DNA from: a virus
IMG/VR virus record: IMGVR_UViG_3300042731_004843
Span: 44,146 to 108,145 of that record
Direction: 5' to 3' (one strand)
DNA length: 64,000 nucleotides
This document shows positions 1 through 64,000 of the stretch, piece by piece. The first letter of the stretch is position 1; each line of letters begins with the position of its first letter. Under the pieces are notes generated by a model that made no database searches, was not told where the DNA came from, and saw nothing but the letters and a program-made list of their open reading frames with translations. Both the position numbers and the translations under genes were made by a program.

Positions 1-998
1 CACTTACGCAAACCATCTACGTAGGTGCCCTTCATCTTGACCAGGCCACGTATACCCAGCACCAACTGTGCTGCCTCCACGCCTTTGGCGGCCAGCTTGG
101 TCAGCACTTCTACGTCAGTGGACGGCTGCCGATTGCCGCTCGTACCACCAGAGGTGTACTTGGTAGGGGCTAGGCCCAACTTCTTGAACAGCAGTTCCCG
201 CAGCTGCTGCACGCTGTTCGGGTTCATCTCCCGGCCTGCAATTCTGTTCAACTTCTTGTGCAGGTCGTCGATGCGCTCTTGGATCTTGGGGGACAGCTCG
301 TCCAGGTACCCGACATCCACCATCACTCCACGCCGGCAGCATTCGTACAGCACTCGGGTAAAGGGCGCCTCCACTTCATCGAAGTAGTCCCAGAGACACA
401 TACCGTCCAGGCTATGCTGAGACTCCAGCTCCTCTCGCAGGTACTTGTACACTCGGAAGGTAGCCCAGGCGTCCAGAGATGCGTAGGAGTGTGCTTTCAT
501 TGGTTGTTCGAGCAGAACGCGCATGAACCGCTGCGCTACATCCTCACCTTTCTTGCGTTCTGGGAAGACGGACTTGAACTCGTTCATGTTGAGACCGAGG
601 TGGTCCCACGCAGTTTCCTTCAAGCCGTGGCGGCCCATCCGGTTCTCGTCATAGAGCCAATCCATGGCCAGGGTGCAGTACGCATCACCTTTAGGCACCA
701 TGACGCCGGAGTTATGCAGCATGCAGAAGTCGAACGTCTGGTTGGTGAAGTACCACTTCAGGTCCGAGTCGTTAGCCAGTTCTTTGTCGTAGAGATCTAA
801 CATCTCCCTAGACAGGCAGTACCGGGAACCTTCATCAGGACATGCTGACCACAAGATCACATGGTCACGTGCCCTGTTTATGCCGGTGGTCTCTGTATCT
901 AGGGCGCACTCTCCTGTGTCCCGTACATGCCTGGCGAACTGCATGAAACCTTCGCCAGTGTCCACGTAGGTAACTGGGGGGACGTACTGAGTTGCCAT
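1..998 (-). CDS. polA: DNA polymerase I (family A), N-terminal part, cut by window edge
   Basis: About 332 residues are visible from ATG at 998 and the frame is still open at base 1. The 3'-5' exonuclease motifs are clear: Exo I LDTETTG (D34, E36), Exo II NQTFDF (N86, D90) and Exo III YASLD (Y172, D176). The last visible residues, with PSTDVEVLTKLA followed by LVKMKGTYVDGL, match the thumb region that precedes the TGRL motif of family A polymerases. The palm and fingers motifs lie outside the window or in another gene (see 53713-56511). It is the last gene of the leftward replication operon, and its ribosome binding site lies in a hairpin. Proofreading replicative polymerase is the expected role. 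Confidence 0.93.
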   Translation of the reverse strand, partial: MATQYVPPVTYVDTGEGFMQFARHVRDTGECALDTETTGINRARDHVILWSACPDEGSRYCLSREMLDLYDKELANDSDLKWYFTNQTFDFCMLHNSGVMVPKGDAYCTLAMDWLYDENRMGRHGLKETAWDHLGLNMNEFKSVFPERKKGEDVAQRFMRVLLEQPMKAHSYASLDAWATFRVYKYLREELESQHSLDGMCLWDYFDEVEAPFTRVLYECCRRGVMVDVGYLDELSPKIQERIDDLHKKLNRIAGREMNPNSVQQLRELLFKKLGLAPTKYTSGGTSGNRQPSTDVEVLTKLAAKGVEAAQLVLGIRGLVKMKGTYVDGLRK

Positions 999-1001
999 AT
1001 G

Positions 1002-1040
1002 CCCTCCGCATGGAGGGCCTCCCCTCGTAGCAGGGGAGGC
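1002..1040 (-). promoter_or_regulatory. Hairpins covering the DNA polymerase ribosome binding site
   Basis: Read on the minus strand, CCCTCC-atgc-GGAGGG is a perfect 6-bp hairpin at 1002-1017, and its right arm is the Shine-Dalgarno sequence of the polymerase gene, ending four bases before ATG. Just upstream, 1017-1040 forms a second perfect stem (AGGGGAGGC paired with GCCTCCCCT over a 6-nt loop) that shares base 1017 with the first, so the two compete or stack. There is no T-run, so a simple terminator is less likely than translational control or RNA processing. Confidence 0.55.
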
Positions 1041-1052
1041 CTCCCACACTAG

Positions 1053-2129
1053 TTAGAGTTCCGGCTCTTCCGCGTAGTCGCGCGCTTTGTCTTGTCCCTC
1101 GGACCCGTAGGGGTTGCGGATCTTGAGTACCTTGGCCTGCCAGTCGAAGGGGTCCGGGGAGAACACCTTCTTGAAGGGCCAGGGCTTAGCCATCTCCTTC
1201 AGGTCGTCGGATAGTTCCGTGGGAGTCCACCTGGGGACCATGATGGTGGAATCGGTATTCTCTCCCTCCCGCTTGATCTCCAGGTCACAGTCGAAGATGC
1301 TGAGCGGGGTGGGATCTTGGCACCCGTCACACTCACTCTGCTTGATGGGGAAGTCTTTGGTGCCGCACTTCGGGCACTCCATGTGGCGCGCAGTGACTTT
1401 GAGGATGTCCTCGTCCTTCATGTCCGTGTTGGCGAGGTCGATCAGAGGTTCGGCACAGTTGGAGCACTCCCAGAGCACCTCCTCGAGCCGACCACCGCAG
1501 TTGGCGCAGTCCTTCTCGATCTCGTTCGTGATGCCCGCCAGTTGGCCCAGGTGCCGGCTACCCAGACTCAGGTGCACTTTCTTACCGAAGACCTTCTCCA
1601 GACCATCCTTGCAGTACTTGCAGCGGCGGCCTTCACAGAGCACCTTCCGGTGTACCTGCTCGCCTTGTCGGTCACCCTTCTTGTAGACGATGGGCTTGCC
1701 GTCATCATCGAACACGGGTTCTAGGTGGTAGTAGGCGAGGTGGATAGCGTTGAAGGCGTGTAGCAGCTGCCAGCCCACACCATCGTCGCCCTTCTCGATG
1801 GCTTCACAGCCCAGGCACTTGCCGCCGACCGCGGTGAGGTCACCGTCCGTGATCTTGTACTGCTTGCTGCAGATGAAGCTCTTGTTGCTGCGCTTCACGA
1901 AGTGGTTCACGTAGGGGTAGTACTCGCTGTCCAGCCCCTCGAGGTCGGTATAGGATCCCGGTAGCAGGCGCAGCTTAGTGGTCACACCGACAGGCGGCTT
2001 GAAGCGAGCATTCCAGCGGATGCTCAGGGAGTAGCCCTTGCCACCGCCACCGCCGCTTTCTTGACGGCGAGTGGCGTAGCCCCTTACTCGTTGGCCGAAC
2101 GACGATCTGTTGCGAGATGAATGTTGCAC
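1053..2129 (-). CDS. Zinc-ribbon protein, candidate gp32-like single-strand DNA-binding protein
   Basis: GTG at 2129 is chosen because GGAGG sits 8 bases upstream; the frame stays open further upstream only as a shadow of primase. The product has 358 residues. After a Gly-rich N-terminal stretch comes KLRLLPGSYTD, an aromatic and basic segment (HFVKRSNKSFICSK), then several Cys pairs (CLGC, CKYC, CANC, CSNC, CPKC, CDGC) that would form zinc ribbons. The LLPG segment followed by a Cys-rich core resembles phage gp32-type single-strand binding proteins, and the position between primase and DNA polymerase fits. It lacks an obvious acidic tail of the gp32 kind beyond EEPEL. The function is inferred, not proven by a signature motif. 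Confidence 0.6.
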   Translation of the reverse strand: MQHSSRNRSSFGQRVRGYATRRQESGGGGGKGYSLSIRWNARFKPPVGVTTKLRLLPGSYTDLEGLDSEYYPYVNHFVKRSNKSFICSKQYKITDGDLTAVGGKCLGCEAIEKGDDGVGWQLLHAFNAIHLAYYHLEPVFDDDGKPIVYKKGDRQGEQVHRKVLCEGRRCKYCKDGLEKVFGKKVHLSLGSRHLGQLAGITNEIEKDCANCGGRLEEVLWECSNCAEPLIDLANTDMKDEDILKVTARHMECPKCGTKDFPIKQSECDGCQDPTPLSIFDCDLEIKREGENTDSTIMVPRWTPTELSDDLKEMAKPWPFKKVFSPDPFDWQAKVLKIRNPYGSEGQDKARDYAEEPEL

Positions 2130-3121
2130 GGTCTCTGCCTCCAGTGATGCCAGTCCTCTGCGTCCTCCAGGACGGCCAGTAGTTCTGGCTGGGATAGGTT
2201 GTCTGGCTGTGCCTCGTCCCCGAACTCCTCGGGGTACGTGCACACCAGTACTTCTAGGCCGCGCTGCCGCAGCCTCCTTCCTGCGTCTAGTGCGCCCTCT
2301 CTTCCTGCTTTGTTGGCGTCTAGCAGTAGGACGATGGAAGTCCCCAAGCGGCTCAGGATGCGCTCTTGCATCCATGTCATCCGACTTCCCTGCAGCGCGA
2401 CTACGTTCTCGATGTCTTGCTGCAGTACCCAGATACACGCCTTGTACCCCTCCACGATGACTAGGGTATCCAATTCACCGTGGAACGCCTGGGGCCAGAC
2501 GTTGTGCATGTTCCACAGGAACTCATGGTTCTTGATGTCATAACGCTTGTAGCGTTCTTTGGTGTCGTAGTCGTCCGGCGCGTACTTCAGCAGGTCCGGA
2601 GACTTGTAGACCTTGTATCGTGGGTAGTCCCCGACCACAGTGCGCCCGGAGATACCGACCAGATTCCCGTACAGGTCCCGGATGGGGAACGTGATACGCT
2701 GCTCGTCATGATCGAAGCCGATGTCCAGGCTTTTGAGTAGCTTCTCATCAAATCCGGCATCGACTAGATCTAACGGGCAGTACTGAAACACGCCTAGCAG
2801 CGCCTCGTTTAGGAAGTGCTCGCCGCGACCGACCTCAATAGTAGATGGATCGCGGCGACGTTTCGGCTGGAGCTTCTCCAGCTCCAGAGCAACATCTATC
2901 TGTTCTGGAGAAGAGCCCATCTTGCGCAGGAACTGGACGAACGTTCCTCGGGCGTGGCAGGAGTGGCAGTAGTACACCCCTGTATCCAGGTGCATGTAGA
3001 ACGATGGCTTCTTCTCCATCCCTCCTTTGTGGAATGGGCAGGGACCGCCAATGTTATTGGGCCCGGACATTTTGACGAAGCGCAGGTGGCGCTCTGCCAT
3101 CTTTCGTACTGTGTCTCTCAT
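2084..3121 (-). CDS. DNA primase, DnaG type
   Basis: The 345-residue protein makes RNA primers for replication. An N-terminal CHC2-type zinc site is visible (C28, H31, C52, C55), followed by a TOPRIM domain with the Glu motif VIVEGYKA near residue 220 and the Asp motif LLLDANKAG near residue 267. It is shorter than bacterial DnaG and has no room for the C-terminal helicase-interaction domain, as is usual in phages. Its ATG overlaps the stop of the helicase gene (ATGA at 3118-3121), so the two are translationally coupled and probably work as a primosome pair. Confidence 0.9.
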   Translation of the reverse strand: MRDTVRKMAERHLRFVKMSGPNNIGGPCPFHKGGMEKKPSFYMHLDTGVYYCHSCHARGTFVQFLRKMGSSPEQIDVALELEKLQPKRRRDPSTIEVGRGEHFLNEALLGVFQYCPLDLVDAGFDEKLLKSLDIGFDHDEQRITFPIRDLYGNLVGISGRTVVGDYPRYKVYKSPDLLKYAPDDYDTKERYKRYDIKNHEFLWNMHNVWPQAFHGELDTLVIVEGYKACIWVLQQDIENVVALQGSRMTWMQERILSRLGTSIVLLLDANKAGREGALDAGRRLRQRGLEVLVCTYPEEFGDEAQPDNLSQPELLAVLEDAEDWHHWRQRPCNIHLATDRRSANE

Positions 3122-4623
3122 CCGTGCCGTTTACCCTTATTCATGAGCCCCGCCGCCCAGTCCTTCATGTCTCTGGATGGTTCTGAGCGCATGCGCTCAG
3201 AGCCGTTTCTTTTTCTCTCGTTGTCTTGTTCCTTGAAGAAGTTCTTGATGTCCTCGATCTCGTAGAAGACTACGGGCTCGAGCATCGGGTTGCCGTCACC
3301 GTCCACCTGCACCACACCGGTTTCGCTGATCACCTTGCGCATCATTACGCCGAAGTCCGAAGCAGCATTGCCGTGGATAGCGAAGCCCGTCATGTTGATC
3401 TCGCGGGCACCGGTTATGGCCAGCGCCAACTCATTCACTTCTGGGTTTCTGGTAGACTTCTTGTTGATCTCCACGGCCAGGTCGCAGTCCATGCCGTAGG
3501 AGTCAGCGAAGGCGATATTGGCCATACTCTTGCCCCTAGCCTCTTCAGATGGCCGGTTGGCCTGAGTGGTCCCAATCACTGGGATCTTGAAGTCCAGTGC
3601 TATCTCTTTGACGTCCTGGGTGATAGCAGACTGGTCATCCCACTTCACTGACCGCGTGTTCTTGCGGTCATTACGCATCAGGTACATGGCGTCCACGCAG
3701 ACTAGGTCGGGCTTGTGGTCCTCGACCTTCTTACGCAGACCCAGAACACCACCACCTCGTGGGTCGGTCCTATCGCTGGTGATGATCAGGGTCTTCCTGA
3801 ATCCGGTCTCCAGCGCGCAGGTATCCTCATCTTGAGACATGGTTTCCGCAGTGGCGTAGAACCGCTCCTCCATGGTTCCGCCTTCTGGGACGGGGATCTC
3901 AGCTAGCGTGCCTTGCTTGTACGCTCGGTAGGGCGCGCCGATCAACAGGCAGATGCTACGGTCTATCATCTGCTCCGGAGTCATCTCCCTGGTGTAGACC
4001 AGAACGCGGCGGCTACTGAAGTCGTAGGCATGCGTGGCAATCTTCAGCAGCACCCATGTCTTTAGTGACTTCGGCCTCCCGTAGAATAGGATGAACTCGC
4101 TTGTCTGCATCCCCTGGGTTTCTTTGTTCAACACGTCCCACGGGTACGGTATCCCTTGGTAGCCGTCTTGATCTCTGTGGCTCTCGTACCTGTCGATGGC
4201 CGAGGAGATGCTCTGTGACAAGATCAAATCCTGTGTCACGCGGCGTGTCCTCGCCAGGTCCCCTACAGTATTTTGGATGTCGACCAGCAGTTGGTCCGGC
4301 TTGTTGATGTTGTCCACGATGTGGTCAGACAGCACCTTCAACTCGGCACGTACGTGGTGGTCTTTGAATTCCGCAAGTACTGCATCCAGGTTGAGCCGAT
4401 TTTCTCTCGGGAGATCTACAGTCGGGAAACGTTTCTCCACCATCTCTCGAGTGGGGACGTTGCCCGCGGTTCGTTTGTTTCTCCAGAACTTGAGCAGGTA
4501 CTTCAGCACCATGCGGCCGTCTTCGGTCTTGAAGTCTTCCAGCCGCACGCCCTCATCCAGCACCTTCTGTAGATCTCCGACGTCTATTACTTTGGCTATG
4601 AGTTCTAGTTCTTGGCTTGCCAT
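3118..4623 (-). CDS. Replicative DNA helicase, DnaB-like (RecA fold)
   Basis: A 501-residue protein with a DnaB-like layout: a helical N-terminal domain and a RecA-type ATPase. The P-loop reads GRPKSLKTW near residues 180-188; Leu replaces the usual Gly before the Lys. The stretch that follows (TREMTPEQMIDR) matches the DnaB segment normally read as E-M-x-x-x-x-L, and DLVCVDAMYLM is the Walker B strand. TTQANRPSEEARG resembles the sensor and loop region. SD TCAGGAGG lies four bases from ATG. It is expected to unwind DNA ahead of the fork with primase, encoded directly downstream. A 20-nt perfect palindrome lies inside its 3' end. Confidence 0.85.
   Translation of the reverse strand: MASQELELIAKVIDVGDLQKVLDEGVRLEDFKTEDGRMVLKYLLKFWRNKRTAGNVPTREMVEKRFPTVDLPRENRLNLDAVLAEFKDHHVRAELKVLSDHIVDNINKPDQLLVDIQNTVGDLARTRRVTQDLILSQSISSAIDRYESHRDQDGYQGIPYPWDVLNKETQGMQTSEFILFYGRPKSLKTWVLLKIATHAYDFSSRRVLVYTREMTPEQMIDRSICLLIGAPYRAYKQGTLAEIPVPEGGTMEERFYATAETMSQDEDTCALETGFRKTLIITSDRTDPRGGGVLGLRKKVEDHKPDLVCVDAMYLMRNDRKNTRSVKWDDQSAITQDVKEIALDFKIPVIGTTQANRPSEEARGKSMANIAFADSYGMDCDLAVEINKKSTRNPEVNELALAITGAREINMTGFAIHGNAASDFGVMMRKVISETGVVQVDGDGNPMLEPVVFYEIEDIKNFFKEQDNERKRNGSERMRSEPSRDMKDWAAGLMNKGKRHG
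3182..3201. repeat. 20-nt perfect palindrome inside the helicase gene
   Basis: The sequence tctgagcgcatgcgctcaga equals its own reverse complement, and the symmetry extends outwards through a G-T pair to 3179-3204. It encodes the in-frame residues SERMRSEP near the C-terminus of the helicase. It could be an operator, a recombination or nicking site, or an RNA hairpin that affects expression of the primase just downstream. Confidence 0.6.
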
Positions 4624-4725
4624 GCTGCCTCCTGATAGAAAGCATCAAGAGTCAGCCCCGGAAACCTAGCAGTCAAGCCGCTAGGTATGGGGCCGCCGTC
4701 AGTAGAACACCACAAGATGTAGTGC
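4624..4725 (-). other. Short leader between DUF932 gene and helicase
   Basis: This 102-nt gap is part of the leftward transcript. It contains a modest stem (CCTAGC paired with GCTAGG inside CCCC/GGGG) and the helicase ribosome binding site. No gene or promoter is convincing here. Confidence 0.35.
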
Positions 4726-5841
4726 CTATCTGGACAGTCTGCGCAGCACGTTTCCAGCCATGGCTTCGAACTCGAAACGCCTGTTCATGTCGTCGTAGTC
4801 TTGTGCGGCGCGGGTGATGGCCTGGAGAATCCCATAGTTGGTCTTGATGGGTTCCTTGTCGAACGCCTTGATGGCGGCCTCTCGGAAGTGCTTGGGAGCA
4901 TCCAGCCGCTTCAGCTCGGACTCGATGAGTGCTTGAGGGTGGTCTACAGAGCTATCCTGCATGTTGGTGAGTTGGTTGCGCGTCCGCTCCCAGCGTACTG
5001 GAGCTTGGCTGAAGACGCTCTTGAGCTGCTGGTCCAGTGCAGCGTCTTCGATGGGCCGGTGCTGCCGGTACAGCAGGCGGGAGTCACCGACAGTGATCAT
5101 CATGCCGTTGAGGCAGACCAGCCGGAAGCTGAACTCATCGATGGTGATGGCAGTGAATCCTACTTCCGAATTGCGCATGTGGAAGCCCGGGTAGACCAGG
5201 TCGTCTTTGGGCAGCGCGCCCTCGGCTTCGGCGATGTCGTAAATGTTCCGCACGGCGGGGTCAGGGTGGTTGCGGTCGATGGCCCCCATGTTGATGGGGT
5301 CTCCGACCAGGGTGAAGTGGTTGCACCGATCGTCACCCCACCTGGTCTTCTTGCTCAGGTGGTTGCCCATGAACCGGAGCTCGCTGACTTCGGATCCGAA
5401 CTGCCTCTCCATCCGGTCGAACAGCCGCTCATTGTCGATGGGGTGGTAGCCCGGTGACAGCACGGCACGCATGTACCCGTCGCATCCTGGTACGCCGGGA
5501 GTGCCGGGGCGGAATTTTGTGGTCCGCACCTTCCTCTTGTCTCCCGTCTTGGAGAAGCGCCGTTGCAGCTCTTCTTGTACCTGCTCATGCGTGACGAGTT
5601 TGGGGTCGAACCACTTGGCCCACTGCACCCCGAGCACAGAGCCCAACTGCTTCTGGGCCCAGTCGGTCATACGGAATGTGCCGACTTGGGGCAGCTCCAG
5701 ATCTAGCTGCGGTGTGACACGGATCTTGTCCATCTCCACCACAGTGTCAGGGTTCTGGAGGGCATGCTCCTTCGCCACAACTTCTCGTACGTGGTCAAAT
5801 TTGGTCAGGTTTTTCGTTTGTTCCAAGTCCAGTCCGCGCAT
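4726..5841 (-). CDS. DUF932-family phage protein
   Basis: ATG at 5841 is chosen because GGAGG lies six bases upstream; the frame is open to 5868 but that start has no SD. The product has 371 residues. The core NSEVGFTAITIDEFSFRLVCLNGM matches the conserved part of DUF932 proteins, which are common on phages and plasmids and whose biochemical role is not settled. Basic residues cluster at KTGDKRKVRTTKF. It sits between unknown small genes and the replicative helicase, so a DNA-metabolism role is likely but not shown. It overlaps the upstream gene by 47 bases. Confidence 0.7.
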   Translation of the reverse strand: MRGLDLEQTKNLTKFDHVREVVAKEHALQNPDTVVEMDKIRVTPQLDLELPQVGTFRMTDWAQKQLGSVLGVQWAKWFDPKLVTHEQVQEELQRRFSKTGDKRKVRTTKFRPGTPGVPGCDGYMRAVLSPGYHPIDNERLFDRMERQFGSEVSELRFMGNHLSKKTRWGDDRCNHFTLVGDPINMGAIDRNHPDPAVRNIYDIAEAEGALPKDDLVYPGFHMRNSEVGFTAITIDEFSFRLVCLNGMMITVGDSRLLYRQHRPIEDAALDQQLKSVFSQAPVRWERTRNQLTNMQDSSVDHPQALIESELKRLDAPKHFREAAIKAFDKEPIKTNYGILQAITRAAQDYDDMNRRFEFEAMAGNVLRRLSR

Positions 5842-6163
5842 CTTCTTCCTCCGCTGAGGCTCCCTCACTGAAGTGGTAAGGGAGCAGGTCTTGTTCCATG
5901 GAATCGAGCAGCTCGTTCAGCAGGTTTAGGGTGCGCTCCGACCAAGTCTCTACTTGGGCCGAGCACTTACCGTGGGTGTGTAGGAGAGTTTTCTGCGTCC
6001 CTTTTACTGCGTCCTCCGCCGTCCCCTCCACGGTTGCGTAGGTCGCGGTCATTTGTGGGGACGTCGGAACCCCGGCGCGCACCTGTATGGAACGCATATT
6101 ATCCACGTCTACGCTGACTACGTGCACGCCGTTGATCTTGCACGCTCCGCTAGACACCCTCAT
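5795..6163 (-). CDS. Hypothetical protein, replication operon
   Basis: A 122-residue product without a recognised domain. The N-terminus is beta-rich (CKINGVHVVSVDVDNMRSIQV) and the C-terminus is acidic and helical. Its ATG overlaps the stop of the preceding gene (ATGA at 6160-6163), which supports it as a real coupled gene in the operon. Function unknown. Confidence 0.7.
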   Translation of the reverse strand: MRVSSGACKINGVHVVSVDVDNMRSIQVRAGVPTSPQMTATYATVEGTAEDAVKGTQKTLLHTHGKCSAQVETWSERTLNLLNELLDSMEQDLLPYHFSEGASAEEEDARTGLGTNEKPDQI

Positions 6164-6510
6164 CGGTGAGACTCCGAGGCGAAGCTGTCCAGGTGCAGAT
6201 CCATCTCCTCCGCGCCCTGGATGGCCGTGGTCTCTGCGATCCTACCGGCCTCTTCGAGGGCCGCTTCGATCTCCTTTCTGCTTTGCCCGCAGGTGATGGT
6301 GACGTGGGATTCCGCCTTCACGGTCATGCCGGCTTCCCTGGTCGAGTACCAGTGGCTGAACCCTCTGGTCTGCCCGGCACGTGCGTTCCCGTCTCCCAGC
6401 GGTAGGTCGGTCTTCTGTCTTTTGTTCACGCGTTTCATCCTCTCTATGCGGTCAGCCGTCTTGTTGAACAAGAAGAATGTGCCGCTTATGGTCGCGACCG
6501 CATTAGTCAT
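6160..6510 (-). CDS. Hypothetical protein, replication operon
   Basis: A 116-residue product. It has a basic segment (RIERMKRVNKRQK) and a C-terminal beta-helix-type stretch (ESHVTITCGQSRKEIEAALEE). It overlaps the upstream gene by eight bases and the downstream gene by four. No family recognised. The tight overlaps on both sides are the main evidence that it is translated. Confidence 0.65.
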   Translation of the reverse strand: MTNAVATISGTFFLFNKTADRIERMKRVNKRQKTDLPLGDGNARAGQTRGFSHWYSTREAGMTVKAESHVTITCGQSRKEIEAALEEAGRIAETTAIQGAEEMDLHLDSFASESHR

Positions 6511-6982
6511 CGATCGGCACGGATGGTATGACGTATGGTTTGGGCGTCCCCGGCATGTTGGCGGGGGCCTGCTCGTCCTCGTGGTACGCCTTGGCTACCA
6601 GCTCGTTGTCCACCTCACCTTGCCGCACCAACTGGTGCAATAGGTCGGCGTCCAGTTTGTAGGTGACCGTCTCTGTCAGAACCAGGTCGGCCTGTTCAGC
6701 CGGCAGGGTGTTGGCCAGGAAATCTACGTCGTAGTAGCGCTTGTACTTCTTCTGCGCCCCAACAACTCCTACGACCAGCTTGTCCTGGTCTAAGGTCCGC
6801 AGCTGGGTCTTGACAGCCCGGCTCGCAGCATCCAGTTGGCGGTTGTACTCACCAACCAGCTGCTCGTACTCGAGCAGTATGTCCTTGATTTCAGGGTCGG
6901 CCATGAACGTGAACAGCTCTTCCTTGGCCTCATCGAATCTGGCTACCGCCCGCTCAGCTACGCTAAGTTCTTTTTCTGGCAC
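6503..6982 (-). CDS. Hypothetical helical protein, replication operon
   Basis: A 159-residue product starting at GTG (6982), chosen for the SD AGAGGT five bases upstream. The first 75 residues are predicted to be helical and charged, including EYEQLVGEYNRQLDAASRAV, followed by GAQKKYKRYYDVDFLANTLP and a proline-rich C-terminus. It overlaps the uracil-DNA glycosylase gene by 20 bases. The arrangement recalls small phage recombination or annealing accessory proteins, but no signature allows a call. Confidence 0.65.
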   Translation of the reverse strand: MPEKELSVAERAVARFDEAKEELFTFMADPEIKDILLEYEQLVGEYNRQLDAASRAVKTQLRTLDQDKLVVGVVGAQKKYKRYYDVDFLANTLPAEQADLVLTETVTYKLDADLLHQLVRQGEVDNELVAKAYHEDEQAPANMPGTPKPYVIPSVPIDD

Positions 6983-7661
6983 GGGTCACCTCTCTCCTGC
7001 TTTCTGGTGGCTCGATCCCGTAATATGTTTCCCGCAGGTGATCGATCACCTGGGCTGCCCTGACGAAATCCTCGGTAGTCTTGTACCAGGGCCCGCTCTT
7101 GGTTCGGTTGTGGGACCTGGCCAGGAACGCAGTGTGGTAAACGGGCATAAGCGCGTAGCGGATCGGCACATGTCGTCCTTGCATGGTGAACGTACGCATT
7201 CTGCCGCGCACCGCCTCCATCTTTGGGGCCTTGCCGGTCAATATTTGTAGCGGCACTTTGCCGACTGCGATGATCAGCAGAGGGTCCACGAGGTAGATCT
7301 GCTCTAGCAGCCTCTCTTTACACGCTTCCCTTTCAACTTTAGACGGCGGCCGATTATCTATGCGTACTCCGCCTGATCGGTCGTCTTCTACTTCCACAGT
7401 AGGCCGGCAACAGACGACGTTGGTGATGTAGAGGTCCTCCTGCCGGTCCAAGTCCACCGACTCCAGAAACTGGTCCAGTACCTCTCCTGCACGTCCGAAG
7501 AAGGGTCGGCCAGAACGGTCCTCGTGCTCCCCCGGCCCTTCCCCAACGATCATGATGTCCGCGTTGGGATTGCCCTCACCGAATACGAGACGCGTCCTGG
7601 TCTCTGCGAGGCCGCAGCGCTGGCAGTCTCCCCAGCTATCTTGGAGCTGAGCAAGGCTCAC
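6963..7661 (-). CDS. Uracil-DNA glycosylase, family 4 (Fe-S type)
   Basis: GTG at 7661 overlaps the stop of the upstream gene (GTGA) and gives 232 residues, normal for the family; the longer frame to 7745 would run through that gene. Fe-S ligands C13 and C16 are followed by the active-site motif GEGPGEHEDRSGRPFFGRAG at 40-59, two further Cys in the middle (ITNVVCC and REACKE) and a third motif HTAFLAR in place of the usual HPAALLR. The enzyme removes uracil from DNA. With the dCMP deaminase at 63301 it implies that this phage controls dU levels and does not use dU-DNA. Confidence 0.92.
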   Translation of the reverse strand: MSLAQLQDSWGDCQRCGLAETRTRLVFGEGNPNADIMIVGEGPGEHEDRSGRPFFGRAGEVLDQFLESVDLDRQEDLYITNVVCCRPTVEVEDDRSGGVRIDNRPPSKVEREACKERLLEQIYLVDPLLIIAVGKVPLQILTGKAPKMEAVRGRMRTFTMQGRHVPIRYALMPVYHTAFLARSHNRTKSGPWYKTTEDFVRAAQVIDHLRETYYGIEPPESRREVTRARKRT

Positions 7662-8059
7662 GACTGGTGCCCGCTCGGTAGCGGGCCTCCCGCGGGTTCT
7701 ATGCCTGCGTCTTTGGCGCGGGACACCATCTCTGCCCGAGAGCACTTCTCGAGCTGCTCCAGTAGGGGGCGCAGAGTACCAGGGCTTTCCTCGGGCCAGA
7801 AGTAGGACACGGGCTTGACCCTGACAGGCACCGCAGATCTGCAGATACCAGCTGGGAGCACCTGGTTGGATTGGACTAGAGCGCCATCCTCTCTAGGGAG
7901 TAGTAGCGTACGCAGAGTGCGCGCCTCATCCAGCAGGATGAAATCCCCCTTCCTCGCCGCCTCACAGATCTCGTCGTCTGTGAGTGTGGTCTTGCCGACC
8001 CAGAATGACTGGGGCGTGCCGTCACCGACTATGACCCAGTGCGCTTCTTGCTCACTCAT
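7658..8059 (-). CDS. Hypothetical protein between SF2 helicase and uracil-DNA glycosylase
   Basis: A 133-residue product whose ATG overlaps the helicase stop (ATGA at 8056-8059) and whose stop overlaps the glycosylase start. The N-terminus (HWVIVGDGTPQSFWVG) looks like a small beta domain, and the C-terminus has a helical segment LRPLLEQLEKCSRAEMVSRAKDAG. No family recognised. Confidence 0.7.
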   Translation of the reverse strand: MSEQEAHWVIVGDGTPQSFWVGKTTLTDDEICEAARKGDFILLDEARTLRTLLLPREDGALVQSNQVLPAGICRSAVPVRVKPVSYFWPEESPGTLRPLLEQLEKCSRAEMVSRAKDAGIEPAGGPLPSGHQS

Positions 8060-9510
8060 TTGGTTTCCTCCTTACCGTAAGGTCTCAGTATCTTGTAATC
8101 TAGGGGCCCGCCCTGCTCCTTGGGCCACCTACGTATCAGCCGTTTCAGTGTCGAGCACATCTTGTGCATCTTGGGCACAAAGACGTGGTCGAGGATGATG
8201 ATCACAGGCGTCTTCTTGTTTTCTCGGAACCGTTGTGCCCGGCCCATGCCCTGCTGGAGGGTGTTGAGTCCGCCGTCTTCCACGGATGAGCTGCCGAAGG
8301 GAGTCAGGAAGTAGAGCAGGTCTAGCGTGTCTTCATCCAGAGCCTCCTTCACCAGCTGCAGAGTCCCGAAGCTGATCTGCTTTGTGCGAAGGGTGCGTAG
8401 CCTGGCCTCCGGCTTCTCATTCCCAGTACACAACCCGGAGTCAGCAAACATGTCGTTGAGCAGGCGCAGCTGCTCAACGCTGTGGCTCAGGACCAAGATC
8501 TTCCGCCCCTTCTCCAACGGGGCACGTAGCTTGCGGGCGATGAACTCGTTGCACTCAGGTAGCCTGCCGAGATATGTCCGCAGCTTCGGTATGTTGATCT
8601 TGCCCTGTTTGTCGTAGATGCCCGTCTCTGGATTCTTCGCCTCTTTGGATTTCACGTCCACTGTTGCGGGGCATTCCTGGAAGTAGATGCGAGGGATCAT
8701 GTCCGGCATGAGGTCGGAGTGGTACACGTCCCCGATGTGGTACTGATAGATAGGCTCGAGCCCGTCCTCACGATTCACTGTGGCGGTCAGACCGTGCCGT
8801 TCTCCATAGAACATGGGCGCTGTGCGGACAAATAGTGGGGCCGACAGGTGGTGTACCTCGTCATAGATGACCAGCCCGAAGTACCTGTCCATGCCGGCCG
8901 GGATGTTGTTAGCGTGCAGAGACAGGGAGTGTATCATCGCCACACAGATGCCCCGTCCATCCCAGTCCCAGGTGTCCGGGGAGCCCTGCAGTACACCAAT
9001 CCCCCCGGGCACGCGCCTCATGTGCTCGCGGATCCTGTCCTGCCACTGATCGATCAGAGTGGTATTGTTCACCACCACCAGCGCGGGCACTTTACGCTCA
9101 GCTACGAGCTTCAGTGCCATGATCGTTTTTCCCTTACCGCAAGCTAGGTTGAGCAGCCCACTCTTCGCCGCCTTCATAGGCACCCATGCATCACGCTGGG
9201 TGGTGAGGTCTGGGCGTTTGGCGTCTAGCTCTATCCTGTCCATAAAGGCGACGCGCGGGAACTCCGTAGGTTGTACGGATAGGATCGGGAATGACAGGGC
9301 GGCGTACTCTCCACGGGGAAAGAACTCCCTGGGGACAATGAGGTGGTCCTTTTCCTCATGCCATAGCTGCAGGTACGTGATCCCCTCATTGTCCATCACC
9401 GGGAACTCGAGCCCGCTCTTCACGGAGCGCACATTGATGTGCTTCTTGGGCAGCCAAAGCTGCCTCCCGAAATACCCCTTGTCGGGGTCCCGACGCACGA
9501 AACTCAGCAT
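8056..9510 (-). CDS. SF2 DNA helicase (XPB/UvsW-like)
   Basis: ATG at 9510 has GGAGG four bases upstream; the frame is open to 9603, but an ATG at 9603 would lie in the promoter -10 box, and the one at 9570 has only a weak SD. About 484 residues. Helicase motifs are clear: Walker A ACGKGKT near 125, DEVHH near 214, the GLTATVNR step (motif III-like), and in the C-terminal half VLSHSVEQ, FGTLQLVKEALD and QGMGRAQRFRENKK (motif VI). UvsW-like enzymes remodel forks and recombination intermediates. It is the first major gene downstream of the promoter at 9603-9630. Confidence 0.88.
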   Translation of the reverse strand: MLSFVRRDPDKGYFGRQLWLPKKHINVRSVKSGLEFPVMDNEGITYLQLWHEEKDHLIVPREFFPRGEYAALSFPILSVQPTEFPRVAFMDRIELDAKRPDLTTQRDAWVPMKAAKSGLLNLACGKGKTIMALKLVAERKVPALVVVNNTTLIDQWQDRIREHMRRVPGGIGVLQGSPDTWDWDGRGICVAMIHSLSLHANNIPAGMDRYFGLVIYDEVHHLSAPLFVRTAPMFYGERHGLTATVNREDGLEPIYQYHIGDVYHSDLMPDMIPRIYFQECPATVDVKSKEAKNPETGIYDKQGKINIPKLRTYLGRLPECNEFIARKLRAPLEKGRKILVLSHSVEQLRLLNDMFADSGLCTGNEKPEARLRTLRTKQISFGTLQLVKEALDEDTLDLLYFLTPFGSSSVEDGGLNTLQQGMGRAQRFRENKKTPVIIILDHVFVPKMHKMCSTLKRLIRRWPKEQGGPLDYKILRPYGKEETK

Positions 9511-9575
9511 GCATCCTCCAGAACGGCTAACTGCTTGTAATCCTTGTGGTGACGTTGCGGGGGCGGCCATGAACA

Positions 9576-9601
9576 GTACCTTACCAGATCTGGTAAGGTA
9601 C
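9576..9601. promoter_or_regulatory. 26-nt perfect palindrome over the leftward transcription start (candidate operator)
   Basis: The arm GTACCTTACCAGA is followed by its exact reverse complement, 26 nt in all with no mismatch. It begins two bases downstream of the -10 box of the leftward promoter, so it covers the expected start of transcription. A dimeric repressor bound here would block RNA polymerase. As RNA it would also form a hairpin at the 5' end of the message. Confidence 0.65.
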
Positions 9602-9602
9602 A

Positions 9603-9630
9603 TTTATACATACATCGTCCGCCCTGTCAA
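9603..9630 (-). promoter_or_regulatory. Sigma70-type promoter for the leftward replication operon
   Basis: On the minus strand, TTGACA (9625-9630) is separated by 16 bases from TATAAA (9603-9608). Both boxes are near consensus. Expected start of transcription is about 9596. This implies recognition by a host-type sigma70 polymerase, so early transcription can begin without the phage enzyme. Confidence 0.75.
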
Positions 9631-9998
9631 AACCTATAATTGCGGAAGAACTGCCAGGCTTCGTAGAAGAGTCCGCGGAGGGCACCGCTGGCGCAATCTT
9701 TGGCGAAGCGCTCTATGGCGCGTTCTCCTTCGCCAACGATACCGCTTTCGCAGTTAGATCTCAGTCCGTCATCAGCGTCCTCTCCGTACCGCCGAGAGCG
9801 TCTGCCGGCGGTATTGGTGCGGCCGATTACTGTGGGGCGGGGAGAGAATGGACGCCGACTGTCTACTACCTCCATGCGGCAACTATGTTGGTACCTGCAG
9901 CCTTGACATTCGTGGTCATCGAGGCTGAAAGTGTGGGGGTTGCCCCAGCAGCTGGGGCGGTTGTCGTCGTTAGAGCTGATGTGGTCGTCATACGACAC
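9627..9998 (-). CDS. Small four-cysteine zinc protein
   Basis: A 123-residue product. The N-terminal module C-x13-C-x2-C-x5-C (CWGNPHTFSLDDHECQGC and the Cys after it) is likely to bind zinc. The same module with the same spacing and several identical residues occurs in the 932-residue protein at 53713-56511. The middle is Arg-rich and the C-terminus aromatic. SD CAGGAG lies 12 bases before ATG. Its stop overlaps the -35 box of the next promoter. Function unknown; nucleic-acid binding is possible. Confidence 0.65.
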   Translation of the reverse strand: MSYDDHISSNDDNRPSCWGNPHTFSLDDHECQGCRYQHSCRMEVVDSRRPFSPRPTVIGRTNTAGRRSRRYGEDADDGLRSNCESGIVGEGERAIERFAKDCASGALRGLFYEAWQFFRNYRF

Positions 9999-10076
9999 GT
10001 TATCTCCTGGGGTTAGTTGGGGTCCAAGACGAAGATCTTATAACAGCGTGTAGGCGTTTTTTGTCCTGCCCACTTG

Positions 10077-10105
10077 TTGACCCCACCGGAGCCGAGACGT
10101 AGTAT
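10077..10105 (+). promoter_or_regulatory. Promoter for the first rightward virion block
   Basis: TTGACC (10077-10082), a 17-base spacer, then TAGTAT (10100-10105). The -10 box is only 4/6 to consensus, but spacing and position, 26 bases before the first rightward gene, fit. Confidence 0.5.
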
Positions 10106-10131
10106 CATCGGGAGATCACGGAGAGACTGAC

Positions 10132-11496
10132 ATGCATACTGGATCTATCGTCGACTTCTACGATGACCCTCAGGGACTAGTTCTGAAGAATCGTCTGCCG
10201 CAAGAAGGCGTACCGGACTTCATCAAGCAGGCAGAGTTTCTAGATGAGCATACCCGCGGCACCTTACCGGACGATGTATTTGCCCTGGTCATGGTCGACC
10301 GTGGCGAGAAGCTGCGCAAGTTCGCCTGTGTAGACAAGGGTAATGTGGCCCTCAACGTGATCTACTTCATGGAGAACCGGGACCGCCTACCAGAAGAGGC
10401 CCAGAAGACTGCTGCGGCTAACCTGGCTAGGGCCTGTTCTTGGTTCGACCTGGCAGTACCTATGGGACTGGACAAGGAGGCGGGATTTTCTAGCCTGTTG
10501 AAGGCCCCTAGCAAGCTGGTGGGCGGGGGTATGGCTGCCGCAGATATAGGCGGCAGGGTCTCTGCAGGCAAAGAACGCCACCGACAGATGACGCGCACGG
10601 CCGACATGATCGGCTCCAACGTCATGCCCACCTCCGGTAGCAAGGAAAAGGCAGCAGCTCCTTCTACCCGTTCGGCTCTACGGGAACTGGACAAACAGAG
10701 AGCCGCAGATCCGGATCTACAGCGTAAGCTGAAGCGTACTAGAGCAGACATGAGGGCCAACCCGAGTAAGTACACCCTAAAGTCGGCCGCACTCCAGCCA
10801 TATGTGGACGTCACGGGGCAGAGGCCGCCGGAGAGGATCAAGCAGGCTAGCGCGGAACGGCACTGCTTGATTAAAGAAGGTCAGGCACACTTTCCGATCG
10901 ACAGCTATGGCCAGATCAAGCAAGCGTCGGTTTGGTTTGACGAGTACGGGCACACACTGCACCCAGCAGAGCGCCGGGAGTACTGCACCAAGCTAGCATC
11001 CAGGGCGGACGAAGTCGGCATCGAGGTCAGTGATCTCATTCGAAAATACGGGTCACCGGGCTATGCCACGGATGGAGAAGTGAACGTCGCGGTCTGTACC
11101 AGGATGCAGCATTGGGCAGACGATGCGCCTGAGCGTGACATGCTGAAGGGGTTGATGGAGAAAGCTGCTTCAGTCTCCCCGGATGTTTTCTGTGAAGCTC
11201 TCCGGCAGTTCGATGAAGCCACGGGCATGGACCATCTGTGGGACGATGAGATCTACGACCCCTGGTTTTCCACGTACGGCTTCAAGAAAGAGGCCGCGTG
11301 GTCCTGGCAGAGCGGAAACGACAGAGTAACGGAAGCGCAACTAAAGCTGTCGGCTAAGAAAGACTTCTTGGCTATCCGTGAAGCGTTCGGGTTGGAGGTG
11401 GCGGAGGAGTACAGGAAGAACCCCCAGCAGGTATTTGACTCCATGCCATTGGATTCTAAGCGCATTCTTACGCGCATGGCCAACGACCCCCTGTAG
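10132..11496 (+). CDS. Hypothetical virion-type protein rich in K-x-A motifs
   Basis: A 454-residue product with an SD (GGAGA) eight bases from ATG. No known domain. It carries many copies of the K-x-A-[ASG] motif seen in other structural proteins of this phage (QKTAAANL, DKEAGFSS, EKAASVSP, KKEAAWSW and others). A Gly/Ala segment (KLVGGGMAAADIGG) follows the DKEAGF copy. First gene of the rightward block that leads to portal and RNA polymerase; a structural or injected protein is the best guess. Confidence 0.7.
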   Translation: MHTGSIVDFYDDPQGLVLKNRLPQEGVPDFIKQAEFLDEHTRGTLPDDVFALVMVDRGEKLRKFACVDKGNVALNVIYFMENRDRLPEEAQKTAAANLARACSWFDLAVPMGLDKEAGFSSLLKAPSKLVGGGMAAADIGGRVSAGKERHRQMTRTADMIGSNVMPTSGSKEKAAAPSTRSALRELDKQRAADPDLQRKLKRTRADMRANPSKYTLKSAALQPYVDVTGQRPPERIKQASAERHCLIKEGQAHFPIDSYGQIKQASVWFDEYGHTLHPAERREYCTKLASRADEVGIEVSDLIRKYGSPGYATDGEVNVAVCTRMQHWADDAPERDMLKGLMEKAASVSPDVFCEALRQFDEATGMDHLWDDEIYDPWFSTYGFKKEAAWSWQSGNDRVTEAQLKLSAKKDFLAIREAFGLEVAEEYRKNPQQVFDSMPLDSKRILTRMANDPL

Positions 11497-11499
11497 GAT

Positions 11500-12390
11500 A
11501 TGGCTACCCACGAAGAGCAGCTGCTGGGCCTCCTGGAGAAGATAGGCCAGCCGGAAGAGACCACTGCCGAGGTCCCGTCTGTACTGGACGGGACCTCCAA
11601 TGACGATCACGTCGAGACGTACGGCTCTTCCGAGGACCCCAACACGGAGGCTGAGCACGAAGAGCTGGCGGCAGCCAATACTGACCGGCAAGGGATGCCG
11701 GAAGGTGCGCTGTCCCCAGTCACGAAGCGGAACATGTGGGTGCATCACGACACCCACCCGGTAACATATGATGTGGCCCTCCTGGGCACGTACGGCACAG
11801 ACTGGTTTGAGTGGGAGCCCGGTACCCTCTGGCGTGAGATCAGAGAGGACTTCCGGGTACCCTCTATCAATGACCACGCCAAGGCCAAGATACAGGCGGC
11901 GAAGACGCTGCACATCAATGAATGGTACTGGACGAAGTGGGAAGTGTTCTGCTGGATCACGCAGGCCTTGAACAACAATATCCCGGACTTCCATGTACTC
12001 CAGAAGCCTTCCATAGCGCAGCTGATGCAGTCTGTAGACGCCGCTACGATGGTACGCAATGACGTGGAGTTCACCCCAGAGCTCCAGATGTTCGTGGCGG
12101 CTGCGATGGTAGAGTCCGGTGTATTCTATGCCCCGAAGCCCATAGACTTTTGCCAGGACGAGATCGAGACGCTGCTTGACGAGCTTCAGATAGATAAGAG
12201 CTTGATCGGGCAAGTACAGAGCAGGTGGCGAGAGGTGAAGCAGATCTCTCCAGAGGCGTGGGCGCGTTCTCCAGAACCCGTACTGCGGGAAGACGTGGTA
12301 GACATCCAGGTAGCCAAATTGAAAGTAGCGTGCGATTATCTGGATCTACGTCGTCGCCAACTGCAGGAGCAACTGAGGCTGCTCAAATGA
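11500..12390 (+). CDS. Hypothetical protein upstream of portal
   Basis: A 296-residue product starting three bases after the previous stop. The first 60 residues are acidic and probably disordered (SSEDPNTEAEHEELAAANTD). The middle is aromatic and folded-looking (YWTKWEVFCWITQALNNN), and the last 60 residues are helical. It ends in an ATGA overlap with the next gene. The position just upstream of portal would suit a neck or packaging-associated protein, but no homology is evident. Confidence 0.7.
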   Translation: MATHEEQLLGLLEKIGQPEETTAEVPSVLDGTSNDDHVETYGSSEDPNTEAEHEELAAANTDRQGMPEGALSPVTKRNMWVHHDTHPVTYDVALLGTYGTDWFEWEPGTLWREIREDFRVPSINDHAKAKIQAAKTLHINEWYWTKWEVFCWITQALNNNIPDFHVLQKPSIAQLMQSVDAATMVRNDVEFTPELQMFVAAAMVESGVFYAPKPIDFCQDEIETLLDELQIDKSLIGQVQSRWREVKQISPEAWARSPEPVLREDVVDIQVAKLKVACDYLDLRRRQLQEQLRLLK

Positions 12391-13361
12391 AGCACATCAC
12401 GGCTCCCCACATGCATGGTTTCGTAAATGGGTTGACGAAGGAAGCCATCAACATGCGCAGCTTTATGGATCTCTACCGCAGAGCCGCCGGAAAGACTATT
12501 CCGGGGCACATTGGGAGGGCCACCAGCGCTATCAAGGACACGGCCAAGAAGCATCTGTCTGGTAGATACGGACGGCAGGTTGCCCTGGGCGCAGGCCTCG
12601 GTGCTGCAGGCGGTGCCGCTACTGGTGACGACGAGAACTGGAAAACTAGGGCGCTACAGGGCGCGCTGATCGGTGGTACTGCTGCTGGCGGCCGTATTTT
12701 GGGCACAAAGGTTGGTAGGCAGGCTGCATCGGAAGCCACCAAGAGGTTCGGTGAGCGCCAGCTATACACCTTGACCGGCAAGGGATTCAAAGGCCGGGAG
12801 GTTGGCCTTGAGGACGCCAAAAGATTGGGGATCCTCAAGGTTCCGGAGTGGGAGAAGCTAAAGGATACTCCGGGCGCTGTTAGCCGGGCCGTCTCCAAGG
12901 TCACCGGGAAGCCGGCAAAGACGCAGCTGGGCCGGGAAGCTGGGCGCTATGCTGCCGATGTAGAGGCTTTCCAGAAGGGCTTTCAGAACATCCCTGGTGT
13001 GGTGCACGGCGCTCTGACCCGACCTGGGGAACTCCTACGTAGTGGTTGGCAGAGGGCAGGTACAGCTGGGAAAGTCTTCGCTGGAGCCGGCGCTCTCGAG
13101 GCAGCACGCGCAGCGACCAAGAAACCGGAGGCCGGGGATCCGGGTAGGGCTCAAGCTGCTCTTGGCAGCTTGGGGCGCACGGCCGGTTACTTGGTGGCCC
13201 CCGGGGCTATGCTGGGGCAGGTAGCGGTGGGTGGCCTGGCTGGTAAGGGCGGAGAGGCCGTGGGGAAGATAGGTGATGTGGCGTCTAAGGCCAGGAAGGC
13301 CGCGATCCAAGTCCCGTACCAGCAGTATGCTGACCTAGCCCCGTACTACGGTGGGAGGTAG
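12387..13361 (+). CDS. Glycine-zipper virion-type protein
   Basis: ATG at 12387 overlaps the upstream stop (ATGA) and has GAGG nine bases before it; the longer frame from 12225 is a shadow. The 324-residue product has Gly/Ala repeats (VALGAGLGAAGGAATG, LQGALIGGTAAGGRILG, VAPGAMLGQVAVGGLAG) separated by basic linkers. Such glycine-zipper segments insert in or pack against membranes. One of several proteins of this type in the virion blocks. Role in ejection or channel formation is inference. Confidence 0.7.
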   Translation: MKHITAPHMHGFVNGLTKEAINMRSFMDLYRRAAGKTIPGHIGRATSAIKDTAKKHLSGRYGRQVALGAGLGAAGGAATGDDENWKTRALQGALIGGTAAGGRILGTKVGRQAASEATKRFGERQLYTLTGKGFKGREVGLEDAKRLGILKVPEWEKLKDTPGAVSRAVSKVTGKPAKTQLGREAGRYAADVEAFQKGFQNIPGVVHGALTRPGELLRSGWQRAGTAGKVFAGAGALEAARAATKKPEAGDPGRAQAALGSLGRTAGYLVAPGAMLGQVAVGGLAGKGGEAVGKIGDVASKARKAAIQVPYQQYADLAPYYGGR

Positions 13362-13363
13362 TC

Positions 13364-15385
13364 TTGTCCGGCGCTAGTACGCAATCTGCGTCCAGGTTCT
13401 CCAGTCGTGGTCGTTCTGGTGGAGCGCAGGACTACGGACTCCAGTACCCCAGCCCCTTCTTCGACATCGGGCAGACCTATCTCCCGGCCACCGTCAAGCA
13501 GATGTTCAGGTGGTGTAGGTACTATTACTTGGTCAACCCGCTGATCAACGCGGTGGTGTCCAAGATGGCGGAGTACCCCATCACCGACGTGCTGTTTGAC
13601 ACAGAGCGGACAGAGCTGAAGGACAGGTGGACAGGCTTCCTGCTGGACCATCTGCGGTACCGGGCGTTCCAGGTAGAGGTGGGGCTGGACTACTACACCT
13701 ACGGTAACGCGCTTGTCTCGATCTTCTATCCGTTCTTGAAGTTGTTGGAGTGCCGCTCATGCGGCAACAAGCAGTGGGCTAAGGACGCAGAGTACAGGTT
13801 CCAGAACTATCAGTTCTACATGGTGTGCCCCAAGTGTGGGAACCATGGTCCGGCTCGAGCTTACGACCGGTACATCAAGGCGTCTAAGGGCATCAGGCTG
13901 CTTAGATGGAACCCGGAAGACGTAGACATACGCTACAACGACATCACGGGGGAGTACGAGTACTACTACTCTATCCCGACCCAGCTCCGCAACGACATCA
14001 TCATCGGCAAGAAGTCCACGGTAGAGACCGTTCCCCAGCTCTTCATAGACGCTCTGCGCCTGAAGAAGTCTGTGGTCTTCTCCCGCGACAACATCTACCA
14101 CTTCAAGCGTCCAACTTTGGCGGGCAAGGACAGGGGGTGGGGTACCCCCATGATCCTCCCGGTTCTGAAGGACACGTACTACCTTCAGATCATGCGGAAG
14201 GCCCAGGAAGCCATCGCCCTCGAGCACATAGTGCCTCTGAGGGTGATCTTCCCACAAGCCGGTTCAGCTACATCTGATCCTTTCACGTCCGTGAATCTGC
14301 AGGACTGGAGAGATCAGGTAGCCGGTGAGATCAGACGCTGGAGAGCGGACAACAACTACATCCCAATTATGCCCCTGCCTCTAGGTCACCAGACCATCGG
14401 CGGCGACGGGCGTGCGCTCCTGCTGTCGCAAGAGATACGGGTCTGGTCCGAGCAGATCGTGGCCGGTATGGGCATCCCTGTCGAGCTAGTGTTCGGAGGG
14501 TTGAGCTACTCTGGTAGCAACGTCTCCCTGCGCATGCTCGAGAACACCTTCCTGGGCTATCTCCAGGATCACCATTCGATGCTTAAGTGGATCATCAAGA
14601 GCACATCTGCGTATCTTGGTTGGTCCCCCGTCCGGTCCAGGTTCAAGCCGTTCAAGATGGCCGACGACCTGCAAAGAAAGGCGTATCTCTTCCAGCTCAA
14701 TCAGGCCGGCAAGCTGTCGGACGAGTCCCTTTTGGCGGACGCTGACTACGATTCCGCCAAGGAGGACTTGATCATGGAGCGCGAGAGCACCCGTAGGGCG
14801 AGTGCTCATAAGAAGCGTGTCCTACAGGACGCGGACATGCAGGGCGAGGCACAGATGGTCCAGATGAAGTGGCAGTCCAAGATGCAGGCGCAGCAGATGA
14901 AGACGGAAGCTGCTATGCAGAATGAGATAGCCAAGGACCAGGCAGCCTTCCAGGGTGAGCAGCAGAAAGACCTGATGGGCGCGCAGATGGCCATGCAGCA
15001 GGGAGGGCAGCCAGCGGAAACGGCACCAGAGATGCGGCCATCGCCAAGACGCCCAGAACTGATAGAGCCGCCGGAGCAGATCAAGTCGCCACTAACTGCT
15101 AGGTCTATGCAACCGATTCCTGCTGGGGCGACAGGAGAGTCCTTGCAGGGCAAGTCCAACATAGACCTCCTGCTTTTGGGTCGTAGGCTGGCGGACCAGC
15201 TGAACACACTGCAGCCAGTACAGAAGCAGCAAGCACTGTCCGAGCTCAGAGTCATGCAACCAGAGCTGCATGATGTCGTTTTGGGGCTAATGGTATCAGG
15301 GGGAGCTAGAGCCTCTGCCGCAGCGGCCCGACCTCTGCCTGAACAGAAGCCGGCCCGCCGCGGACCAGAAGCGCAACTAGTCTAG
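13364..15385 (+). CDS. Portal protein
   Basis: TTG at 13364 follows the upstream stop by two bases, with GGGAGG five bases upstream. The 673-residue product fits a myovirus portal: an N-terminal clamp region, QEAIALEHIVPLRVIFPQ in the core, the typical GGDGRALLLSQEIRVWSEQIV helix, and NVSLRMLENTFLGYLQ. It carries an inserted zinc ribbon (CRSCGNK near 128, CPKCGNHG near 154). The C-terminal 170 residues are Gln-rich coiled coil (MQGEAQMVQMKWQSKMQAQQ) and Pro-rich tail. A 27-nt DNA segment at 14870-14896 is identical to one in the gene at 53713-56511. Confidence 0.85.
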   Translation: MSGASTQSASRFSSRGRSGGAQDYGLQYPSPFFDIGQTYLPATVKQMFRWCRYYYLVNPLINAVVSKMAEYPITDVLFDTERTELKDRWTGFLLDHLRYRAFQVEVGLDYYTYGNALVSIFYPFLKLLECRSCGNKQWAKDAEYRFQNYQFYMVCPKCGNHGPARAYDRYIKASKGIRLLRWNPEDVDIRYNDITGEYEYYYSIPTQLRNDIIIGKKSTVETVPQLFIDALRLKKSVVFSRDNIYHFKRPTLAGKDRGWGTPMILPVLKDTYYLQIMRKAQEAIALEHIVPLRVIFPQAGSATSDPFTSVNLQDWRDQVAGEIRRWRADNNYIPIMPLPLGHQTIGGDGRALLLSQEIRVWSEQIVAGMGIPVELVFGGLSYSGSNVSLRMLENTFLGYLQDHHSMLKWIIKSTSAYLGWSPVRSRFKPFKMADDLQRKAYLFQLNQAGKLSDESLLADADYDSAKEDLIMERESTRRASAHKKRVLQDADMQGEAQMVQMKWQSKMQAQQMKTEAAMQNEIAKDQAAFQGEQQKDLMGAQMAMQQGGQPAETAPEMRPSPRRPELIEPPEQIKSPLTARSMQPIPAGATGESLQGKSNIDLLLLGRRLADQLNTLQPVQKQQALSELRVMQPELHDVVLGLMVSGGARASAAAARPLPEQKPARRGPEAQLV

Positions 15386-15816
15386 CGCGCCAACCGTAGA
15401 CGCATTTGGTTGCGGTGTTGTGCCTCTCCTTCCTCCCGCTCTCTTGCCAGAGCTTTGATTTGTGCGTCTTTGAAACGTCGGTACTGGGTGTTGTGCTGGA
15501 TGTGCTTCCAGTATTCTGCCTCGGGAGTCCCCGCCTCATGCCCGCCCGCCAAAAGACGTAGCCTCAGCTCTTCTACCGCCCTTCGCGGGTACCAGACCTC
15601 ATGGTCACCCGTTTTTGCTCGGGCTCTGCTTCTGGGACCATCGGGGTTGATGTCCAGACGCTCGTGGACTGAACCACGCTGAGTTGACTTGAGGAACAGG
15701 TACTCATTGATCACGTCGTTGGGTTCATGGTAGCAGAGCCGGTCTAGGTCTTCCCGGCTAGAGATGCCCAGCTCCCGCATCCTCCGCGTCGGGTACCAAC
15801 CTGACCCGCTTCTCAT
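15382..15816 (-). CDS. Hypothetical basic protein in minus-strand islet
   Basis: A 144-residue product with SD AGGAGG five bases from ATG. Its stop shares the CTAG tetranucleotide with the portal stop on the other strand. It is highly basic and carries two similar segments, GWYPTRRMRELGI near the start and VWYPRRAVEELRLR in the middle, which look like a duplicated WYP-R-x-x-x-E-L helix unit, possibly DNA binding. Last gene of a four-gene minus-strand islet between portal and RNA polymerase. Confidence 0.7.
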   Translation of the reverse strand: MRSGSGWYPTRRMRELGISSREDLDRLCYHEPNDVINEYLFLKSTQRGSVHERLDINPDGPRSRARAKTGDHEVWYPRRAVEELRLRLLAGGHEAGTPEAEYWKHIQHNTQYRRFKDAQIKALAREREEGEAQHRNQMRLRLAR

Positions 15817-15825
15817 ACCATCCTC

Positions 15826-16305
15826 CTATCTGGCGATACCTAGCATTTCCCTGCCCGCGTCGTAGTTGCCGTCACCGAAATGGAACGACACGCAGTCGGC
15901 GCAGAGCAGACCCAGGTTCGCCTGATCGTCATATGGATCGAAGATCCACGTCTCGAAGTCCACCTTCCCTATTTGGAACTGGAAGGCGTAGGGGTGGACA
16001 TGGAAGTCTTCCGGACATAGTCCGCACTCCCACCGACCCCCATTGGGTTTCCACACATCACGTCTGTTCCCCACCTGCGTTAGAAAACAATGCAGGTGGA
16101 AGAACTCTATGACAGCTTCTTCACGAGTGATGTGGTTGTCGTTTTTCCAGTCTGGTAGGAAGTAGCTGTGCCCCGGGTCCTTCTTCATCGGGTACAGCCG
16201 GCCGGAGATAGCCGCTACCAGCTCATAGTCGCATCCAAATTCCTCCAGGCAGAACCCGCACTTCTGTGCGGGGTTCACCTGGAATTGCGAAGGGATAACG
16301 TCCAT
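15826..16305 (-). CDS. Cysteine/histidine zinc-binding protein, unknown role
   Basis: A 159-residue product with three CxxC pairs (CGFC, CGLC, CADC) plus HLHCF, an arrangement that resembles HNH-like or treble-clef zinc folds. It lacks a clear catalytic HNH triad in the usual order. The start overlaps the region of the upstream tiny gene by a few bases' distance only. Function unknown; a nuclease-derived zinc protein is one possibility. Confidence 0.65.
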   Translation of the reverse strand: MDVIPSQFQVNPAQKCGFCLEEFGCDYELVAAISGRLYPMKKDPGHSYFLPDWKNDNHITREEAVIEFFHLHCFLTQVGNRRDVWKPNGGRWECGLCPEDFHVHPYAFQFQIGKVDFETWIFDPYDDQANLGLLCADCVSFHFGDGNYDAGREMLGIAR

Positions 16306-16306
16306 G

Positions 16307-16423
16307 TTATGTGGCCTGCTTACGATCCTCGTCCCCTAGCGCACGACTTAGGGCACGCGCAATATCAGCCAGCTCGGAGAGTAGCGCGGCTCCGAAACTC
16401 AGGACGAAAACCGCCCACAGCAT
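16307..16423 (-). CDS. Tiny single-pass membrane protein
   Basis: A 38-residue frame. MLWAVFVLSFGAALLSELAD is a hydrophobic N-terminal helix, followed by an amphipathic basic/acidic tail ending EDRKQAT. It starts within a TAATG overlap with the upstream gene and stops one base before the downstream ATG. The chained overlaps are the evidence for translation. A membrane-targeted phage effector is possible. Confidence 0.55.
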   Translation of the reverse strand: MLWAVFVLSFGAALLSELADIARALSRALGDEDRKQAT

Positions 16424-16557
16424 TAGTCCTCATCGGAAGTGTTGTCGTCCTCCGCTTCATCTATACCGCCGGCGATCTCTTCATCGATCGTCCTCTCGAA
16501 CTCTTCCAGGCTACTGCCGCTGTCTTCATGGGCGTCGTCGGTATTGTTAGGTCCCAT
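16423..16557 (-). CDS. Tiny acidic protein
   Basis: A 44-residue frame with a strong SD (AGGAGGAAGTCT before ATG). The product is almost entirely acidic (FERTIDEEIAGGIDEAEDDN is the core), which would suit a DNA mimic or a partner of basic proteins such as a polymerase clamp. It is the first gene of the minus-strand islet, directly divergent from the RNA polymerase gene. Function unknown. Confidence 0.6.
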   Translation of the reverse strand: MGPNNTDDAHEDSGSSLEEFERTIDEEIAGGIDEAEDDNTSDED

Positions 16558-16696
16558 AGACTTCCTCCTGTTTGGGGCTGGAACAGCCTCTGCTTTTACT
16601 CTTCACCCTCCTTATACCCATCTGCCGCAGTATATTTCGTTGCCAGTTCTCCAGTTGATCTGGTAGGTTGTACGAACACATATACGGAGCGGCCTC

Positions 16697-19600
16697 ATGG
16701 CGCGTCTTTCCCCGGAAGAGAGCTTCGAAATTCTCAAGGACCGGGTCGCAGAGACAGTCGGCGGGCTCTTCCCGATCGTAGGGAAGAAGCACACACTGGA
16801 ACTGGGACAGGTCGACGTCAACGACAGGCTTCATATAGACGACATCCGTTCACAGAAGGAGGCCAAGCTGGGTAGCCGGACTTGGGCCGTCCCTGTGGAA
16901 GCTAAGGTCGTCTTACGAGACAACGACACAGGCAAGAGGGTGGATGAGCAAAAACTCCGCCTCATGAGCTTGCCCAAGCACACCAGGCGCTACTCCCACA
17001 TCGTCGATGGCCAGGAGTACCAGATCGACAACCAGTGGCGGCTGAAGTCCGGGGTCTACGCTCGAGTGAAGGACAATGGGGAGCTGAAGTCAGAGTTCAA
17101 CCTGGCCAAGGGCAGGGGCTTCAGCTTGGGGTTCGACCCCAAGAACCGCCAGTTCCACATGTCGTACGGCACCTCCAACATACCGCTGGCCCCGCTGCTG
17201 CAAGAGATGGGTGTGCCACAAGCCAAGATACAGGAGCAATGGGGCTCTGCTATTGCCCAAGAGAACGATAAAGACGTAGAGCAGGCAGTACTGAAGTTCT
17301 ACAAAGCCTCTACGGGTAAGAAGGCGGACGACTACGAGCAGGCGCGGCAGTACATGAAGGACACGCTGACCGCGACAGAGCTGCGCCCAGACACTACGAA
17401 GGTCACGCTGGGCAAAGGGTACAAGTCGGTGACTGGGGACGCTTTGATGGATGCGTCTACCAAGCTGCTGCGCATATCCCAGGGTAAAGCAGAGCCAGAT
17501 CCCAGAGACTCCTTGATGTTCAAGGACCTGCACAGCACGGAGGACTTTTTCGCTGAGCGGATCCAAAAGAGTGGTCGGGACATCACCCGGCGCATACAAA
17601 ACACTCTAGATCGGAAGAAGCGTGTCAGCGACATCGTCGGCCCGGACGTCTTCAATCGCCCCATCAGGACTATGTACCGCACTTCCCTGGCGAATGTCCC
17701 AGATCAAACCAACCCCTTGGAGATGATGTCTGGGCAGATGAAGACCACCATCACAGGCGAGGGAGGCATCAAGAGTTCGCACGCCATCACTGAGGACGCC
17801 AAGCTAGTCGACCCATCACACCTCGGGTATTTGGATCCGATACACACGCCGGAGGGGGCGTCCACAGGCGTGTCCCTGCGCATGCCTATCGGCGTGAAGA
17901 AGAAGGGCCACGATGTCGCCGTCAAGATGTTCAACGTCAAGACAGGCAGACTGGAGGACGTCAATCCAGAGAAGGCCATGAACTCCACTGTCGTCCTGCC
18001 TGACCAAGTTAGGTGGCAGGACGGCAAGCCTACGCCGGCCGGCAAAACGATCAAGATGAGTGGGCCAGGTAATGAGATCGTCGAAGGGCCCATGAAGCAG
18101 GCGGACTACATCATGCGGGACCCCATACAGATGTTCTCCATGGCATCTAATCTGGTCCCTTTCGTGGCAGCAGACCACCCGAACCGCAGCACCATGGCGG
18201 GGAGGCACATGGAGCAGGCAATACCGCTACAACGGCGCAAGGCCCCCTTGGTGCAGAGTGTAGCGGGCACCAAGACTTTTGAGCGGGTGATGGGTGATTA
18301 CGCCGGCCACACCACGCGCTTTGCTGGGGAGGTCGTGGGAATCAAGAAAGACGCCGTCGTCATCAAAGGAGACGATGGCAAGAATCATGAGGTTCAGCTA
18401 TACGATCACTTCCCACTCAACGACGATAAAGGCTTCCTCCACTCGACTCCTACGGTGAAGGTTGGGGACAAGGTTAAAAAGGGCCAGCCGATAGCGGACA
18501 CCAACTTCACAGATGGTGGGGCCCTAGCTCTAGGCACCAACCTCAAAGTCGGATACATGCCCTACAAAGGGTACAACTTTGAGGACGGCATCGTGATCAG
18601 TGAAGGTGCCGCAAAGGAGTTGTCCAGCGAGCACCTTTACCGCAAGACCCTACAACGAGACCGGCAGCACGTGCTGGACAAGAAGAAGTACCAGGCGTAC
18701 GCGCCAGATGCCGTAACTCGAGAGCAATCAGACAAGCTCGATGATGAAGGGGTCATCAAGCCAGGGCAGGTAGTGTCTCCGGGTGATACCCTGATCGCCG
18801 CACTACGCGAGAAGAAGGACACCAAGGAAGATCGCGAGCTCGCACGTATCCACAAGTCTCTAGTCCGGCCGTACACTGATGCCAGCGTGAAGTGGGAGGC
18901 TGACCACCCGGGGGTGGTGCAGGAGGTGGTAAAGAAGGGCAAGAAGTTGGCTGTCCACGTCAAGACTTTGGAGGCCGCTGAAATCGGGGACAAGATCGCC
19001 GGCCGTCACGGCAACAAAGGCATCATCACGAGCATTTTGCCGGATGACGAGATGCCACAGACCAAAGACGGCAAACCACTACAGATTCTGATGAACCCCA
19101 CTGGCGTGCCCGGCCGTACTAACCTCGGCCAAGTGCTGGAGACGGCTGTCGGCAAGATAGCTGAGAAGACTGGTAAGCCGTACACGGTCAAGAACTTCCA
19201 GCCTAATGAAGATCTACACGCCAAAGTTACCGCAGATCTGAAGGCGCACGGGCTACCTACTGACGGAAAAGAAGAAGTCGTGGACCCAAAGACCGGTAGG
19301 GTTTTGGGCAGGATCCTGACGGGGCCACAACATGTGGTCAAGTTGAAGCACCAAGTAGAGAAAAAGATGATCGCCAGGGCTGGTGGACCTGGCTATGCGT
19401 ATGACAGGAACCTGGTACCCAAGGGAGGGGGCCCGCACGGGGCGCAGGCTTTGGGCACTCTCGGCCTCTACTCCATGCTGGCGCATGGCGCTAAGGCCAA
19501 CTTGAGGGAGATGCAGACTCTCAAGAGTGACGCAGGCCAGAGTGATGAATTTTGGGCCGCCCTACAGGCTGGGGAAGCGCTGCCGGCGCCACGTCCCACG

Positions 19601-22600
19601 TTCGCGTACAAGAAATTCACCAGCTATCTCAACGCGCTAGGGGTCAACGTTAAGAAGGACGGCAACAATCTCTCACTCATCCCGTTCACCGATAAGCAGG
19701 TGGAGGAGATGAGTAATGGGCAGATCAAAGACGCAGCCAGGATGGTGCGGGCCAAGGACCTACGCCCAGAGACTGGAGGGCTGTTCGATCCCAAGACCAC
19801 TGGCGGTGTTGACGGTACGAAGTGGAGCCACATTCGTCTGGCCGAGGCTATGCCCAACCCCTTGTTCGAGCGGGCGATACAGAGCCTCACCGGACTAGAT
19901 CAGAAGAAGTACACGGATCTGGTTACTGGTAGGGCGGCTTTGGATAAGAGCGGCAACCTGACCTCCAACTTGGACGCCGGCGTAACCGGTGGTGCTGCAA
20001 TAGATAGTCTGCTCAAGAAGGTCGACACCAAGACGGCACTGGAACAGGCGCAGAAGGAGCTGGACAACCCCAACCTGAAGGGCAACCGCCTCGACCAAGC
20101 CAACAAGAAGGTCAAGTTCCTGCGGGCGCTAGATTCCGCAGGACTGAATGCCCGGGACGCGTACATGATGCAGAACGTACCGGTCCTGCCGCCGTCCATG
20201 CGCCCCATCTCCCAGCTACCTAATGGCGATCTCAATTTTGACGACGTCAATGGCCTCTACAAGGGGCTGCACCTAACGTCGTCCCAATTAAAGAAGCAGC
20301 AGTCTAGTAAGTTGCTGCCGCCAGAAGAGATGCAAGAGACCAGGGAGGAACTCTATGATGGGCTACGTGCATTAACTGGTTTGGGCGGCAATCCAAGGCA
20401 GGAGTTCCGCGGCATCCTGGACGTGATCGGAGGCAAAAGACTGGAGACGTCTGGTGGCCGGGCAACTGGTAGAAAGGTGGGCTCACCAAAGGAGGGCTTC
20501 TTTCAGAAGAAGTTGGTGCAGAGAAAGCAGGACCTCTCTATGCGGTCCACCATCATCCCCGAGCCGGCACTAGCTTTGGACGAGGTGGGGCTGCCCAGAC
20601 GTGCGGCGCTTGAGCTCTACAAGCCATTTGTGGTTAGGGAGCTGCGCAACATAACTGGCGCTTCCCCATTGGAAGCGCAGAAGAAGATCGGAGAGGGCGG
20701 ACAGTTGGTAAACAGGGCGCTTGAGCGTGTGGTAGAAAGCCGCCCCGTCTTGTTGAAGAGAGACCCGGCACTGCACAAGTACAGTGTGCAGGCCTTCAAG
20801 CCGCGCATTGTGGGCGGCAAGGCTGTCCAGATCCACCCGCTGGTGACCTCCGGCTACAACGCAGACTTTGACGGGGACACGATGGCCGCCTTCGTGCCCG
20901 TGAGTAATGAGGCCGTTGAGGAAGCCAAGAAGATGTACCCCTCGAGGAACCTTTTCAGCCCCTCGACTGGCAGCTTGATGTACTCCCCTACGCTGGAGAC
21001 CCAGCTTGGTCTGTACGGCATCACGCAGCAAACCGGAAAGAAGACAGGCAAGCAGTTCAAGGACATCAAAGAGGTCCACTCCGCTTTGAACAAGGGCCAG
21101 GTAGGCCTCAATGATACTGTCCGAGTGGGTGGCCTGACGTCCACGACGGGTAAGTTTCTGGTGGGGGAGGCGCTACCAGAAGATATGCGCAAGGATTTCC
21201 TCAAGAGGAAAGACCCCCTGGACAAGGCCGGGCAAAAAGAGCTGCTTACAACACTGGCCAAGCAGCACCGCAATGACTACGGGGAGGTGGTCAACAAGCT
21301 AAAGGACCTGGGCAATCGCTGGTCGACGGATACCGCGTTCTCTATTGGTCTGGACGACATCAAGCCGGAGACACGGACGAGAGATAAGATCTTGAAGGCC
21401 GCGGAGAAGCGAGTGGCTGCGGCAGGCGGCAAACCAGAAGCGGCCATACGGGAATTCGACAAAGCCACGCAGGAGATGGCCAAAGAGTTCGCCAAGATGC
21501 CAGAGGGCCGTAGCGCGCTGCTCACTATGAACCGTTCCGGTATCAAGCCCTACAACGACACTCTTCGGCAGATCAAGATGGCCCCCATGCTGATCGCTAA
21601 CGCCAAAGGAGAGGTCATCCCCACTCCGGTACGCAAGTCCTACGCAGAGGGCCTGGATTTGGCAGACTACTGGACCTCGATGAGTGGGGCACGCAAGGGC
21701 ATCATCCAGAAGGTACAACAGGTCCAAGAGCCTGGGTACTTGTCCAAGCAGGTTATGAATTCTGTGATGAACAACACGATCGCGGACAATGACTGCGGTA
21801 CGGACAAGGGTATTGCGCTGCCGACAGACGAGAAGGATATCCTAGACAGGTACACGGCTGCGCCAGTACGGGCTGGAAAGAAGACCATACCCGCAGGTAC
21901 GTTGGTCACTCCAGAAGTACGGAACACGTTGCGTAACAACAGGGTAGGGCGGGTGGTGGTGCGCTCTCCTTTGCGCTGCCAGCACGGCCCAGGTCTCTGT
22001 AAGAAGTGTTACGGCCTTACTGAAGACGGAAGAGAGCCGGAAGTAGGCTTGAATGTGGGCGTGTTGGCCGGACAGGCACTAGGTGAGCGCGCCACCCAGC
22101 TGGCTATGAAATCCTTCCACACGGGGGGCACTGTAGCGACCAAGGAGGGCCTGGTAGATGAGTTTCAGCGGGTAAAGAACTTGCTGCTCTTCCCCAAGAC
22201 TCTGCCGGGATCTGCTACTCTGTCTACCGTGAACGGCAAGGTAGACAAGATAGAGAAGGACCCTGCCGGTGGACACAACGTGTTCATCTCTGGGGAGAGG
22301 CACTACGTTCCCCAGAAGCGGGGCGTGCCCATGATGGGCGGAAAGACATTGCGCAGAGGGGCCCAGGTTAAGAAGGGTGCCGCGATCTCCGGGGGGGTGG
22401 TGAACCCGCACGATATGCTGCCGCTGACTGGTGTGGAGCCCGTACAGGGCTACCTATCCAATGAGCTGCACAACATCTACGGGCCTCATGGTATCCGCCG
22501 CAGGAATACCGAAGTGGTGGTCAAGTCGCTAACGAATCTCACCAAGGTGGATGATCCCGGAGACCACCGTGAGTTCATCCGTGGCGACTTTGCGCCACAA

Positions 22601-22855
22601 ACACTGGTCGCGAATATGAACAGGCGAGACAAAGGCAAACGGCCTGTACGCCACACACCAATCCTCAAGGGCGTGGACATGCTACCGCTGGACATGCAAG
22701 AGGATTGGATTGCTAGAATGAATCACCAACGACTGTCTCAGACAGTCGTGGCGGCAGCGCAGCAGGGGTGGACCAGCAAGCTGCATGGTAAGCACCCTAT
22801 TCCTCCGGTTGTTTATGGTGCAGAGCTGGGCAAAGCAAAACCTGGAGAATACTAA
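16697..22855 (+). CDS. Fused beta-beta' multisubunit-type RNA polymerase, single chain
   Basis: A 2052-residue protein containing both catalytic subunits of a bacterial-type RNA polymerase. Beta part: LDPIHTPEGASTG near 380, GYNFEDGIVIS near 625, DKIAGRHGNKGI near 765 (the two active-site lysines), NPTGVPGRTNLGQVLE near 800 and ANLREMQTLKSD near 935. Beta' part: NADFDGD at 1388-1394 with the three Mg-binding Asp (1390, 1392, 1394), a bridge-helix-like SGARKGIIQKV near 1665, a Cys site CQHGPGLCKKC near 1761, a trigger loop TQLAMKSFHTGG near 1800 and the C-terminal EVVVKSLTNLT. It is much shorter than E. coli beta plus beta' (about 2750), and the beta' N-terminal zinc finger is absent. It lies among virion genes; no alpha, omega or sigma is visible in the window. 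Confidence 0.95.
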   Translation: MARLSPEESFEILKDRVAETVGGLFPIVGKKHTLELGQVDVNDRLHIDDIRSQKEAKLGSRTWAVPVEAKVVLRDNDTGKRVDEQKLRLMSLPKHTRRYSHIVDGQEYQIDNQWRLKSGVYARVKDNGELKSEFNLAKGRGFSLGFDPKNRQFHMSYGTSNIPLAPLLQEMGVPQAKIQEQWGSAIAQENDKDVEQAVLKFYKASTGKKADDYEQARQYMKDTLTATELRPDTTKVTLGKGYKSVTGDALMDASTKLLRISQGKAEPDPRDSLMFKDLHSTEDFFAERIQKSGRDITRRIQNTLDRKKRVSDIVGPDVFNRPIRTMYRTSLANVPDQTNPLEMMSGQMKTTITGEGGIKSSHAITEDAKLVDPSHLGYLDPIHTPEGASTGVSLRMPIGVKKKGHDVAVKMFNVKTGRLEDVNPEKAMNSTVVLPDQVRWQDGKPTPAGKTIKMSGPGNEIVEGPMKQADYIMRDPIQMFSMASNLVPFVAADHPNRSTMAGRHMEQAIPLQRRKAPLVQSVAGTKTFERVMGDYAGHTTRFAGEVVGIKKDAVVIKGDDGKNHEVQLYDHFPLNDDKGFLHSTPTVKVGDKVKKGQPIADTNFTDGGALALGTNLKVGYMPYKGYNFEDGIVISEGAAKELSSEHLYRKTLQRDRQHVLDKKKYQAYAPDAVTREQSDKLDDEGVIKPGQVVSPGDTLIAALREKKDTKEDRELARIHKSLVRPYTDASVKWEADHPGVVQEVVKKGKKLAVHVKTLEAAEIGDKIAGRHGNKGIITSILPDDEMPQTKDGKPLQILMNPTGVPGRTNLGQVLETAVGKIAEKTGKPYTVKNFQPNEDLHAKVTADLKAHGLPTDGKEEVVDPKTGRVLGRILTGPQHVVKLKHQVEKKMIARAGGPGYAYDRNLVPKGGGPHGAQALGTLGLYSMLAHGAKANLREMQTLKSDAGQSDEFWAALQAGEALPAPRPTFAYKKFTSYLNALGVNVKKDGNNLSLIPFTDKQVEEMSNGQIKDAARMVRAKDLRPETGGLFDPKTTGGVDGTKWSHIRLAEAMPNPLFERAIQSLTGLDQKKYTDLVTGRAALDKSGNLTSNLDAGVTGGAAIDSLLKKVDTKTALEQAQKELDNPNLKGNRLDQANKKVKFLRALDSAGLNARDAYMMQNVPVLPPSMRPISQLPNGDLNFDDVNGLYKGLHLTSSQLKKQQSSKLLPPEEMQETREELYDGLRALTGLGGNPRQEFRGILDVIGGKRLETSGGRATGRKVGSPKEGFFQKKLVQRKQDLSMRSTIIPEPALALDEVGLPRRAALELYKPFVVRELRNITGASPLEAQKKIGEGGQLVNRALERVVESRPVLLKRDPALHKYSVQAFKPRIVGGKAVQIHPLVTSGYNADFDGDTMAAFVPVSNEAVEEAKKMYPSRNLFSPSTGSLMYSPTLETQLGLYGITQQTGKKTGKQFKDIKEVHSALNKGQVGLNDTVRVGGLTSTTGKFLVGEALPEDMRKDFLKRKDPLDKAGQKELLTTLAKQHRNDYGEVVNKLKDLGNRWSTDTAFSIGLDDIKPETRTRDKILKAAEKRVAAAGGKPEAAIREFDKATQEMAKEFAKMPEGRSALLTMNRSGIKPYNDTLRQIKMAPMLIANAKGEVIPTPVRKSYAEGLDLADYWTSMSGARKGIIQKVQQVQEPGYLSKQVMNSVMNNTIADNDCGTDKGIALPTDEKDILDRYTAAPVRAGKKTIPAGTLVTPEVRNTLRNNRVGRVVVRSPLRCQHGPGLCKKCYGLTEDGREPEVGLNVGVLAGQALGERATQLAMKSFHTGGTVATKEGLVDEFQRVKNLLLFPKTLPGSATLSTVNGKVDKIEKDPAGGHNVFISGERHYVPQKRGVPMMGGKTLRRGAQVKKGAAISGGVVNPHDMLPLTGVEPVQGYLSNELHNIYGPHGIRRRNTEVVVKSLTNLTKVDDPGDHREFIRGDFAPQTLVANMNRRDKGKRPVRHTPILKGVDMLPLDMQEDWIARMNHQRLSQTVVAAAQQGWTSKLHGKHPIPPVVYGAELGKAKPGEY

Positions 22856-23169
22856 TGAACGAGATCCAAATGGCCAGCATGTCAGACGAGATAGGTAAGA
22901 TCAAGCAAGCCGGTATCGGTAGCGTGCTCAAAGGCGTGGGCAAGTTCTTCAAGGGTGGTCTGGAGGGGGCAGGACAGCTGGCTAGTAAGTCTGGGCGGTC
23001 AGGGTTGTGGCAACAGACTAAGAGCCTCCCTGGGCAGATGCGAGAGTCCTTCCGACAAGGTGGCCTGGCCGGAGCAGGAAGAACGCTGGCGGGGTCTACT
23101 CCCGCTCAGATAGCTGGCGTGGCTGCGGTCCCGTTCGCTGCTGGCAGATTGTCGAAGCGAGACAACTAG
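22855..23169 (+). CDS. Small protein with KQAG amphipathic segment, next to RNA polymerase
   Basis: A 104-residue product. Its ATG overlaps the RNA polymerase stop (TAATG) with GGAGA upstream, so its translation is coupled to the polymerase. KIKQAGIGSVLKGVGKFFKG forms an amphipathic helix like those in the proteins at 32123 and 52257. The C-terminus is Gly/Ala-rich. It could be a virion partner of the polymerase or an independent injected peptide; the sequence does not decide. Confidence 0.7.
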   Translation: MNEIQMASMSDEIGKIKQAGIGSVLKGVGKFFKGGLEGAGQLASKSGRSGLWQQTKSLPGQMRESFRQGGLAGAGRTLAGSTPAQIAGVAAVPFAAGRLSKRDN

Positions 23170-24435
23170 ATGTCCTTCCCCAATTCACCCTCATCCTCCA
23201 GGATGAGGCCCGCCTGGATCGAGACCGGGACGGTGGCCAATGTAAACGCCAAAAACATGACGTTGGACTGGGTATCCCAGTACACCGGCAAGCAGATCCC
23301 TGACGTGCAGTGGATGTCCTCGTACGTACACTACAGCAACGGCGAGGGGTTCACGTGCGTGCCGGAGGTTGGCGCCCTGTGTGCTCTGTGCTTTCCGTCT
23401 GATGACGATCCGCCCTTCGTACTTGGGTTTCTCACAGGGCCCGAGCTGATTGGGGCAGATGCCGGAGACCTACAGGAGAAGGTAGAGGATCCCGGCGTAG
23501 AGAATGAAGAAGACCTGCCGCAGTCGCAGACCACCCAGGCGGGAGGGACTACTAGCCCCACCGCTAACCCCAGCGATGCTAGCTTCCGTGGTGGCAGGCC
23601 AATACTAAACCCAGGGGACATGTATTGGCAGGGACGCAACGAGAACTTCGTGGTGCTTCGGCGCGGGGGCGTGCTGCAGCTGGGCAGCACTCAGATCTGC
23701 CAGCGGGTCTACATCCCAGTCGGTAATATCATCAGGGATTTCTGCGAGAACTATGAGCTGAACACGGCAGCAGGCACCCTGAGCTGGCAGGTCAAGCGCA
23801 ACGAGAGCAATCCCAGCGGCAACGCGCCCTCCGAGTTCGAGCTCATCTCCAGGGAGAACGCCCAGGATAAGTACGCTTCTGTGAAGGTAATGATTGGTAC
23901 GCCCCGTGACGACAAGGCTAAAAAGAAGCTGTCTAGCGGCAACAACGCGTTCATAGAACTTGTCCTGGCCCCTCAGAAGATCGACCCGAATACGGGAGAG
24001 GTGTCTGGCAAAGGTGTGTTCGTGATCAGAGTAGACAAAGAGGGCAACTCGTTTGTCTACCAGGCGGGGGATCGAGACGAGGAGGTAGGCAACGACACAG
24101 TCACGGTCAGGGGCGCGCAAAATGTAGAAGTCGCGGGGGCGCGCACGATCAAGTCCCAGAGTGAGAGTAAAGAACTGCAGGGCAATCAGGACGTTAAGGG
24201 CGCAGCTAGCACAGAGACTTGGAGTGGAACCAAGACGATAGCAGCAGCACAACTGCTGCTTGGAGGTACTGGGGCTTCCGAGCCGGGCGTGCTTGGTCTA
24301 AAATTGGCGGCATGGTTGTCATCGCACACACATACGGTCACCGTGCCACCAGGGACAGCGGTAGTATCGACGCCGCCCATGACTGCACAGGCTTTGCCCG
24401 ATGCGATTCTCTCGACCAAAGTAAAGCTGTTATGA
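23170..24435 (+). CDS. Baseplate spike protein (gpV/gp5-type OB fold and beta-helix)
   Basis: A 421-residue product whose ATG directly follows the previous stop. The N-terminus (ETGTVANVNAKNMTLDWVS, then YSNGEGFTCVPEVGALCALC and PPFVLGFLTGPE) matches the OB-fold domain of phage baseplate hub spike proteins. The C-terminal third has repeated short strands (VEVAGARTIKSQSESKELQG) typical of a triple beta-helix and ends with SSHTHTVTVPPGTAVVS, a His-bearing tip region. It would form the membrane-piercing spike below the tail tube. Confidence 0.8.
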   Translation: MSFPNSPSSSRMRPAWIETGTVANVNAKNMTLDWVSQYTGKQIPDVQWMSSYVHYSNGEGFTCVPEVGALCALCFPSDDDPPFVLGFLTGPELIGADAGDLQEKVEDPGVENEEDLPQSQTTQAGGTTSPTANPSDASFRGGRPILNPGDMYWQGRNENFVVLRRGGVLQLGSTQICQRVYIPVGNIIRDFCENYELNTAAGTLSWQVKRNESNPSGNAPSEFELISRENAQDKYASVKVMIGTPRDDKAKKKLSSGNNAFIELVLAPQKIDPNTGEVSGKGVFVIRVDKEGNSFVYQAGDRDEEVGNDTVTVRGAQNVEVAGARTIKSQSESKELQGNQDVKGAASTETWSGTKTIAAAQLLLGGTGASEPGVLGLKLAAWLSSHTHTVTVPPGTAVVSTPPMTAQALPDAILSTKVKLL

Positions 24436-24447
24436 TAGGAGAGGACC

Positions 24448-26460
24448 ATGGATCTCTTCCTCGACGATAAAAAACTGACGTTTGAAAAGCTCGGTATGGA
24501 AGCCAGGATGTCGGAGGAACCGAACGACTGGCCGGAGCAGATCTTAGACCAGCTCTTCAAGCAGGTACCTTTTGCCAGTGACTACAACCCCAAGGTAGTA
24601 CTGGATGAGATCGACCCAGACCGGCGCTACGCGTTGGGGAAGGTGGAGCTCCACAACCAGATGGCCATCAATCCTCGGGACGACTCCACCCCGATGGAAC
24701 TGCAGGGCAAGCAGAAGGTCCTCATACCGATCGTCATCAAAGACGGCAGGCTTGCTCCGCTAGACCTGCTAATGCACAGCGGTTTTGTGGAGCCGCTTAC
24801 TGAAGACCGCCTACGTGCGGCCCTCTTCCGTCCGTCACTCTTCGAGGCGATACGTAAGCGGCCAGGCGACATGAGCCTTATCGAGCAGCTCTACCCACCC
24901 AATCGGCAGTACGGCGGCGCCAGGGGCCCCCTAGTGGCTGACGTAGGTGCCGGGGGTATGGCTCGTACAGCATCGGCCAAGCCGGAGTTTCTTCTCGACG
25001 CCATCATGCCTACCGTCAAGAAGGCGCACGTCCAGAAGGTGGCCCAGCAGATCGGCAACGATCCAGTGCTGAGATCCGCACTCTTCTCCAACGACGCCGT
25101 CATCCCCTTCATGTCCAAGCTGGCAGAGGTGGAGGCAGTAGAGAAGGACCCGGACGACTACCTGCGTAAGATCGCAGGCAGCATCCCGCCCAACGTCATC
25201 CAGGTGCGAAAGATCCCTGGTGGTTTCAGGATCAAGACAGCCCAGAGTGAGGCGCTGGTACCCAGCTCCGATGATGTGGACAGGCCGACGGCTGTCGGCT
25301 CTCTCGGTGGGGACCTGGTGTCTGCCGTGGAGCGTGACGGTACGACCACCATCAGTACCATGTCCGGGGCCAAAGATACGCTCGAGGACCTGGTCATCAC
25401 CACAGTCACCGAGTTCGGTCTCTACAAGGTCAAGCGTTTGGGGGACAACAAGGAGATGGTGGGTTGGGTATTCCCGAAAGTTATGGCCTTCACTGGAGAG
25501 GTCCTGCCGATCGCTGTGTTCTCCAACGGTAGCGCGTCCGCCATGCAAGAGAATATAGCTGGCGTGCCGGTAGGCAGGCAGCCGGATGTACTGGACTCGC
25601 CTCCCCAGGGCTTGGGAGTCTTCTACTACGCCACCTCGAGCGGAGCCATGGCGTTGGTGCCTGTGATGGTCAAGGGCGAGGCAGAGACCCCGGAGGGGGT
25701 CTCGTACGTCTGTGAGACCATCATGGGGGAGCGCTGTGGAGTGATCAAGGTCCCGGGCCTGAAGAGCATACAAGTCATAGAGGAGGGCAGGTACGGTATC
25801 CCGGAGGACTGTGGGTTCATGCCCATGGACAACCCCACAGATCTAGTCTCCAGCCCTGACGAGTTTATCAAGCAGGCTGAAGCGCTCATGGTGGCCGGCG
25901 ATGGGGTACGTATCATCACTGACGGCAGCTGCTACACCTTCGATGGCCCAGCCATCGATAAGCTGGCCGGTGTGCTGCCCACCCAGTTTTTGGACAGGGA
26001 TGACGCGGTATTCCTGGGCGCCGTGCTTGGTCAAGAGCCAGAGAAGCTGGCGCACAAACTGGACAGCATCCGCAGCAAGGGCGGGCAAGAGCTGTGGATC
26101 CAGGCGGTTCCAGCCACCACCATGCGGGAGAAGTACGCGGAAGCCAGAGCTAGTGCCAAGGAGAGGTTGGACAATCTCCCCGACATGAGGACTGACCTGC
26201 TTAAGGAGGCGGCTCCGATAGAGGACCCAGCTGCTGTGGACAAGATCCTTTCTGTGGGATTCCTCAATCCAGAGAACGTGTCGATCTTCGCTAGCTACGA
26301 GCCGGAGATAGAGGCTACGATCAAGAAGCTGTCGGAGCTGCTCATGGCCTCGAGGATGGGGCTGGGGTCTGTGGAGGAGGGGGCTCTCCAGAAAGCAATC
26401 GTTCACCTCGATAAGGTAGTGGCTGGACTGAAGACGATCGGTTCTATGCCGCAGGCATAA
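24448..26460 (+). CDS. Large hypothetical virion-type protein
   Basis: A 670-residue product with SD AGGAGAGG upstream. No known domain is recognised. It begins with a short charged helix, has K-x-A motifs (ARTASAKP, RIKTAQSE, LLKEAAPI) and beta-rich central regions (VITTVTEFGLYKVKRLGDNK). Located between spike and terminase in the virion block, it could be a baseplate or tail-associated protein. Confidence 0.7.
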   Translation: MDLFLDDKKLTFEKLGMEARMSEEPNDWPEQILDQLFKQVPFASDYNPKVVLDEIDPDRRYALGKVELHNQMAINPRDDSTPMELQGKQKVLIPIVIKDGRLAPLDLLMHSGFVEPLTEDRLRAALFRPSLFEAIRKRPGDMSLIEQLYPPNRQYGGARGPLVADVGAGGMARTASAKPEFLLDAIMPTVKKAHVQKVAQQIGNDPVLRSALFSNDAVIPFMSKLAEVEAVEKDPDDYLRKIAGSIPPNVIQVRKIPGGFRIKTAQSEALVPSSDDVDRPTAVGSLGGDLVSAVERDGTTTISTMSGAKDTLEDLVITTVTEFGLYKVKRLGDNKEMVGWVFPKVMAFTGEVLPIAVFSNGSASAMQENIAGVPVGRQPDVLDSPPQGLGVFYYATSSGAMALVPVMVKGEAETPEGVSYVCETIMGERCGVIKVPGLKSIQVIEEGRYGIPEDCGFMPMDNPTDLVSSPDEFIKQAEALMVAGDGVRIITDGSCYTFDGPAIDKLAGVLPTQFLDRDDAVFLGAVLGQEPEKLAHKLDSIRSKGGQELWIQAVPATTMREKYAEARASAKERLDNLPDMRTDLLKEAAPIEDPAAVDKILSVGFLNPENVSIFASYEPEIEATIKKLSELLMASRMGLGSVEEGALQKAIVHLDKVVAGLKTIGSMPQA

Positions 26461-26461
26461 G

Positions 26462-27358
26462 ATGGCGATCCACCGCAGTCCTTGTGAGTACTTCATCAAG
26501 TTTCTGCTGTCCCAGCAGGAGCATGAGCCCAACGCTATCCTACAAATCCTGGAGGACTTTAATCTCGGGACAGGGGGACTGGGGATCAGCTACATAAAGC
26601 GCCTGCAGCGTGATATGGAGCCGGTGCCTGAGCCTTGGGACCTGACCGACAAGGACGGACCAACCAGAGAGTACCTCAAGAAGCACAAGATCCATGACCT
26701 GTACTTCCCGCACGCCCATGTACAAGAGGCGTACGGCATCCTCTCCAGCGCGCAGCTGCGGGAGGACATAGAGCAGCTGCTGCTGTCCCCGCTACGTATC
26801 GAAGAAGTGGTGAAGCGGATTAACCGCCACTACAACATGACGATGACGATAGAGGGGGCGGAAGCGTACCGGCACTACTTCTGGAACAAGAGCCTACTCT
26901 CGATGCAGGAGTGGATGGAGGTGCTTGAAGGCACGCCCATGGGATCGGAGAGCATCACCATGCTCAGGGTGAGTCCCGATGTGGCGCAGTCTCTGGTGCC
27001 TTGGATAGCCGGTATGGCCGGGCCACCGAAGACACTCAATACGGGTACGGTGGCTCGGCGCATGAGGGACATTGCGTTCCTAAAGGTGTTGGAAATCGAG
27101 AGGCAGCCAGCTACACTGGCCCACTCGAAGATGATGAAGAACTACATGGACGTGGTCCGTGGCGCAGAGGCCGAGATGCGCCAGAGCGAGGTTGCTCTGA
27201 AGGACGTACTCAAGGCGTTCGAGAAGTTCCGCTTGCGTAAAGATGACAACTCCGTGCCCTCAATCGAGGAAGTGGCGGGCCCGAATTTCAGCCATTCCGG
27301 GGAGGGGACTGGGGCTGCTAATACTGCGGACGATATAATGGAGGACGACGATGGCTGA
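26462..27358 (+). CDS. Hypothetical protein upstream of terminase
   Basis: A 298-residue, largely helical product starting one base after the previous stop. It includes LREDIEQLLLSPLRIEEVVKR and a C-terminal acidic tail (ADDIMEDDDG). No family recognised. Position two genes before terminase large subunit would allow a small terminase role, but no DNA-binding signature is evident, so this is only a possibility. Confidence 0.65.
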   Translation: MAIHRSPCEYFIKFLLSQQEHEPNAILQILEDFNLGTGGLGISYIKRLQRDMEPVPEPWDLTDKDGPTREYLKKHKIHDLYFPHAHVQEAYGILSSAQLREDIEQLLLSPLRIEEVVKRINRHYNMTMTIEGAEAYRHYFWNKSLLSMQEWMEVLEGTPMGSESITMLRVSPDVAQSLVPWIAGMAGPPKTLNTGTVARRMRDIAFLKVLEIERQPATLAHSKMMKNYMDVVRGAEAEMRQSEVALKDVLKAFEKFRLRKDDNSVPSIEEVAGPNFSHSGEGTGAANTADDIMEDDDG

Positions 27359-27881
27359 GACTAAAGAGGTAGTAGTACGTGGCGGAATCAAGACCGCGCA
27401 GACCAAGAGACCTTTCTGGGTTTCTGACGAAGAGAAAAAGGGCCTATCTACTACCCCGCCGGACAATCTGGATGTGGCGTCCGCTATTCCCGCTCTGACA
27501 TGTGTAGAGGCCGGCTCTCTTGTGGGGGCCTACACCCGCAAGGACGGGTTGGTGATCTACCACGTCTACAAAAAGGATCGGAAAGAGATCTACGACGCTG
27601 CTCACGAGGCGCTGGCGAAGACTCGGGATCCGGCCGCTCAACAAGAGATATCCCGGAGGGCTAACCAAGATCTGGAAGAACATCCTTGGTGGCCGGACAC
27701 CGTAGTAAAACTCCACGAGGTCTTCTCCGAGCACTTCAAGCACCACCCCAACAAGATCACCTACTTCCCAGAGGTAGATAGCTGGTCTGTGATCTTGCCC
27801 GAACCCACTATGCCAGCAGCCTTGGCGCCACAATATCTAAAGGCTGCTCTCAGCAAACTCGCCCTATCGGTTGATGGCTAA
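27351..27881 (+). CDS. Hypothetical protein before terminase
   Basis: A 176-residue product overlapping the upstream gene by eight bases, SD GGAGG. The N-terminal GGIKTAQTKRPFWVSDEEKK carries the K-x-A motif. The rest mixes helices with an aromatic segment (YFPEVDSWSVILPEP). Last gene before the structured 216-nt gap ahead of terminase. Function unknown. Confidence 0.65.
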   Translation: MAETKEVVVRGGIKTAQTKRPFWVSDEEKKGLSTTPPDNLDVASAIPALTCVEAGSLVGAYTRKDGLVIYHVYKKDRKEIYDAAHEALAKTRDPAAQQEISRRANQDLEEHPWWPDTVVKLHEVFSEHFKHHPNKITYFPEVDSWSVILPEPTMPAALAPQYLKAALSKLALSVDG

Positions 27882-27886
27882 GTTGT

Positions 27887-27904
27887 GGCCGGCTTACGCC
27901 GGCC
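27887..27904 (+). terminator. GC-rich hairpin after the first virion block
   Basis: GGCCGGC-ttac-GCCGGCC is a perfect 7-bp stem with a tetraloop starting a few bases after the stop at 27881. There is no T-run, so it may be a weak or factor-dependent terminator or a 3'-end stabiliser. Confidence 0.45.
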
Positions 27905-27916
27905 GGCAACATATCG

Positions 27917-27975
27917 TGGAAGATTCGGGCAAATCGATCGAATACAGCACCGATCGTAGTTGCCCGAACCTTCCA
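27917..27975 (+). ncRNA. Long three-part RNA-like hairpin upstream of terminase
   Basis: TGGAAG, one A-C mismatch, TTCGGGCAA, a small internal loop and CGATCG on the left pair with CGATCG, TTGCCCGAA and CTTCCA on the right across a 10-nt loop. That is 21 base pairs in a 59-nt element. It is non-coding and lies in the largest gap of the virion blocks. It may be a processed RNA, a packaging or termination signal, or a DNA operator; direction of transcription and function are unknown. Confidence 0.5.
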
Positions 27976-28097
27976 ATCGAAGGGTGAGGAGGTTGGGCGC
28001 GTACAACATGGTGCGTAGGACCAGAGCAGTGATACATCCGGGTCCTACTAGTTTACTTATACCTTATCATTGCGGATCGTTTCGGTAGAATGGGAAC

Positions 28098-29927
28098 ATG
28101 TCCATAGTATCGCTAGACGAAGTGAAGTTGATCAGGTCCGCTAAGACCATGCCACTTCTCTACTCGGCGGACGGCGGAATCAAAGAGCCGTGGTTCGACT
28201 ACGATGAGGAGGGCATACCCACTGATTTTGGTCTGGATCTCGAGCCCCCTGACGTATCCCCGGAAGAGTTGGCGGAAATCGATCCCGACACGTTTATCTA
28301 CGACGTGTCGCCCTCCCAGTTCGCGGAGACGGCCATCAGAGTGCCCGAGGCTGGCCGGGTCACGGACTTCAAGTTCGAGGGGCGCGAATACCTGCGCAGG
28401 GTCTACGACTCTGACTCTAGGAAGATACTACTGAAGTGTGGGCGTCAGGTTGAGAAGAGCACGACCCTAGGTAACAGGCTGCTCTGCTACTCATCCCTGA
28501 CCAATAACTTCCGCTGTCTGTTCGTGGCTCCCTCGGCTGAGCAGGCCAAGGTTTTCTCCAACGACCGCATCAAGGACGTCATCGATGCGTCGCCGCTACT
28601 CAAGGCGTACACTTCCAGTAAGATCAACCAGGCCGTCTTCTTCAAGAAGTTCATCAACTTCTCCCAGATCCGGCTGCGCTATGCGTACCTTACGGCTGAC
28701 CGTGTCCGTGGTATCCCCGCCGACCTGGTTACCATTGACGAGATCCAGGACATCCTGATCGACAACATCCCGGTCATTGAGCAGTGTGCCTTCCACTCTC
28801 CCTACAAGTTGTTCCTCTACTCAGGCACTCCGAAGTCGATGGACAACACGATCGAGTTCTACTGGAACGAGTTCTCCACGCAGAACGAATGGGTAGTACC
28901 CTGTGAGCGGCACGGCACGCCCAACGACTCCAGCTCCTGGCATTGGAATGTTCTTACCGAGCGCAACATAGGTAAGAAGGGCCTAGTGTGCGACCGGTGC
29001 AAAGAGCCGATCAACGCACAGCACCCCATGGCGCGTTGGGCTGCCCTCAATCCGGTACACGAAGAGAACAAGTCCAAAGTCACTTTTGAGGGGTACCGCG
29101 TCCCGCAGATCATGGTGCCGTGGGTGGACTGGCCGGAGGTACTCCAGGCGCAAGAGCAATACCCCAGAGCCCAGTTCATGAACGAGAAGCTGGGCATGTC
29201 CTACGACTCTGGGGTGCGCCCCATCACTAGGGCACAACTTAAAGCCTGCTGCCAGCCCAGCATCCGGATGGGAGATATCGAGCACTTCAAGCAGATCGCA
29301 CAAGGTACACGGATATGGGCCGGGATCGACTGGGGGCCGGGGGAGAACGCCTCGTTTACGTGCATAGCATTCGGCGGGTACATGGGTACCGGCGTGTTCA
29401 ACATCTTCTGGGTCCATCGCTTCACTGGACCGGACCTCGAGCCTGAGAGACAGCTAGACCTGATCTCTCAGATGCTTTCCCAACTGAATGTTCAGTTGGC
29501 CGGCGTGGACTATGGCGGGGGCTTCTACCAGAATGATGCGCTGATCCGTCGCTTTGGACCGGCCAGGGTACAGAAGTTCCAGTACAACCCCCGACAAAAG
29601 AAGAAGGTCTACTGGGAGCAGAACCTGCTGCGGTGGATGTGCCACCGCTCCGAGGTGATGAGCGACGTCTTCAATGCCATGAAGCAGCAGAAGATAGCGC
29701 TACCTAACTGGGATGAGTTCTGTGACCCCTACGGCCAGGACATCCTGAACATCTTCAGTGAATTCAATGAGCGTCTGAGGATGATCGAATACAAGAAGGC
29801 CCCGGGCAAGACGGATGACGCCTTCCACTGCATCCTCTACTGCTTGCTGGCTTCTATGATCCAGAACCCGAGGCCGGACATCATCACGCCTATGAAGGAA
29901 GAGGGAATCCCGCAGCACCATGGCTAA
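28098..29927 (+). CDS. terL: Terminase large subunit
   Basis: A 609-residue DNA-packaging motor. The ATPase has Walker A CGRQVEKSTT near residues 113-122, Walker B VTIDEIQDI near 213 and the coupling segment LYSGTPKSMDN. A zinc ribbon (CDRCKE) lies between domains. The RNase H-like nuclease has IDWGPGE near 410, GVDYGGG near 470 and DDAFHC near the C-terminus as acidic ligands. It cuts and pumps phage DNA through the portal. No SD of note; the gap upstream carries two hairpins, and a bidirectional terminator follows. Confidence 0.93.
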   Translation: MSIVSLDEVKLIRSAKTMPLLYSADGGIKEPWFDYDEEGIPTDFGLDLEPPDVSPEELAEIDPDTFIYDVSPSQFAETAIRVPEAGRVTDFKFEGREYLRRVYDSDSRKILLKCGRQVEKSTTLGNRLLCYSSLTNNFRCLFVAPSAEQAKVFSNDRIKDVIDASPLLKAYTSSKINQAVFFKKFINFSQIRLRYAYLTADRVRGIPADLVTIDEIQDILIDNIPVIEQCAFHSPYKLFLYSGTPKSMDNTIEFYWNEFSTQNEWVVPCERHGTPNDSSSWHWNVLTERNIGKKGLVCDRCKEPINAQHPMARWAALNPVHEENKSKVTFEGYRVPQIMVPWVDWPEVLQAQEQYPRAQFMNEKLGMSYDSGVRPITRAQLKACCQPSIRMGDIEHFKQIAQGTRIWAGIDWGPGENASFTCIAFGGYMGTGVFNIFWVHRFTGPDLEPERQLDLISQMLSQLNVQLAGVDYGGGFYQNDALIRRFGPARVQKFQYNPRQKKKVYWEQNLLRWMCHRSEVMSDVFNAMKQQKIALPNWDEFCDPYGQDILNIFSEFNERLRMIEYKKAPGKTDDAFHCILYCLLASMIQNPRPDIITPMKEEGIPQHHG

Positions 29928-29957
29928 AGAAAGACAGGGGCGCGCCCCTGTCTTTCT
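29928..29957. terminator. Bidirectional rho-independent-type terminator
   Basis: A 30-nt perfect palindrome: AGAAAGACAGGGGCG followed by its exact reverse complement. It begins four bases after the terminase stop codon starts and separates terminase from the convergent minus-strand gene at 29963. The A/T-rich outer arms give short U-runs in both directions. Confidence 0.75.
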
Positions 29958-29962
29958 ACCTG

Positions 29963-30214
29963 CTAGCCGCCGAAGATCTTGCCGACGACCCACTTGCCTC
30001 CGCGGTACAGGCCGTAGCCAATGGCGGCACGGCCTGCAATGCCCACCCCGGCCTCCGCCTTGTTGCCAACACCAGGTTTGGCGAAGTGTTTGAAGGGGTG
30101 GAAGATGGCGACATCGAGGATCCCCAACCGCTCACTGGCTTCGAGCCGGCGATTCAGGTCTTCGATCTGTCGTCCCTGCGCCTCGACAGTTTCGTGAAGG
30201 TTCTTGTCGCTCAA
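29963..30214 (-). CDS. Small helical protein with glycine-rich tail
   Basis: An 83-residue product starting at TTG (30214) with a strong SD (AAGGAGA, six bases away). The N-terminal half is a heptad-like helix (VEAQGRQIEDLNRRLEASER) and the C-terminal half is Gly-rich and mildly hydrophobic (VGIAGRAAIGYGLYRGGKWV). It could be a small membrane-associated or virion protein. Convergent with terminase. Confidence 0.65.
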   Translation of the reverse strand: MSDKNLHETVEAQGRQIEDLNRRLEASERLGILDVAIFHPFKHFAKPGVGNKAEAGVGIAGRAAIGYGLYRGGKWVVGKIFGG

Positions 30215-30221
30215 AACAATT

Positions 30222-30256
30222 CTCCTTGCAAGGGGTTACTGGACTGCAGTCCTTGG
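30222..30256 (-). repeat. Small hairpin in the leader of the 83-residue gene
   Basis: The palindrome GGACTGCAGTCC lies between AAGGGG and CCCCTT, giving an interrupted stem just upstream of the gene starting at 30214. It could act as a terminator for the preceding minus-strand gene. Confidence 0.35.
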
Positions 30257-30289
30257 CCCCTTCCTTATCCCACAGTATTGATCAGTTTT

Positions 30290-30781
30290 TTAGTCGAGCT
30301 CTAGCTCGCCGTCCTTGAGCAGGATCTTGGCTTTCTCTGGTAGGTCGTCTGGGTATCTCTTGCACATGATCACGGCAACATCACGTACCATACGCCTCCC
30401 CTTCTCCAGTGTGGCGTACAGGTGCTGCAGTCCGATGTCACTGCCCAGGTCTTTGTGTTGTCGTATCGACGTCATCATCTTGATGGCGAGGTGGTAGAAC
30501 GGTTCCCAGGTGTGGTTGTAGTCCACGATGCCCTGTAGCCTCACCATCTCGTACTCTGACAGCTGTAGAAACAGCTCGGCCCAGCGTTCTATGGCTTCTG
30601 GAGGAAGCTGGGAGGGGGTCAGTCCTAGTAGCTGTACCGCGTCCCGATAGTACTTGAGCAGCTCTTCATTGGATACAGACCGAAGAGGGGACAGATCTAA
30701 CCCGTTGATGCGTAGCAGGAACTCTACCTGCTTTTCCAGCTTACCTACACGAGCTTGCAGCAGTGCTAGTTCCTGGTCCAT
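30290..30781 (-). CDS. Hypothetical helical protein
   Basis: ATG at 30781 is preferred over the GTG at 30790 because AGGTGGG precedes it at good distance. The 163-residue product begins with a coiled-coil (ELALLQARVGKLEKQVEFLL) and is helical throughout. It reads away from the promoter region at 30791-30880 shared with the large virion block. Function unknown. Confidence 0.65.
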   Translation of the reverse strand: MDQELALLQARVGKLEKQVEFLLRINGLDLSPLRSVSNEELLKYYRDAVQLLGLTPSQLPPEAIERWAELFLQLSEYEMVRLQGIVDYNHTWEPFYHLAIKMMTSIRQHKDLGSDIGLQHLYATLEKGRRMVRDVAVIMCKRYPDDLPEKAKILLKDGELELD

Positions 30782-30850
30782 GCTTCCCACCTGTGGTGCA
30801 TCGTGGTACCAATACTATGTCGTCCCCAGGCGTCCTTCAACCTGGGTATG

Positions 30851-30880
30851 TTGACAGTACCGGAAGCACGCACCTATGAT
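30851..30880 (+). promoter_or_regulatory. Promoter for the head/tail block
   Basis: TTGACA (30851-30856), 18-base spacer, TATGAT (30875-30880). Both boxes are close to sigma70 consensus. Expected start is about 11 bases before ATG at 30898, leaving a very short leader that still contains the SD AGAGGTGAG. Confidence 0.65.
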
Positions 30881-30897
30881 TGACCAGAGGTGAGCAG

Positions 30898-31815
30898 ATG
30901 AGCGATCCCAGTGCTATCCCCCTGGGCCTGCAGCAGCAAGAGGCCGCCAGAAATATTGATCCGGAACAGCTAGAGATGATGGGTAAGAGGGCGGCAGCTC
31001 TGTACACACAGGGTACGCCACTCAACGAGGCCGTCGTCTCGATAGTGAAGGAGGCACGGCTGGCGCCTGAACAGGTCAAGAGGGTGTGCGAATTCGCCAA
31101 TACCTCGGCTTATCTAGAGGAGTTCGAGAAGGCCGGGGAGGTCAGGAACGTGGAGTTCCAGGGTGGTCTGGCTGACCCGGGGGTGGTGCTGAAGGAGCTC
31201 AATGATGGCTCGGTGCCAGCTGTGCACCAGGTCTCCACGGAAGACTATGCTCCCCCCTCCGGATCCTACAAGACCGCTAGCGCTGATGTGTCCCTCCTGG
31301 CTGAGGCCTTCGGAGCGGTAGCAGGCCTGGAAAAGACCGCTAGCGTGAACCACTCTTCCCGAGCAAATCCAGTAGAGGCCGTCCATGATCTACGTGTGCG
31401 GCTGGAGGGTGCACGGGATCATTTGATGAGCAAGCTCTCCTCCTCAGAGATCGTCCTCAATGAGGCCAAGATCTTACTGAAGGAGGCGGCCGCCGAGGCA
31501 GTGCTGCAGGGCATGCCGATGGGAGATATCGTCCGGGCCTGGTGCAACTACGGTGACGCCAATCAGATCAAAGAGGCGACGGTCATGGTCAGGGACCATC
31601 TCCGTGCCCGTAGGATACTAGGGGCCGAACAGTTCGCGGAGTCCATGTCCAAGGAGGCCTCTGCCGGAGTCATCGCCAACCCGGAGCACCCACTGGTGGA
31701 CAACTTCCTAGTGCTCAATAAGATCGCCTTCGAGCATGCGAAGCTCGAGGAGGGCGTACGTATCCTTGGCGACCGTCTGGGAGACGTGCAGTCCTCACTT
31801 AGAGGGCTACTATGA
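30898..31815 (+). CDS. Hypothetical virion-type protein with K-x-A motifs
   Basis: ATG at 30898 has AGAGGTGAG upstream; the frame back to 30880 uses a TTG in the promoter. The 305-residue product is mostly helical and has several K-x-A-[AS] motifs (YKTASADV, EKTASVNH, LLKEAAAE, SKEASAGV). First gene of the head/tail block. It overlaps the next gene by four bases. Function unknown. Confidence 0.7.
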   Translation: MSDPSAIPLGLQQQEAARNIDPEQLEMMGKRAAALYTQGTPLNEAVVSIVKEARLAPEQVKRVCEFANTSAYLEEFEKAGEVRNVEFQGGLADPGVVLKELNDGSVPAVHQVSTEDYAPPSGSYKTASADVSLLAEAFGAVAGLEKTASVNHSSRANPVEAVHDLRVRLEGARDHLMSKLSSSEIVLNEAKILLKEAAAEAVLQGMPMGDIVRAWCNYGDANQIKEATVMVRDHLRARRILGAEQFAESMSKEASAGVIANPEHPLVDNFLVLNKIAFEHAKLEEGVRILGDRLGDVQSSLRGLL

Positions 31816-32123
31816 GCATGGAGAAGGTAGCGCGCGCCTTCCAGATCTTGCAGGGTATGGAGAAGATGGGCGTGAACATCCTTGGCGGCCTGTCCGAAGC
31901 CGCCAAGTCGTTTGACGCGCTCGGTAAAGGCATGGCCGGGGCCCTAAAGGCTCGAGGGCATGAGACGGCAGCTGGTGTTGCGCGTGTGTTGCCCTACGTG
32001 GGAGCAGCCTACGCCGGGAAGAAAGCGTACGAGTCCGGCCCGGCTCAGCGGGTGCGTGCGTGGCACCAGCGGAGACAGTACGAGAAGGCCATGCGGCAGG
32101 CTCAGCAAGGAGGCTACTACTGA
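31812..32123 (+). CDS. Small helical virion-type protein
   Basis: A 103-residue product with ATGA overlap to the upstream gene and a TGATG overlap to the next. Amphipathic helices (FQILQGMEKMGVNILGGLSE), an Ala/Gly segment (VARVLPYVGAAYAGKKAYES) and a basic C-terminus. It resembles the other small Gly/Ala-rich virion candidates. Function unknown. Confidence 0.65.
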   Translation: MSMEKVARAFQILQGMEKMGVNILGGLSEAAKSFDALGKGMAGALKARGHETAAGVARVLPYVGAAYAGKKAYESGPAQRVRAWHQRRQYEKAMRQAQQGGYY

Positions 32124-32845
32124 TGTCCAATCCAGTAGACGAATTCCTGCAGATGAAAGAGAAGCAGGCTGGGTTCCTGTCCAACTTGGGCAAAGCCATG
32201 AGAGGGCTAGGACAGGCATTTAAGGGCGGGCTGGCACAGGAGACGTTGAAGGCCGACACCACACTGACTATGGGACAGGCACTAGCCCGAGGTGCGGGGC
32301 AAGCGCTGCTTCCAGCTGCCGTCACGGCCGCAGCTGCCGGCATAGCCACGGGAGCAAGCAGGGGGATAGGCGCAGTGATGGATCGGTTTGGTAAGGCTAA
32401 GGACTACCAGGCCATGATGCAGGTACACCCCACCTTGCGGGACAAAGATCCTGGACAGGCACAACTCTACTTCAACTCTTTGCGCAGCACGGCACCTACA
32501 CTGGCGAAAGACCCACTAGTTGCGGGGTCTTTCGTGCGGAACATGATGGAGCTGCAGCCCTCAGAAGGTCCGGCCGTACCGTTGGCTACTACCAAGCTGC
32601 TGGCAGATGCGCAGAAGTCTTTGTCGCAGGCTCGTGGTGGCCGCGGCCCGATCGCAGAGGCGTTCATGACTGGCCGCTCACCTATGTTTGAGATGCCCAG
32701 GCAGCAACCTGAGCGCCCACAACTAGTTGGTGAGAGGCGTTTCGGCCCGATTCCTGGGGAGAAGATCTACGAGGAGGGCAAGATCGTAGGCCAAAAGCCG
32801 TCCACATGGGGTCCGGTGGGAGAAACCGTGAAGGACTACGGCTAG
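32123..32845 (+). CDS. KQAG-type membrane-active virion-type protein
   Basis: ATG at 32123 with AAGGAGG upstream, coupled to the previous gene. The 240-residue product has KEKQAGFLSNLGKAMRGLGQ followed by FKGG, matching the amphipathic element of the 104-residue protein at 22855, then an Ala/Gly hydrophobic stretch (ALLPAAVTAAAAGIATGASR). The C-terminal part is Pro/Arg-rich. An injected or membrane-interacting role is inferred from composition only. Confidence 0.65.
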   Translation: MSNPVDEFLQMKEKQAGFLSNLGKAMRGLGQAFKGGLAQETLKADTTLTMGQALARGAGQALLPAAVTAAAAGIATGASRGIGAVMDRFGKAKDYQAMMQVHPTLRDKDPGQAQLYFNSLRSTAPTLAKDPLVAGSFVRNMMELQPSEGPAVPLATTKLLADAQKSLSQARGGRGPIAEAFMTGRSPMFEMPRQQPERPQLVGERRFGPIPGEKIYEEGKIVGQKPSTWGPVGETVKDYG

Positions 32846-32848
32846 CCT

Positions 32849-34894
32849 ATGATCGTCAAGGTCTGCCAGTTCAAGGCTCGACGAGAACGAGGTGAGCGTC
32901 TCGTTGAAGTCTTCCAGCCCGGAGACATGGAGAAGGCGGCCGCCTTCTTTGGTGGGGAGCAGCAGTCTGCCGTGGGGCACCCGTACAGGGGTGGTATGGC
33001 TAAGACCGCGGCGCCCATGTTGCCCGAGGTGCAGGCCTACCTAGAAAAGTTACGCCCCGATTCCAACAGAATCTACGTCCTCGTCAATGCCCTTGGAGCT
33101 GGAGAGTTCTGGGGCTCGAACATCAACGGGGACTACTTCCCTGAAGCCTCCTTGATCCACAAAGGCCCAGTCTACGGGTACGAAACCTTCTATGGGGCCT
33201 TCCCTTACAAACACCATGTCAACAAGGACCCCAGCAGGTCCTTCGGTAAGGTGGAGCTAGCCGTCTGGAATGACCGCATGAAGCGTGTAGAGCTCGTGGT
33301 CATGATCGACAGGGCTCTGGCCGCAAGGTTCGGTGCGCAGGATGTCTGCGACAAACTGGACCATGGGCTGTTCCCAGACGTCAGCATGGGGTGCAAGGTA
33401 CCCTACGACCTCTGCTCCAAGTGCCTAGACTGGGAGAAGTACCGCCGGGCACAGTCCACCTTTGATCCTACTCGCCACCGTTCGGTGGGGGCCGCCGTAC
33501 TGGAGTTCCACAAGAAGAATCCTATCCGTGGGCTCTCTGTCACTCGCGATGACTACTGTGAGCACCTCAAGACGATGCTCAACCGCATCCTTGGGGACGG
33601 TGTTAAGGTCTACGCGATCAACGACTACCCCCGCTTCTTCGACATCTCGTTCGTGTTCATAGGCGCGGACAAGACAGCAAAAGTCATGGCAAAGTTGGCT
33701 TCGGCACATACTGGGGGGGCCATATATGTTGTCGAGCCATCTTGGCAGGTGGCGGAGAATCTGGGGTACGAGCAGCCCTCCACGGAGAAGGAGCTCGAGC
33801 TGGAGAAGGCGGCCGCCGTGCAGTGGATCGCACGTGGAGGTCCCAAGCTCCGGCAGGCAGCTAGAACCGTGACGAAGGGGGTTCGGGGTAAAGCTACGAC
33901 AGTCAAGGAGATCGGGGGAGAAGCAGCCGAACGTGTCCTGGAGCGTAAAATGGAGCGCACGAAGGGCAAGGAGAAGCTGTCAGGCATCGAGGCGGTGCTG
34001 GCCAAGCTGCAAGAAAAAAGGGCTTCCCAGTCCAAGGGCGCGGAGATTATAAAGGAAGTCGTTCCGACACAATTCGGTAGTAAGGCTGTGCCTTTGGAAG
34101 GATCAAAAAGACCAGATCTACCTGATGAGGTCCTAGACGCTCTGGGCGGATGTCCATTGAGCGAGGCCCTCTCCACTCCCACCACGATGGGCATGGTACT
34201 GAAGCCCCGCGAGTTCCAGCGCATCACCATCATCCATGTTGGCAAGAAGCCCCTGGCCGACGCACTGGACAAAGACGGGAAGTTGTTTGCTCCTGTAGAA
34301 GGATCGGACACCTCTGTACCAATGGGCGGAGAGCACTTCAGCGAGATGCTGAAGAAGCTCCTGTTGCCGTTTCTCGAAGATCGCAGCTGCCTAGAGCCCA
34401 TCGCCAAGCGCAGACTCATCCGGGTCACGGTCGGCAAGCAGCCGGAGCACGAAGACCCGGATCGGGAATATGTGCAAGATGACCCCTTCCTACAGAAGAT
34501 CTCCTCAGCCTATAATGGCTACCTAGATCGCTTCGTGGACTGTTGGAGGGACGCGCCAGTGATCGTAGATCAGCACGCTGATCTTTGGGAGGCGGTGTTC
34601 AGGGAGGGCGTGGGAGACGGCTTCTCGAAGGAGGCTGCGGGTACAAGGGTGAATCCGGCTGTGGTTTTGGCAGGTATCGGGGCCGGATACGGACTGAGCG
34701 AGTACGCACGATGGCAGCGAGAAAAAGCCAGGATGGGGAGTCGGGCGCCAGTGGGTCCTGTCATGGACACGCTAGCGGAGTACCCGAAGCTCTTGGCAGC
34801 GCTGGGCGGTCTCGCTGCTTTAAAACAACAAGGTTCCAAAATCCCGGACAGATTGTTCCACGGCATCAAAGGTGCGATCACGATGGGTAAATAG
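32849..34894 (+). CDS. Putative prohead maturation protease with long C-terminal extension
   Basis: A 681-residue product. Residues 55-270 resemble the prohead serine protease fold: SNINGDYFPEASL near 89, a catalytic-type His in YKHHVNKDPSRSFGKVELA near 122, and a catalytic-type Ser in FPDVSMGCKVPY near 178. A Cys pair DLCSKC follows. The C-terminal 400 residues carry K-x-A motifs (EKAAAFFG, AKTAAPML, EKAAAVQW, SKEAAGTR) and a Gly/Ala segment. Scaffold-like genes and the capsid gene follow directly, the usual order for such proteases. The triad assignment is by pattern and remains uncertain. Confidence 0.6.
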   Translation: MIVKVCQFKARRERGERLVEVFQPGDMEKAAAFFGGEQQSAVGHPYRGGMAKTAAPMLPEVQAYLEKLRPDSNRIYVLVNALGAGEFWGSNINGDYFPEASLIHKGPVYGYETFYGAFPYKHHVNKDPSRSFGKVELAVWNDRMKRVELVVMIDRALAARFGAQDVCDKLDHGLFPDVSMGCKVPYDLCSKCLDWEKYRRAQSTFDPTRHRSVGAAVLEFHKKNPIRGLSVTRDDYCEHLKTMLNRILGDGVKVYAINDYPRFFDISFVFIGADKTAKVMAKLASAHTGGAIYVVEPSWQVAENLGYEQPSTEKELELEKAAAVQWIARGGPKLRQAARTVTKGVRGKATTVKEIGGEAAERVLERKMERTKGKEKLSGIEAVLAKLQEKRASQSKGAEIIKEVVPTQFGSKAVPLEGSKRPDLPDEVLDALGGCPLSEALSTPTTMGMVLKPREFQRITIIHVGKKPLADALDKDGKLFAPVEGSDTSVPMGGEHFSEMLKKLLLPFLEDRSCLEPIAKRRLIRVTVGKQPEHEDPDREYVQDDPFLQKISSAYNGYLDRFVDCWRDAPVIVDQHADLWEAVFREGVGDGFSKEAAGTRVNPAVVLAGIGAGYGLSEYARWQREKARMGSRAPVGPVMDTLAEYPKLLAALGGLAALKQQGSKIPDRLFHGIKGAITMGK

Positions 34895-34979
34895 TCTCGG
34901 TGATCGTCAGAGGCGTTGACACCTCGAGGACACGGCTCACCGGCTGAGAGAGAACGAAACCGAGATCAAGGAGAAGACA

Positions 34980-35618
34980 ATGGACGAGCAACTCGCACAG
35001 ATCTACGGCACCGGACAGCCCGTGGCCCACGATGAGGAAGACCTTCAGAAGACCGCGGCCGCTGAGCTGCTGGTCAAGCTGGCTGAATCAAATGGCGTCT
35101 CTCTGGATCAGTTCTCTGATGAGGACATCCAGGGGATGATCACCGAGCTGTACCAGGACAAGGAAGCCGCGTCCAAGTGCAGTGAGGGTATGCCGCCCTT
35201 CCCGCCCAAGAAGGACGAGAAGGAAGACAAGAAGGACAAGGGTGAGGACGAGGGCGACGAGAAGAAGGAGAAGGAAGCTCAGGCCAAGTTCGCAGAGGCC
35301 GACTTCCTGGGCCGCGTCATGGCGCACGCCATGGTGCAGGAGCTCAACAACATCGACAAGACGGCATCGCCCCAGCAGCAAGAGAAGCAGGCGGCAGCTC
35401 CCGAGCAAGGAGCTGCCCTGGAGCAGCTCGCTCAGCAGCGTGCGTGGGAGATGGCCAAAGAGGCCGGCTACGTGGATGAGCAGGGCAACCTAATCACCCC
35501 GCAGCAGCCACCGAAAGAGAAGACTTCCGCCCTGAAGCAGGCCGTGGATTTCCGCGCTCTCCAGCTCTTGGAGGAGGCGGGTCTGCCTGTCGAGTGGAAG
35601 GATCAAGGCAAGGAGTAG
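34980..35618 (+). CDS. Charged scaffold-like protein
   Basis: A 212-residue product with SD AAGGAGAAG. The centre is a lysine/acid run (KKDEKEDKKDKGEDEGDEKK) and the rest is helical and Gln-rich. K-x-A motifs flank it (QKTAAAEL, DKTASPQQ, EKQAAAPE). The position between candidate protease and capsid, and the composition, fit an internal scaffold or core protein that is cut during head maturation. No sequence signature proves this. Confidence 0.6.
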   Translation: MDEQLAQIYGTGQPVAHDEEDLQKTAAAELLVKLAESNGVSLDQFSDEDIQGMITELYQDKEAASKCSEGMPPFPPKKDEKEDKKDKGEDEGDEKKEKEAQAKFAEADFLGRVMAHAMVQELNNIDKTASPQQQEKQAAAPEQGAALEQLAQQRAWEMAKEAGYVDEQGNLITPQQPPKEKTSALKQAVDFRALQLLEEAGLPVEWKDQGKE

Positions 35619-35652
35619 TAGGATAGGGGCGTAGGCCGTGCAAGGTATTAAC

Positions 35653-35946
35653 ATGTCGGCGTTTTATCAGGAGATCGAGAAGATCGCGGCTCAGGCCAGG
35701 TCTTCTACTAGCGTGTGGTCGTCCAAGACAGTTGGGGCGGCCCGCTCTAAGTCTACCGGGCAGCAGACTGCCAAGGCGCCGACCACTCCTAGCAGCCTAA
35801 ACGTCAAGATCCCCTCGCCCGGTAAATACGGGCCGAGACAAAACTACTCTCAACCGAACGTCGTGACCGCACCTCCGGCCAACCCCATGCAGGGAGCGGG
35901 AGCACGCAATACCCCGCCACCTAATGTGGTTTTCGGTGTGCGGTAA
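35653..35946 (+). CDS. Small disordered virion-type protein
   Basis: ATG at 35653 (AAGGT upstream) is preferred over GTG at 35638 because the N-terminus MSAFYQEIEKIAAQ then matches that of the gene at 45805 (DYSAFHGEIEKIAADN). The 97-residue product is rich in Ser, Thr, Pro and Asn and probably unfolded alone. Its stop lies 14 bases before the next ATG. Function unknown. Confidence 0.65.
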   Translation: MSAFYQEIEKIAAQARSSTSVWSSKTVGAARSKSTGQQTAKAPTTPSSLNVKIPSPGKYGPRQNYSQPNVVTAPPANPMQGAGARNTPPPNVVFGVR

Positions 35947-35959
35947 CAAGGAGGCCCAA

Positions 35960-37309
35960 ATGGAGTTCACGCTTCAAGAGCTCGTTCAGCAGACGCTGGC
36001 CGAAGCCGAAAATCGGGTAAAGACGGCCGCGGCCGCCAAGCCCGAGGATGAGAAGCAGGGGTCTCCGGCTAAGACGGATCCTTCGAACACTCCGAGCACT
36101 GCTCCGGAGCGTAACGAGGAAGGTATCAGCGAGAAGACCGCCACGGCGTTCGTGGAGAAACTAGCGAGCGCGGTGCAGTACCTCAACGAGAACTACCTCG
36201 AGAAGGATGCCGTCGGCAAGCCGGAGCCACCAACAGCCCACACCCCGCCACAGGCGGACTCGGGCGTCGGGGCGGGCAAAGGCACCGGCGCCATGCCTAC
36301 CAACGTGGACAAGCCCACTTCTGGTATGCAATCTGAGGAGACTGGCCAGGCCACTCCTCAGCAGCAGCCGCCAACCAACCCCGGACAAGACGTCAAGTCC
36401 CCCGGGCAGGTGAATCCAGCCACCGCCATGCAGACGGACATGAATGACCGTCCCGGCGGCTCGGAAGACTGGACCAACACGGACAAGATGAAGCAGGCAG
36501 GTCTGGCTGCATTGCGTGAGGCAGCAGCCAGTCAGACGAAAGAGGCCAAGGTCTACGACGTCGCTGCCAAAAAGGGCCTGGGCAGGGTCGGTCAGCTGTT
36601 GTCCGGCTCTCGCGCAAAGGGCCTGAAGCTGATGGAGCAGATGGGTGGGGCAGCCAAGGGCGCAGCCAAGTCTGAGGCCCGCAAGGTAATGGCCACCAGG
36701 GCCGGTGCCGGTGGCCTAGCTGCTGTAGGTGCCGGAGCGGCCGCTGCGAAGAAGCTCAAGGGCAAGAAAGACGAGTCCACCAAGGAAGCCCAAGTAGCTC
36801 GCATCCTCGACATCATGAGCAAGATGGCGGCGGACGCGGAGAACCCGGCAAAGATCGGTGCTAAGGCGACCAACCCGCACCAGTCCAGCCCGGAAGGGGC
36901 ATCTGAGTCCGAGAAGGACGTGCCCTCCCAGCCGGGAGAAGTGTCCAAGCAGGAATCGATGGTCGGCTCCAACCAGTCGGCTATCGACTACACCAAGGGT
37001 CAAGCGAAGGCCGTGGCCAAAGCACGGATGCGTGAGGTTCTAGACGAACCAGCTCAGAAGAAGTCGACGGACCCGGTCCTTCATAACAACCTCACTGCTA
37101 CTGGCAAGGCCGGTGTGAAGATCGCATCGCCCGAAGCCGGAGCGGCAGCGAGGGCCCTCCTCGAGAAGATCGCGGAGGAAGGGGCAAGCCCAGATGCAGG
37201 CCCCGAGCAGAAGGAGAGAGCTTCTAAGCTGCAGGAGCTCTTGCAGAATCGTCAGGAGTCCCAGCAGGGGGCCCTGGAACCCAACATGCCCGTTAGCGGC
37301 GGGTACTAG
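35960..37309 (+). CDS. Alanine-rich scaffold/core-type protein
   Basis: ATG at 35960 has a perfect AAGGAGG five bases before it; the frame upstream overlaps the previous gene and is a shadow. The 449-residue product alternates disordered Pro/Thr segments with helical Ala/Lys segments (AAAAKKLKGKKDESTKEAQV) and has K-x-A motifs (VKTAAAAK, EKTATAFV, VKIASPEA). Together with the gene at 34980 it could form the prohead core. The assignment rests on composition and position. Confidence 0.6.
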   Translation: MEFTLQELVQQTLAEAENRVKTAAAAKPEDEKQGSPAKTDPSNTPSTAPERNEEGISEKTATAFVEKLASAVQYLNENYLEKDAVGKPEPPTAHTPPQADSGVGAGKGTGAMPTNVDKPTSGMQSEETGQATPQQQPPTNPGQDVKSPGQVNPATAMQTDMNDRPGGSEDWTNTDKMKQAGLAALREAAASQTKEAKVYDVAAKKGLGRVGQLLSGSRAKGLKLMEQMGGAAKGAAKSEARKVMATRAGAGGLAAVGAGAAAAKKLKGKKDESTKEAQVARILDIMSKMAADAENPAKIGAKATNPHQSSPEGASESEKDVPSQPGEVSKQESMVGSNQSAIDYTKGQAKAVAKARMREVLDEPAQKKSTDPVLHNNLTATGKAGVKIASPEAGAAARALLEKIAEEGASPDAGPEQKERASKLQELLQNRQESQQGALEPNMPVSGGY

Positions 37310-37318
37310 GAGGACGCC

Positions 37319-37702
37319 ATGAGCAAAGAGAAGATCAGTGCAGCCCAGGCGGCTCAGGTCTACTCGGAGGTCCCGGGCGTACTTCGTGCCCTAGCTTCCG
37401 AGCGTGATGAGCTGCTCACCAAAGTAGCCGGCCTTCAAGAGAAGGTAACGGAGTACGAGGAGCGCGACCGCATCGAGAAGATCGCTCGAGCCATGGAGGA
37501 CAAGGGCATCGACCCGAGCACTTCCCTGGTGGAGAAGAGCGAGAGGATCAAAGAGGCCGCGCAGAAGGGCAGATCACTCGACGCTATCGAAGAGGCTGTC
37601 GAGATGACCGCTCCTAATGGCGAGCTGGCAAAGCTCGCTGAGGAGAGGCCGGGTAACGGTGTGTCTCAGCTTGAGGCTTACCTGACGGACGCCCAGTCCT
37701 AG
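37319..37702 (+). CDS. Small coiled-coil protein before the capsid genes
   Basis: A 127-residue product, SD TAGGAGG. A long helix with heptads (ALASERDELLTKVAGLQEKV, then TEYEERDRIEKIARAMEDKG) dominates. It includes the EKIA form of the recurrent motif. A scaffold or assembly-chaperone role would fit, but is not shown. Confidence 0.65.
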   Translation: MSKEKISAAQAAQVYSEVPGVLRALASERDELLTKVAGLQEKVTEYEERDRIEKIARAMEDKGIDPSTSLVEKSERIKEAAQKGRSLDAIEEAVEMTAPNGELAKLAEERPGNGVSQLEAYLTDAQS

Positions 37703-37730
37703 CAGCGACACGAACTGAGGGAGAAATCCG

Positions 37731-38180
37731 ATGGCAAACATTCACTTCGAGCTGGTCACCGAACTTCAGGGACTGATTCGCCGGGACTTTACCCTGGCGG
37801 ACAAGGCCCTGGCGAACCCGAACAACACGAACCCGCTGATCGATGGCGAGTTCCTGAGCCTCGATGCCGCGTACCATCTGGTACGTGCTGCCGATGGCGT
37901 GCTGGCATTCGCGCACTTCATGGAGCGGGGACGCTTCGACGTGCAGGCCTTGGGCAAGACCATGGTTCTGTTCGGCGGGACCTACGAGGCGGACACTCGC
38001 GTGTTCACCGCAACCGGCCTCACCCTGGGCGGCAAGCTCCAGGTCAGTGCGTCCGTAACTGTCGACGGCAAAACCAAGTCTGGAGTCGCCAACTACGCCG
38101 CAGGCGAGGTTGTTGGCTACGTGACGCGGCTGCCGGCAAACAACGGCGGGAAGCTCCGCTTCCTGCAGACCATGGTCTAG
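37731..38180 (+). CDS. Putative head decoration or minor capsid protein
   Basis: A 149-residue product with SD GAGGGAGA, immediately before the capsid gene. The C-terminal half is beta-rich with regular strands (KLQVSASVTVDGKTKSG, EVVGYVTRLPANNGGKL), as in capsid cementing proteins. It lacks K-x-A motifs, unlike most of its neighbours. Placement and fold pattern support decoration; no signature motif exists to confirm it. Confidence 0.55.
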   Translation: MANIHFELVTELQGLIRRDFTLADKALANPNNTNPLIDGEFLSLDAAYHLVRAADGVLAFAHFMERGRFDVQALGKTMVLFGGTYEADTRVFTATGLTLGGKLQVSASVTVDGKTKSGVANYAAGEVVGYVTRLPANNGGKLRFLQTMV

Positions 38181-38231
38181 TCCACGGCTAGGCACAGCGA
38201 GGACCAAACCAAGGTACCAAGGAGAAAAACC

Positions 38232-39353
38232 ATGAGCGTTCCCGCAAGAGTACTGAATGACCTCTTTTCCCAGAAGCTGGGCACCAGCGAGGGGAAGGAA
38301 AAGATCGCGGAATACGCAGGCACCTACATTCGTGACCGGCTGCGTGAAGTCAGCTTTGCGCGCAAGATTCTGCCCCCGCAGATGGTCACCCGTGCGGACT
38401 GCCAGCGTTCCGTCAACCACGACACCCTGGTGAAGATCATCGACGTCGAGCCCAAGAGCCGCGCGATGGCCATCACCTTCCGCGGTCAGCCGACCGCACG
38501 GTTCATCCGCGCTCCCAGGGCGGAGGTTCCGTTCTTCACCGTCTCGAGCGAGAAGTTCGAGAAGACCGAGCAGGAGCTCCTGGCCTACGAGATGCCGATC
38601 ACCAAGGTGATCGAGGACAACTCGGTCAAGGACATCCAGGAGATCGAGGACCGTGAGTTCACGATCCACATCGAGGCGGCTGTCCAGGCCCTCCAGGCGG
38701 AGGCCAATGGCGGCGTCACGACCACCCTGAATGCCACGTCGGTTCAGGCCGGTACCGTGGTGGAGTTCTCGGTGCGCAAGGGTGAGCTGGCCCGCAACGC
38801 CACCACCGATGACGGCACCGTCTATCCGGTACAGAGGCCGGACTTCGTCAACCTCTTCAAGCTGTTGGACGGCAACAGGCTGCGCGCGGAGATGGTTCTC
38901 ATCACCGAGGTGGACTGGGACGACATCCTACAGTGGACCGTTGAGGATTTCGGTGACCGCGTCCAGTCCGAGACGACGGTGGACGGCTACAAGTACAACC
39001 TGCTTTTGGGCCGGGCGTACTGCCGCACCATCAAGACGGACATCCTTCGTCCAGGCAACATCTACTGCTTCACCAAGCCGGACTTCTTTGGCCGGTTCTT
39101 CATCCTGAACAACACCAAGTTCTACATCGACAAGATCGCGAACCTGATCACGTGGCAGTCCTGGGAGGACATCGCCATGTCGGTCATCAACATCGCGTCG
39201 GTGCGGAAGGTGGAGCTGTACTCGGGTGACGCGACATCCAACGACGCCGATGGTATCCTCTCTTCGGTCATCCCCGTGGACGAGGAAGATCTAGGCGCTG
39301 AGAACAACCGAGTCGATTCCGGCCTGGTGTTCCCGGGTGTCGAGGTCTTCTAG
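38232..39353 (+). CDS. Major capsid protein
   Basis: A 373-residue product with SD AAGGAG, followed by a strong terminator. Codon choice is more uniform and C-ending than in neighbours, as expected for a highly expressed gene. FARKILPP near residue 45, the long helical spine-like segment VKDIQEIEDREFTIHIEAAV, and the C-terminal beta-rich region agree with an HK97-fold capsid subunit. Position after protease, scaffold and decoration candidates is the standard head gene order. It appears to lack a long N-terminal delta domain, consistent with separate scaffolds. Confidence 0.8.
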   Translation: MSVPARVLNDLFSQKLGTSEGKEKIAEYAGTYIRDRLREVSFARKILPPQMVTRADCQRSVNHDTLVKIIDVEPKSRAMAITFRGQPTARFIRAPRAEVPFFTVSSEKFEKTEQELLAYEMPITKVIEDNSVKDIQEIEDREFTIHIEAAVQALQAEANGGVTTTLNATSVQAGTVVEFSVRKGELARNATTDDGTVYPVQRPDFVNLFKLLDGNRLRAEMVLITEVDWDDILQWTVEDFGDRVQSETTVDGYKYNLLLGRAYCRTIKTDILRPGNIYCFTKPDFFGRFFILNNTKFYIDKIANLITWQSWEDIAMSVINIASVRKVELYSGDATSNDADGILSSVIPVDEEDLGAENNRVDSGLVFPGVEVF

Positions 39354-39398
39354 TCCTCTGGCTTAGTCCTAACGGACTGCCGTGGGCAAGACCACATG

Positions 39399-39433
39399 GG
39401 CGCCGGCGTCGCTATGGCGCCGGCGCCTTTTTT
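39399..39433 (+). terminator. Rho-independent terminator after the capsid gene
   Basis: GGCGCCGGCG (39399-39408) pairs perfectly with CGCCGGCGCC (39418-39427) across a 9-nt loop and is followed by six T. Strong, and placed 45 bases after the capsid stop. Confidence 0.92.
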
Positions 39434-39446
39434 CTAGGAGGAGACA

Positions 39447-40094
39447 ATGGCCGAAGTAGCCAAGAAAGACACCAAGCCAGCCTTCCAGGTAGTGAATACT
39501 GTCCGCCGGGTAGGTACTAGGTTGCACCGCGCTCTGTCCCCACGGCGCCAGCGGTGGCAGCTCTGGGTTGCCGGCCAACGGCTTCTCCGGAACAAGAGGC
39601 TGCCGTTGACGGAAGAGCAGTTCCTCAAAGAGAGGGACCATCTCCATAAGCTGGTACTGAGCGGCAAGGCGGCCGTGATCACCCCGGACAACGTCAAGGT
39701 CACTACCACGCCGGATGGGCGCTACGTGCTGACCAAGATGGGGACAGGGGCTACCAAGCTACTGGAGCAAGGGGAAGTCCCTGCATGCTTTGGCGAGAAG
39801 AAGGTAGCGAAGCCTCAGCCAAAGCCGGCACCCGCTCCAGAGACCCCAGCGGAGGAATGGCCCAAAGAAGAGCTGCCCAAAGCAGAGCCGGAGGAAGCCT
39901 CTGACCCCAAGAGCCAGGACCTGACGGCGTTGCCAGGTATTGGTGGTGGTCGGGCAAAGAAGCTGGAAGGCGTCGGGGTCACCGCCTACTCTCATGTAGT
40001 AGAATGTGGTGTCGCCGGCATGATGGAGATCCTCGGCATCACGAAGGACGTGGCTGAAGAGATCGTGGCGGCGGCCACCAAGCTGGACAGCTAG
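39447..40094 (+). CDS. Helix-hairpin-helix protein, head/neck region
   Basis: A 215-residue product, SD AGGAGG. The N-terminal half is basic; a Pro/Glu-rich linker (PKPAPAPETPAEEWPKEELP) leads to a C-terminal helix-hairpin-helix pair (LTALPGIGGGRAKKLEGVGV, then MMEILGITKDVAEEIVAA) of the kind that binds DNA without sequence specificity. In the capsid neighbourhood such a module may contact packaged DNA or the portal channel. Confidence 0.7.
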   Translation: MAEVAKKDTKPAFQVVNTVRRVGTRLHRALSPRRQRWQLWVAGQRLLRNKRLPLTEEQFLKERDHLHKLVLSGKAAVITPDNVKVTTTPDGRYVLTKMGTGATKLLEQGEVPACFGEKKVAKPQPKPAPAPETPAEEWPKEELPKAEPEEASDPKSQDLTALPGIGGGRAKKLEGVGVTAYSHVVECGVAGMMEILGITKDVAEEIVAAATKLDS

Positions 40095-40103
40095 GAGACG
40101 ACC

Positions 40104-40406
40104 ATGGCCAAAGTCAAGTACACCGAAAAGGGCGGTTCCGGAGTCAGCGTGATGCGCTGGCGCGTGCTGCCAAACGGTAAGATCTTGGACCCACGCGGCA
40201 ACGTGCGGGCGCAGCTGCCTGACGATGTGGCGTACAGCCGCGCAGCCAAGCGGCTGGCCGATAGGGGCGCCCTGTCCATCGAGGGGTACACGCCAGCCAA
40301 AAAGACTAGCCCGGTACCAGCTCCGAAGAAGGACCCAACCAACAAACAGGTGGGCCCAGAACCGGAAAGTCCGGAGAAGAAGGACAAAAAGAAGTCGGGC
40401 AAGTAG
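40104..40406 (+). CDS. Small basic protein
   Basis: A 100-residue product. The folded-looking N-terminus (MRWRVLPNGKILDPRGNVRA) is followed by a Pro/Lys-rich tail ending in KKDKKKSGK. No family recognised. Spacing and SD (AGGAGACG) fit the operon. Confidence 0.65.
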   Translation: MAKVKYTEKGGSGVSVMRWRVLPNGKILDPRGNVRAQLPDDVAYSRAAKRLADRGALSIEGYTPAKKTSPVPAPKKDPTNKQVGPEPESPEKKDKKKSGK

Positions 40407-40421
40407 TCCGCTGAGGCGCTC

Positions 40422-40937
40422 ATGGCACCCGAGCTACAAGGCCTGGAGGGTATCCCCGGGGTGAGCGACGTCTTCAGCTCGTTCATCCAGACCGTCCGGT
40501 TATTCACTAGGGACCATCCCCAGTTGAACCGGCTGGTAAAGGGGGAGGAATCGTCCGACCGTATGGTCGCGTGGGCGATTCAGGACTTTCTGAGTGACTT
40601 CGCCGGTACCCCTCCCCCGCTGGGCTACATGACTCTGGAGCAGCTGTTCGATCAGCACCTTCAGGCCTTCGCCCTTCGAGGGACCACGGTAGCCTTGCTA
40701 CAGTCCGTCGGCATTCTACAGACCCGCAACCACCTGCAATTCTCTGATGGCGGCATCAGTGTGGGGGTATCCGATAAAGCGCCCATGCTGATGCAGTGGA
40801 TCCGCGACTTCCAGAATAAATACGAGCAGCAGAAACTGCAGATCAAAGTGTCCATGAACATCCAGCAGCTTCTGGGAGGACACAGCGGAAGTCACAGCGA
40901 ATATTTTTTTACCAACGGGTGGTATGGGGTTTATTGA
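40422..40937 (+). CDS. Hypothetical virion-block protein
   Basis: A 171-residue product. The central region (FSSFIQTVRLFTRDHPQLNR and QDFLSDFAGTPPPLGYMT) is helical and hydrophobic. The last 15 residues (HSEYFFTNGWYGVY) are encoded by an AT-rich stretch that leads into the HNH gene and may be altered by that insertion. Position suggests a neck or head-completion protein; not proven. Confidence 0.65.
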   Translation: MAPELQGLEGIPGVSDVFSSFIQTVRLFTRDHPQLNRLVKGEESSDRMVAWAIQDFLSDFAGTPPPLGYMTLEQLFDQHLQAFALRGTTVALLQSVGILQTRNHLQFSDGGISVGVSDKAPMLMQWIRDFQNKYEQQKLQIKVSMNIQQLLGGHSGSHSEYFFTNGWYGVY

Positions 40938-41006
40938 ACAATGGTAAGTACGATAATGGTTGCTATCCTTGCTGTGCAGTCGTACGCTACTTCTATGGAG
41001 GTAGCT

Positions 41007-41774
41007 ATGGCAAAAGTACGCTTGGATCATGGGCTGATCGTACGTCTTTACCAAGAGGGTAAGTCTGCTGCTGAAGTGGCAGTGGCGGCAGGTTGCTCGA
41101 AACCTGGGGTGCTTCATGTGTTACGTCTACACGAAGTGCCACTTCGTGTAGGGGCTAAAAGATCAGATACGGAGAGGCGTCTAGGGTTTCAGCCGACGAA
41201 GACGTGGGTACTCTCTCTGCTACAAGAAGCGGATAGCGCAAAGCAGGCAGCAGAAAAAGCCAACGTCCCGTACTCTACATTTATCGACTGGATGGACAAA
41301 TTGGACGTCTCTCGGGCCCCCTGGCGCGGTGGGCCCAGAAGCGGCAATGCGCGCAGACAAGAGATCCCCATCGAGGAGGCGATTGCACTTTCCAATGAAG
41401 GCACGCCGTATGCGGAGCTCGCTGCTCGCTACGGCGTTTCCTACGGAGTTGTCTGCCGCCGGATGAAGGATGCCGGCCACGTGTCACCCAAAAACAAGCA
41501 GACCAAGCACTCCCAGTTCCGCCACGTACAGGTGCAGAAGCGTCGGGTTCTGAACGAGTTAGGCATTACTACCTGTCAGATTTGTGGCGAGAGCAGGTCC
41601 CTGGACTATTCTCACATCGTGGCTGATAGGGACGGCGGGCCTATCGCCGCCGACAATTGTCTTGTTTTGTGTCCTTCGCACCATCGATTTTTCGATAGCG
41701 ATTCCCTGACGTCGGCCGAATGGCGTAAGATTTCTCGCAAGGTATTGGCGGCAAGGAAGAAGTACGCCGTTTAG
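41007..41774 (+). CDS. Free-standing HNH endonuclease with HTH modules
   Basis: ATG at 41007 with GGAGG five bases upstream; the frame to 40941 is unsupported. The 255-residue product has helix-turn-helix-like repeats (LYQEGKSAAEVAVAAGCSKP and LSNEGTPYAELAARYGVSYG) and a C-terminal HNH domain: CQIC near 190, DYSHIVADRDGG, NCLVLCPSHHRFFD. This layout is typical of phage homing endonucleases that spread by cutting relatives lacking the gene. Upstream DNA (40900-41000) is AT-rich, unlike its neighbours, consistent with acquisition. An unconvincing promoter-like GATAAT lies at 40959. Confidence 0.85.
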   Translation: MAKVRLDHGLIVRLYQEGKSAAEVAVAAGCSKPGVLHVLRLHEVPLRVGAKRSDTERRLGFQPTKTWVLSLLQEADSAKQAAEKANVPYSTFIDWMDKLDVSRAPWRGGPRSGNARRQEIPIEEAIALSNEGTPYAELAARYGVSYGVVCRRMKDAGHVSPKNKQTKHSQFRHVQVQKRRVLNELGITTCQICGESRSLDYSHIVADRDGGPIAADNCLVLCPSHHRFFDSDSLTSAEWRKISRKVLAARKKYAV

Positions 41775-41783
41775 GAGGACGAG

Positions 41784-42248
41784 ATGGCCTATACAGGCAG
41801 AACGTTCGACAACATCGAAGAGCTGACGGACTACCTAAACGGCATCGTCCTCGGCAAATCTTTTTTGGCCAGCTCCAAGGTGTATGGCCTAAATGCGCTA
41901 ACCCTGATCATCAATGATGGTGGGGTAGATCGCACAGTCACGTTTTCCGATCCCAGTGAGCAGGGGCTGTCCCCAAAAGAGATCTTGGATCAGATCTACG
42001 CTACGCACGCCAACCTCGGGTCCCCGAATGTGGGCTTTCGTAGCTACGGCCATGCATCGCCTCCCAAAGTGTCTCTGGCTGTCTTCACCGCTAGCTATAC
42101 TGTGGACAAAGACGGTACGGCCAACACTATTCTGGGATTCTCCACCACGGTCGACACAGTGGTAGGAGCAAGTGCCGTGGTACAAGCTGATATCGTTTCC
42201 ATCACCAGGTCTGATGAGGGGAACAAGTTCTATCTGGTGCACGCGTAG
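41784..42248 (+). CDS. Stand-alone copy of a sheath-inserted domain
   Basis: A 154-residue product, SD TAGGAGG. NALTLIINDGGVDRTVTFSD followed by GLSPKEILDQI and the closing GTANTILGFS match, in the same order, a domain of the tail sheath (TLTLKVSVNNGPAQEFTFSD, GLSATAVKDQI, GTANSILGFN). It may decorate the sheath or another tail part. No catalytic features. Confidence 0.7.
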   Translation: MAYTGRTFDNIEELTDYLNGIVLGKSFLASSKVYGLNALTLIINDGGVDRTVTFSDPSEQGLSPKEILDQIYATHANLGSPNVGFRSYGHASPPKVSLAVFTASYTVDKDGTANTILGFSTTVDTVVGASAVVQADIVSITRSDEGNKFYLVHA

Positions 42249-42258
42249 GAGGGTCACG

Positions 42259-43587
42259 ATGAGTGATAGAGCGCTGTATGACGTCCTCACGGAAGGCACT
42301 CCCACGGAGATACCATGGGACAGGGCGGCCGCGCACTTCGTCAAGCTGAAGATCGCCTCTGGCGGACTCCTACCGGAAGACATCGATGAGCTGGAGGAGA
42401 TCACCAAGAAGGCCAAGGCGGAGGAGAAAGCCGCACCCCCATCCCCGACCGTGTCCGTCTCCAAAGATGACCTGGATAAGGCTGTCCAAAAGGGCATTCT
42501 GTCCGGCACCCGCAGTGCTGTGAGCGGAGATATCTCCCGTGCAGCACTAGTAGGCCGTAAGCGTGGGGAACGTGTGGGTAAGAATGTCGGTACCGCAGCA
42601 GGTATCGTGGGCGGCGGCCTTCTTGGGAGACGGCTTTTTAGGGGCGGCCCAACTGGTACCCTCGGTGGAGCAGCCCTAGGGGCTCTGCTAGGGCACGGCA
42701 CAGGTAAGGCTGTCGGGGAAGAAGTAGACCGAGCCAAGATCAGGGCTCGAGCTAAAGGCGCAGCCATCGAGAAGACCTCGGACTTCGACTCCGAAAAAAC
42801 GGGGCAGGACAAGGTCATTGAACTCTTGATGGCGAAGAAGGCCGAGATCTCCAAGCAGGCCCAGGATGAACCGCAATCCGGCCCACAGGACAACGAGGGC
42901 ATCCCGGTAGAGGCACCGGTGGAACCGACCACAGAACCCATGCAGTCCCCCGATGTCCTCGAGGCATTTCTAGTGGCGCAGCAAAAGGCCAATGAAACTG
43001 AGTTCTTCAAGCAAAAGGCCGAGGAAGCTCAGATGGTGGCAGAGCAAGCCACCGAAGCAGCCGAACAGGCCCAAGCTACCGCCGAGCAGGCTCAACAAGC
43101 CGCTGACATGCAGGCTCAAGAAGGTGCCATGCGTGAAGAGGCCAACGCCCAGCAGATGGCCACGACACAACAGCAGGCCCAAATGGCCTCCCAAGATGCC
43201 GTAACGGCCCGTAATGAGTCGCTTATGGCCCAGCAGCAGAACATCCAGATGAGGCAGGCTGTAACGGACTTCCGCCAAGCCCTGATGAACCTCATCTCGC
43301 AAGATCCCACGCAGATGGTCCCGCCCCCGATAGCTCCGACCGGGCCAATACCTGGGGCAGAGCAAGCCGCAGCAGGACCACCCGCAGAAGCAGGCCCACC
43401 AGGTACTCCGGCAGAAGGCGGACAGCCGGGAGAGATGCCTCCAGGGCCACCAGAAGCCGCAGGACCGGCCGCACCACCTGACCTGGGCGGACAACCGCCG
43501 GCAGGACCACAAGGCCCTCCAGGGCCACCTCCGGGCCCTCCAGGAGCACCACCAGCTGGACCACCGGCAGGACTACCCCAGGGATAG
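42259..43587 (+). CDS. Glycine-zipper, coiled-coil and collagen-like protein
   Basis: ATG at 42259 with GGAGGG five bases upstream. The 442-residue product has four parts: an N-terminal helical domain, a glycine zipper (TAAGIVGGGLLGRRLFRGG and LGGAALGALLGHGTG), a long Gln/Ala coiled coil (EEAQMVAEQATEAAEQAQAT) and a Pro/Gly tail of collagen type (GPQGPPGPPPGPPGAPPAGP). K-x-A forms occur (SKQAQDEP). It could be a long, membrane-interacting virion protein. Unknown family. Confidence 0.7.
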   Translation: MSDRALYDVLTEGTPTEIPWDRAAAHFVKLKIASGGLLPEDIDELEEITKKAKAEEKAAPPSPTVSVSKDDLDKAVQKGILSGTRSAVSGDISRAALVGRKRGERVGKNVGTAAGIVGGGLLGRRLFRGGPTGTLGGAALGALLGHGTGKAVGEEVDRAKIRARAKGAAIEKTSDFDSEKTGQDKVIELLMAKKAEISKQAQDEPQSGPQDNEGIPVEAPVEPTTEPMQSPDVLEAFLVAQQKANETEFFKQKAEEAQMVAEQATEAAEQAQATAEQAQQAADMQAQEGAMREEANAQQMATTQQQAQMASQDAVTARNESLMAQQQNIQMRQAVTDFRQALMNLISQDPTQMVPPPIAPTGPIPGAEQAAAGPPAEAGPPGTPAEGGQPGEMPPGPPEAAGPAAPPDLGGQPPAGPQGPPGPPPGPPGAPPAGPPAGLPQG

Positions 43588-43596
43588 GAGAAGACG

Positions 43597-44715
43597 ATGG
43601 ACACCTTCTTGACCGAACTGTACGAGGAAGCACAAGAGAAGAGGGCCTCTGCTGAGCTCCAAGACTTCATGAAGTCTATGGATCGTGATGACTTGGAGGC
43701 TTTCTTGGGGCTGGACAAGCAGGCCGTGGCCGGACCTGCCGAGGGCGAGATGCCCGCCAACTGGCAGGGCAAAGAGCTGGACGCCTCCCAAAAGGCCAAG
43801 GACGACTACCTGGCTCAGGAGCACCAGGGCACGCCCAAGTCGGTAGAGAAGACCGACAAGTGGGCCCAGACCTGCAACAGCCAGGAAGGCACATCCAAGG
43901 TCAAGTCGGACAAAGAGGATGAGCCGAAGACCAAGGCCGCGGAAGCCAAGTTCCAGGCAGCCGATGCCATCGGCAGGATGTTCGCCAAGCAGGCGTCTTT
44001 GGGCTCTTACTTGGGGGCCAAACGTTCCGACAAGAAGCGTGAAAAAGAGAAGAAGTCCCAGGGTCTGGGCTCTGACATGGCAGCCATGGACTCCGGGCTG
44101 GAGAACACGGCCGAGGCCAAGATCGCCAGGATCTTTGGCGCGGGCGAGCCCTCAGAGACTATGTACAGCGACAGGGTTCCTTACGACGTGCGTGAGCGCG
44201 CGTTCAAGGGCTACCTGCAGCAGAAAAGCCAAGAGGCACCGACCGGCCTAGCCAGAGCCTTAGGTGGCGGGGCCGCGGTAGGCGGGGGTCTGGGAGCCCT
44301 CTTGGGTGCCGGTACTGGTGGGGGCAAGGGCGCGCTGATCGGTAGTGGAATCGGGGCTGGGCTAGGCGCTCTAGGTGGCGCCGGCATGCGCGCCGCCGAC
44401 AAGTCAGAGATCGCCCGCACCAAACAGGAACTGGCTAGCGGGGACCTTCCACTGGCTATGGCCCATAGGATCGGGGACTACGAAAGCAGTAGAAATTTTG
44501 CCGAGGAGATGAGGCGCCAGCAGGCGGACTCCAAGACAGATCGCCGGCACAGAGAGCACATGGACGTCCTTAGAGGGCGGGGCAGCACCAAGAAAGCGGA
44601 AGCCAAAGCCAAGATCGCCCAGATGGCCATGAAAGTCTCCGAGGGCGCTCCTGAACACGTCAAGGCTGCTGCTGTCTTCATGGCCGGTCGTAAGATGGCT
44701 GAGCTCTCCAAGTAG
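43597..44715 (+). CDS. Glycine-zipper virion-type protein
   Basis: A 372-residue product, SD GGAGAAGA. The N-terminal 150 residues are acidic and lysine-rich with K-x-A motifs (DKQAVAGP, AKQASLGS); a strong glycine zipper follows (GGGLGALLGAGTGGGKGALI, then GSGIGAGLGALGGAGM). The rest is helical. The zipper resembles pore- or membrane-inserting segments. Probably injected or internal virion protein; function unproven. Confidence 0.7.
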   Translation: MDTFLTELYEEAQEKRASAELQDFMKSMDRDDLEAFLGLDKQAVAGPAEGEMPANWQGKELDASQKAKDDYLAQEHQGTPKSVEKTDKWAQTCNSQEGTSKVKSDKEDEPKTKAAEAKFQAADAIGRMFAKQASLGSYLGAKRSDKKREKEKKSQGLGSDMAAMDSGLENTAEAKIARIFGAGEPSETMYSDRVPYDVRERAFKGYLQQKSQEAPTGLARALGGGAAVGGGLGALLGAGTGGGKGALIGSGIGAGLGALGGAGMRAADKSEIARTKQELASGDLPLAMAHRIGDYESSRNFAEEMRRQQADSKTDRRHREHMDVLRGRGSTKKAEAKAKIAQMAMKVSEGAPEHVKAAAVFMAGRKMAELSK

Positions 44716-44720
44716 CAGCC

Positions 44721-44900
44721 ATGAACCCGCAGACCCTACAAGGGATGGCCGATGAGCTCGAGAAGATCGCCACCGGGGGTCAGTTCAAGTTCATGGGCAT
44801 GGCCGACGATGAGAAGAGGCGCACCTTGGCCATGAGCAAAAACCTCAACCAGAGCCTCGGCAAGGTACTCACCCACGAGTACAAGGACGACAAGAGGTAG
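44721..44900 (+). CDS. Small protein with EKIA motif
   Basis: A 59-residue frame between two larger genes, starting five bases after one stop and ending directly at the next ATG. MADELEKIATGGQFKF shares the E-K-I-A element with the genes at 35653 and 45805; the rest is a charged helix. The exact fit into the gap and the motif support it as a real gene. Confidence 0.65.
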   Translation: MNPQTLQGMADELEKIATGGQFKFMGMADDEKRRTLAMSKNLNQSLGKVLTHEYKDDKR

Positions 44901-45812
44901 ATGGCCAACCTCGTAGTCACTAAGCCCCTGGTCCGGGGGTTCTCCCTGGACTTCCTGGAAGTCACCTGGGAGATAGAGGACACCTCTCTTGATCCCCACG
45001 ACTTCCAGTTCCAGCTCTTCCGGAGTGAGTCTCCGATGGGGCCATGGGATCAGATCGCCGGGCCCTTTGAGGATAGATACCGCTTCGTGGACAATCAGGT
45101 GAATCTGCTCCACAGGTGGCGGCAGATTTACTACAAAGTCCGGAGCACGGAGAAGGCCAATGCGGACAACTACGTGGATAGTGAGGCCTTCACCTTCCAC
45201 GCAGAACCAGACCTGATCGCGGAGGAGATCCAAAGGCTCGAGCGCATAGTGTGGGAGGAATACGCCGGCAGGCGGTGCTTCATCTTCCCGGCACGCACCT
45301 TTGGTCAGCGGTGCGGCAACTGCTACGACGGCCCGGAGAAGGGCAAGGGGTTCACTTCCCAGCGCCGTAGGTCTAACTGCCTGACATGCTACGACACCGG
45401 GTATGCGCGCGGATACCTAGATCCCATTGAGATCTTCGTCCAGATAGACCCCTCTTCCAAATCTGTCCAGACCGTACCTGTGGCAGAGCGGCAGCAAGTG
45501 GACACGACAGCACGTTTGCCTAACTTCCCACTGCTAAAACCCAGGGATATAATCGTCGAGACTGAAAACAGGAGGTGGCGGGTAGTCAAGGTGACTTCTA
45601 CGGAACGGCTCAGGAGCGTCGTCCACCAGGAACTCCAATTGCACGAGCTGGTGGCGGGCGACATCGAGTTCCAGCTTCCCATCAGACTAGAAGATTTGAG
45701 AGACTTTGAGCCGAGCCCTGGTAGGAACTTTACGAACCCCCATAACCTGGAGGGCTTCGAAGCAGAGGCGATCAAACATGCTTTCGCAGTCTACGGGTAC
45801 GGGAATGATTGA
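44901..45812 (+). CDS. Tail/neck-type protein with fibronectin-like and zinc modules
   Basis: A 303-residue product. The first 95 residues have the strand pattern of a fibronectin type III-like domain (LDFLEVTWEIED, FQFQLFRSESPMGPWDQI, YYKVRSTEKAN). The middle carries four Cys (CGNC, CLTC) suggesting a zinc knuckle, and the C-terminal part is beta-rich with RWRVVKVTSTERLRS. Placement before sheath genes suggests a tail-completion or connector protein. No named family. Confidence 0.65.
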   Translation: MANLVVTKPLVRGFSLDFLEVTWEIEDTSLDPHDFQFQLFRSESPMGPWDQIAGPFEDRYRFVDNQVNLLHRWRQIYYKVRSTEKANADNYVDSEAFTFHAEPDLIAEEIQRLERIVWEEYAGRRCFIFPARTFGQRCGNCYDGPEKGKGFTSQRRRSNCLTCYDTGYARGYLDPIEIFVQIDPSSKSVQTVPVAERQQVDTTARLPNFPLLKPRDIIVETENRRWRVVKVTSTERLRSVVHQELQLHELVAGDIEFQLPIRLEDLRDFEPSPGRNFTNPHNLEGFEAEAIKHAFAVYGYGND

Positions 45813-46170
45813 TTACTCCGCCTTCCACGGTGAGATCGAGAAGATCGCCGCGGACAACGACAAAGGCAGAATCACGAAGGAAAAGCTCAAGAGATTTGCA
45901 ATCGCAGCTCCGGTAGCAGCCGGTGGTGCAGCCCTGGGACACGGCGTTGGCCAGCTAGTAAGGCGTAATGTCCTATCTCCGCGCACCTTGCAGGCCCTGG
46001 ACGCTGCCGCAAAGCGGAAGCCCTTGGTGGCCAAAGCAGTAGGCGCTCTCCCGGCTGTGGCCGGTGGGTTGGCTGCTGGTGCCGGGATGATGCAGGCGAT
46101 GAAGGCGCGGCAGATGCGGGACTTCATCGAGGGAAAGAAGGAAGATGGCGGACGTACCGACACCCAGTAG
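45805..46170 (+). CDS. Small glycine/alanine-rich protein with EKIAA start
   Basis: ATG at 45805 lies eight bases before the upstream stop. The 121-residue product begins MIDYSAFHGEIEKIAADN, like the gene at 35653, and has two Ala/Gly hydrophobic segments (AIAAPVAAGGAALGHGVGQL and GALPAVAGGLAAGAGMMQAM). It may be membrane-active. Overlaps the next gene by 26 bases. Confidence 0.65.
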   Translation: MIDYSAFHGEIEKIAADNDKGRITKEKLKRFAIAAPVAAGGAALGHGVGQLVRRNVLSPRTLQALDAAAKRKPLVAKAVGALPAVAGGLAAGAGMMQAMKARQMRDFIEGKKEDGGRTDTQ

Positions 46171-46984
46171 CACGGTTCACACCGCTGGTCCCCTAGAAGA
46201 GGGCTGGCTGAATGACCCGTTGAACTACATGGTCAAGGCGTTCATTGCCTTCCTTCAGACCATCTTCGAGACGGCTCCGGCAGGACACTTCCACTGGCGT
46301 CCGGAGCTCGAGGAGACGGAGATCGTGATCACTGAGGAGAATCCAGTGAAGACCGACTCCATCGAACAGAAGCCGGTGATCTCTGTGATCCTGGGGCCAA
46401 CGCGGTTCAACGGCTCTTCGTTGGACGACTTGGTACACGTCAGCATCACAGACGCCAAAGAGATCCACACGGACCTTATCCCCGGAACCATGTCCCTCAA
46501 CTGTGTGTCCCGGGTACCCCAGGAGTGCCGGTTCATCGCATGGATCTGCGCCCGAACCATCTGGAATCTGAGGAAATTGTTCATTCGCGAGCCCTTCATC
46601 CACGACGTAGGCCGCAACATCAGTGTGGGCCCAGTGACGCCGGCCGGTGCATTGGTGGCGGGCGACACCGAGGGGGAGTGGCACTCAGTTTCCGTGTCTT
46701 GCCCGTTCTTCTTGCAGTGGACGGATAGAGTCACGCCCCTGCAGCACGATTGGAGCGGTCGGCCCATCCACCTGTTAAAGCAGGTGGCAATGAAGTTCAC
46801 AACGCGTCTGAATGAGGCGCAGCCAAACCTTACGCACACCCAAAACACTGGGCTGCAGCAGTGGGGAGATCAAGTAACTCAACCCAAGAGTCTGCGGCCG
46901 CCCAGTATGCGTGGAAGACGTATCCAAACAGAGCCTCACCCGAGTTCTCAGTCGAGCTCGCTTGAGGTAAAGACCAAGGTCTAG
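46145..46984 (+). CDS. Putative tail completion or sheath-terminator-type protein
   Basis: A 279-residue product with AAGGAAG before ATG. The pattern KAFIAFLQTIFETAPAG, the beta-rich core with KPVISVILGPTRFNGSS and WHSVSVSCPFFLQWTDR, and a disordered Ser/Arg tail suit a head-tail connector or tail terminator protein. It directly precedes the sheath gene. Assignment is by order and fold pattern. Confidence 0.5.
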   Translation: MADVPTPSSTVHTAGPLEEGWLNDPLNYMVKAFIAFLQTIFETAPAGHFHWRPELEETEIVITEENPVKTDSIEQKPVISVILGPTRFNGSSLDDLVHVSITDAKEIHTDLIPGTMSLNCVSRVPQECRFIAWICARTIWNLRKLFIREPFIHDVGRNISVGPVTPAGALVAGDTEGEWHSVSVSCPFFLQWTDRVTPLQHDWSGRPIHLLKQVAMKFTTRLNEAQPNLTHTQNTGLQQWGDQVTQPKSLRPPSMRGRRIQTEPHPSSQSSSLEVKTKV

Positions 46985-46999
46985 TGAAGGAGGCCCGCA

Positions 47000-49453
47000 A
47001 TGGCTGATGAGCTGATCCAACCTGGCGTATCCGTAATCCAGGAGTTTAGGACGATCAGTCCGACCATCATCACCCCGACGCTGGTTCCGTGCGCCATTGC
47101 GCCGGCCTTCCAGGTTATCGAGGCGCTGGAGACGGACGCTACCGGTAATCAGGTGGTGAACACGGATGCCGTGGCATCCGTGCCGGCATTGGTGGAGTCG
47201 GAAAATCCCGGTGACTACACCGGCCTAGACACGTTGACTCTAAAGGTGAGCGTGAACAACGGCCCGGCACAGGAGTTCACCTTCAGTGACCCGACAGCAT
47301 CGGGCCTGAGTGCCACGGCGGTCAAAGATCAGATCGCAGCTGGAGCTCCCGATGGATTTGGGGCATACGTGGTCACCAGGAGTGGGTCGGACTACGTACA
47401 GCTCCGCACCATCAACAGCGGCGACGGTCAGATCCTTCAGATCTTGGACGGTACCGCCAACTCCATCCTTGGCTTCAACCAGGGGTGGCAGGCTGAAGGC
47501 GTCTCGACCTACCAGCAGGTAGACGTCCGGGTACAGCAGGACAACTTCCCGGACCCACGGGGACTGCTGCCGGATGAGGCTGATGTAGATGAGGACAGCA
47601 TCCGTGTCTTCGTCAACACCGGCACCACGCTGAAAGAGTTCCAGCGGGACGAGACCTTCTTGCGCAAGCTCAAGAAGGCCATCTACACCTCGGGCGACAT
47701 CACCTTCCCGACTACTACGCTGACCGGCAAGAAGTTCTCCTTCCAAGATGGGCAGGGAGCGGCCGTGCAGGAGTACACGTTCGCGGGTGAGGCTGCTACC
47801 GCCATTGCACTAGCAGCCGCAATGAACGCCCTGATCGGCTCCACCAAGGTGGTCGATAACGGACTCACCAAGATCGATTTCGTCACCGAGACCGGCTACT
47901 TCAAGGTGGTCACGCCTTCCAGCGACTCCGCCCACGCCATCATCAAGTGGACTGACCTGGATGAGGCGTACACCGTGGAGCCGGTGGATGATGGAGACGG
48001 GGACTCGAGAACTCCGATCATCGTTATCGATGAGGAGGACTTCACTGCCCCCGCCACCGAGGCCAATCTGGTAGGTACTGCCACATTAGGCGCCACGGAG
48101 CAGGTGATCAACAACCTCAGCTTCGAGGTCGCCGTAGATGGCGAGTACATGCAAGAGATCAACTTCGTCGGCAAGCCGCTGGTCGGTAGCGCTGTGTACA
48201 ACGCGGCCAACACCTTGACCGGTGAGACGCTGACCTTCGAGGTGAACGGCACACAGAAGGCTGCCGTGTTCTCTGGCGGCGATCCCGTCAGCATCGCCTC
48301 GGCCATCGCACAGATCAACGCGGCTGCAGGTATCACTGTGGCTTACGAGTCGGATTCTTTGGGAAATCCGACGGCTTCTGGTGGCTACCTGGCCCTCCGC
48401 GTGGGCGGAGCAACCCTGGTTGAGGGCGGCGACGTCAAGTTGCTCTATCAGGGCGTTGGCGATGACCCGACCTGGACAGACTTGGGCTACGCAGCCGCCA
48501 TCGGTGCGGATGTCGAGCAGACCTTGAAGCTGGATGCTCCGGCCGAGTACAGCGACATCGTTCGGCAGATCAACCAGACGATGGGGGCCGGCTTCGCTGA
48601 TGATGACGGTACCGGCAAGCTCGAGTTGCTGTCTTCCATCCAGGGAGCCGAGTCCAAGATCCAAATCGGCAAGGGCACGGCCAATACGTTGCTGGGCTTC
48701 ACTGATGACCAGACGACGTACGGTGACGCCTTTGCCCCCAAGATCGGAGATGCAGTTTGGGTAGACGGCGTCTTCATCGGCAACATCGCCGTGGTCATGC
48801 CCGGAGGGTACAACAATCGCCTGAAGCTGGACCGAGAAGTGGCCCTGACCTGGGGTGGAGTGGCGTACTACATTCAGGCCCAGAACATCCCTGACACACT
48901 ACCATCTGACAGGCCCACACCGGACCTGGTGGTGGACACTACCGGGGCCATCCTCGTGAAGCATGACGTGCTGCGCGACACTGAGGGCAACCCCATCGTA
49001 GCGGTAGGCCAGCTCATCATCGCCTACAACGCTCTGCGTCTGGACGTCACTCCCGCGGCGAATGATCCAGGACTGCTGACCCTGGACGACACCACGGACC
49101 TCGAGGACGCGCTGGCTCCGCTCAACACGGACAACCCGCTCGGGCTCATGTTGTACTTCATGCTCATCAATGCCCCCGGCATCACGGTCACGGGACTAGG
49201 TGTGGATGCGGTGAGCGCGGAGAACCCTGACGGAACTCCGGAAGCCTATGCCAGGGCGCTTGCCTACCTGGAGAGCAAAGAGGTCTACGCACTGGCTGGC
49301 GCTTCCCAAGATCCCACGGTGCACCAGCTCTTCCAAACTCACGTCAACGCGCAGTCCGACCCGGATGCCAAGGGAGAGCGCATTGCTCTCATCAACCCGG
49401 AGATGCCGGGGAGAGGCCGTACCCGACCTGGTCATCAGCGGCACGGATGGTGA
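47000..49453 (+). CDS. Tail sheath protein, N-terminal part (frame broken near 49409)
   Basis: SD AAGGAGG. The frame encodes 817 residues, but the real sheath reading leaves it near 49409; the last 15 residues after INPEMP are out of frame. VSVIQEFRTISPTIITPTLVPCAI at the start is typical of sheath N-termini (shown here split from the next motif). The middle holds several repeats of a beta domain ending GTANSILGFN (near residue 152) and GTANTLLGFT (near 560). The C-terminal continuation lies at 49410-50405. Combined, about 1134 residues, long for a sheath because of the inserted domains. Confidence 0.85.
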   Translation: MADELIQPGVSVIQEFRTISPTIITPTLVPCAIAPAFQVIEALETDATGNQVVNTDAVASVPALVESENPGDYTGLDTLTLKVSVNNGPAQEFTFSDPTASGLSATAVKDQIAAGAPDGFGAYVVTRSGSDYVQLRTINSGDGQILQILDGTANSILGFNQGWQAEGVSTYQQVDVRVQQDNFPDPRGLLPDEADVDEDSIRVFVNTGTTLKEFQRDETFLRKLKKAIYTSGDITFPTTTLTGKKFSFQDGQGAAVQEYTFAGEAATAIALAAAMNALIGSTKVVDNGLTKIDFVTETGYFKVVTPSSDSAHAIIKWTDLDEAYTVEPVDDGDGDSRTPIIVIDEEDFTAPATEANLVGTATLGATEQVINNLSFEVAVDGEYMQEINFVGKPLVGSAVYNAANTLTGETLTFEVNGTQKAAVFSGGDPVSIASAIAQINAAAGITVAYESDSLGNPTASGGYLALRVGGATLVEGGDVKLLYQGVGDDPTWTDLGYAAAIGADVEQTLKLDAPAEYSDIVRQINQTMGAGFADDDGTGKLELLSSIQGAESKIQIGKGTANTLLGFTDDQTTYGDAFAPKIGDAVWVDGVFIGNIAVVMPGGYNNRLKLDREVALTWGGVAYYIQAQNIPDTLPSDRPTPDLVVDTTGAILVKHDVLRDTEGNPIVAVGQLIIAYNALRLDVTPAANDPGLLTLDDTTDLEDALAPLNTDNPLGLMLYFMLINAPGITVTGLGVDAVSAENPDGTPEAYARALAYLESKEVYALAGASQDPTVHQLFQTHVNAQSDPDAKGERIALINPEMPGRGRTRPGHQRHGW

Positions 49454-50405
49454 CTCGACGGCCATCACCAACGAATTCGACACCAAGCTGGCGGGGCTGG
49501 CCTCGGCTGTCTTGGCAGCAGGTATCAACCCCGTGGGCACCATCGGCGTGGATGAAGGCCTGTACCTCGACATCGCTTCTGACACCAAGAAGTACAGCAT
49601 CAGCGCGATCAGCGGTACGAAGGTCACTATCCGCGTGGCCTTTGCTCCGGGAGAGAACGACGACGGCTTCTACGCCACCACCAATTTGCCGAGCACTTTG
49701 ATCTCGGAGACTTTCTCTGTCAACGTGCGCGGCGAGAGCCTAGTGGACTCCAACGGGGATCCAGACTACGAGGCCATCGCACAGGCATACCAGGACACCG
49801 GTAAGGCCTACGCAGACAGGCGCATGGTCATGGTAGCCCCGGAAGAGGTGGGCGCTGTAGTAGACAACCTGGAACAGCGCATCAAGGGCTACTACCTGTG
49901 CTCGGCCATCGCCGGCATGGTTGGCCAGCAGGCCCCTCAGCAGGGCTTCACCAACTTCCCCGTCACCGGGTTCACCAGGGTGTTCGGCTCGAGTGACGTG
50001 TTCAACCGCACCCAGATGAACGTGGGTGCGGCAGGAGGTACCTACTGGGTCATCCAGACTCTGGCGGGCACGCCTCTTCTGGCACGCCACCAGCTCACCA
50101 CGGACCTCACCAGCATCGAGACCCGTGAGCTGAGCATCACCAAGGTGGTGGACTTCACCGCGAAGTTCATGAGGTCCGGCCTTCGGAACTTCATCGGCAA
50201 GTTCAACATCACCCAGCCGTTCCTGGACACGCTGAGCACGGTGGTACAGGGTCAGCTCTCGTTCCTCACGGAGTCGGGAGTCATCGTGGGCGGTGACCTG
50301 AACAACATCATCCAGGACGAGTCAGCCCCGGATACGGTGTTGATCGACGTCACTTTGGACGTTCCTTACCCATGCAACTACATCCGATTGACACTTGTCA
50401 TCTAG
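49410..50405 (+). CDS. Tail sheath protein, C-terminal part (+1 frame)
   Basis: This frame continues the sheath with PDLVISGTDGDSTAITNEFD and contains the conserved C-terminal region: QAYQDTGKAYADRRMVMVAP, GYYLCSAIAGMVGQQAPQQG, VVDFTAKFMRSGLRNFIGKF and the closing strand PYPCNYIRLTLVI. There is no good start codon with SD of its own here. A single extra G in GGGG (49408-49411) separates it from the first part; with three G the whole sheath is one frame. Sequencing error, mutation or programmed +1 frameshift are the options. Confidence 0.85.
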   Translation, partial: GEAVPDLVISGTDGDSTAITNEFDTKLAGLASAVLAAGINPVGTIGVDEGLYLDIASDTKKYSISAISGTKVTIRVAFAPGENDDGFYATTNLPSTLISETFSVNVRGESLVDSNGDPDYEAIAQAYQDTGKAYADRRMVMVAPEEVGAVVDNLEQRIKGYYLCSAIAGMVGQQAPQQGFTNFPVTGFTRVFGSSDVFNRTQMNVGAAGGTYWVIQTLAGTPLLARHQLTTDLTSIETRELSITKVVDFTAKFMRSGLRNFIGKFNITQPFLDTLSTVVQGQLSFLTESGVIVGGDLNNIIQDESAPDTVLIDVTLDVPYPCNYIRLTLVI

Positions 50406-50427
50406 CGTGACAATTCGCAGAACGTAG

Positions 50428-51519
50428 ATGGCTGGTACTGCACCAAATACTGCGGGCATGTCCCTCCCCAAGATCCCCGACAAGAAGGGCACGGGCGGAT
50501 TTCGTGCAGCTATGGTCGCCCACGAAATGGGCCACGCTACAGACTTCGAGGGGCGCAGGGCCCAGAAGCTGCGCAGTGCCCTAGAAAGGGGTCTGTGGTT
50601 GGGCGGACAGGGCGCCACCCTACTAGCTCAGTCTCGGGGCCGACCCATGATGGCGGCTCTCGGTGAGCTCGCCTCCTCGGCCCCAGACCTGTATGACGAG
50701 GCCGTGGCCACCAAACGCGGTCTCAGGGCTCTGAAAGATTCCGGCAAATACACTCCGGCGGAGATCAAGAAGGCGAGAAATACGCTAATTTGGGGCGGAG
50801 GTACGTACGGCGCCCATGCCCTAGCAGACGCTGCTATCTCCGCAGGCACTAGCAGCTTTAACCAATTAGCCAAGCAGACAGACTCTCCAGAAGTGGCTGT
50901 GGGGGCTACACTCGCGCCTATGTTGGCCAAGCGGCTAGTAAAGCCCATGATCACTGGTGCTGTGAGCGCGGCTTTCACTCGTTCGGCTAAAAAGTCCCCA
51001 GTGATTACTCCCGCAGAAGCCGAGGGTCTACGCAGGCAAATGGGTGTTCGCGCCCAGATCTACGAAGCAGATCCCGAGATCTTGGAGGACAATGCTGCTT
51101 ATGTACGGGGGGGCGGCCATAGAGGCCCTCTTCGCGGTTTTCGACAAGCGTCTGTAGAGACCCTGTTGGCGGAAAAGGATAGGAAAAAGAGGACGGGGCA
51201 GGCCTCAGAAGTGCTGAGAAGAGGGGGTGTCCTTTTGCCCAAGACCGCCTCTGTTGCTGCTGATGAATGGGAGAAGGACCCGCCCAGTCTCGGTAAGAGG
51301 ATCGCCAAAGGTGTCGGTCTTGGCGCCCTTACCGTCGGTACTGCCGGGGGCCTTATTGCGGCGTCAGATCCTAAGACCACCAAGAGACTCATCCAGCACG
51401 TACGTCAGCATGGGATCAAGGGACTGAAGAAATTCAAGCTGGCTAGCATCGGGCCGCCAGCTCGTGAGACACTTTCAAGAACGCACTGGCCGGCGTTGGC
51501 CAAGGCGCTAGCCAAGTAG
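50428..51519 (+). CDS. Putative virion zinc metalloprotease (HExxH) with glycine-rich segments
   Basis: A 363-residue product between sheath and tube genes. AAMVAHEMGHATDFEGR carries H32-E33-x-x-H36, the zinc and catalytic motif of zincins. A candidate third ligand is E91 in YDEAVATKRG, as in M48-type gluzincins where E precedes A and a charged helix. The C-terminal part has a K-x-A site (LPKTASVA) and a Gly/Ala hydrophobic stretch (VGLGALTVGTAGGLIAASD). Substrate unknown: cell-wall peptide, host protein or virion protein. HExxH can occur by chance, but the flanking pattern supports it. Confidence 0.6.
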   Translation: MAGTAPNTAGMSLPKIPDKKGTGGFRAAMVAHEMGHATDFEGRRAQKLRSALERGLWLGGQGATLLAQSRGRPMMAALGELASSAPDLYDEAVATKRGLRALKDSGKYTPAEIKKARNTLIWGGGTYGAHALADAAISAGTSSFNQLAKQTDSPEVAVGATLAPMLAKRLVKPMITGAVSAAFTRSAKKSPVITPAEAEGLRRQMGVRAQIYEADPEILEDNAAYVRGGGHRGPLRGFRQASVETLLAEKDRKKRTGQASEVLRRGGVLLPKTASVAADEWEKDPPSLGKRIAKGVGLGALTVGTAGGLIAASDPKTTKRLIQHVRQHGIKGLKKFKLASIGPPARETLSRTHWPALAKALAK

Positions 51520-51529
51520 GAGGCACGAG

Positions 51530-52252
51530 ATGGCTACCTTCAGTGAGTGGTCGCCCTATGAGAAGTTCGTACAGGCCGGTATGGTTGACGGCCAGTTCCT
51601 CAATGCCGGGTTCACCGTTTTGGCGGCAGGGCCTCCACGGCTAGCCAACATTGGTGGGTCTACAGCTTTGGCCGGCGCTTTGGCCGGTGCCGGAGCAGAC
51701 CAGATGGTGATGCCAGTAGGCGTGGTCCAGAACGTCAATCTGAGCCACAACAGGACGTTCAACAGGATCTTCGAGGTTGGTTCTGAGCGCTCCTACTTCA
51801 TCTCCGGCCGCACCATCGGGCAGCTGTCGATCGCCAGGATCTTGTACCATGGTCCCAGCTTGCTCCGCATGCTGTACGCCTACTACGAGGACGCCATCCC
51901 CCCGACGGTGGTGGAAGCAGTGTTCCCGAATGCGGGCATCGCAACCGTGGCTAACCCCCACGATGTCGTGATTCCGCCTGGGTACGAGAACCTGTTCCTC
52001 AACCTGGCTTCGGACCTATTCAACCAGCCCGTGGGTATCTTGCTGTACGTCAGGGACAGCAACTTGGACACCTACGGGGCGGTCTACCTGGAGAGCTGCT
52101 ACGTGCCCAACCACACCTGGGCCACCGACGCCCAGGGAGTCATCATTCAGGAATCGGCGGCTATCCAGTTCGAGCGGGCGGTACCGGTAGCAGTGAGTGC
52201 CTTGTCGCTTATCGCTGGTGCGTCTGGTAGTGCTCTGGGCATCGGAAGCTAG
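51530..52252 (+). CDS. Tail tube protein
   Basis: A 240-residue product, SD GGAGGCAC. VGVVQNVNLSHNRTFNRIFE, then GSERSYFISGRTIGQLSIAR, matches the strand order of myovirus tube subunits that follow the sheath gene. The size is in the usual range. It would polymerise inside the sheath and carry DNA during ejection. Confidence 0.75.
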   Translation: MATFSEWSPYEKFVQAGMVDGQFLNAGFTVLAAGPPRLANIGGSTALAGALAGAGADQMVMPVGVVQNVNLSHNRTFNRIFEVGSERSYFISGRTIGQLSIARILYHGPSLLRMLYAYYEDAIPPTVVEAVFPNAGIATVANPHDVVIPPGYENLFLNLASDLFNQPVGILLYVRDSNLDTYGAVYLESCYVPNHTWATDAQGVIIQESAAIQFERAVPVAVSALSLIAGASGSALGIGS

Positions 52253-52256
52253 TCCT

Positions 52257-52898
52257 GTGCCCCGCTTGATCCCATACGGCGAGGTCGTGAAAACGGCCAG
52301 TCGCAGGCGTGCTGCAGCAGCCGCTGATGCTGGTCGTGGAATGGCGCACGCCATCGTGTCCACGGACCTGGCCAAGGTGGCCGGGATGTTACTGGCCAGG
52401 TCTGCAGGCATCGACCAGGACATGGAGAAGGCTGCGTCCTTGATGGTCCAGACGGGGGCTCTATCCGAAGAGGACTTCCTTCTCGAGAAGGAAGCCGGAT
52501 TTGCGGGCCTCCGATCTCTGTTCTCCCAAGCCCGCGGCGGGCTCAGTGGGATCCGCAGAAGGATGGGCGGCATGTTTCAGGGCAAGACCGCGCCCTACAA
52601 GCCCAGCAAGGCCGCAAAGGGTTGGTCTGCAGGCCCCAAGAAGGCCCCAGAGGGCATGGGAGGAGTCAAGGGCGCCAAGGAAGGCAAAAAGGGCTTCGGT
52701 TGGGGCAAGGCCCTGCCCTGGATGGCTGTAGGCGGTCTCGGGTACGGTGCGTACAAAGGCATCCCGGCCGCAGTCAGGACACTGGAAGCAACTAGCACAA
52801 CACCTATGGCGCAAGGATTGGGGTGGAGTCCGGTAGCCTACGGGTACGGACACACACCGTACGGGCCGGGGATGGCGACCATGGGAGCAGGTGCATAG
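52257..52898 (+). CDS. KEAG-type virion protein with glycine-rich tail
   Basis: GTG at 52257 is chosen because it lies just after the tube stop; the frame upstream overlaps the tube gene. The 213-residue product has K-x-A motifs (VVKTASRR, EKAASLMV, EKEAGFAG). EKEAGFAGLRSLFSQARGG parallels the amphipathic elements at 22855 and 32123. The C-terminus is Gly/Tyr/Met-rich. Last gene before a terminator. Function unknown. Confidence 0.65.
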   Translation: MPRLIPYGEVVKTASRRRAAAAADAGRGMAHAIVSTDLAKVAGMLLARSAGIDQDMEKAASLMVQTGALSEEDFLLEKEAGFAGLRSLFSQARGGLSGIRRRMGGMFQGKTAPYKPSKAAKGWSAGPKKAPEGMGGVKGAKEGKKGFGWGKALPWMAVGGLGYGAYKGIPAAVRTLEATSTTPMAQGLGWSPVAYGYGHTPYGPGMATMGAGA

Positions 52899-52933
52899 AA
52901 CTCTGTAGTCGGGTCCTCCACAAGTCTCAGCCA

Positions 52934-52949
52934 CCGTGGGAAACCACGG
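52934..52949 (+). other. GNRA-type mini hairpin before the terminator
   Basis: CCGTGG-gaaa-CCACGG is a perfect 6-bp stem with a GAAA tetraloop, a very stable RNA fold. It may protect the 3' end or bind a protein. Confidence 0.45.
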
Positions 52950-52968
52950 CCTGCCGGCTACAGATACC

Positions 52969-53010
52969 GCCCCCGCTCGGGATTCGGCCCCTGGGCGGGG
53001 GCATCTTTTT
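52969..53010 (+). terminator. Rho-independent terminator ending the tail block
   Basis: GCCCCCGC (52969-52976) pairs with GCGGGGGC (52995-53002), followed by five T at 53006-53010. It separates the rightward tail block from the convergent minus-strand genes. Confidence 0.88.
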
Positions 53011-53503
53011 AGCTCTGATCTCCCTCCGGCAAACCTACCACAGGCCAGTCTTGTTGGGCTGGTGGGGGCTGGTACTCCTGGTCGAAGTTTTCCATCTCGG
53101 CCTGCGTGGAGATGTGGGAGGGCCGCACAACCCCAACTTCCAACTGCTGTTTGTTGGGGGCGGGCTGGGAGATTTTGTGAGTGATTTGATCTAGCAATTC
53201 CCGCTCATGCGCTCCCAGCATAGAGAAGTCGTTGTCTCCCACCATGAGCCGGAAGGCTAGCTCCTTCTCTTCCGGTCCGTACTTGTCTGTGTCGTCATCC
53301 ACTACGTCTAGCAGTAGCCCGGTCTCCCGGCCAAACAGCTGCTCGAACTGTGTAGGGGCTAAGGAAGACGCCGGAGCGTCTTTAGTAGGTGGGTCGGCCG
53401 TGGGTGGAGCCGGGGCATGCGCGGCTAGGTACTCATCGGTCTTGGCGAACATGGGGCACTCGGTGTGCGGGTGATCTCCATTGCAGAACAGGCATTTAGT
53501 CAT
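53009..53503 (-). CDS. Zinc-knuckle protein
   Basis: A 164-residue product starting MTKCLFCNGDHPHTEC, a C-x2-C-x4-H-x3-C-like knuckle that often binds RNA or single-strand DNA. The remainder is acidic with a Pro/Ala linker and a Gln/Pro-rich tail (EYQPPPAQQDWPVVGLPEGD). It overlaps the upstream ribbon-helix-helix candidate by eight bases. Function unknown. Confidence 0.65.
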   Translation of the reverse strand: MTKCLFCNGDHPHTECPMFAKTDEYLAAHAPAPPTADPPTKDAPASSLAPTQFEQLFGRETGLLLDVVDDDTDKYGPEEKELAFRLMVGDNDFSMLGAHERELLDQITHKISQPAPNKQQLEVGVVRPSHISTQAEMENFDQEYQPPPAQQDWPVVGLPEGDQS

Positions 53504-53723
53504 TCGGTCCCACCATCAGTCCGGCAACGCGTTTCTCATAGTACGCTGTGATCAACGCGCGCACAACATCAGATGGCAGGTAGTTCTTGTCCTGCTGCTC
53601 GCCAATGCGCTTAGCCTCCAGCTCGAGGAACCGCATCATGGGAGGTGGTAGGAAGACGGTGAGGCGCCGGCGTATATCTTCCTGCGCCTCTTCTGGTCTT
53701 GATTTGTGGGTCTTACGTGGCAT
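53496..53723 (-). CDS. Small ribbon-helix-helix-like protein
   Basis: A 75-residue product. RRRLTVFLPPPMMRFLELEA, followed by LPSDVVRALITAYYEK, has the beta strand plus two helices of RHH DNA-binding proteins. It could be a transcription regulator. Overlaps both neighbours, so it belongs to the same minus-strand message. Confidence 0.65.
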   Translation of the reverse strand: MPRKTHKSRPEEAQEDIRRRLTVFLPPPMMRFLELEAKRIGEQQDKNYLPSDVVRALITAYYEKRVAGLMVGPND

Positions 53724-56511
53724 CAGCCAGTGTGGATATCTTCCCGATACCGCGCCCCATACTGTCTACTACTTCATTGCAGTCGAGGCAGTAGAACAGG
53801 TCCTCGCCATGGGCCTCGTGGAGCCCCATTTCGTCCAGCTTTGTTGGTGGGATAGGCCGAATACGCACATGGTAGCCGCCCGTGCAAGTATGTCGGAGAC
53901 GCTGGACCTTGGGTCGTGGACACATGCATCCCCTGTCCGTGCCACATTTCTTGCAGTAGACGGGCTTGTACAGCTCGGTGCGCTTCTCCAGCTTGCGTGC
54001 GTCCTCTTGAGCCTTGTGTAGAGCCTCTACACGTTCTTGTTCCCTCGCAGGGGCCAGCTGCTTCTGCCTCTTGATGAACTCCTCAGTCTCCTGGGACCAG
54101 GACCTGTCCATCAGGGCAGCCAGCGGCACCTCTTCTGGAGTTGTGGTCTTGCTGAATCTCTCGACCGATTCGCGATCTACAGCCTCCTGAATTGCTTTGG
54201 CTCGCCCGGCCGCTATGGCGTCCGCGATGTTGCGGGCAGACCGACCGTAGCAGAACCTCCGGGGAATGGGCATCGCGAAGGCGGCATCGGCCATTCTCTG
54301 GTGGGGATCCATCGGCATGTCCTCGTAGAGGCGGCGCATGTTGTCCGTTTTCAGCACGTCCTTGGCCACTCTCTGGTGGGGATCCCAGACCTCACGTAGC
54401 TCCTCCGGAGGGATGAATGGGTTGTTCATCTTCCTCAGCATGTCCTCAGCCACCTCTGCGATGAAGTGCGCCTTCGGGTGGCCACAGTCGGACAGACCCT
54501 CCACGACCTTGCGTAGTACGTCGGCCGGTCGAGTATTGGACTGTTCCACAAGAACGGCCACTAGTGGCTGAAGCAGACAAGCTCGTACGGTATCTCCGGT
54601 CAAGGAGTCATCCCCAGGAGGAGTGGTCATCCGCACGTAGTGCATGGTTTGTCCGGAACGGCTCTTGGCCCTAAGCTGCAGATGGCCGGGTACCTCGCGC
54701 CCACTCGGGGCGTGCTCGAAAGTGACGCGATAGAGCGTATTGTGGTCATACGCCTTCGTGCCCTCGATCTCCGCCAGCACCGGGCTCTTGAGCAGTTTGC
54801 CGTTGAATACCCCGTCAACAACGGCATCGTCGTGGATCATGATGCCTTCTTCCCACGGCACCTCGAGCTCTTCTACCAGCCCCTCCATTATTTCTCGCTT
54901 GGTGGTGGAGAAGGCGCGAGCAGCGGGTTCGATGAACTTCTTCACCAAGAAGTGGGCATTGATATCGCCTACCTTGAGGGCGCGTCCGTACTCTAGGCCC
55001 TCCACGCCGTATGCTTCGAAGCCCACGTAGCCGTGTCCACGATCTTCTATGGACACGTCCTGCAGTTCTACGTCCTCCCCCTCCACCTCATACAGGGTAC
55101 GGCCTCCTTCGCAGTGCGGGAAAGTGGAGCAGCTCCAGAACCACTGCCCCTCCATGGGCCCGTGTTTGGCCAACCGGATTACCATGGGGGCGGCGCAGCT
55201 GGGGCAACTCGGCTGTCCACAGGCTTTGTACGCACATTCTTGTAGGTGAGAGCAGCCCTGGCACTCTTTATCGTGGACGTCGAAGTACTCTTCGTCCCCG
55301 ATGCAGTCCCGTCTTTCTGCTGTTTCCTTTTCCATCTTGGTCTTTACCTCCTGCCACACCTGCGCCTCCACACGCTGGCGTTCACGATAGAGGTTGTGTA
55401 TCTGCCGACTCCACACTCCCATTCCTTCGTGATCTTTATGGGCAGACGCGAAGTCGAATTTTGATTTCGCCTCAGTCTGAAGCATGATGAGGCGCTGTAC
55501 TCTTGGATCCTCCCGCACGATGAGGTCTGCGTCAGAAGTGGGCGATCCCTCCATCCTCTTCTTCATTTCCTCGGCCTGTTCCTCCGGAGATGCGTGGGGG
55601 TCTAGGTCTTTGGACAACGTACCCAGAAATCGCTCCTGCAGCTTCTTGAGCCCGACAATGCTGTCGTCGGTTAGCGGGCCGCTAGGCATGATGTACAAGG
55701 GGTCCACTGGTCGGAACTTACCCACGAATTCCGGACTCGAGAACCGAAAGGCGTTATCGTCGAACCAGATGTCCTCGTGCTTCGTTGGTTCGGCGGCCAC
55801 CTTACCCTCGATATGCGCGTGCTCTAGCGGTTTGACGGGCCAGACCGTTTCGATGTCCAGCGAGAAGACGTCGCCGTTCTTGTTCGGCACTCCGCGTTTC
55901 TTGATCGTGCCAAGGACCAATACGCACTGGTCTGGCTTGGAGGAGAAATCCATTCCTATTACGCGGTCGCCTTCTTGGGGCAGCTGGGCGTACCCATCGT
56001 GAGTAAGCGGTATCGAGACAGGCGTCAATTCTTTGCCGTCTGGGCCCGCTAGCATCAGCCCGGACCCGTTTAGGGCATCCTTCTTCTGCGCACCCATTTG
56101 TGCCGCTACGCGCAGCTCCAGCTGCTCGAAGTCCGCCACGACAACATCCGAACCTACGGACTGGACCGGCACATCTACCCCAGGTGCCCGATAGGTGGGT
56201 TGGTCCGGGTTGCATGTTGGGCACTTTGGCTCCGGCACGGAGCAGCCCATGGAGAACTCTTTCAGCTTGTCGAGCGTCATCAGCGTGCGCAAGGCCTCCT
56301 GCATCACAGGAGGGCCGTAGCCCTGCTCGTCTCCTTCCGGCGGCCATCGCCTCAACCTCCCCATGGGAGGCCCGTGAATGTAAAAGGAGGGTCGGGGCGT
56401 ATTGGTCTTGTCCCCCGGTTTAAGCCTTCCCGTTACGGTTCCTTTGTACGGCTGCTGCGCCTGCATCTTGGACTGCCACCACGTGTTCTCCGGCTTCTTT
56501 TCGTCGCTCAT
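53713..56511 (-). CDS. Unusual large protein with family A polymerase fragments and zinc fingers
   Basis: A 932-residue product. Near the N-terminus are GTVTGRLKPG (TGRL motif) and VVVADFEQLELRVAAQMG (polymerase motif A, D-x-x-Q-x-E-L-R). Near the C-terminus, DPHQRMADAAF, RRFCYGRSARNIADAIAAG and AVDR resemble the pre-motif B and motif B region in order. Between them lie a C-x13-C-x2-C-x5-C zinc module, a topoisomerase-type zinc finger (CPSCAAPM with FWSCSTFPHC) and IHDDAVVD, a motif-C-like HD string but placed before motif B. The DNA polymerase at 1-998 ends just where this one begins. Whether it is active, a relic or a separate enzyme is open. Confidence 0.6.
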   Translation of the reverse strand: MSDEKKPENTWWQSKMQAQQPYKGTVTGRLKPGDKTNTPRPSFYIHGPPMGRLRRWPPEGDEQGYGPPVMQEALRTLMTLDKLKEFSMGCSVPEPKCPTCNPDQPTYRAPGVDVPVQSVGSDVVVADFEQLELRVAAQMGAQKKDALNGSGLMLAGPDGKELTPVSIPLTHDGYAQLPQEGDRVIGMDFSSKPDQCVLVLGTIKKRGVPNKNGDVFSLDIETVWPVKPLEHAHIEGKVAAEPTKHEDIWFDDNAFRFSSPEFVGKFRPVDPLYIMPSGPLTDDSIVGLKKLQERFLGTLSKDLDPHASPEEQAEEMKKRMEGSPTSDADLIVREDPRVQRLIMLQTEAKSKFDFASAHKDHEGMGVWSRQIHNLYRERQRVEAQVWQEVKTKMEKETAERRDCIGDEEYFDVHDKECQGCSHLQECAYKACGQPSCPSCAAPMVIRLAKHGPMEGQWFWSCSTFPHCEGGRTLYEVEGEDVELQDVSIEDRGHGYVGFEAYGVEGLEYGRALKVGDINAHFLVKKFIEPAARAFSTTKREIMEGLVEELEVPWEEGIMIHDDAVVDGVFNGKLLKSPVLAEIEGTKAYDHNTLYRVTFEHAPSGREVPGHLQLRAKSRSGQTMHYVRMTTPPGDDSLTGDTVRACLLQPLVAVLVEQSNTRPADVLRKVVEGLSDCGHPKAHFIAEVAEDMLRKMNNPFIPPEELREVWDPHQRVAKDVLKTDNMRRLYEDMPMDPHQRMADAAFAMPIPRRFCYGRSARNIADAIAAGRAKAIQEAVDRESVERFSKTTTPEEVPLAALMDRSWSQETEEFIKRQKQLAPAREQERVEALHKAQEDARKLEKRTELYKPVYCKKCGTDRGCMCPRPKVQRLRHTCTGGYHVRIRPIPPTKLDEMGLHEAHGEDLFYCLDCNEVVDSMGRGIGKISTLADAT
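54289..54385 (-). repeat. Duplicated DPHQR element inside the 932-residue gene
   Basis: Two 22-nt copies, 54289-54310 and 54364-54385, differ at one base (T or C at the sixth position) and lie 75 bases apart in the same frame. They encode WDPHQRVAK and MDPHQRMAD. Confidence 0.7.
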
Positions 56512-56837
56512 GATTTCGGCCTCAAGTCTCCTTTCATCTTCTTTGCCGCGGCCTCCAACGTCAAGTACTGACCAGCGTAGTACGCCGTATATCGGCGTCC
56601 ATCTTTGCTGATCTTGGCGTCTTTGGATAGCCCCGACGGCAGGTGGGTGACTCGCATGGTGATCCTTCGTTCAGGCCCCCTGACACTCGGAAGAAACCAA
56701 CCACTTAGGGCGCCCCTGAAGGTGGGTCCCGGCGTGCACTCGAACCATTCGACCTCCTGGTAGTTGGCTCCGGGCCCCATCCCTAGCGTCCGCACCATTT
56801 TGATGCCTTCGATCTTCCATGTTCTTTGCGAGGACAC
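56508..56837 (-). CDS. Hypothetical protein
   Basis: GTG at 56837 has GGAG five bases upstream; the frame to 56843 begins at another GTG inside the SD. The 109-residue product has an aromatic centre (YQEVEWFECTPGPTFRG), a basic middle (VRGPERRITMRVTHLP) and a helical C-terminus (AYYAGQYLTLEAAAKKMKGD). Its stop overlaps the next ATG (ATGA). No family recognised. Confidence 0.6.
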   Translation of the reverse strand: MSSQRTWKIEGIKMVRTLGMGPGANYQEVEWFECTPGPTFRGALSGWFLPSVRGPERRITMRVTHLPSGLSKDAKISKDGRRYTAYYAGQYLTLEAAAKKMKGDLRPKS

Positions 56838-56845
56838 GATCACTC

Positions 56846-57370
56846 CTACAGCAGTATCTGGTTGGTGAAGACGCCGATAGGCCCCGCCTTAGGCTGGAAT
56901 ACAGCCATCATCTTCATTCGCTCGTCCAAGTTTTGGTCCGGGGGCTGCAGATAGAGTGAGTAGCCCGCACGCTCGACGAAATACTCCACCACGTCGAAGT
57001 TGGTGTAGTGGTAGTAGAAGCTGGTGTCGTCGCATTTGAAGATGAGGCAGCCCTCAAAGCCCTCTCTCCGTTCGGGCTCCGCCTCTACGGCTTCTCCAAA
57101 CACGCCATCCGGATGTAGCAGCACGTCCTGCCAGTCTCTGTCCTTCAGGAGCTCCGTCTTGGCGAGGGTGTGTCCGGCGTTGGCCAGCAGCTTCTGGAAC
57201 TGGGAGCACTCGCGGTCCACCAGATCTGCCGGCCATTCGAGCAAGATCCCTCCGTTCGTGACGACGACCGTCTCCCCGTAGTCGATCGCGTAGGGAGGGC
57301 AGGCCCTGAGTCCCTCCTTCTCCAGCTTGCGCCGCAAGAAGGGGATGGTGCCTTGGTCTAGTGGCTTCAT
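56846..57370 (-). CDS. Hypothetical protein
   Basis: A 174-residue product whose ATG overlaps the previous stop (ATGA). An alternating alpha/beta pattern (GETVVVTNGGILLEWPADLV, GCLIFKCDDTSFYYHYTN) suggests a compact enzyme-like domain, but no motif is recognised. Confidence 0.65.
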   Translation of the reverse strand: MKPLDQGTIPFLRRKLEKEGLRACPPYAIDYGETVVVTNGGILLEWPADLVDRECSQFQKLLANAGHTLAKTELLKDRDWQDVLLHPDGVFGEAVEAEPERREGFEGCLIFKCDDTSFYYHYTNFDVVEYFVERAGYSLYLQPPDQNLDERMKMMAVFQPKAGPIGVFTNQILL

Positions 57371-58005
57371 TGCACCGAGACCGATCCAGCCACCACGTGG
57401 AACCTATCCAGCGGCGCCTCGTGCTTCTCGCAGAGCTTGGCGAAGATGCCGGCCCAGTTCGGGATAGTGAGCTTGTAGGACATGCTGCCGTGCTCGATCT
57501 TGACCGTGGCGAGTACGGTGTTCACGCAACCCATGAAGTTGCACTCGAGCGTGCGGGTGAGCTCGCCGCCTTGTCGGTAGATGGTGGTGATCGAGGCGCC
57601 GCCCTCTTCCAGCTCCGAGTCGTCGATGAGCTTATGCAGCTCTTCCACTTTGACGGAATTGTACTGCTTGGCCACATCCGGGGAGACGCCCAGTGCTTTG
57701 AGGGCCTTGGCGAATCGGCGCTTGTTCTTGATCGAGCAGGTCGCGTCGTGACCGAAATCCCAGGTGTGGTACCTGTCGCCCAGGTCCATTCGGCACAGAG
57801 CTTGGATCTCCGGGAAGACGATGTTCGCCTTGATGAACACGCCCTTTTCGGGATCGTAGACGGTGTACGTGGTCTGCTTGTAGTCCCTTCCGTACTCCCC
57901 GGCCGAATTCCGGTAGATCTTCTTCGCGCCTATCTCCTCCAGCTCGGAGATGAAGTCTGGGATCTTCTCGACTTTGATGGTGATGGTGACGGGCTCACGA
58001 TTCAT
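57367..58005 (-). CDS. Hypothetical conserved-looking protein
   Basis: ATG at 58005 has GGAGG five bases away and overlaps the upstream stop (ATGA). The 212-residue product has a beta-rich half (PVTITIKVEKIPDFISELEE, TTYTVYDPEKGVFIKANI) and two Cys in HDATCSIKNKRRFAKALKAL and LECNFMGCVN. It is similar in style to small phage DNA-metabolism proteins; no family recognised. Confidence 0.65.
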   Translation of the reverse strand: MNREPVTITIKVEKIPDFISELEEIGAKKIYRNSAGEYGRDYKQTTYTVYDPEKGVFIKANIVFPEIQALCRMDLGDRYHTWDFGHDATCSIKNKRRFAKALKALGVSPDVAKQYNSVKVEELHKLIDDSELEEGGASITTIYRQGGELTRTLECNFMGCVNTVLATVKIEHGSMSYKLTIPNWAGIFAKLCEKHEAPLDRFHVVAGSVSVQ

Positions 58006-58211
58006 TGTGTCCTCCAGTCTCTTGGCATGGTGCCTCCTCGGCTCAGCCAATCGTCCAGGTTGTTGAAGTTCTCAGCTAGTTCTTCTCCGAGCGTGTCTCT
58101 GCTCGAGCTCTCCTGTCGTTGTCGGTCTTCTGCAGCTTGTCTGATCAACGCCTTAACAAGGCGTCGGCAGGCTTCCAAGGAAGCGTTGGGATCCATCAAC
58201 ACCTCGTTCAT
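58002..58211 (-). CDS. Small helical protein
   Basis: A 69-residue product with ATGA overlaps at both ends. Helical with heptad-like residues (LEACRRLVKALIRQAAEDRQ). Chained overlaps are the main support. Function unknown. Confidence 0.6.
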   Translation of the reverse strand: MNEVLMDPNASLEACRRLVKALIRQAAEDRQRQESSSRDTLGEELAENFNNLDDWLSRGGTMPRDWRTQ

Positions 58212-58549
58212 GTGTCCTTTATGGTCTTCGCCAGCAGAATCGCCGCCTTCCAGCCCTGTAGAGTGGGTGCGAAGCGGGCAAATGGCGTGGGTGAGACGTG
58301 CGGCTTGTCGCAGAAGTGCGGATCAAGGCGTCTTGCAACCTGCAGTTGCCGCTTGGTGGTGTTGAGGTACAGAATGACTTTCCTGCCCTCATAGTTGGTT
58401 GCGTCGGGATACTGTACCTCTGCCACGATGTGGGGGCCGACTGGCTTCACGTCCATTATCCGAAAATTGTCCGGGCGCGGGTTACCCGGGAGCGCGGCGG
58501 GTTGAGGACAGCTGCAGCTGCATACGGAGAATTTCGGCAGCAGTCCCAT
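58208..58549 (-). CDS. Small cysteine-containing protein
   Basis: ATG at 58549 lies just after the upstream stop; the frame continues upstream only as overlap. The 113-residue product has a Cys cluster CSCSCPQP near residue 10 and a beta-rich core (VGPHIVAEVQYPD, GRKVILYLNTTKRQLQV). Overlaps the next gene (ATGA). No family recognised. Confidence 0.6.
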   Translation of the reverse strand: MGLLPKFSVCSCSCPQPAALPGNPRPDNFRIMDVKPVGPHIVAEVQYPDATNYEGRKVILYLNTTKRQLQVARRLDPHFCDKPHVSPTPFARFAPTLQGWKAAILLAKTIKDT

Positions 58550-58551
58550 GA

Positions 58552-59115
58552 TCAGCAATCCCTCTCTTTGAGTCTCCGGATGAGCCACTCAAACGCCGAT
58601 CGGGCATACGATGTCCAGCCGGTCACCCCGGTTTCGTGGTCCTTGGCTAACTGCTCCTCCAACAGCTCTATGGTACGTGCGCGCTCCTTGCGCTCGCCGT
58701 CCATGATCAGGGACAGGCTATCGAGATCCTGGTGGTAGTACTTCTCGAGCTCTTTTTCTAGCTTGACGGCGCGTTCTGCTAATGATGCTAGCTCCAGGTC
58801 TCGCTGGTGTATTACCCTCAAAGCCTCGCTTTCCGAGATCTTGGCTACCTCAGCCTCAGCCCCACGGTCGTGTAAGAGCTCAACTAGCACATCCAGTTCT
58901 TGCTGTATGCGTTTCCAACCGGTTGCTGCCTCTTCCCCGGTTGGTTTTGGCGGTCCCTGGGCGTAGCAGCCATGGCAATAGACGTTATAATCCCCCTCCC
59001 CATCTCTGAGTACTTCTGCCCATTCCCCTCCGCAGAATGGACACCTCAGCATGGCCCCCGTCTCAGGAGTAGGTGGATGCGTAAACCCTTTATCGTCGTT
59101 CAATCCATCACTCAT
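58552..59115 (-). CDS. Lar-like zinc protein (possible restriction alleviation) with coiled coil
   Basis: ATG at 59115 overlaps the kinase stop (ATGA), SD GGGAG. The 187-residue product has a Lar-type zinc motif near the N-terminus: CPFCGG (C25, C28), then VYCHGCYAQGP (C47, C50) and EEAATGWKR, matching the Lar pattern CPFCG...C..C.A.GP...EEAI..WN. The remaining 110 residues are a coiled coil (LAERAVKLEKELEKYYHQDL). Lar proteins relieve type I restriction in E. coli phages; many phage CPFCGG proteins have no tested function. Confidence 0.7.
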   Translation of the reverse strand: MSDGLNDDKGFTHPPTPETGAMLRCPFCGGEWAEVLRDGEGDYNVYCHGCYAQGPPKPTGEEAATGWKRIQQELDVLVELLHDRGAEAEVAKISESEALRVIHQRDLELASLAERAVKLEKELEKYYHQDLDSLSLIMDGERKERARTIELLEEQLAKDHETGVTGWTSYARSAFEWLIRRLKERDC

Positions 59116-59510
59116 CTTAGGGGCTCCCACTTCTCTGCCATCTGCTCGACCTTGTCCGCTGGCACGCCGTGGCTGTTGCGGCATTCCTGTAGGGGGCGCT
59201 CGATGTGAACGATGTGAACTGGGATGTTCCGTTTCTTCGCCTCTTCCACAAAGAAGCGATAGTGCTCGTAGGCGTAGCTCACGTTGTCCACCACGATGGG
59301 CAGGGTACTCTCCGCATCTAGGGCCTTCAAGAACTGGTCTTGAGTCCACTGGATGGCCTCGGACAGCTTGTGGTAGTCGAACTTGTACTCCTCACCGTCC
59401 TTGGTCCAGAACTTGTCCATGCTTATGTGGGTGTAGGCCACCAGGAAGTTCAGGAAGGTCGTCTTGCCAGATCCAGGTAGACCGCGCAAGATGATCACAC
59501 TTTTCTGCAT
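59112..59510 (-). CDS. P-loop kinase-like protein (polynucleotide kinase type)
   Basis: A 132-residue product, SD GGAGG four bases from ATG. VIILRGLPGSGKTTFL is a clean P-loop at residues 10-18, followed by ISMDKFW, IVVDNVSYAYEHYRFFVEEA and a lid-type HIERPLQECRNSHG. This order matches small nucleotide or polynucleotide 5'-kinases of the AAA_33/T4 PseT kinase type. It could repair nicked nucleic acid or phosphorylate a nucleotide. First gene of the short minus-strand operon. Confidence 0.75.
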   Translation of the reverse strand: MQKSVIILRGLPGSGKTTFLNFLVAYTHISMDKFWTKDGEEYKFDYHKLSEAIQWTQDQFLKALDAESTLPIVVDNVSYAYEHYRFFVEEAKKRNIPVHIVHIERPLQECRNSHGVPADKVEQMAEKWEPLR

Positions 59511-59596
59511 GATTCCTCCGTATTTCGCTCCATAGATTGATCTACTTATGCCTTGTTTTTGCCGCCATTTAACGGCATTATGTCCGCCTCATCAAG

Positions 59597-59842
59597 ATGC
59601 CGAAGTGGAGAGGCATGATCAAGAGAGAACCAAACCTGTCCATAGAGTGCGGGGGCACTGTCTTCAAGTCGGGGAAGAACGGCCGCCAGTTGAAGCTAGG
59701 CACCCACTGTCGCCTGTTCCAAACACTGCCCGTCTGCTGGCGCTCCATGCTCTGTGTGGGATTCACGTACTACCCTCCCTGCCCAGACCTGTCCCGTTGC
59801 CTGTCTATGCCGAGACCCAAGACCATCCAGGGCAATGAGTAA
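59597..59842 (+). CDS. Possible small cysteine-rich protein
   Basis: An 81-residue plus-strand frame with no good SD (ATG at 59615 is an alternative). It has C-x2-G (ECGGTVFKSGKNGRQL), then Cys at CRLF, CWRS, CVGF, YYPPCPDLSRCL, which look purposeful. The large palindrome at 59872-59905 sits just after its stop, between it and the convergent RRM gene. The evidence is moderate; the overlapping minus-strand frame looks worse. Confidence 0.4.
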   Translation: MPKWRGMIKREPNLSIECGGTVFKSGKNGRQLKLGTHCRLFQTLPVCWRSMLCVGFTYYPPCPDLSRCLSMPRPKTIQGNE

Positions 59843-60047
59843 TGTAGGATAATGTAGTATGGAAGGGGTATGCCTCTCAGAGCCCTCTAGAGGGCTCTGA
59901 GAGGCTTTGTGGGTCGGGTTGTGGGATTGCTAGTCTTAGGCTGGTGGGCGTGCTGAGGGGCAGATCTGAGGGCCAGAATGGGGCCTGTGCCCGTGCTGCC
60001 CGGCTCTCCAACAAAGCCCGGAAGGTGGTCTACGTCTTTTCAGGTAC
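59843..60047. other. Non-coding gap with palindrome
   Basis: About 205 bases. Two direct copies of TAATGTAG lie at 59840-59857, then the 34-nt palindrome at 59872-59905. The rest is GC-rich with short inverted repeats but no gene, tRNA or clear promoter. Confidence 0.5.
59872..59905. terminator. 34-nt perfect palindrome between convergent genes
   Basis: GCCTCTCAGAGCCCTCT followed by its exact reverse complement; as RNA a 14-bp stem with a short loop. T-runs are weak (TTT on the plus strand only). A bidirectional terminator or a protein/recombination site is possible. Confidence 0.55.
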
Positions 60048-60314
60048 TTAGCGCCGTCGGTTCGAGTCCCTCTCCTTGGCCCGGTCCACCCTCAGCTTGC
60101 GGCCGTCCACGTCCATGCCGTCCCCCTGGTCGATGGCCTTGGTGGCCCCCTCCTCGTCCGAGTAGGTCACGAAGCCGTAGCCTTTGCTCTTCCCGGTTTC
60201 CTTGTCGGTGATGATTTTGGCCTCAGTGACGGAGCCAAACTTCGCGAAAGCCTGCTGCAGTCCTTCTTCAGTCGTTTCCCAAGCGATGCCACCGACAAAC
60301 ACTCTGTTCTTCAT
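60048..60314 (-). CDS. RRM RNA-binding protein
   Basis: ATG at 60314 has AGGAG six bases upstream; the GTG at 60332 is part of its leader. The 88-residue product is a complete RRM: RNP2 VFVGGI at 5-10 and RNP1 KGYGFVTY at 44-51 with both aromatic residues, plus a basic C-terminal tail ending RDSNRRR. Small RRM proteins are common in cyanobacteria and some proteobacteria and rare in phages. It probably binds phage or host RNA after infection. Likely acquired from a host. Confidence 0.92.
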   Translation of the reverse strand: MKNRVFVGGIAWETTEEGLQQAFAKFGSVTEAKIITDKETGKSKGYGFVTYSDEEGATKAIDQGDGMDVDGRKLRVDRAKERDSNRRR

Positions 60315-60333
60315 GTTCTTCTCCTGATTCACT

Positions 60334-60585
60334 CTACTTGGTCTTTGGCCGGGTTATGAGCCCGGCGCGGATCAACTCCACTATCTTCCGTTCTGCTTCT
60401 TGTTGTACTTGTTCTCGTGTCTCCCCGCGATCGATGCGCGCCAACTCCTTGAGTACCGTGTAGATGATGTTCTCGGCTAGGGCTTGCGCGCCCATGTGGC
60501 CTACGAGCGTCTTCCTGGCCGCAGCTAATAGCTCACGAAGCGACCGTTCCATTTCTACCAGTTTGGGGTCTTTGATTCGCTCCAC
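60334..60585 (-). CDS. Small helical protein
   Basis: An 83-residue product, helical throughout (MERSLRELLAAARKTLVGHM, ENIIYTVLKELARIDRGE). No family recognised. Two bases separate it from the gene upstream at 60588. Confidence 0.6.
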   Translation of the reverse strand: MERIKDPKLVEMERSLRELLAAARKTLVGHMGAQALAENIIYTVLKELARIDRGETREQVQQEAERKIVELIRAGLITRPKTK

Positions 60586-60587
60586 TG

Positions 60588-60887
60588 CTACCTCTTTTCT
60601 ACAGCAGCGAGGGCGCGCTTAAGTCCTCCTTCCTCGCTGGGTATCGCGTGGTAGACCGCCCTACGTAGCACAGCGATCACCTCCGTGAGGGCCTCCTTGC
60701 GTCCAAAGAGCTTCGCCGCCAAAACTTCTTTGTCGTGCACACTCTTCAGCTCTTTTGCCAGCTCGGTTGATATGGCCTCCACATCCATGGGAGGCAAATG
60801 GGGCCCGCCGTAGGCACCGCTGCAGTGCCTAGACAAGACGCGGCGGACAACCTCTACAACCTCTTCACTTTTTGTTGAATGAGTCAT
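60588..60887 (-). CDS. Small helical protein
   Basis: A 99-residue product, helical with a Gly/Pro break in the middle (CSGAYGGPHLPPMDVEA). It overlaps the upstream gene by 23 bases. No family recognised. Confidence 0.6.
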   Translation of the reverse strand: MTHSTKSEEVVEVVRRVLSRHCSGAYGGPHLPPMDVEAISTELAKELKSVHDKEVLAAKLFGRKEALTEVIAVLRRAVYHAIPSEEGGLKRALAAVEKR

Positions 60888-61521
60888 GCGCCCTCGACAT
60901 CAGATATCTGGCCAGTTTCTTCCCTCTCTCTGTAAGGATCCACCCGAGCTCCGGACTGGGCTGCCCATGGCTGTCTAGCGCATGTACGACCAGCTCGCCA
61001 GCATTCAGCAACCCCACTATCTCGAGCAAATCCTCGCGACGCATGCCCAGCTGGCGAGCCGCGTCGGCAATTTTTCCGTTGTTGGAGATGGCCAGCAGCA
61101 CGGCGCAGTCTATGGCGGACATGCTGTCCGCCAACAGATTCACGTTGGCTTCTTTGTTGGCGGACAGCATGCCGACCCTGGGGAAATTGTCGGTACCAGG
61201 CCATGCCTCCAGGGAGAACATGTAGCCCCCTACAGCCACCGCATAGGTGCCATTCTTCCCGGGCCCGATCGTTACGGCCGTCTCAGTGGCGGCTACTAAG
61301 GCCACGTCTCTGGTACCTACCCCGCGAACTATGTAGATCCCGTCCGCGTCTTCTTCTGCTACAAGCATCTCGCTGTCTTGGCAGAGTCCGTCGTTGTGCA
61401 GGTTCTCAAGAAGCTTGCGTAGCTTCTCCGGTTTTGGGTCTCTAGGGAACATGCCGCCCAAAGTGTCGTCAGAGAATACGGTGCTCTCATCATTGTCTGG
61501 ATCTAGGGTGTCGTCGCCCAT
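60865..61521 (-). CDS. Protein with acidic N-terminus and winged-helix-like C-terminus
   Basis: A 218-residue product, SD AAGGAG five bases from ATG. The first 30 residues are acidic; the middle is beta-rich (VALVAATETAVTIGPGKNGT). The last 85 residues, with DCAVLLAISNNGKIADAARQ, then LEIVGLLNAGELVV and GWILTERGKKLARYL, resemble a winged helix of the MarR/ArsR kind. A transcription regulator is possible. First gene of this minus-strand operon. Confidence 0.6.
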   Translation of the reverse strand: MGDDTLDPDNDESTVFSDDTLGGMFPRDPKPEKLRKLLENLHNDGLCQDSEMLVAEEDADGIYIVRGVGTRDVALVAATETAVTIGPGKNGTYAVAVGGYMFSLEAWPGTDNFPRVGMLSANKEANVNLLADSMSAIDCAVLLAISNNGKIADAARQLGMRREDLLEIVGLLNAGELVVHALDSHGQPSPELGWILTERGKKLARYLMSRAHDSFNKK

Positions 61522-61589
61522 GGTAGCTCCTTTGTAGGTTGATCCGTGGTTCTTATACCCACTTTAGTGCTATCATGCCACCCACCCAC

Positions 61590-61631
61590 GAAGGAGGCGA
61601 TCATGATGGCCAACTAACATAGGAGGTGATC
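61590..61631 (+). promoter_or_regulatory. Tandem ribosome binding sites with a four-codon frame
   Basis: AGGAGGCGATCATG is followed by a micro-ORF ATG-ATG-GCC-AAC-TAA (61603-61617), then AGGAGGTGATCATG starts the next gene at 61632. The two SD-ATG blocks are near copies. The micro-ORF could pause or recycle ribosomes as a leader. Confidence 0.45.
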
Positions 61632-61808
61632 ATGCACCACAAGAGAAGAAGGCCCCGTAACCTGAGAGCCGGCTGCAAGATGTGCAAGCCATGGAAGATC
61701 AACGGCGTGAACAAGTGGTCCAAAGATCTAGCCCGTGCTTCGGATTACCGTCGGCTCGAGGACTTCGATGACTGCACCCGCCGGAGATGTGTCTCGGGAG
61801 AGGGCTGA
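61632..61808 (+). CDS. Small basic zinc-type protein
   Basis: A 58-residue product with perfect SD AGGAGG five bases from ATG. HHKRRRPRNLRAGCKMCKPW has a CxxC pair after a basic run; two more Cys near the end (DDCTRRRCVSG) could complete a zinc site. Similar small KRRRP-x-CxxCKPWK proteins occur in other phages and plasmids; no function is known to me. Overlaps the next gene. Confidence 0.65.
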   Translation: MHHKRRRPRNLRAGCKMCKPWKINGVNKWSKDLARASDYRRLEDFDDCTRRRCVSGEG

Positions 61809-61944
61809 GGCCTTCAAGAAGCTGGGCCTGAAGCACCACTGCCCAGTGTGCGCGAAGAAGATCGGAAGGCACTGCCCCAGAAAGCTCCACAACTGCCTCA
61901 ATACGTACGTGGAGTTTGGTGGCCCACGACCCTACAGGAGGTAG
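61768..61944 (+). CDS. Small zinc-type protein
   Basis: ATG at 61768 with GAGG six bases upstream, overlapping the previous gene by 41 bases. The 58-residue product ends in a Cys/His cluster (HHCPVCAKKIGRHCPRKLHN and one more Cys), a plausible zinc finger. Unknown function; probably co-expressed with the preceding small zinc protein. Confidence 0.6.
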   Translation: MTAPAGDVSRERAEAFKKLGLKHHCPVCAKKIGRHCPRKLHNCLNTYVEFGGPRPYRR

Positions 61945-61957
61945 GCGCCTTGATACG

Positions 61958-63166
61958 TCAGGTGTAGAGGCCGTTGTGTAGTTCTCGCGCTAGTCTGTTG
62001 TAGCACTTCTGCTCCCGCCCACATCTATCTGGCTTAGAGTGCGCGCCGTCCTCTTGAAAGGCGTATAGGCTGGACTTGATAAGGGCTTCCGCCTTTCGCG
62101 GGTATGCGCCAAGTGTCCATTTTCCACCTTCCTTCACCACGTATAGGGCTAGAGTGGCTAGGCAGGGGAACACGAATCCGTCCGCCACATCTACTACGTT
62201 ACCGTCTCTATCTTTCTTGACGGGACGCCCCTTTCCCTTCAGCTTCTTTGGGCCCGTGTGTTTGCTGTCCGCGAATAGTTGGTGCCTCTTCCACTTACAG
62301 TAGGTGTCCCACGCCGTGGTGGCGATGTCGACGTAGTACCTGTACAGCGCTTTGGCCTCTTTGTGCTTCGGGTGCGACGGATCTTTCGTGACCATGTACA
62401 GTTCCGCGAAGTCCTTCAGAGAGCGCGTCTTTGTGCTGTAGATGGAGGCCTTCTTCATCACTCGAAGGCCCCCGTCATAGGACTTAAACTGTCGTTTCCA
62501 GAAGGAGCTCCACAGCTCGGCTGGGGTTAATAGGCCGATGACCCTGACTAGCTTTTCGGTGTCCACCATACCCTCTTCTAGCGGGTCGCTTTCTCTCAGC
62601 CTGATCTTCATCCCCTTCTTTCTGAACTCCCGCTGGAGGTCGTCCAGAACACCTTTTGCGTTAGCCACCGAAATCAACTGCACGGGGATCTGACGATTTA
62701 GATTGACTGTCATGTTGGCAGTCACCTCTTCGTCATCCAACAGGAAGAGCTGGAACGTGATATAGGCTTCTGGCGCCCCCTCCCCCCTACGAGCCAGGTC
62801 CAGGAGCGCATTTTCGATCGATCCTCTACTCTGCGCCCCGTCCATCACTGAGGGGCTGTCCAGCCGCAAGATCCCGCTGCCGCTGCTCCGCAGGCCACTA
62901 CCGGCTACTGCACAAATGGTGGCGCCGGAATTATACATGGAGAACAGATCTGGCTCATTGAGCAGCGTGCCCTCGATGGCTTTGTGGATCTTGTGCTTCT
63001 TTGCTGGATCCAGACCGGCGAGGTAGTCCCGGAGGTTCTCTTTGGTCGATAGGGGCACGATGTCTTGTACACGCGCCTTACCGCTAAAATGACGGTATCC
63101 ACGCCTCTTTTGGCAGGGGTCGGTGATCTCCTTAATGCAGAAGTACGGAACCGATACTATGGGCAT
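61958..63166 (-). CDS. AIPR/DGQHR-like protein
   Basis: A 402-residue product, SD AAGGAG six bases from ATG. YNSGATICAVAGSG (near 78-91) and SVMDGAQSRGSIENALL (near 107-122) match the two hallmarks of AIPR and DGQHR-type proteins (NNGIT..., then I-x-[ND]-G-x-Q-R/T). These families occur in abortive infection loci and with DNA modification (DndB/DpdB-like). Rest: FQLFLLDDEEVTANMTVNLN, helical C-terminus with a Cys pair. On a phage it could act against host defence or in modification; unproven. Confidence 0.65.
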   Translation of the reverse strand: MPIVSVPYFCIKEITDPCQKRRGYRHFSGKARVQDIVPLSTKENLRDYLAGLDPAKKHKIHKAIEGTLLNEPDLFSMYNSGATICAVAGSGLRSSGSGILRLDSPSVMDGAQSRGSIENALLDLARRGEGAPEAYITFQLFLLDDEEVTANMTVNLNRQIPVQLISVANAKGVLDDLQREFRKKGMKIRLRESDPLEEGMVDTEKLVRVIGLLTPAELWSSFWKRQFKSYDGGLRVMKKASIYSTKTRSLKDFAELYMVTKDPSHPKHKEAKALYRYYVDIATTAWDTYCKWKRHQLFADSKHTGPKKLKGKGRPVKKDRDGNVVDVADGFVFPCLATLALYVVKEGGKWTLGAYPRKAEALIKSSLYAFQEDGAHSKPDRCGREQKCYNRLARELHNGLYT

Positions 63167-63300
63167 ACTTGTCTCCTTGCGGCATAGCCGCGGTTAACGG
63201 TCCTTGGTGATTGCCCCGATGGGGGTAGGGTAGTCTCAGCGATCATGGGGGTTTCGCACAAAATGATCGTCCCGTCAAGATCATTTTGTGCGGGTAGGGC
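63167..63300 (-). other. Intergenic gap with a perfect stem-loop
   Basis: 134 bases between dCMP deaminase and the AIPR-like gene. CGCACAAAATGATC (63255-63268) pairs perfectly, 14 bp, with 63279-63292 over a 10-nt loop. No T-run follows, so it may be a weak terminator, an RNA processing site or a protein-binding site. Confidence 0.55.
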
Positions 63301-63960
63301 TCACTCCAACATGTCGGCGGTGATCATCAGTCCTTCGAAGCGTATTCCCGCGCCCTTGAATAGCTCTTGCACACCCTCACTCAAGCCATACCTTGACGCG
63401 TAGGACTCCCCGAAGAACACCTTTTCGATGCCCGCTCTGATGACGAGCTTGGCGCAGTCGTAGCACGGGGAGGCAGTGCAGTAGAGGGTTGATCCCTGCG
63501 GGGAGACGCCGTCCAGAGCACACTGCATGAGGGCATTGGCCTCTGAGTGTATGGTCCTGACGCAATGACCGTCACGCATGATGTGGCCGCCCTTGCTCTT
63601 CTTGACACCCACTTCTGGTGCCCCGCGACCGCATCTTGATGCCCAGTGTTCCTTACGCCCACAATCACAGGTGCTGAGTAGCCCTCTGCCCACGATATCA
63701 TGCACATCGCGGGGATCTAGCCATTTGCCGCAACGAGCGCAGGCGTAGAACTCTTCGGGGTCTGAGCAGTGTGGTTGCCCTGGAGCCGAGCCGTTGTAGC
63801 CGCCAGCGATCATGCGCCTGTTCTTCACCAGGACAGCCCCAACCCCATGCCGGCCGGGATCAAATAGCAGTTCTGGTCCTCGATCACAGGTGCTTCTGGT
63901 AGCGGTCAGGTGGGCCATGAGCATCCAGTAGTCGTCCCAGGGGAGCCTTCCTATCTTCAT
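63301..63960 (-). CDS. dCMP deaminase with zinc-ribbon insertion
   Basis: A 219-residue product, SD GGAGG five bases from ATG. The cytidine-deaminase zinc site is complete: HSEANAL (H and catalytic E) and TASPCYDCAK (two Cys). Between the N-terminal core (GAVLVKNRRMIAGGYNG) and the active site is an extra segment with CARC and CDCG pairs, likely a structural zinc ribbon. It converts dCMP to dUMP for dTTP synthesis, a usual phage function. It is the last gene visible at the right edge. Confidence 0.92.
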   Translation of the reverse strand: MKIGRLPWDDYWMLMAHLTATRSTCDRGPELLFDPGRHGVGAVLVKNRRMIAGGYNGSAPGQPHCSDPEEFYACARCGKWLDPRDVHDIVGRGLLSTCDCGRKEHWASRCGRGAPEVGVKKSKGGHIMRDGHCVRTIHSEANALMQCALDGVSPQGSTLYCTASPCYDCAKLVIRAGIEKVFFGESYASRYGLSEGVQELFKGAGIRFEGLMITADMLE

Positions 63961-64000
63961 ACTCGCCTCCTCCCTGCCCCGTCTTTGCCGTACCTCTCCA

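Follow-up and report, generated by a model that had tools for sequence, protein, structure and literature searches.

A phage RNA polymerase with beta and beta' in a single chain, probably alpha-free and carried in the virion with a phage sigma factor

The DNA analysed here (the window: 64,000 nucleotides, positions 44146-108145 of the 108145-bp IMG/VR record IMGVR_UViG_3300042731_004843) encodes a bacterial-type RNA polymerase (RNAP) whose beta and beta' subunits form one chain of 2052 amino acids. With a probability of roughly 0.7, we read this protein as an alpha-free, sigma-dependent core enzyme that is packaged in the virion and, together with a phage sigma factor, starts transcription without host core. 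This explanation is preferred because the chain is intact, its catalytic residues are invariant, the gene is conserved family-wide, sigma orthologues occur alongside it, alpha was not found in the records searched and the counterpart in the Salmonella phage Arash was detected in particles. The record itself is probably a fragment, since related contigs reach 160-200 kb. The gene comprises the following features.

16697-22855, + strand: RNA polymerase as a single chain of 2052 aa, beta joined to beta' (frame; Pfam, PDB and NCBIfam matches)
16697-19675, + strand: beta half, residues 1 to ~993 (as aligned to E. coli RpoB)
19001-19021, + strand: GRHGNKG, residues 769-775, beta barrel (K774 invariant in 68 sequences)
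19676-19735, + strand: beta-beta' junction, residues ~994-1013 (shared with phages Arash and D69)
19736-22852, + strand: beta' half, spanning residues ~1014-2052 and lacking the N-terminal zinc domain (as aligned to E. coli RpoC)
20081-20395, + strand: clamp coiled coil region, about residues 1129-1233, putative sigma-binding site (aligned with E. coli beta' 210-320)
20858-20878, + strand: catalytic NADFDGD motif, residues 1388-1394 (its three Asp invariant across 68 sequences)
22094-22129, + strand: trigger loop TQLAMKSFHTGG, residues 1800-1811 (H1808 invariant)

An earlier, sequence-only reading of this DNA had described one unbroken chain of 2052 codons, and the frame is indeed intact from its ATG. 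The motifs on which that reading relied are all in place: GYNFEDGIVIS, GRHGNKG and NPTGVPGR in the beta part, NADFDGD and the trigger loop in the beta' part. Matches to Pfam and to the NCBIfam rpoB and rpoC models confirm a true fusion in which all of both subunits is joined. Five Pfam domains score above curated cut-offs (Rpb2_6, 3e-65; Rpb1_2, 8e-28; Rpb1_5, 4e-21; Rpb2_3; Rpb1_3) and Rpb1_1 is matched partially, the Rpb2 domains preceding the Rpb1 domains along the chain. The NCBIfam rpoB, rpoC and fused beta/beta' models all match far below their curated cut-offs. The top PDB matches are bacterial beta' subunits (E 5e-107, residues 1065-2030), that of C. difficile being the best. Chance is excluded as the source of these matches. 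Structure prediction of the half-chains gave low-confidence models, which we count against the preferred explanation; Foldseek searches with them returned beta' and beta of bacteria, matched along the chain (E around 1e-46), and add little beyond the sequence because the TM scores are only 0.2-0.3. PHROG families 25354 and 24349 are long profiles of beta'/beta type.

Alignment with E. coli RpoB and RpoC places the start of beta' almost directly after the end of beta near residue 993. The N-terminal zinc domain of beta' is absent (C70, C72, C85 and C88 fall in an alignment gap), as are the large E. coli inserts, and these losses account for a length of 2052 rather than 2749 aa. The second zinc site (C1700, C1761, C1768, C1771), the clamp coiled coil and the flap are retained. 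Across 68 single chains the equivalents of beta D814, R678, K1065, K1073 and R1106 and of beta' R425, D460, D462, D464 and H936 are invariant, and the equivalent of beta E813 is E or D; we take the roles of these positions from general knowledge of E. coli RNAP. The protein hence has both barrels, the catalytic Asp triad, the basic residues and the trigger-loop His of a bacterial-like two-barrel enzyme. The E. coli beta' residues that contact sigma, when checked in the clamp coiled coil region, are not conserved.

Relatives were collected in two scans of IMG/VR and one of genome (MAG) contigs; the second IMG/VR scan retained the best 80 of 522 confirmed matches, so that the counts cover near relatives only. 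They include at least 78 non-redundant full-length chains, at least 67 of them plain (2015-2317 aa) and at least 11 with in-frame inteins. Among these near relatives the single beta-beta' chain is the rule in a large phage family. The inserts of the 11 chains (L011, L012, L018, L023, L024, L026, L031, L032, L107, L112, L126; the first two look like near-copies) have intein-like ends and interrupt active-site motifs, namely GRHGNKG, NADFDGD, the trigger loop and the zinc site, with up to four in the one 3591-aa chain of L026. LAGLIDADG domains and intein-splicing domains, the latter weaker in some, were found in most insert-bearing chains scanned, but not in L031. A more distant fused chain of 2317 aa lies on a MAG contig (L067) with a portal-like gene directly upstream. 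In L140 the RNAP frame is split at about 677/692.

The RNAP gene sits among structural genes, and a short conserved element precedes it:

13364-15385, + strand: portal protein gene, upstream of RNAP, start codon uncertain (Arash portal gp204, E 5.6e-87)
16611-16618, + strand: conserved CTTATACC element (CTTATAMC motif), 86 nt ahead of the start codon of RNAP
28098-29927, + strand: terminase large subunit (phrog_675, 2e-58; PF05876; Arash gp1)
38232-39353, + strand: major capsid protein (Arash gp226, E 1.4e-32; phrog_2522)

The portal-RNAP-terminase block is conserved, with portal upstream and terminase downstream in the majority of contigs long enough to include them. Terminase PF05876 was found in 15 of 16 relatives; a Pfam search with the capsid protein gave no match. 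Portal, terminase, capsid and other window proteins have homologues in Arash, and the part of the contig outside the window adds homologues of the Arash helicase detected in virions, of two more virion proteins and of its DNA polymerase. Some frames of the block are much longer than usual, perhaps through inteins (portal in L026, L029, L031, L106 and L112; terminase in L010, L014, L016 and others). Elsewhere in the window, an AIPR-domain protein (61958-63166, - strand) also matches an Abi-alpha-like abortive infection PHROG.

The closest link to a cultured system is with Arash (Gp206, Gp216 and sigma Gp10; PMC10585845) and the Vibrio phages D69, D148 and D181, which share the beta-beta' junction and the loss of the beta' zinc domain. 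Their portal gene likewise lies just upstream and the sigma gene is orthologous (checked in Arash and D69), and portal, terminase and capsid are homologous where compared with Arash. The Arash RNAP differs in being only about 33% identical to the window chain and in being split: in Arash and D69 the junction is kept, whereas beta' breaks off after residue ~1480, with a second gene encoding its C-terminal half. In D181 (L033) beta is split again at residue ~490-500, adjoining a homing endonuclease, and D148, judged by its match, looks split in the same way. AADYDGD replaces NADFDGD in Arash and D69 (L034, L035) and the trigger loop is altered, but neither the catalytic Asp triad nor the His is lost. 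Arash has myovirus morphology (PMC10585845), in line with the myovirus nature that the sequence-only reading had assigned to this phage. Two wastewater "phage" records, unverified (L060, L061; OR844998, OR846602), carry ordinary bacterial rpoB/rpoC and are probable contamination of the phage collection.

In the available part of the data on purified Arash particles, Gp206 tops the spectra (3516; 128 unique peptides; 100% coverage), and Gp216 (1210 spectra, 40 unique peptides) and sigma Gp10 (467 spectra, 24 unique peptides) are prominent (PMC10585845). Per residue this amounts to 2.3, 2.0 and 2.0 spectra, values only roughly compatible with equal amounts. The Arash paper names Gp206 "beta" (PMC10585845); our sequence comparison shows that it also contains the N-terminal half of beta'. 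By analogy, this strong detection points to a virion RNAP paired with its own sigma.

An orthologue of the Arash sigma is encoded on the contig at 3453-4217, outside the window; Sigma70_r3 exceeds its cut-off in this protein, and the region 4 and region 2 matches are weak. Small sigma orthologues occur in 14 of 16 large records, this contig included, and some records gave no sigma match. A dedicated sigma in the genome and the retention of clamp coiled coil and flap are features of a sigma-dependent RNAP, and sigma binding is predicted from them. A weak region-4 match at 40941-41774 of the window was discarded as a sigma, the sequence resembling an HNH endonuclease with helix-turn-helix regions. 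Alpha (PF01193) was sought in 14 records and in an overlapping set of 16 and found in none, 13 of 14 control genomes giving a match; the arrangement is thus not that of separate beta, beta' and alpha subunits. Arash (gp196, L064:40656-41693) and D69 (L040) carry a second, different sigma factor; beyond Arash, D69 is the one searched record with a convincing match. Gp196 is absent from the Arash particle table around its number, as far as that table is available (PMC10585845), which suggests a sigma switch during infection.

The conventional sigma70 promoters proposed in the sequence-only reading did not hold up, consensus sites being not enriched (3 found against 6.4 expected; 2 against 5.6). 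What is strongly enriched in intergenic DNA, near gene starts, is CTTATAMC, with 60 sites in 38 loci (control mean 34). Intergenic sites number 38 against a control mean of 2.1, and 27 lie upstream of a same-strand gene against 0.65. The window has sites at 10037, 16611, 28056 and 61552, one of them 42 nt ahead of the terminase gene. The motif lies almost always on one DNA strand per genome, even beside oppositely directed genes (25 of 26 sites in Arash, L062-L064). A promoter would be expected to change strand along with its gene. Interpreting the motif as a -35/-10 pair was given up, start codons or ribosome sites being sometimes too close and the strand behaviour unfit.

In bacteria, the alpha dimer brings beta and beta' together. 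The single chain would fold in cis as a two-barrel crab claw, so that the dimer would not be needed, and would locate phage promoters by means of the small phage sigma, bound at the clamp coiled coil and flap that the chain has kept. Packaged in the head, core and sigma would enter the cell together with the DNA; the injected enzyme would transcribe the first phage genes without host core, and newly made enzyme would serve later genes. The phage thus probably reads its own genes without host polymerase. What we infer here is that the enzyme is active, folds without alpha, pairs with sigma and is packaged in this phage, as well as which genes it reads; the same holds for the independence from host core, partial or complete, put forward in the sequence-only reading, a plausible proposal that the sigma orthologue strengthens. 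Its interpretation as a phage single-chain RNAP stands but was incomplete, since it included neither the large family, nor the split of beta' in some members, nor a virion RNAP with its own sigma.

Weighing against this explanation are the distance (~33% identity) and split of the Arash enzyme, possible carry-over into its particles, the unconserved sigma contacts, the weak match to sigma region 2 and the records in which sigma gave no match. The single chain and phage sigma might instead be made after infection and serve middle or late genes, host RNAP reading the early ones and the Arash signal being carry-over. Replication enzymes do appear in the available part of the Arash particle list, some with two unique peptides, and the authors name carry-over and leave it open (PMC10585845). 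Yet Gp206 has the top spectra there, Gp216 and Gp10 are strong, the second sigma is not listed, and the RNAP gene sits in the structural block; we regard a purely intracellular role as unlikely, if worth bearing in mind. Less probable still is a hybrid enzyme, only partly independent, that needs alpha or sigma from the host or recruits them. In its favour, assembly of bacterial RNAP ordinarily depends on alpha, no alpha gene turned up in the records searched, and the coiled coil and flap are kept; against this, fusion removes the need to join beta and beta', a dedicated sigma is co-conserved, and jumbo-phage RNAPs function without alpha (PMC7598289). That a former polymerase is retained only as a structural protein could be argued from its high abundance in Arash particles, but hardly survives the retention of every catalytic residue checked, the inteins in active-site motifs and the co-conserved sigma.

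The origin of the two halves was addressed with a concatenated tree and with separate beta and beta' trees, built by quick searches with long branches and rooted on bacteria (nine bacteria were included; archaea and the Helicobacter/Wolbachia sequences were left out). In the concatenated tree the single chains form one clade (99% SH-aLRT), Arash/D69 are its sister (100%) and L067 follows, all apart from the nine bacteria. The separate trees agree on the main groups and place both halves in the same phage clade; the halves therefore share their history. Judged from these sequences, the fusion is probably older than the Arash split. Clustering of the halves with one bacterial genus, raised in the sequence-only reading as a sign of recent host capture, was not seen: both branch with phages, far from bacteria. 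The junctions at 16.7 and 22.8 kb are supported without reads, because dozens of independent assemblies share this junction and this gene block. Helicobacter and Wolbachia do possess fused rpoBC (NCBIfam PRK09603, PRK14844), but recent capture of such a gene, or a chimeric contig, is ruled out by trees and synteny, and the fused rpoBC equivalog models match the window chain far below cut-off (557 of 5372 bits and 491 of 4632 bits).

Those cellular fusions have the same order and kind of joining but consist of full-length subunits (about 2840-2890 aa in the NCBIfam models). Multi-subunit RNAP-encoding Caudovirales (mReC), found in metagenomes including IMG/VR, likewise have beta and beta' in a phage clade apart from cells (PMC7481178), as here in trees with nine bacteria only. 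Compared by description, and as far as the available text of that paper goes, mReC differ in that no fusion, sigma pairing or packaging is reported for them, fusion being mentioned only for crAssphage (PMC7481178). Their capsid is PF07068 and their terminase PF03237 (PMC7481178), whereas here the capsid lacks a Pfam match and the terminase is PF05876. RNAPs of phiKZ/AR9-type jumbo phages are also phage-encoded, two-barrel and without alpha, with virion forms among them, but are more divergent, consist of four or five chains and rely on a promoter factor that does not resemble sigma (PMC7598289); in our gene beta and beta' share a single frame. Both barrels lie in one chain in crAss-like phi14:2 gp66, in P23-45 gp64/gp96, of which gp96 acts as a virion enzyme, and in YonO, the crAss-like and P23-45 chains being very divergent from cellular RNAP and in a separate clade (PMC10770324). 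We set all these apart, by the papers' descriptions, as having no Pfam-recognisable bacterial-type beta/beta' domain order. Earlier publications thus cover both the deep-branching beta/beta' of phages (mReC, PMC7481178) and the RNAP in Arash particles (PMC10585845). For the fusion, the sigma pairing and the family scale, no description was found in the literature searched, most subscription papers lying outside its reach. What stands out most clearly as new is that near relatives in a large family have the single chain as a rule, that it co-occurs with sigma and that it is linked to a particle-borne enzyme.

In its widest form, to which we give even odds, the proposal is that a globally spread, large phage clade packages a two-protein, alpha-free and putatively omega-free sigma-dependent RNAP (beta-beta' chain plus small sigma), the simplest bacterial-type holoenzyme known, which some lineages later re-split (Arash and the Vibrio phages) or loaded with inteins. 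Should the chain work with sigma alone, we would know of no smaller natural sigma-dependent RNAP of bacterial type. It would then allow a direct test of whether alpha serves only to join beta and beta', and two genes would suffice as a transcription system. Because homologues are numerous and some belong to cultured phages of Salmonella and Vibrio, the questions of alpha and of the virion can be tested now, and the deep-branching clade is available for studies of RNAP evolution. As a virion enzyme, the single chain would explain how transcription starts in these phages without host core.
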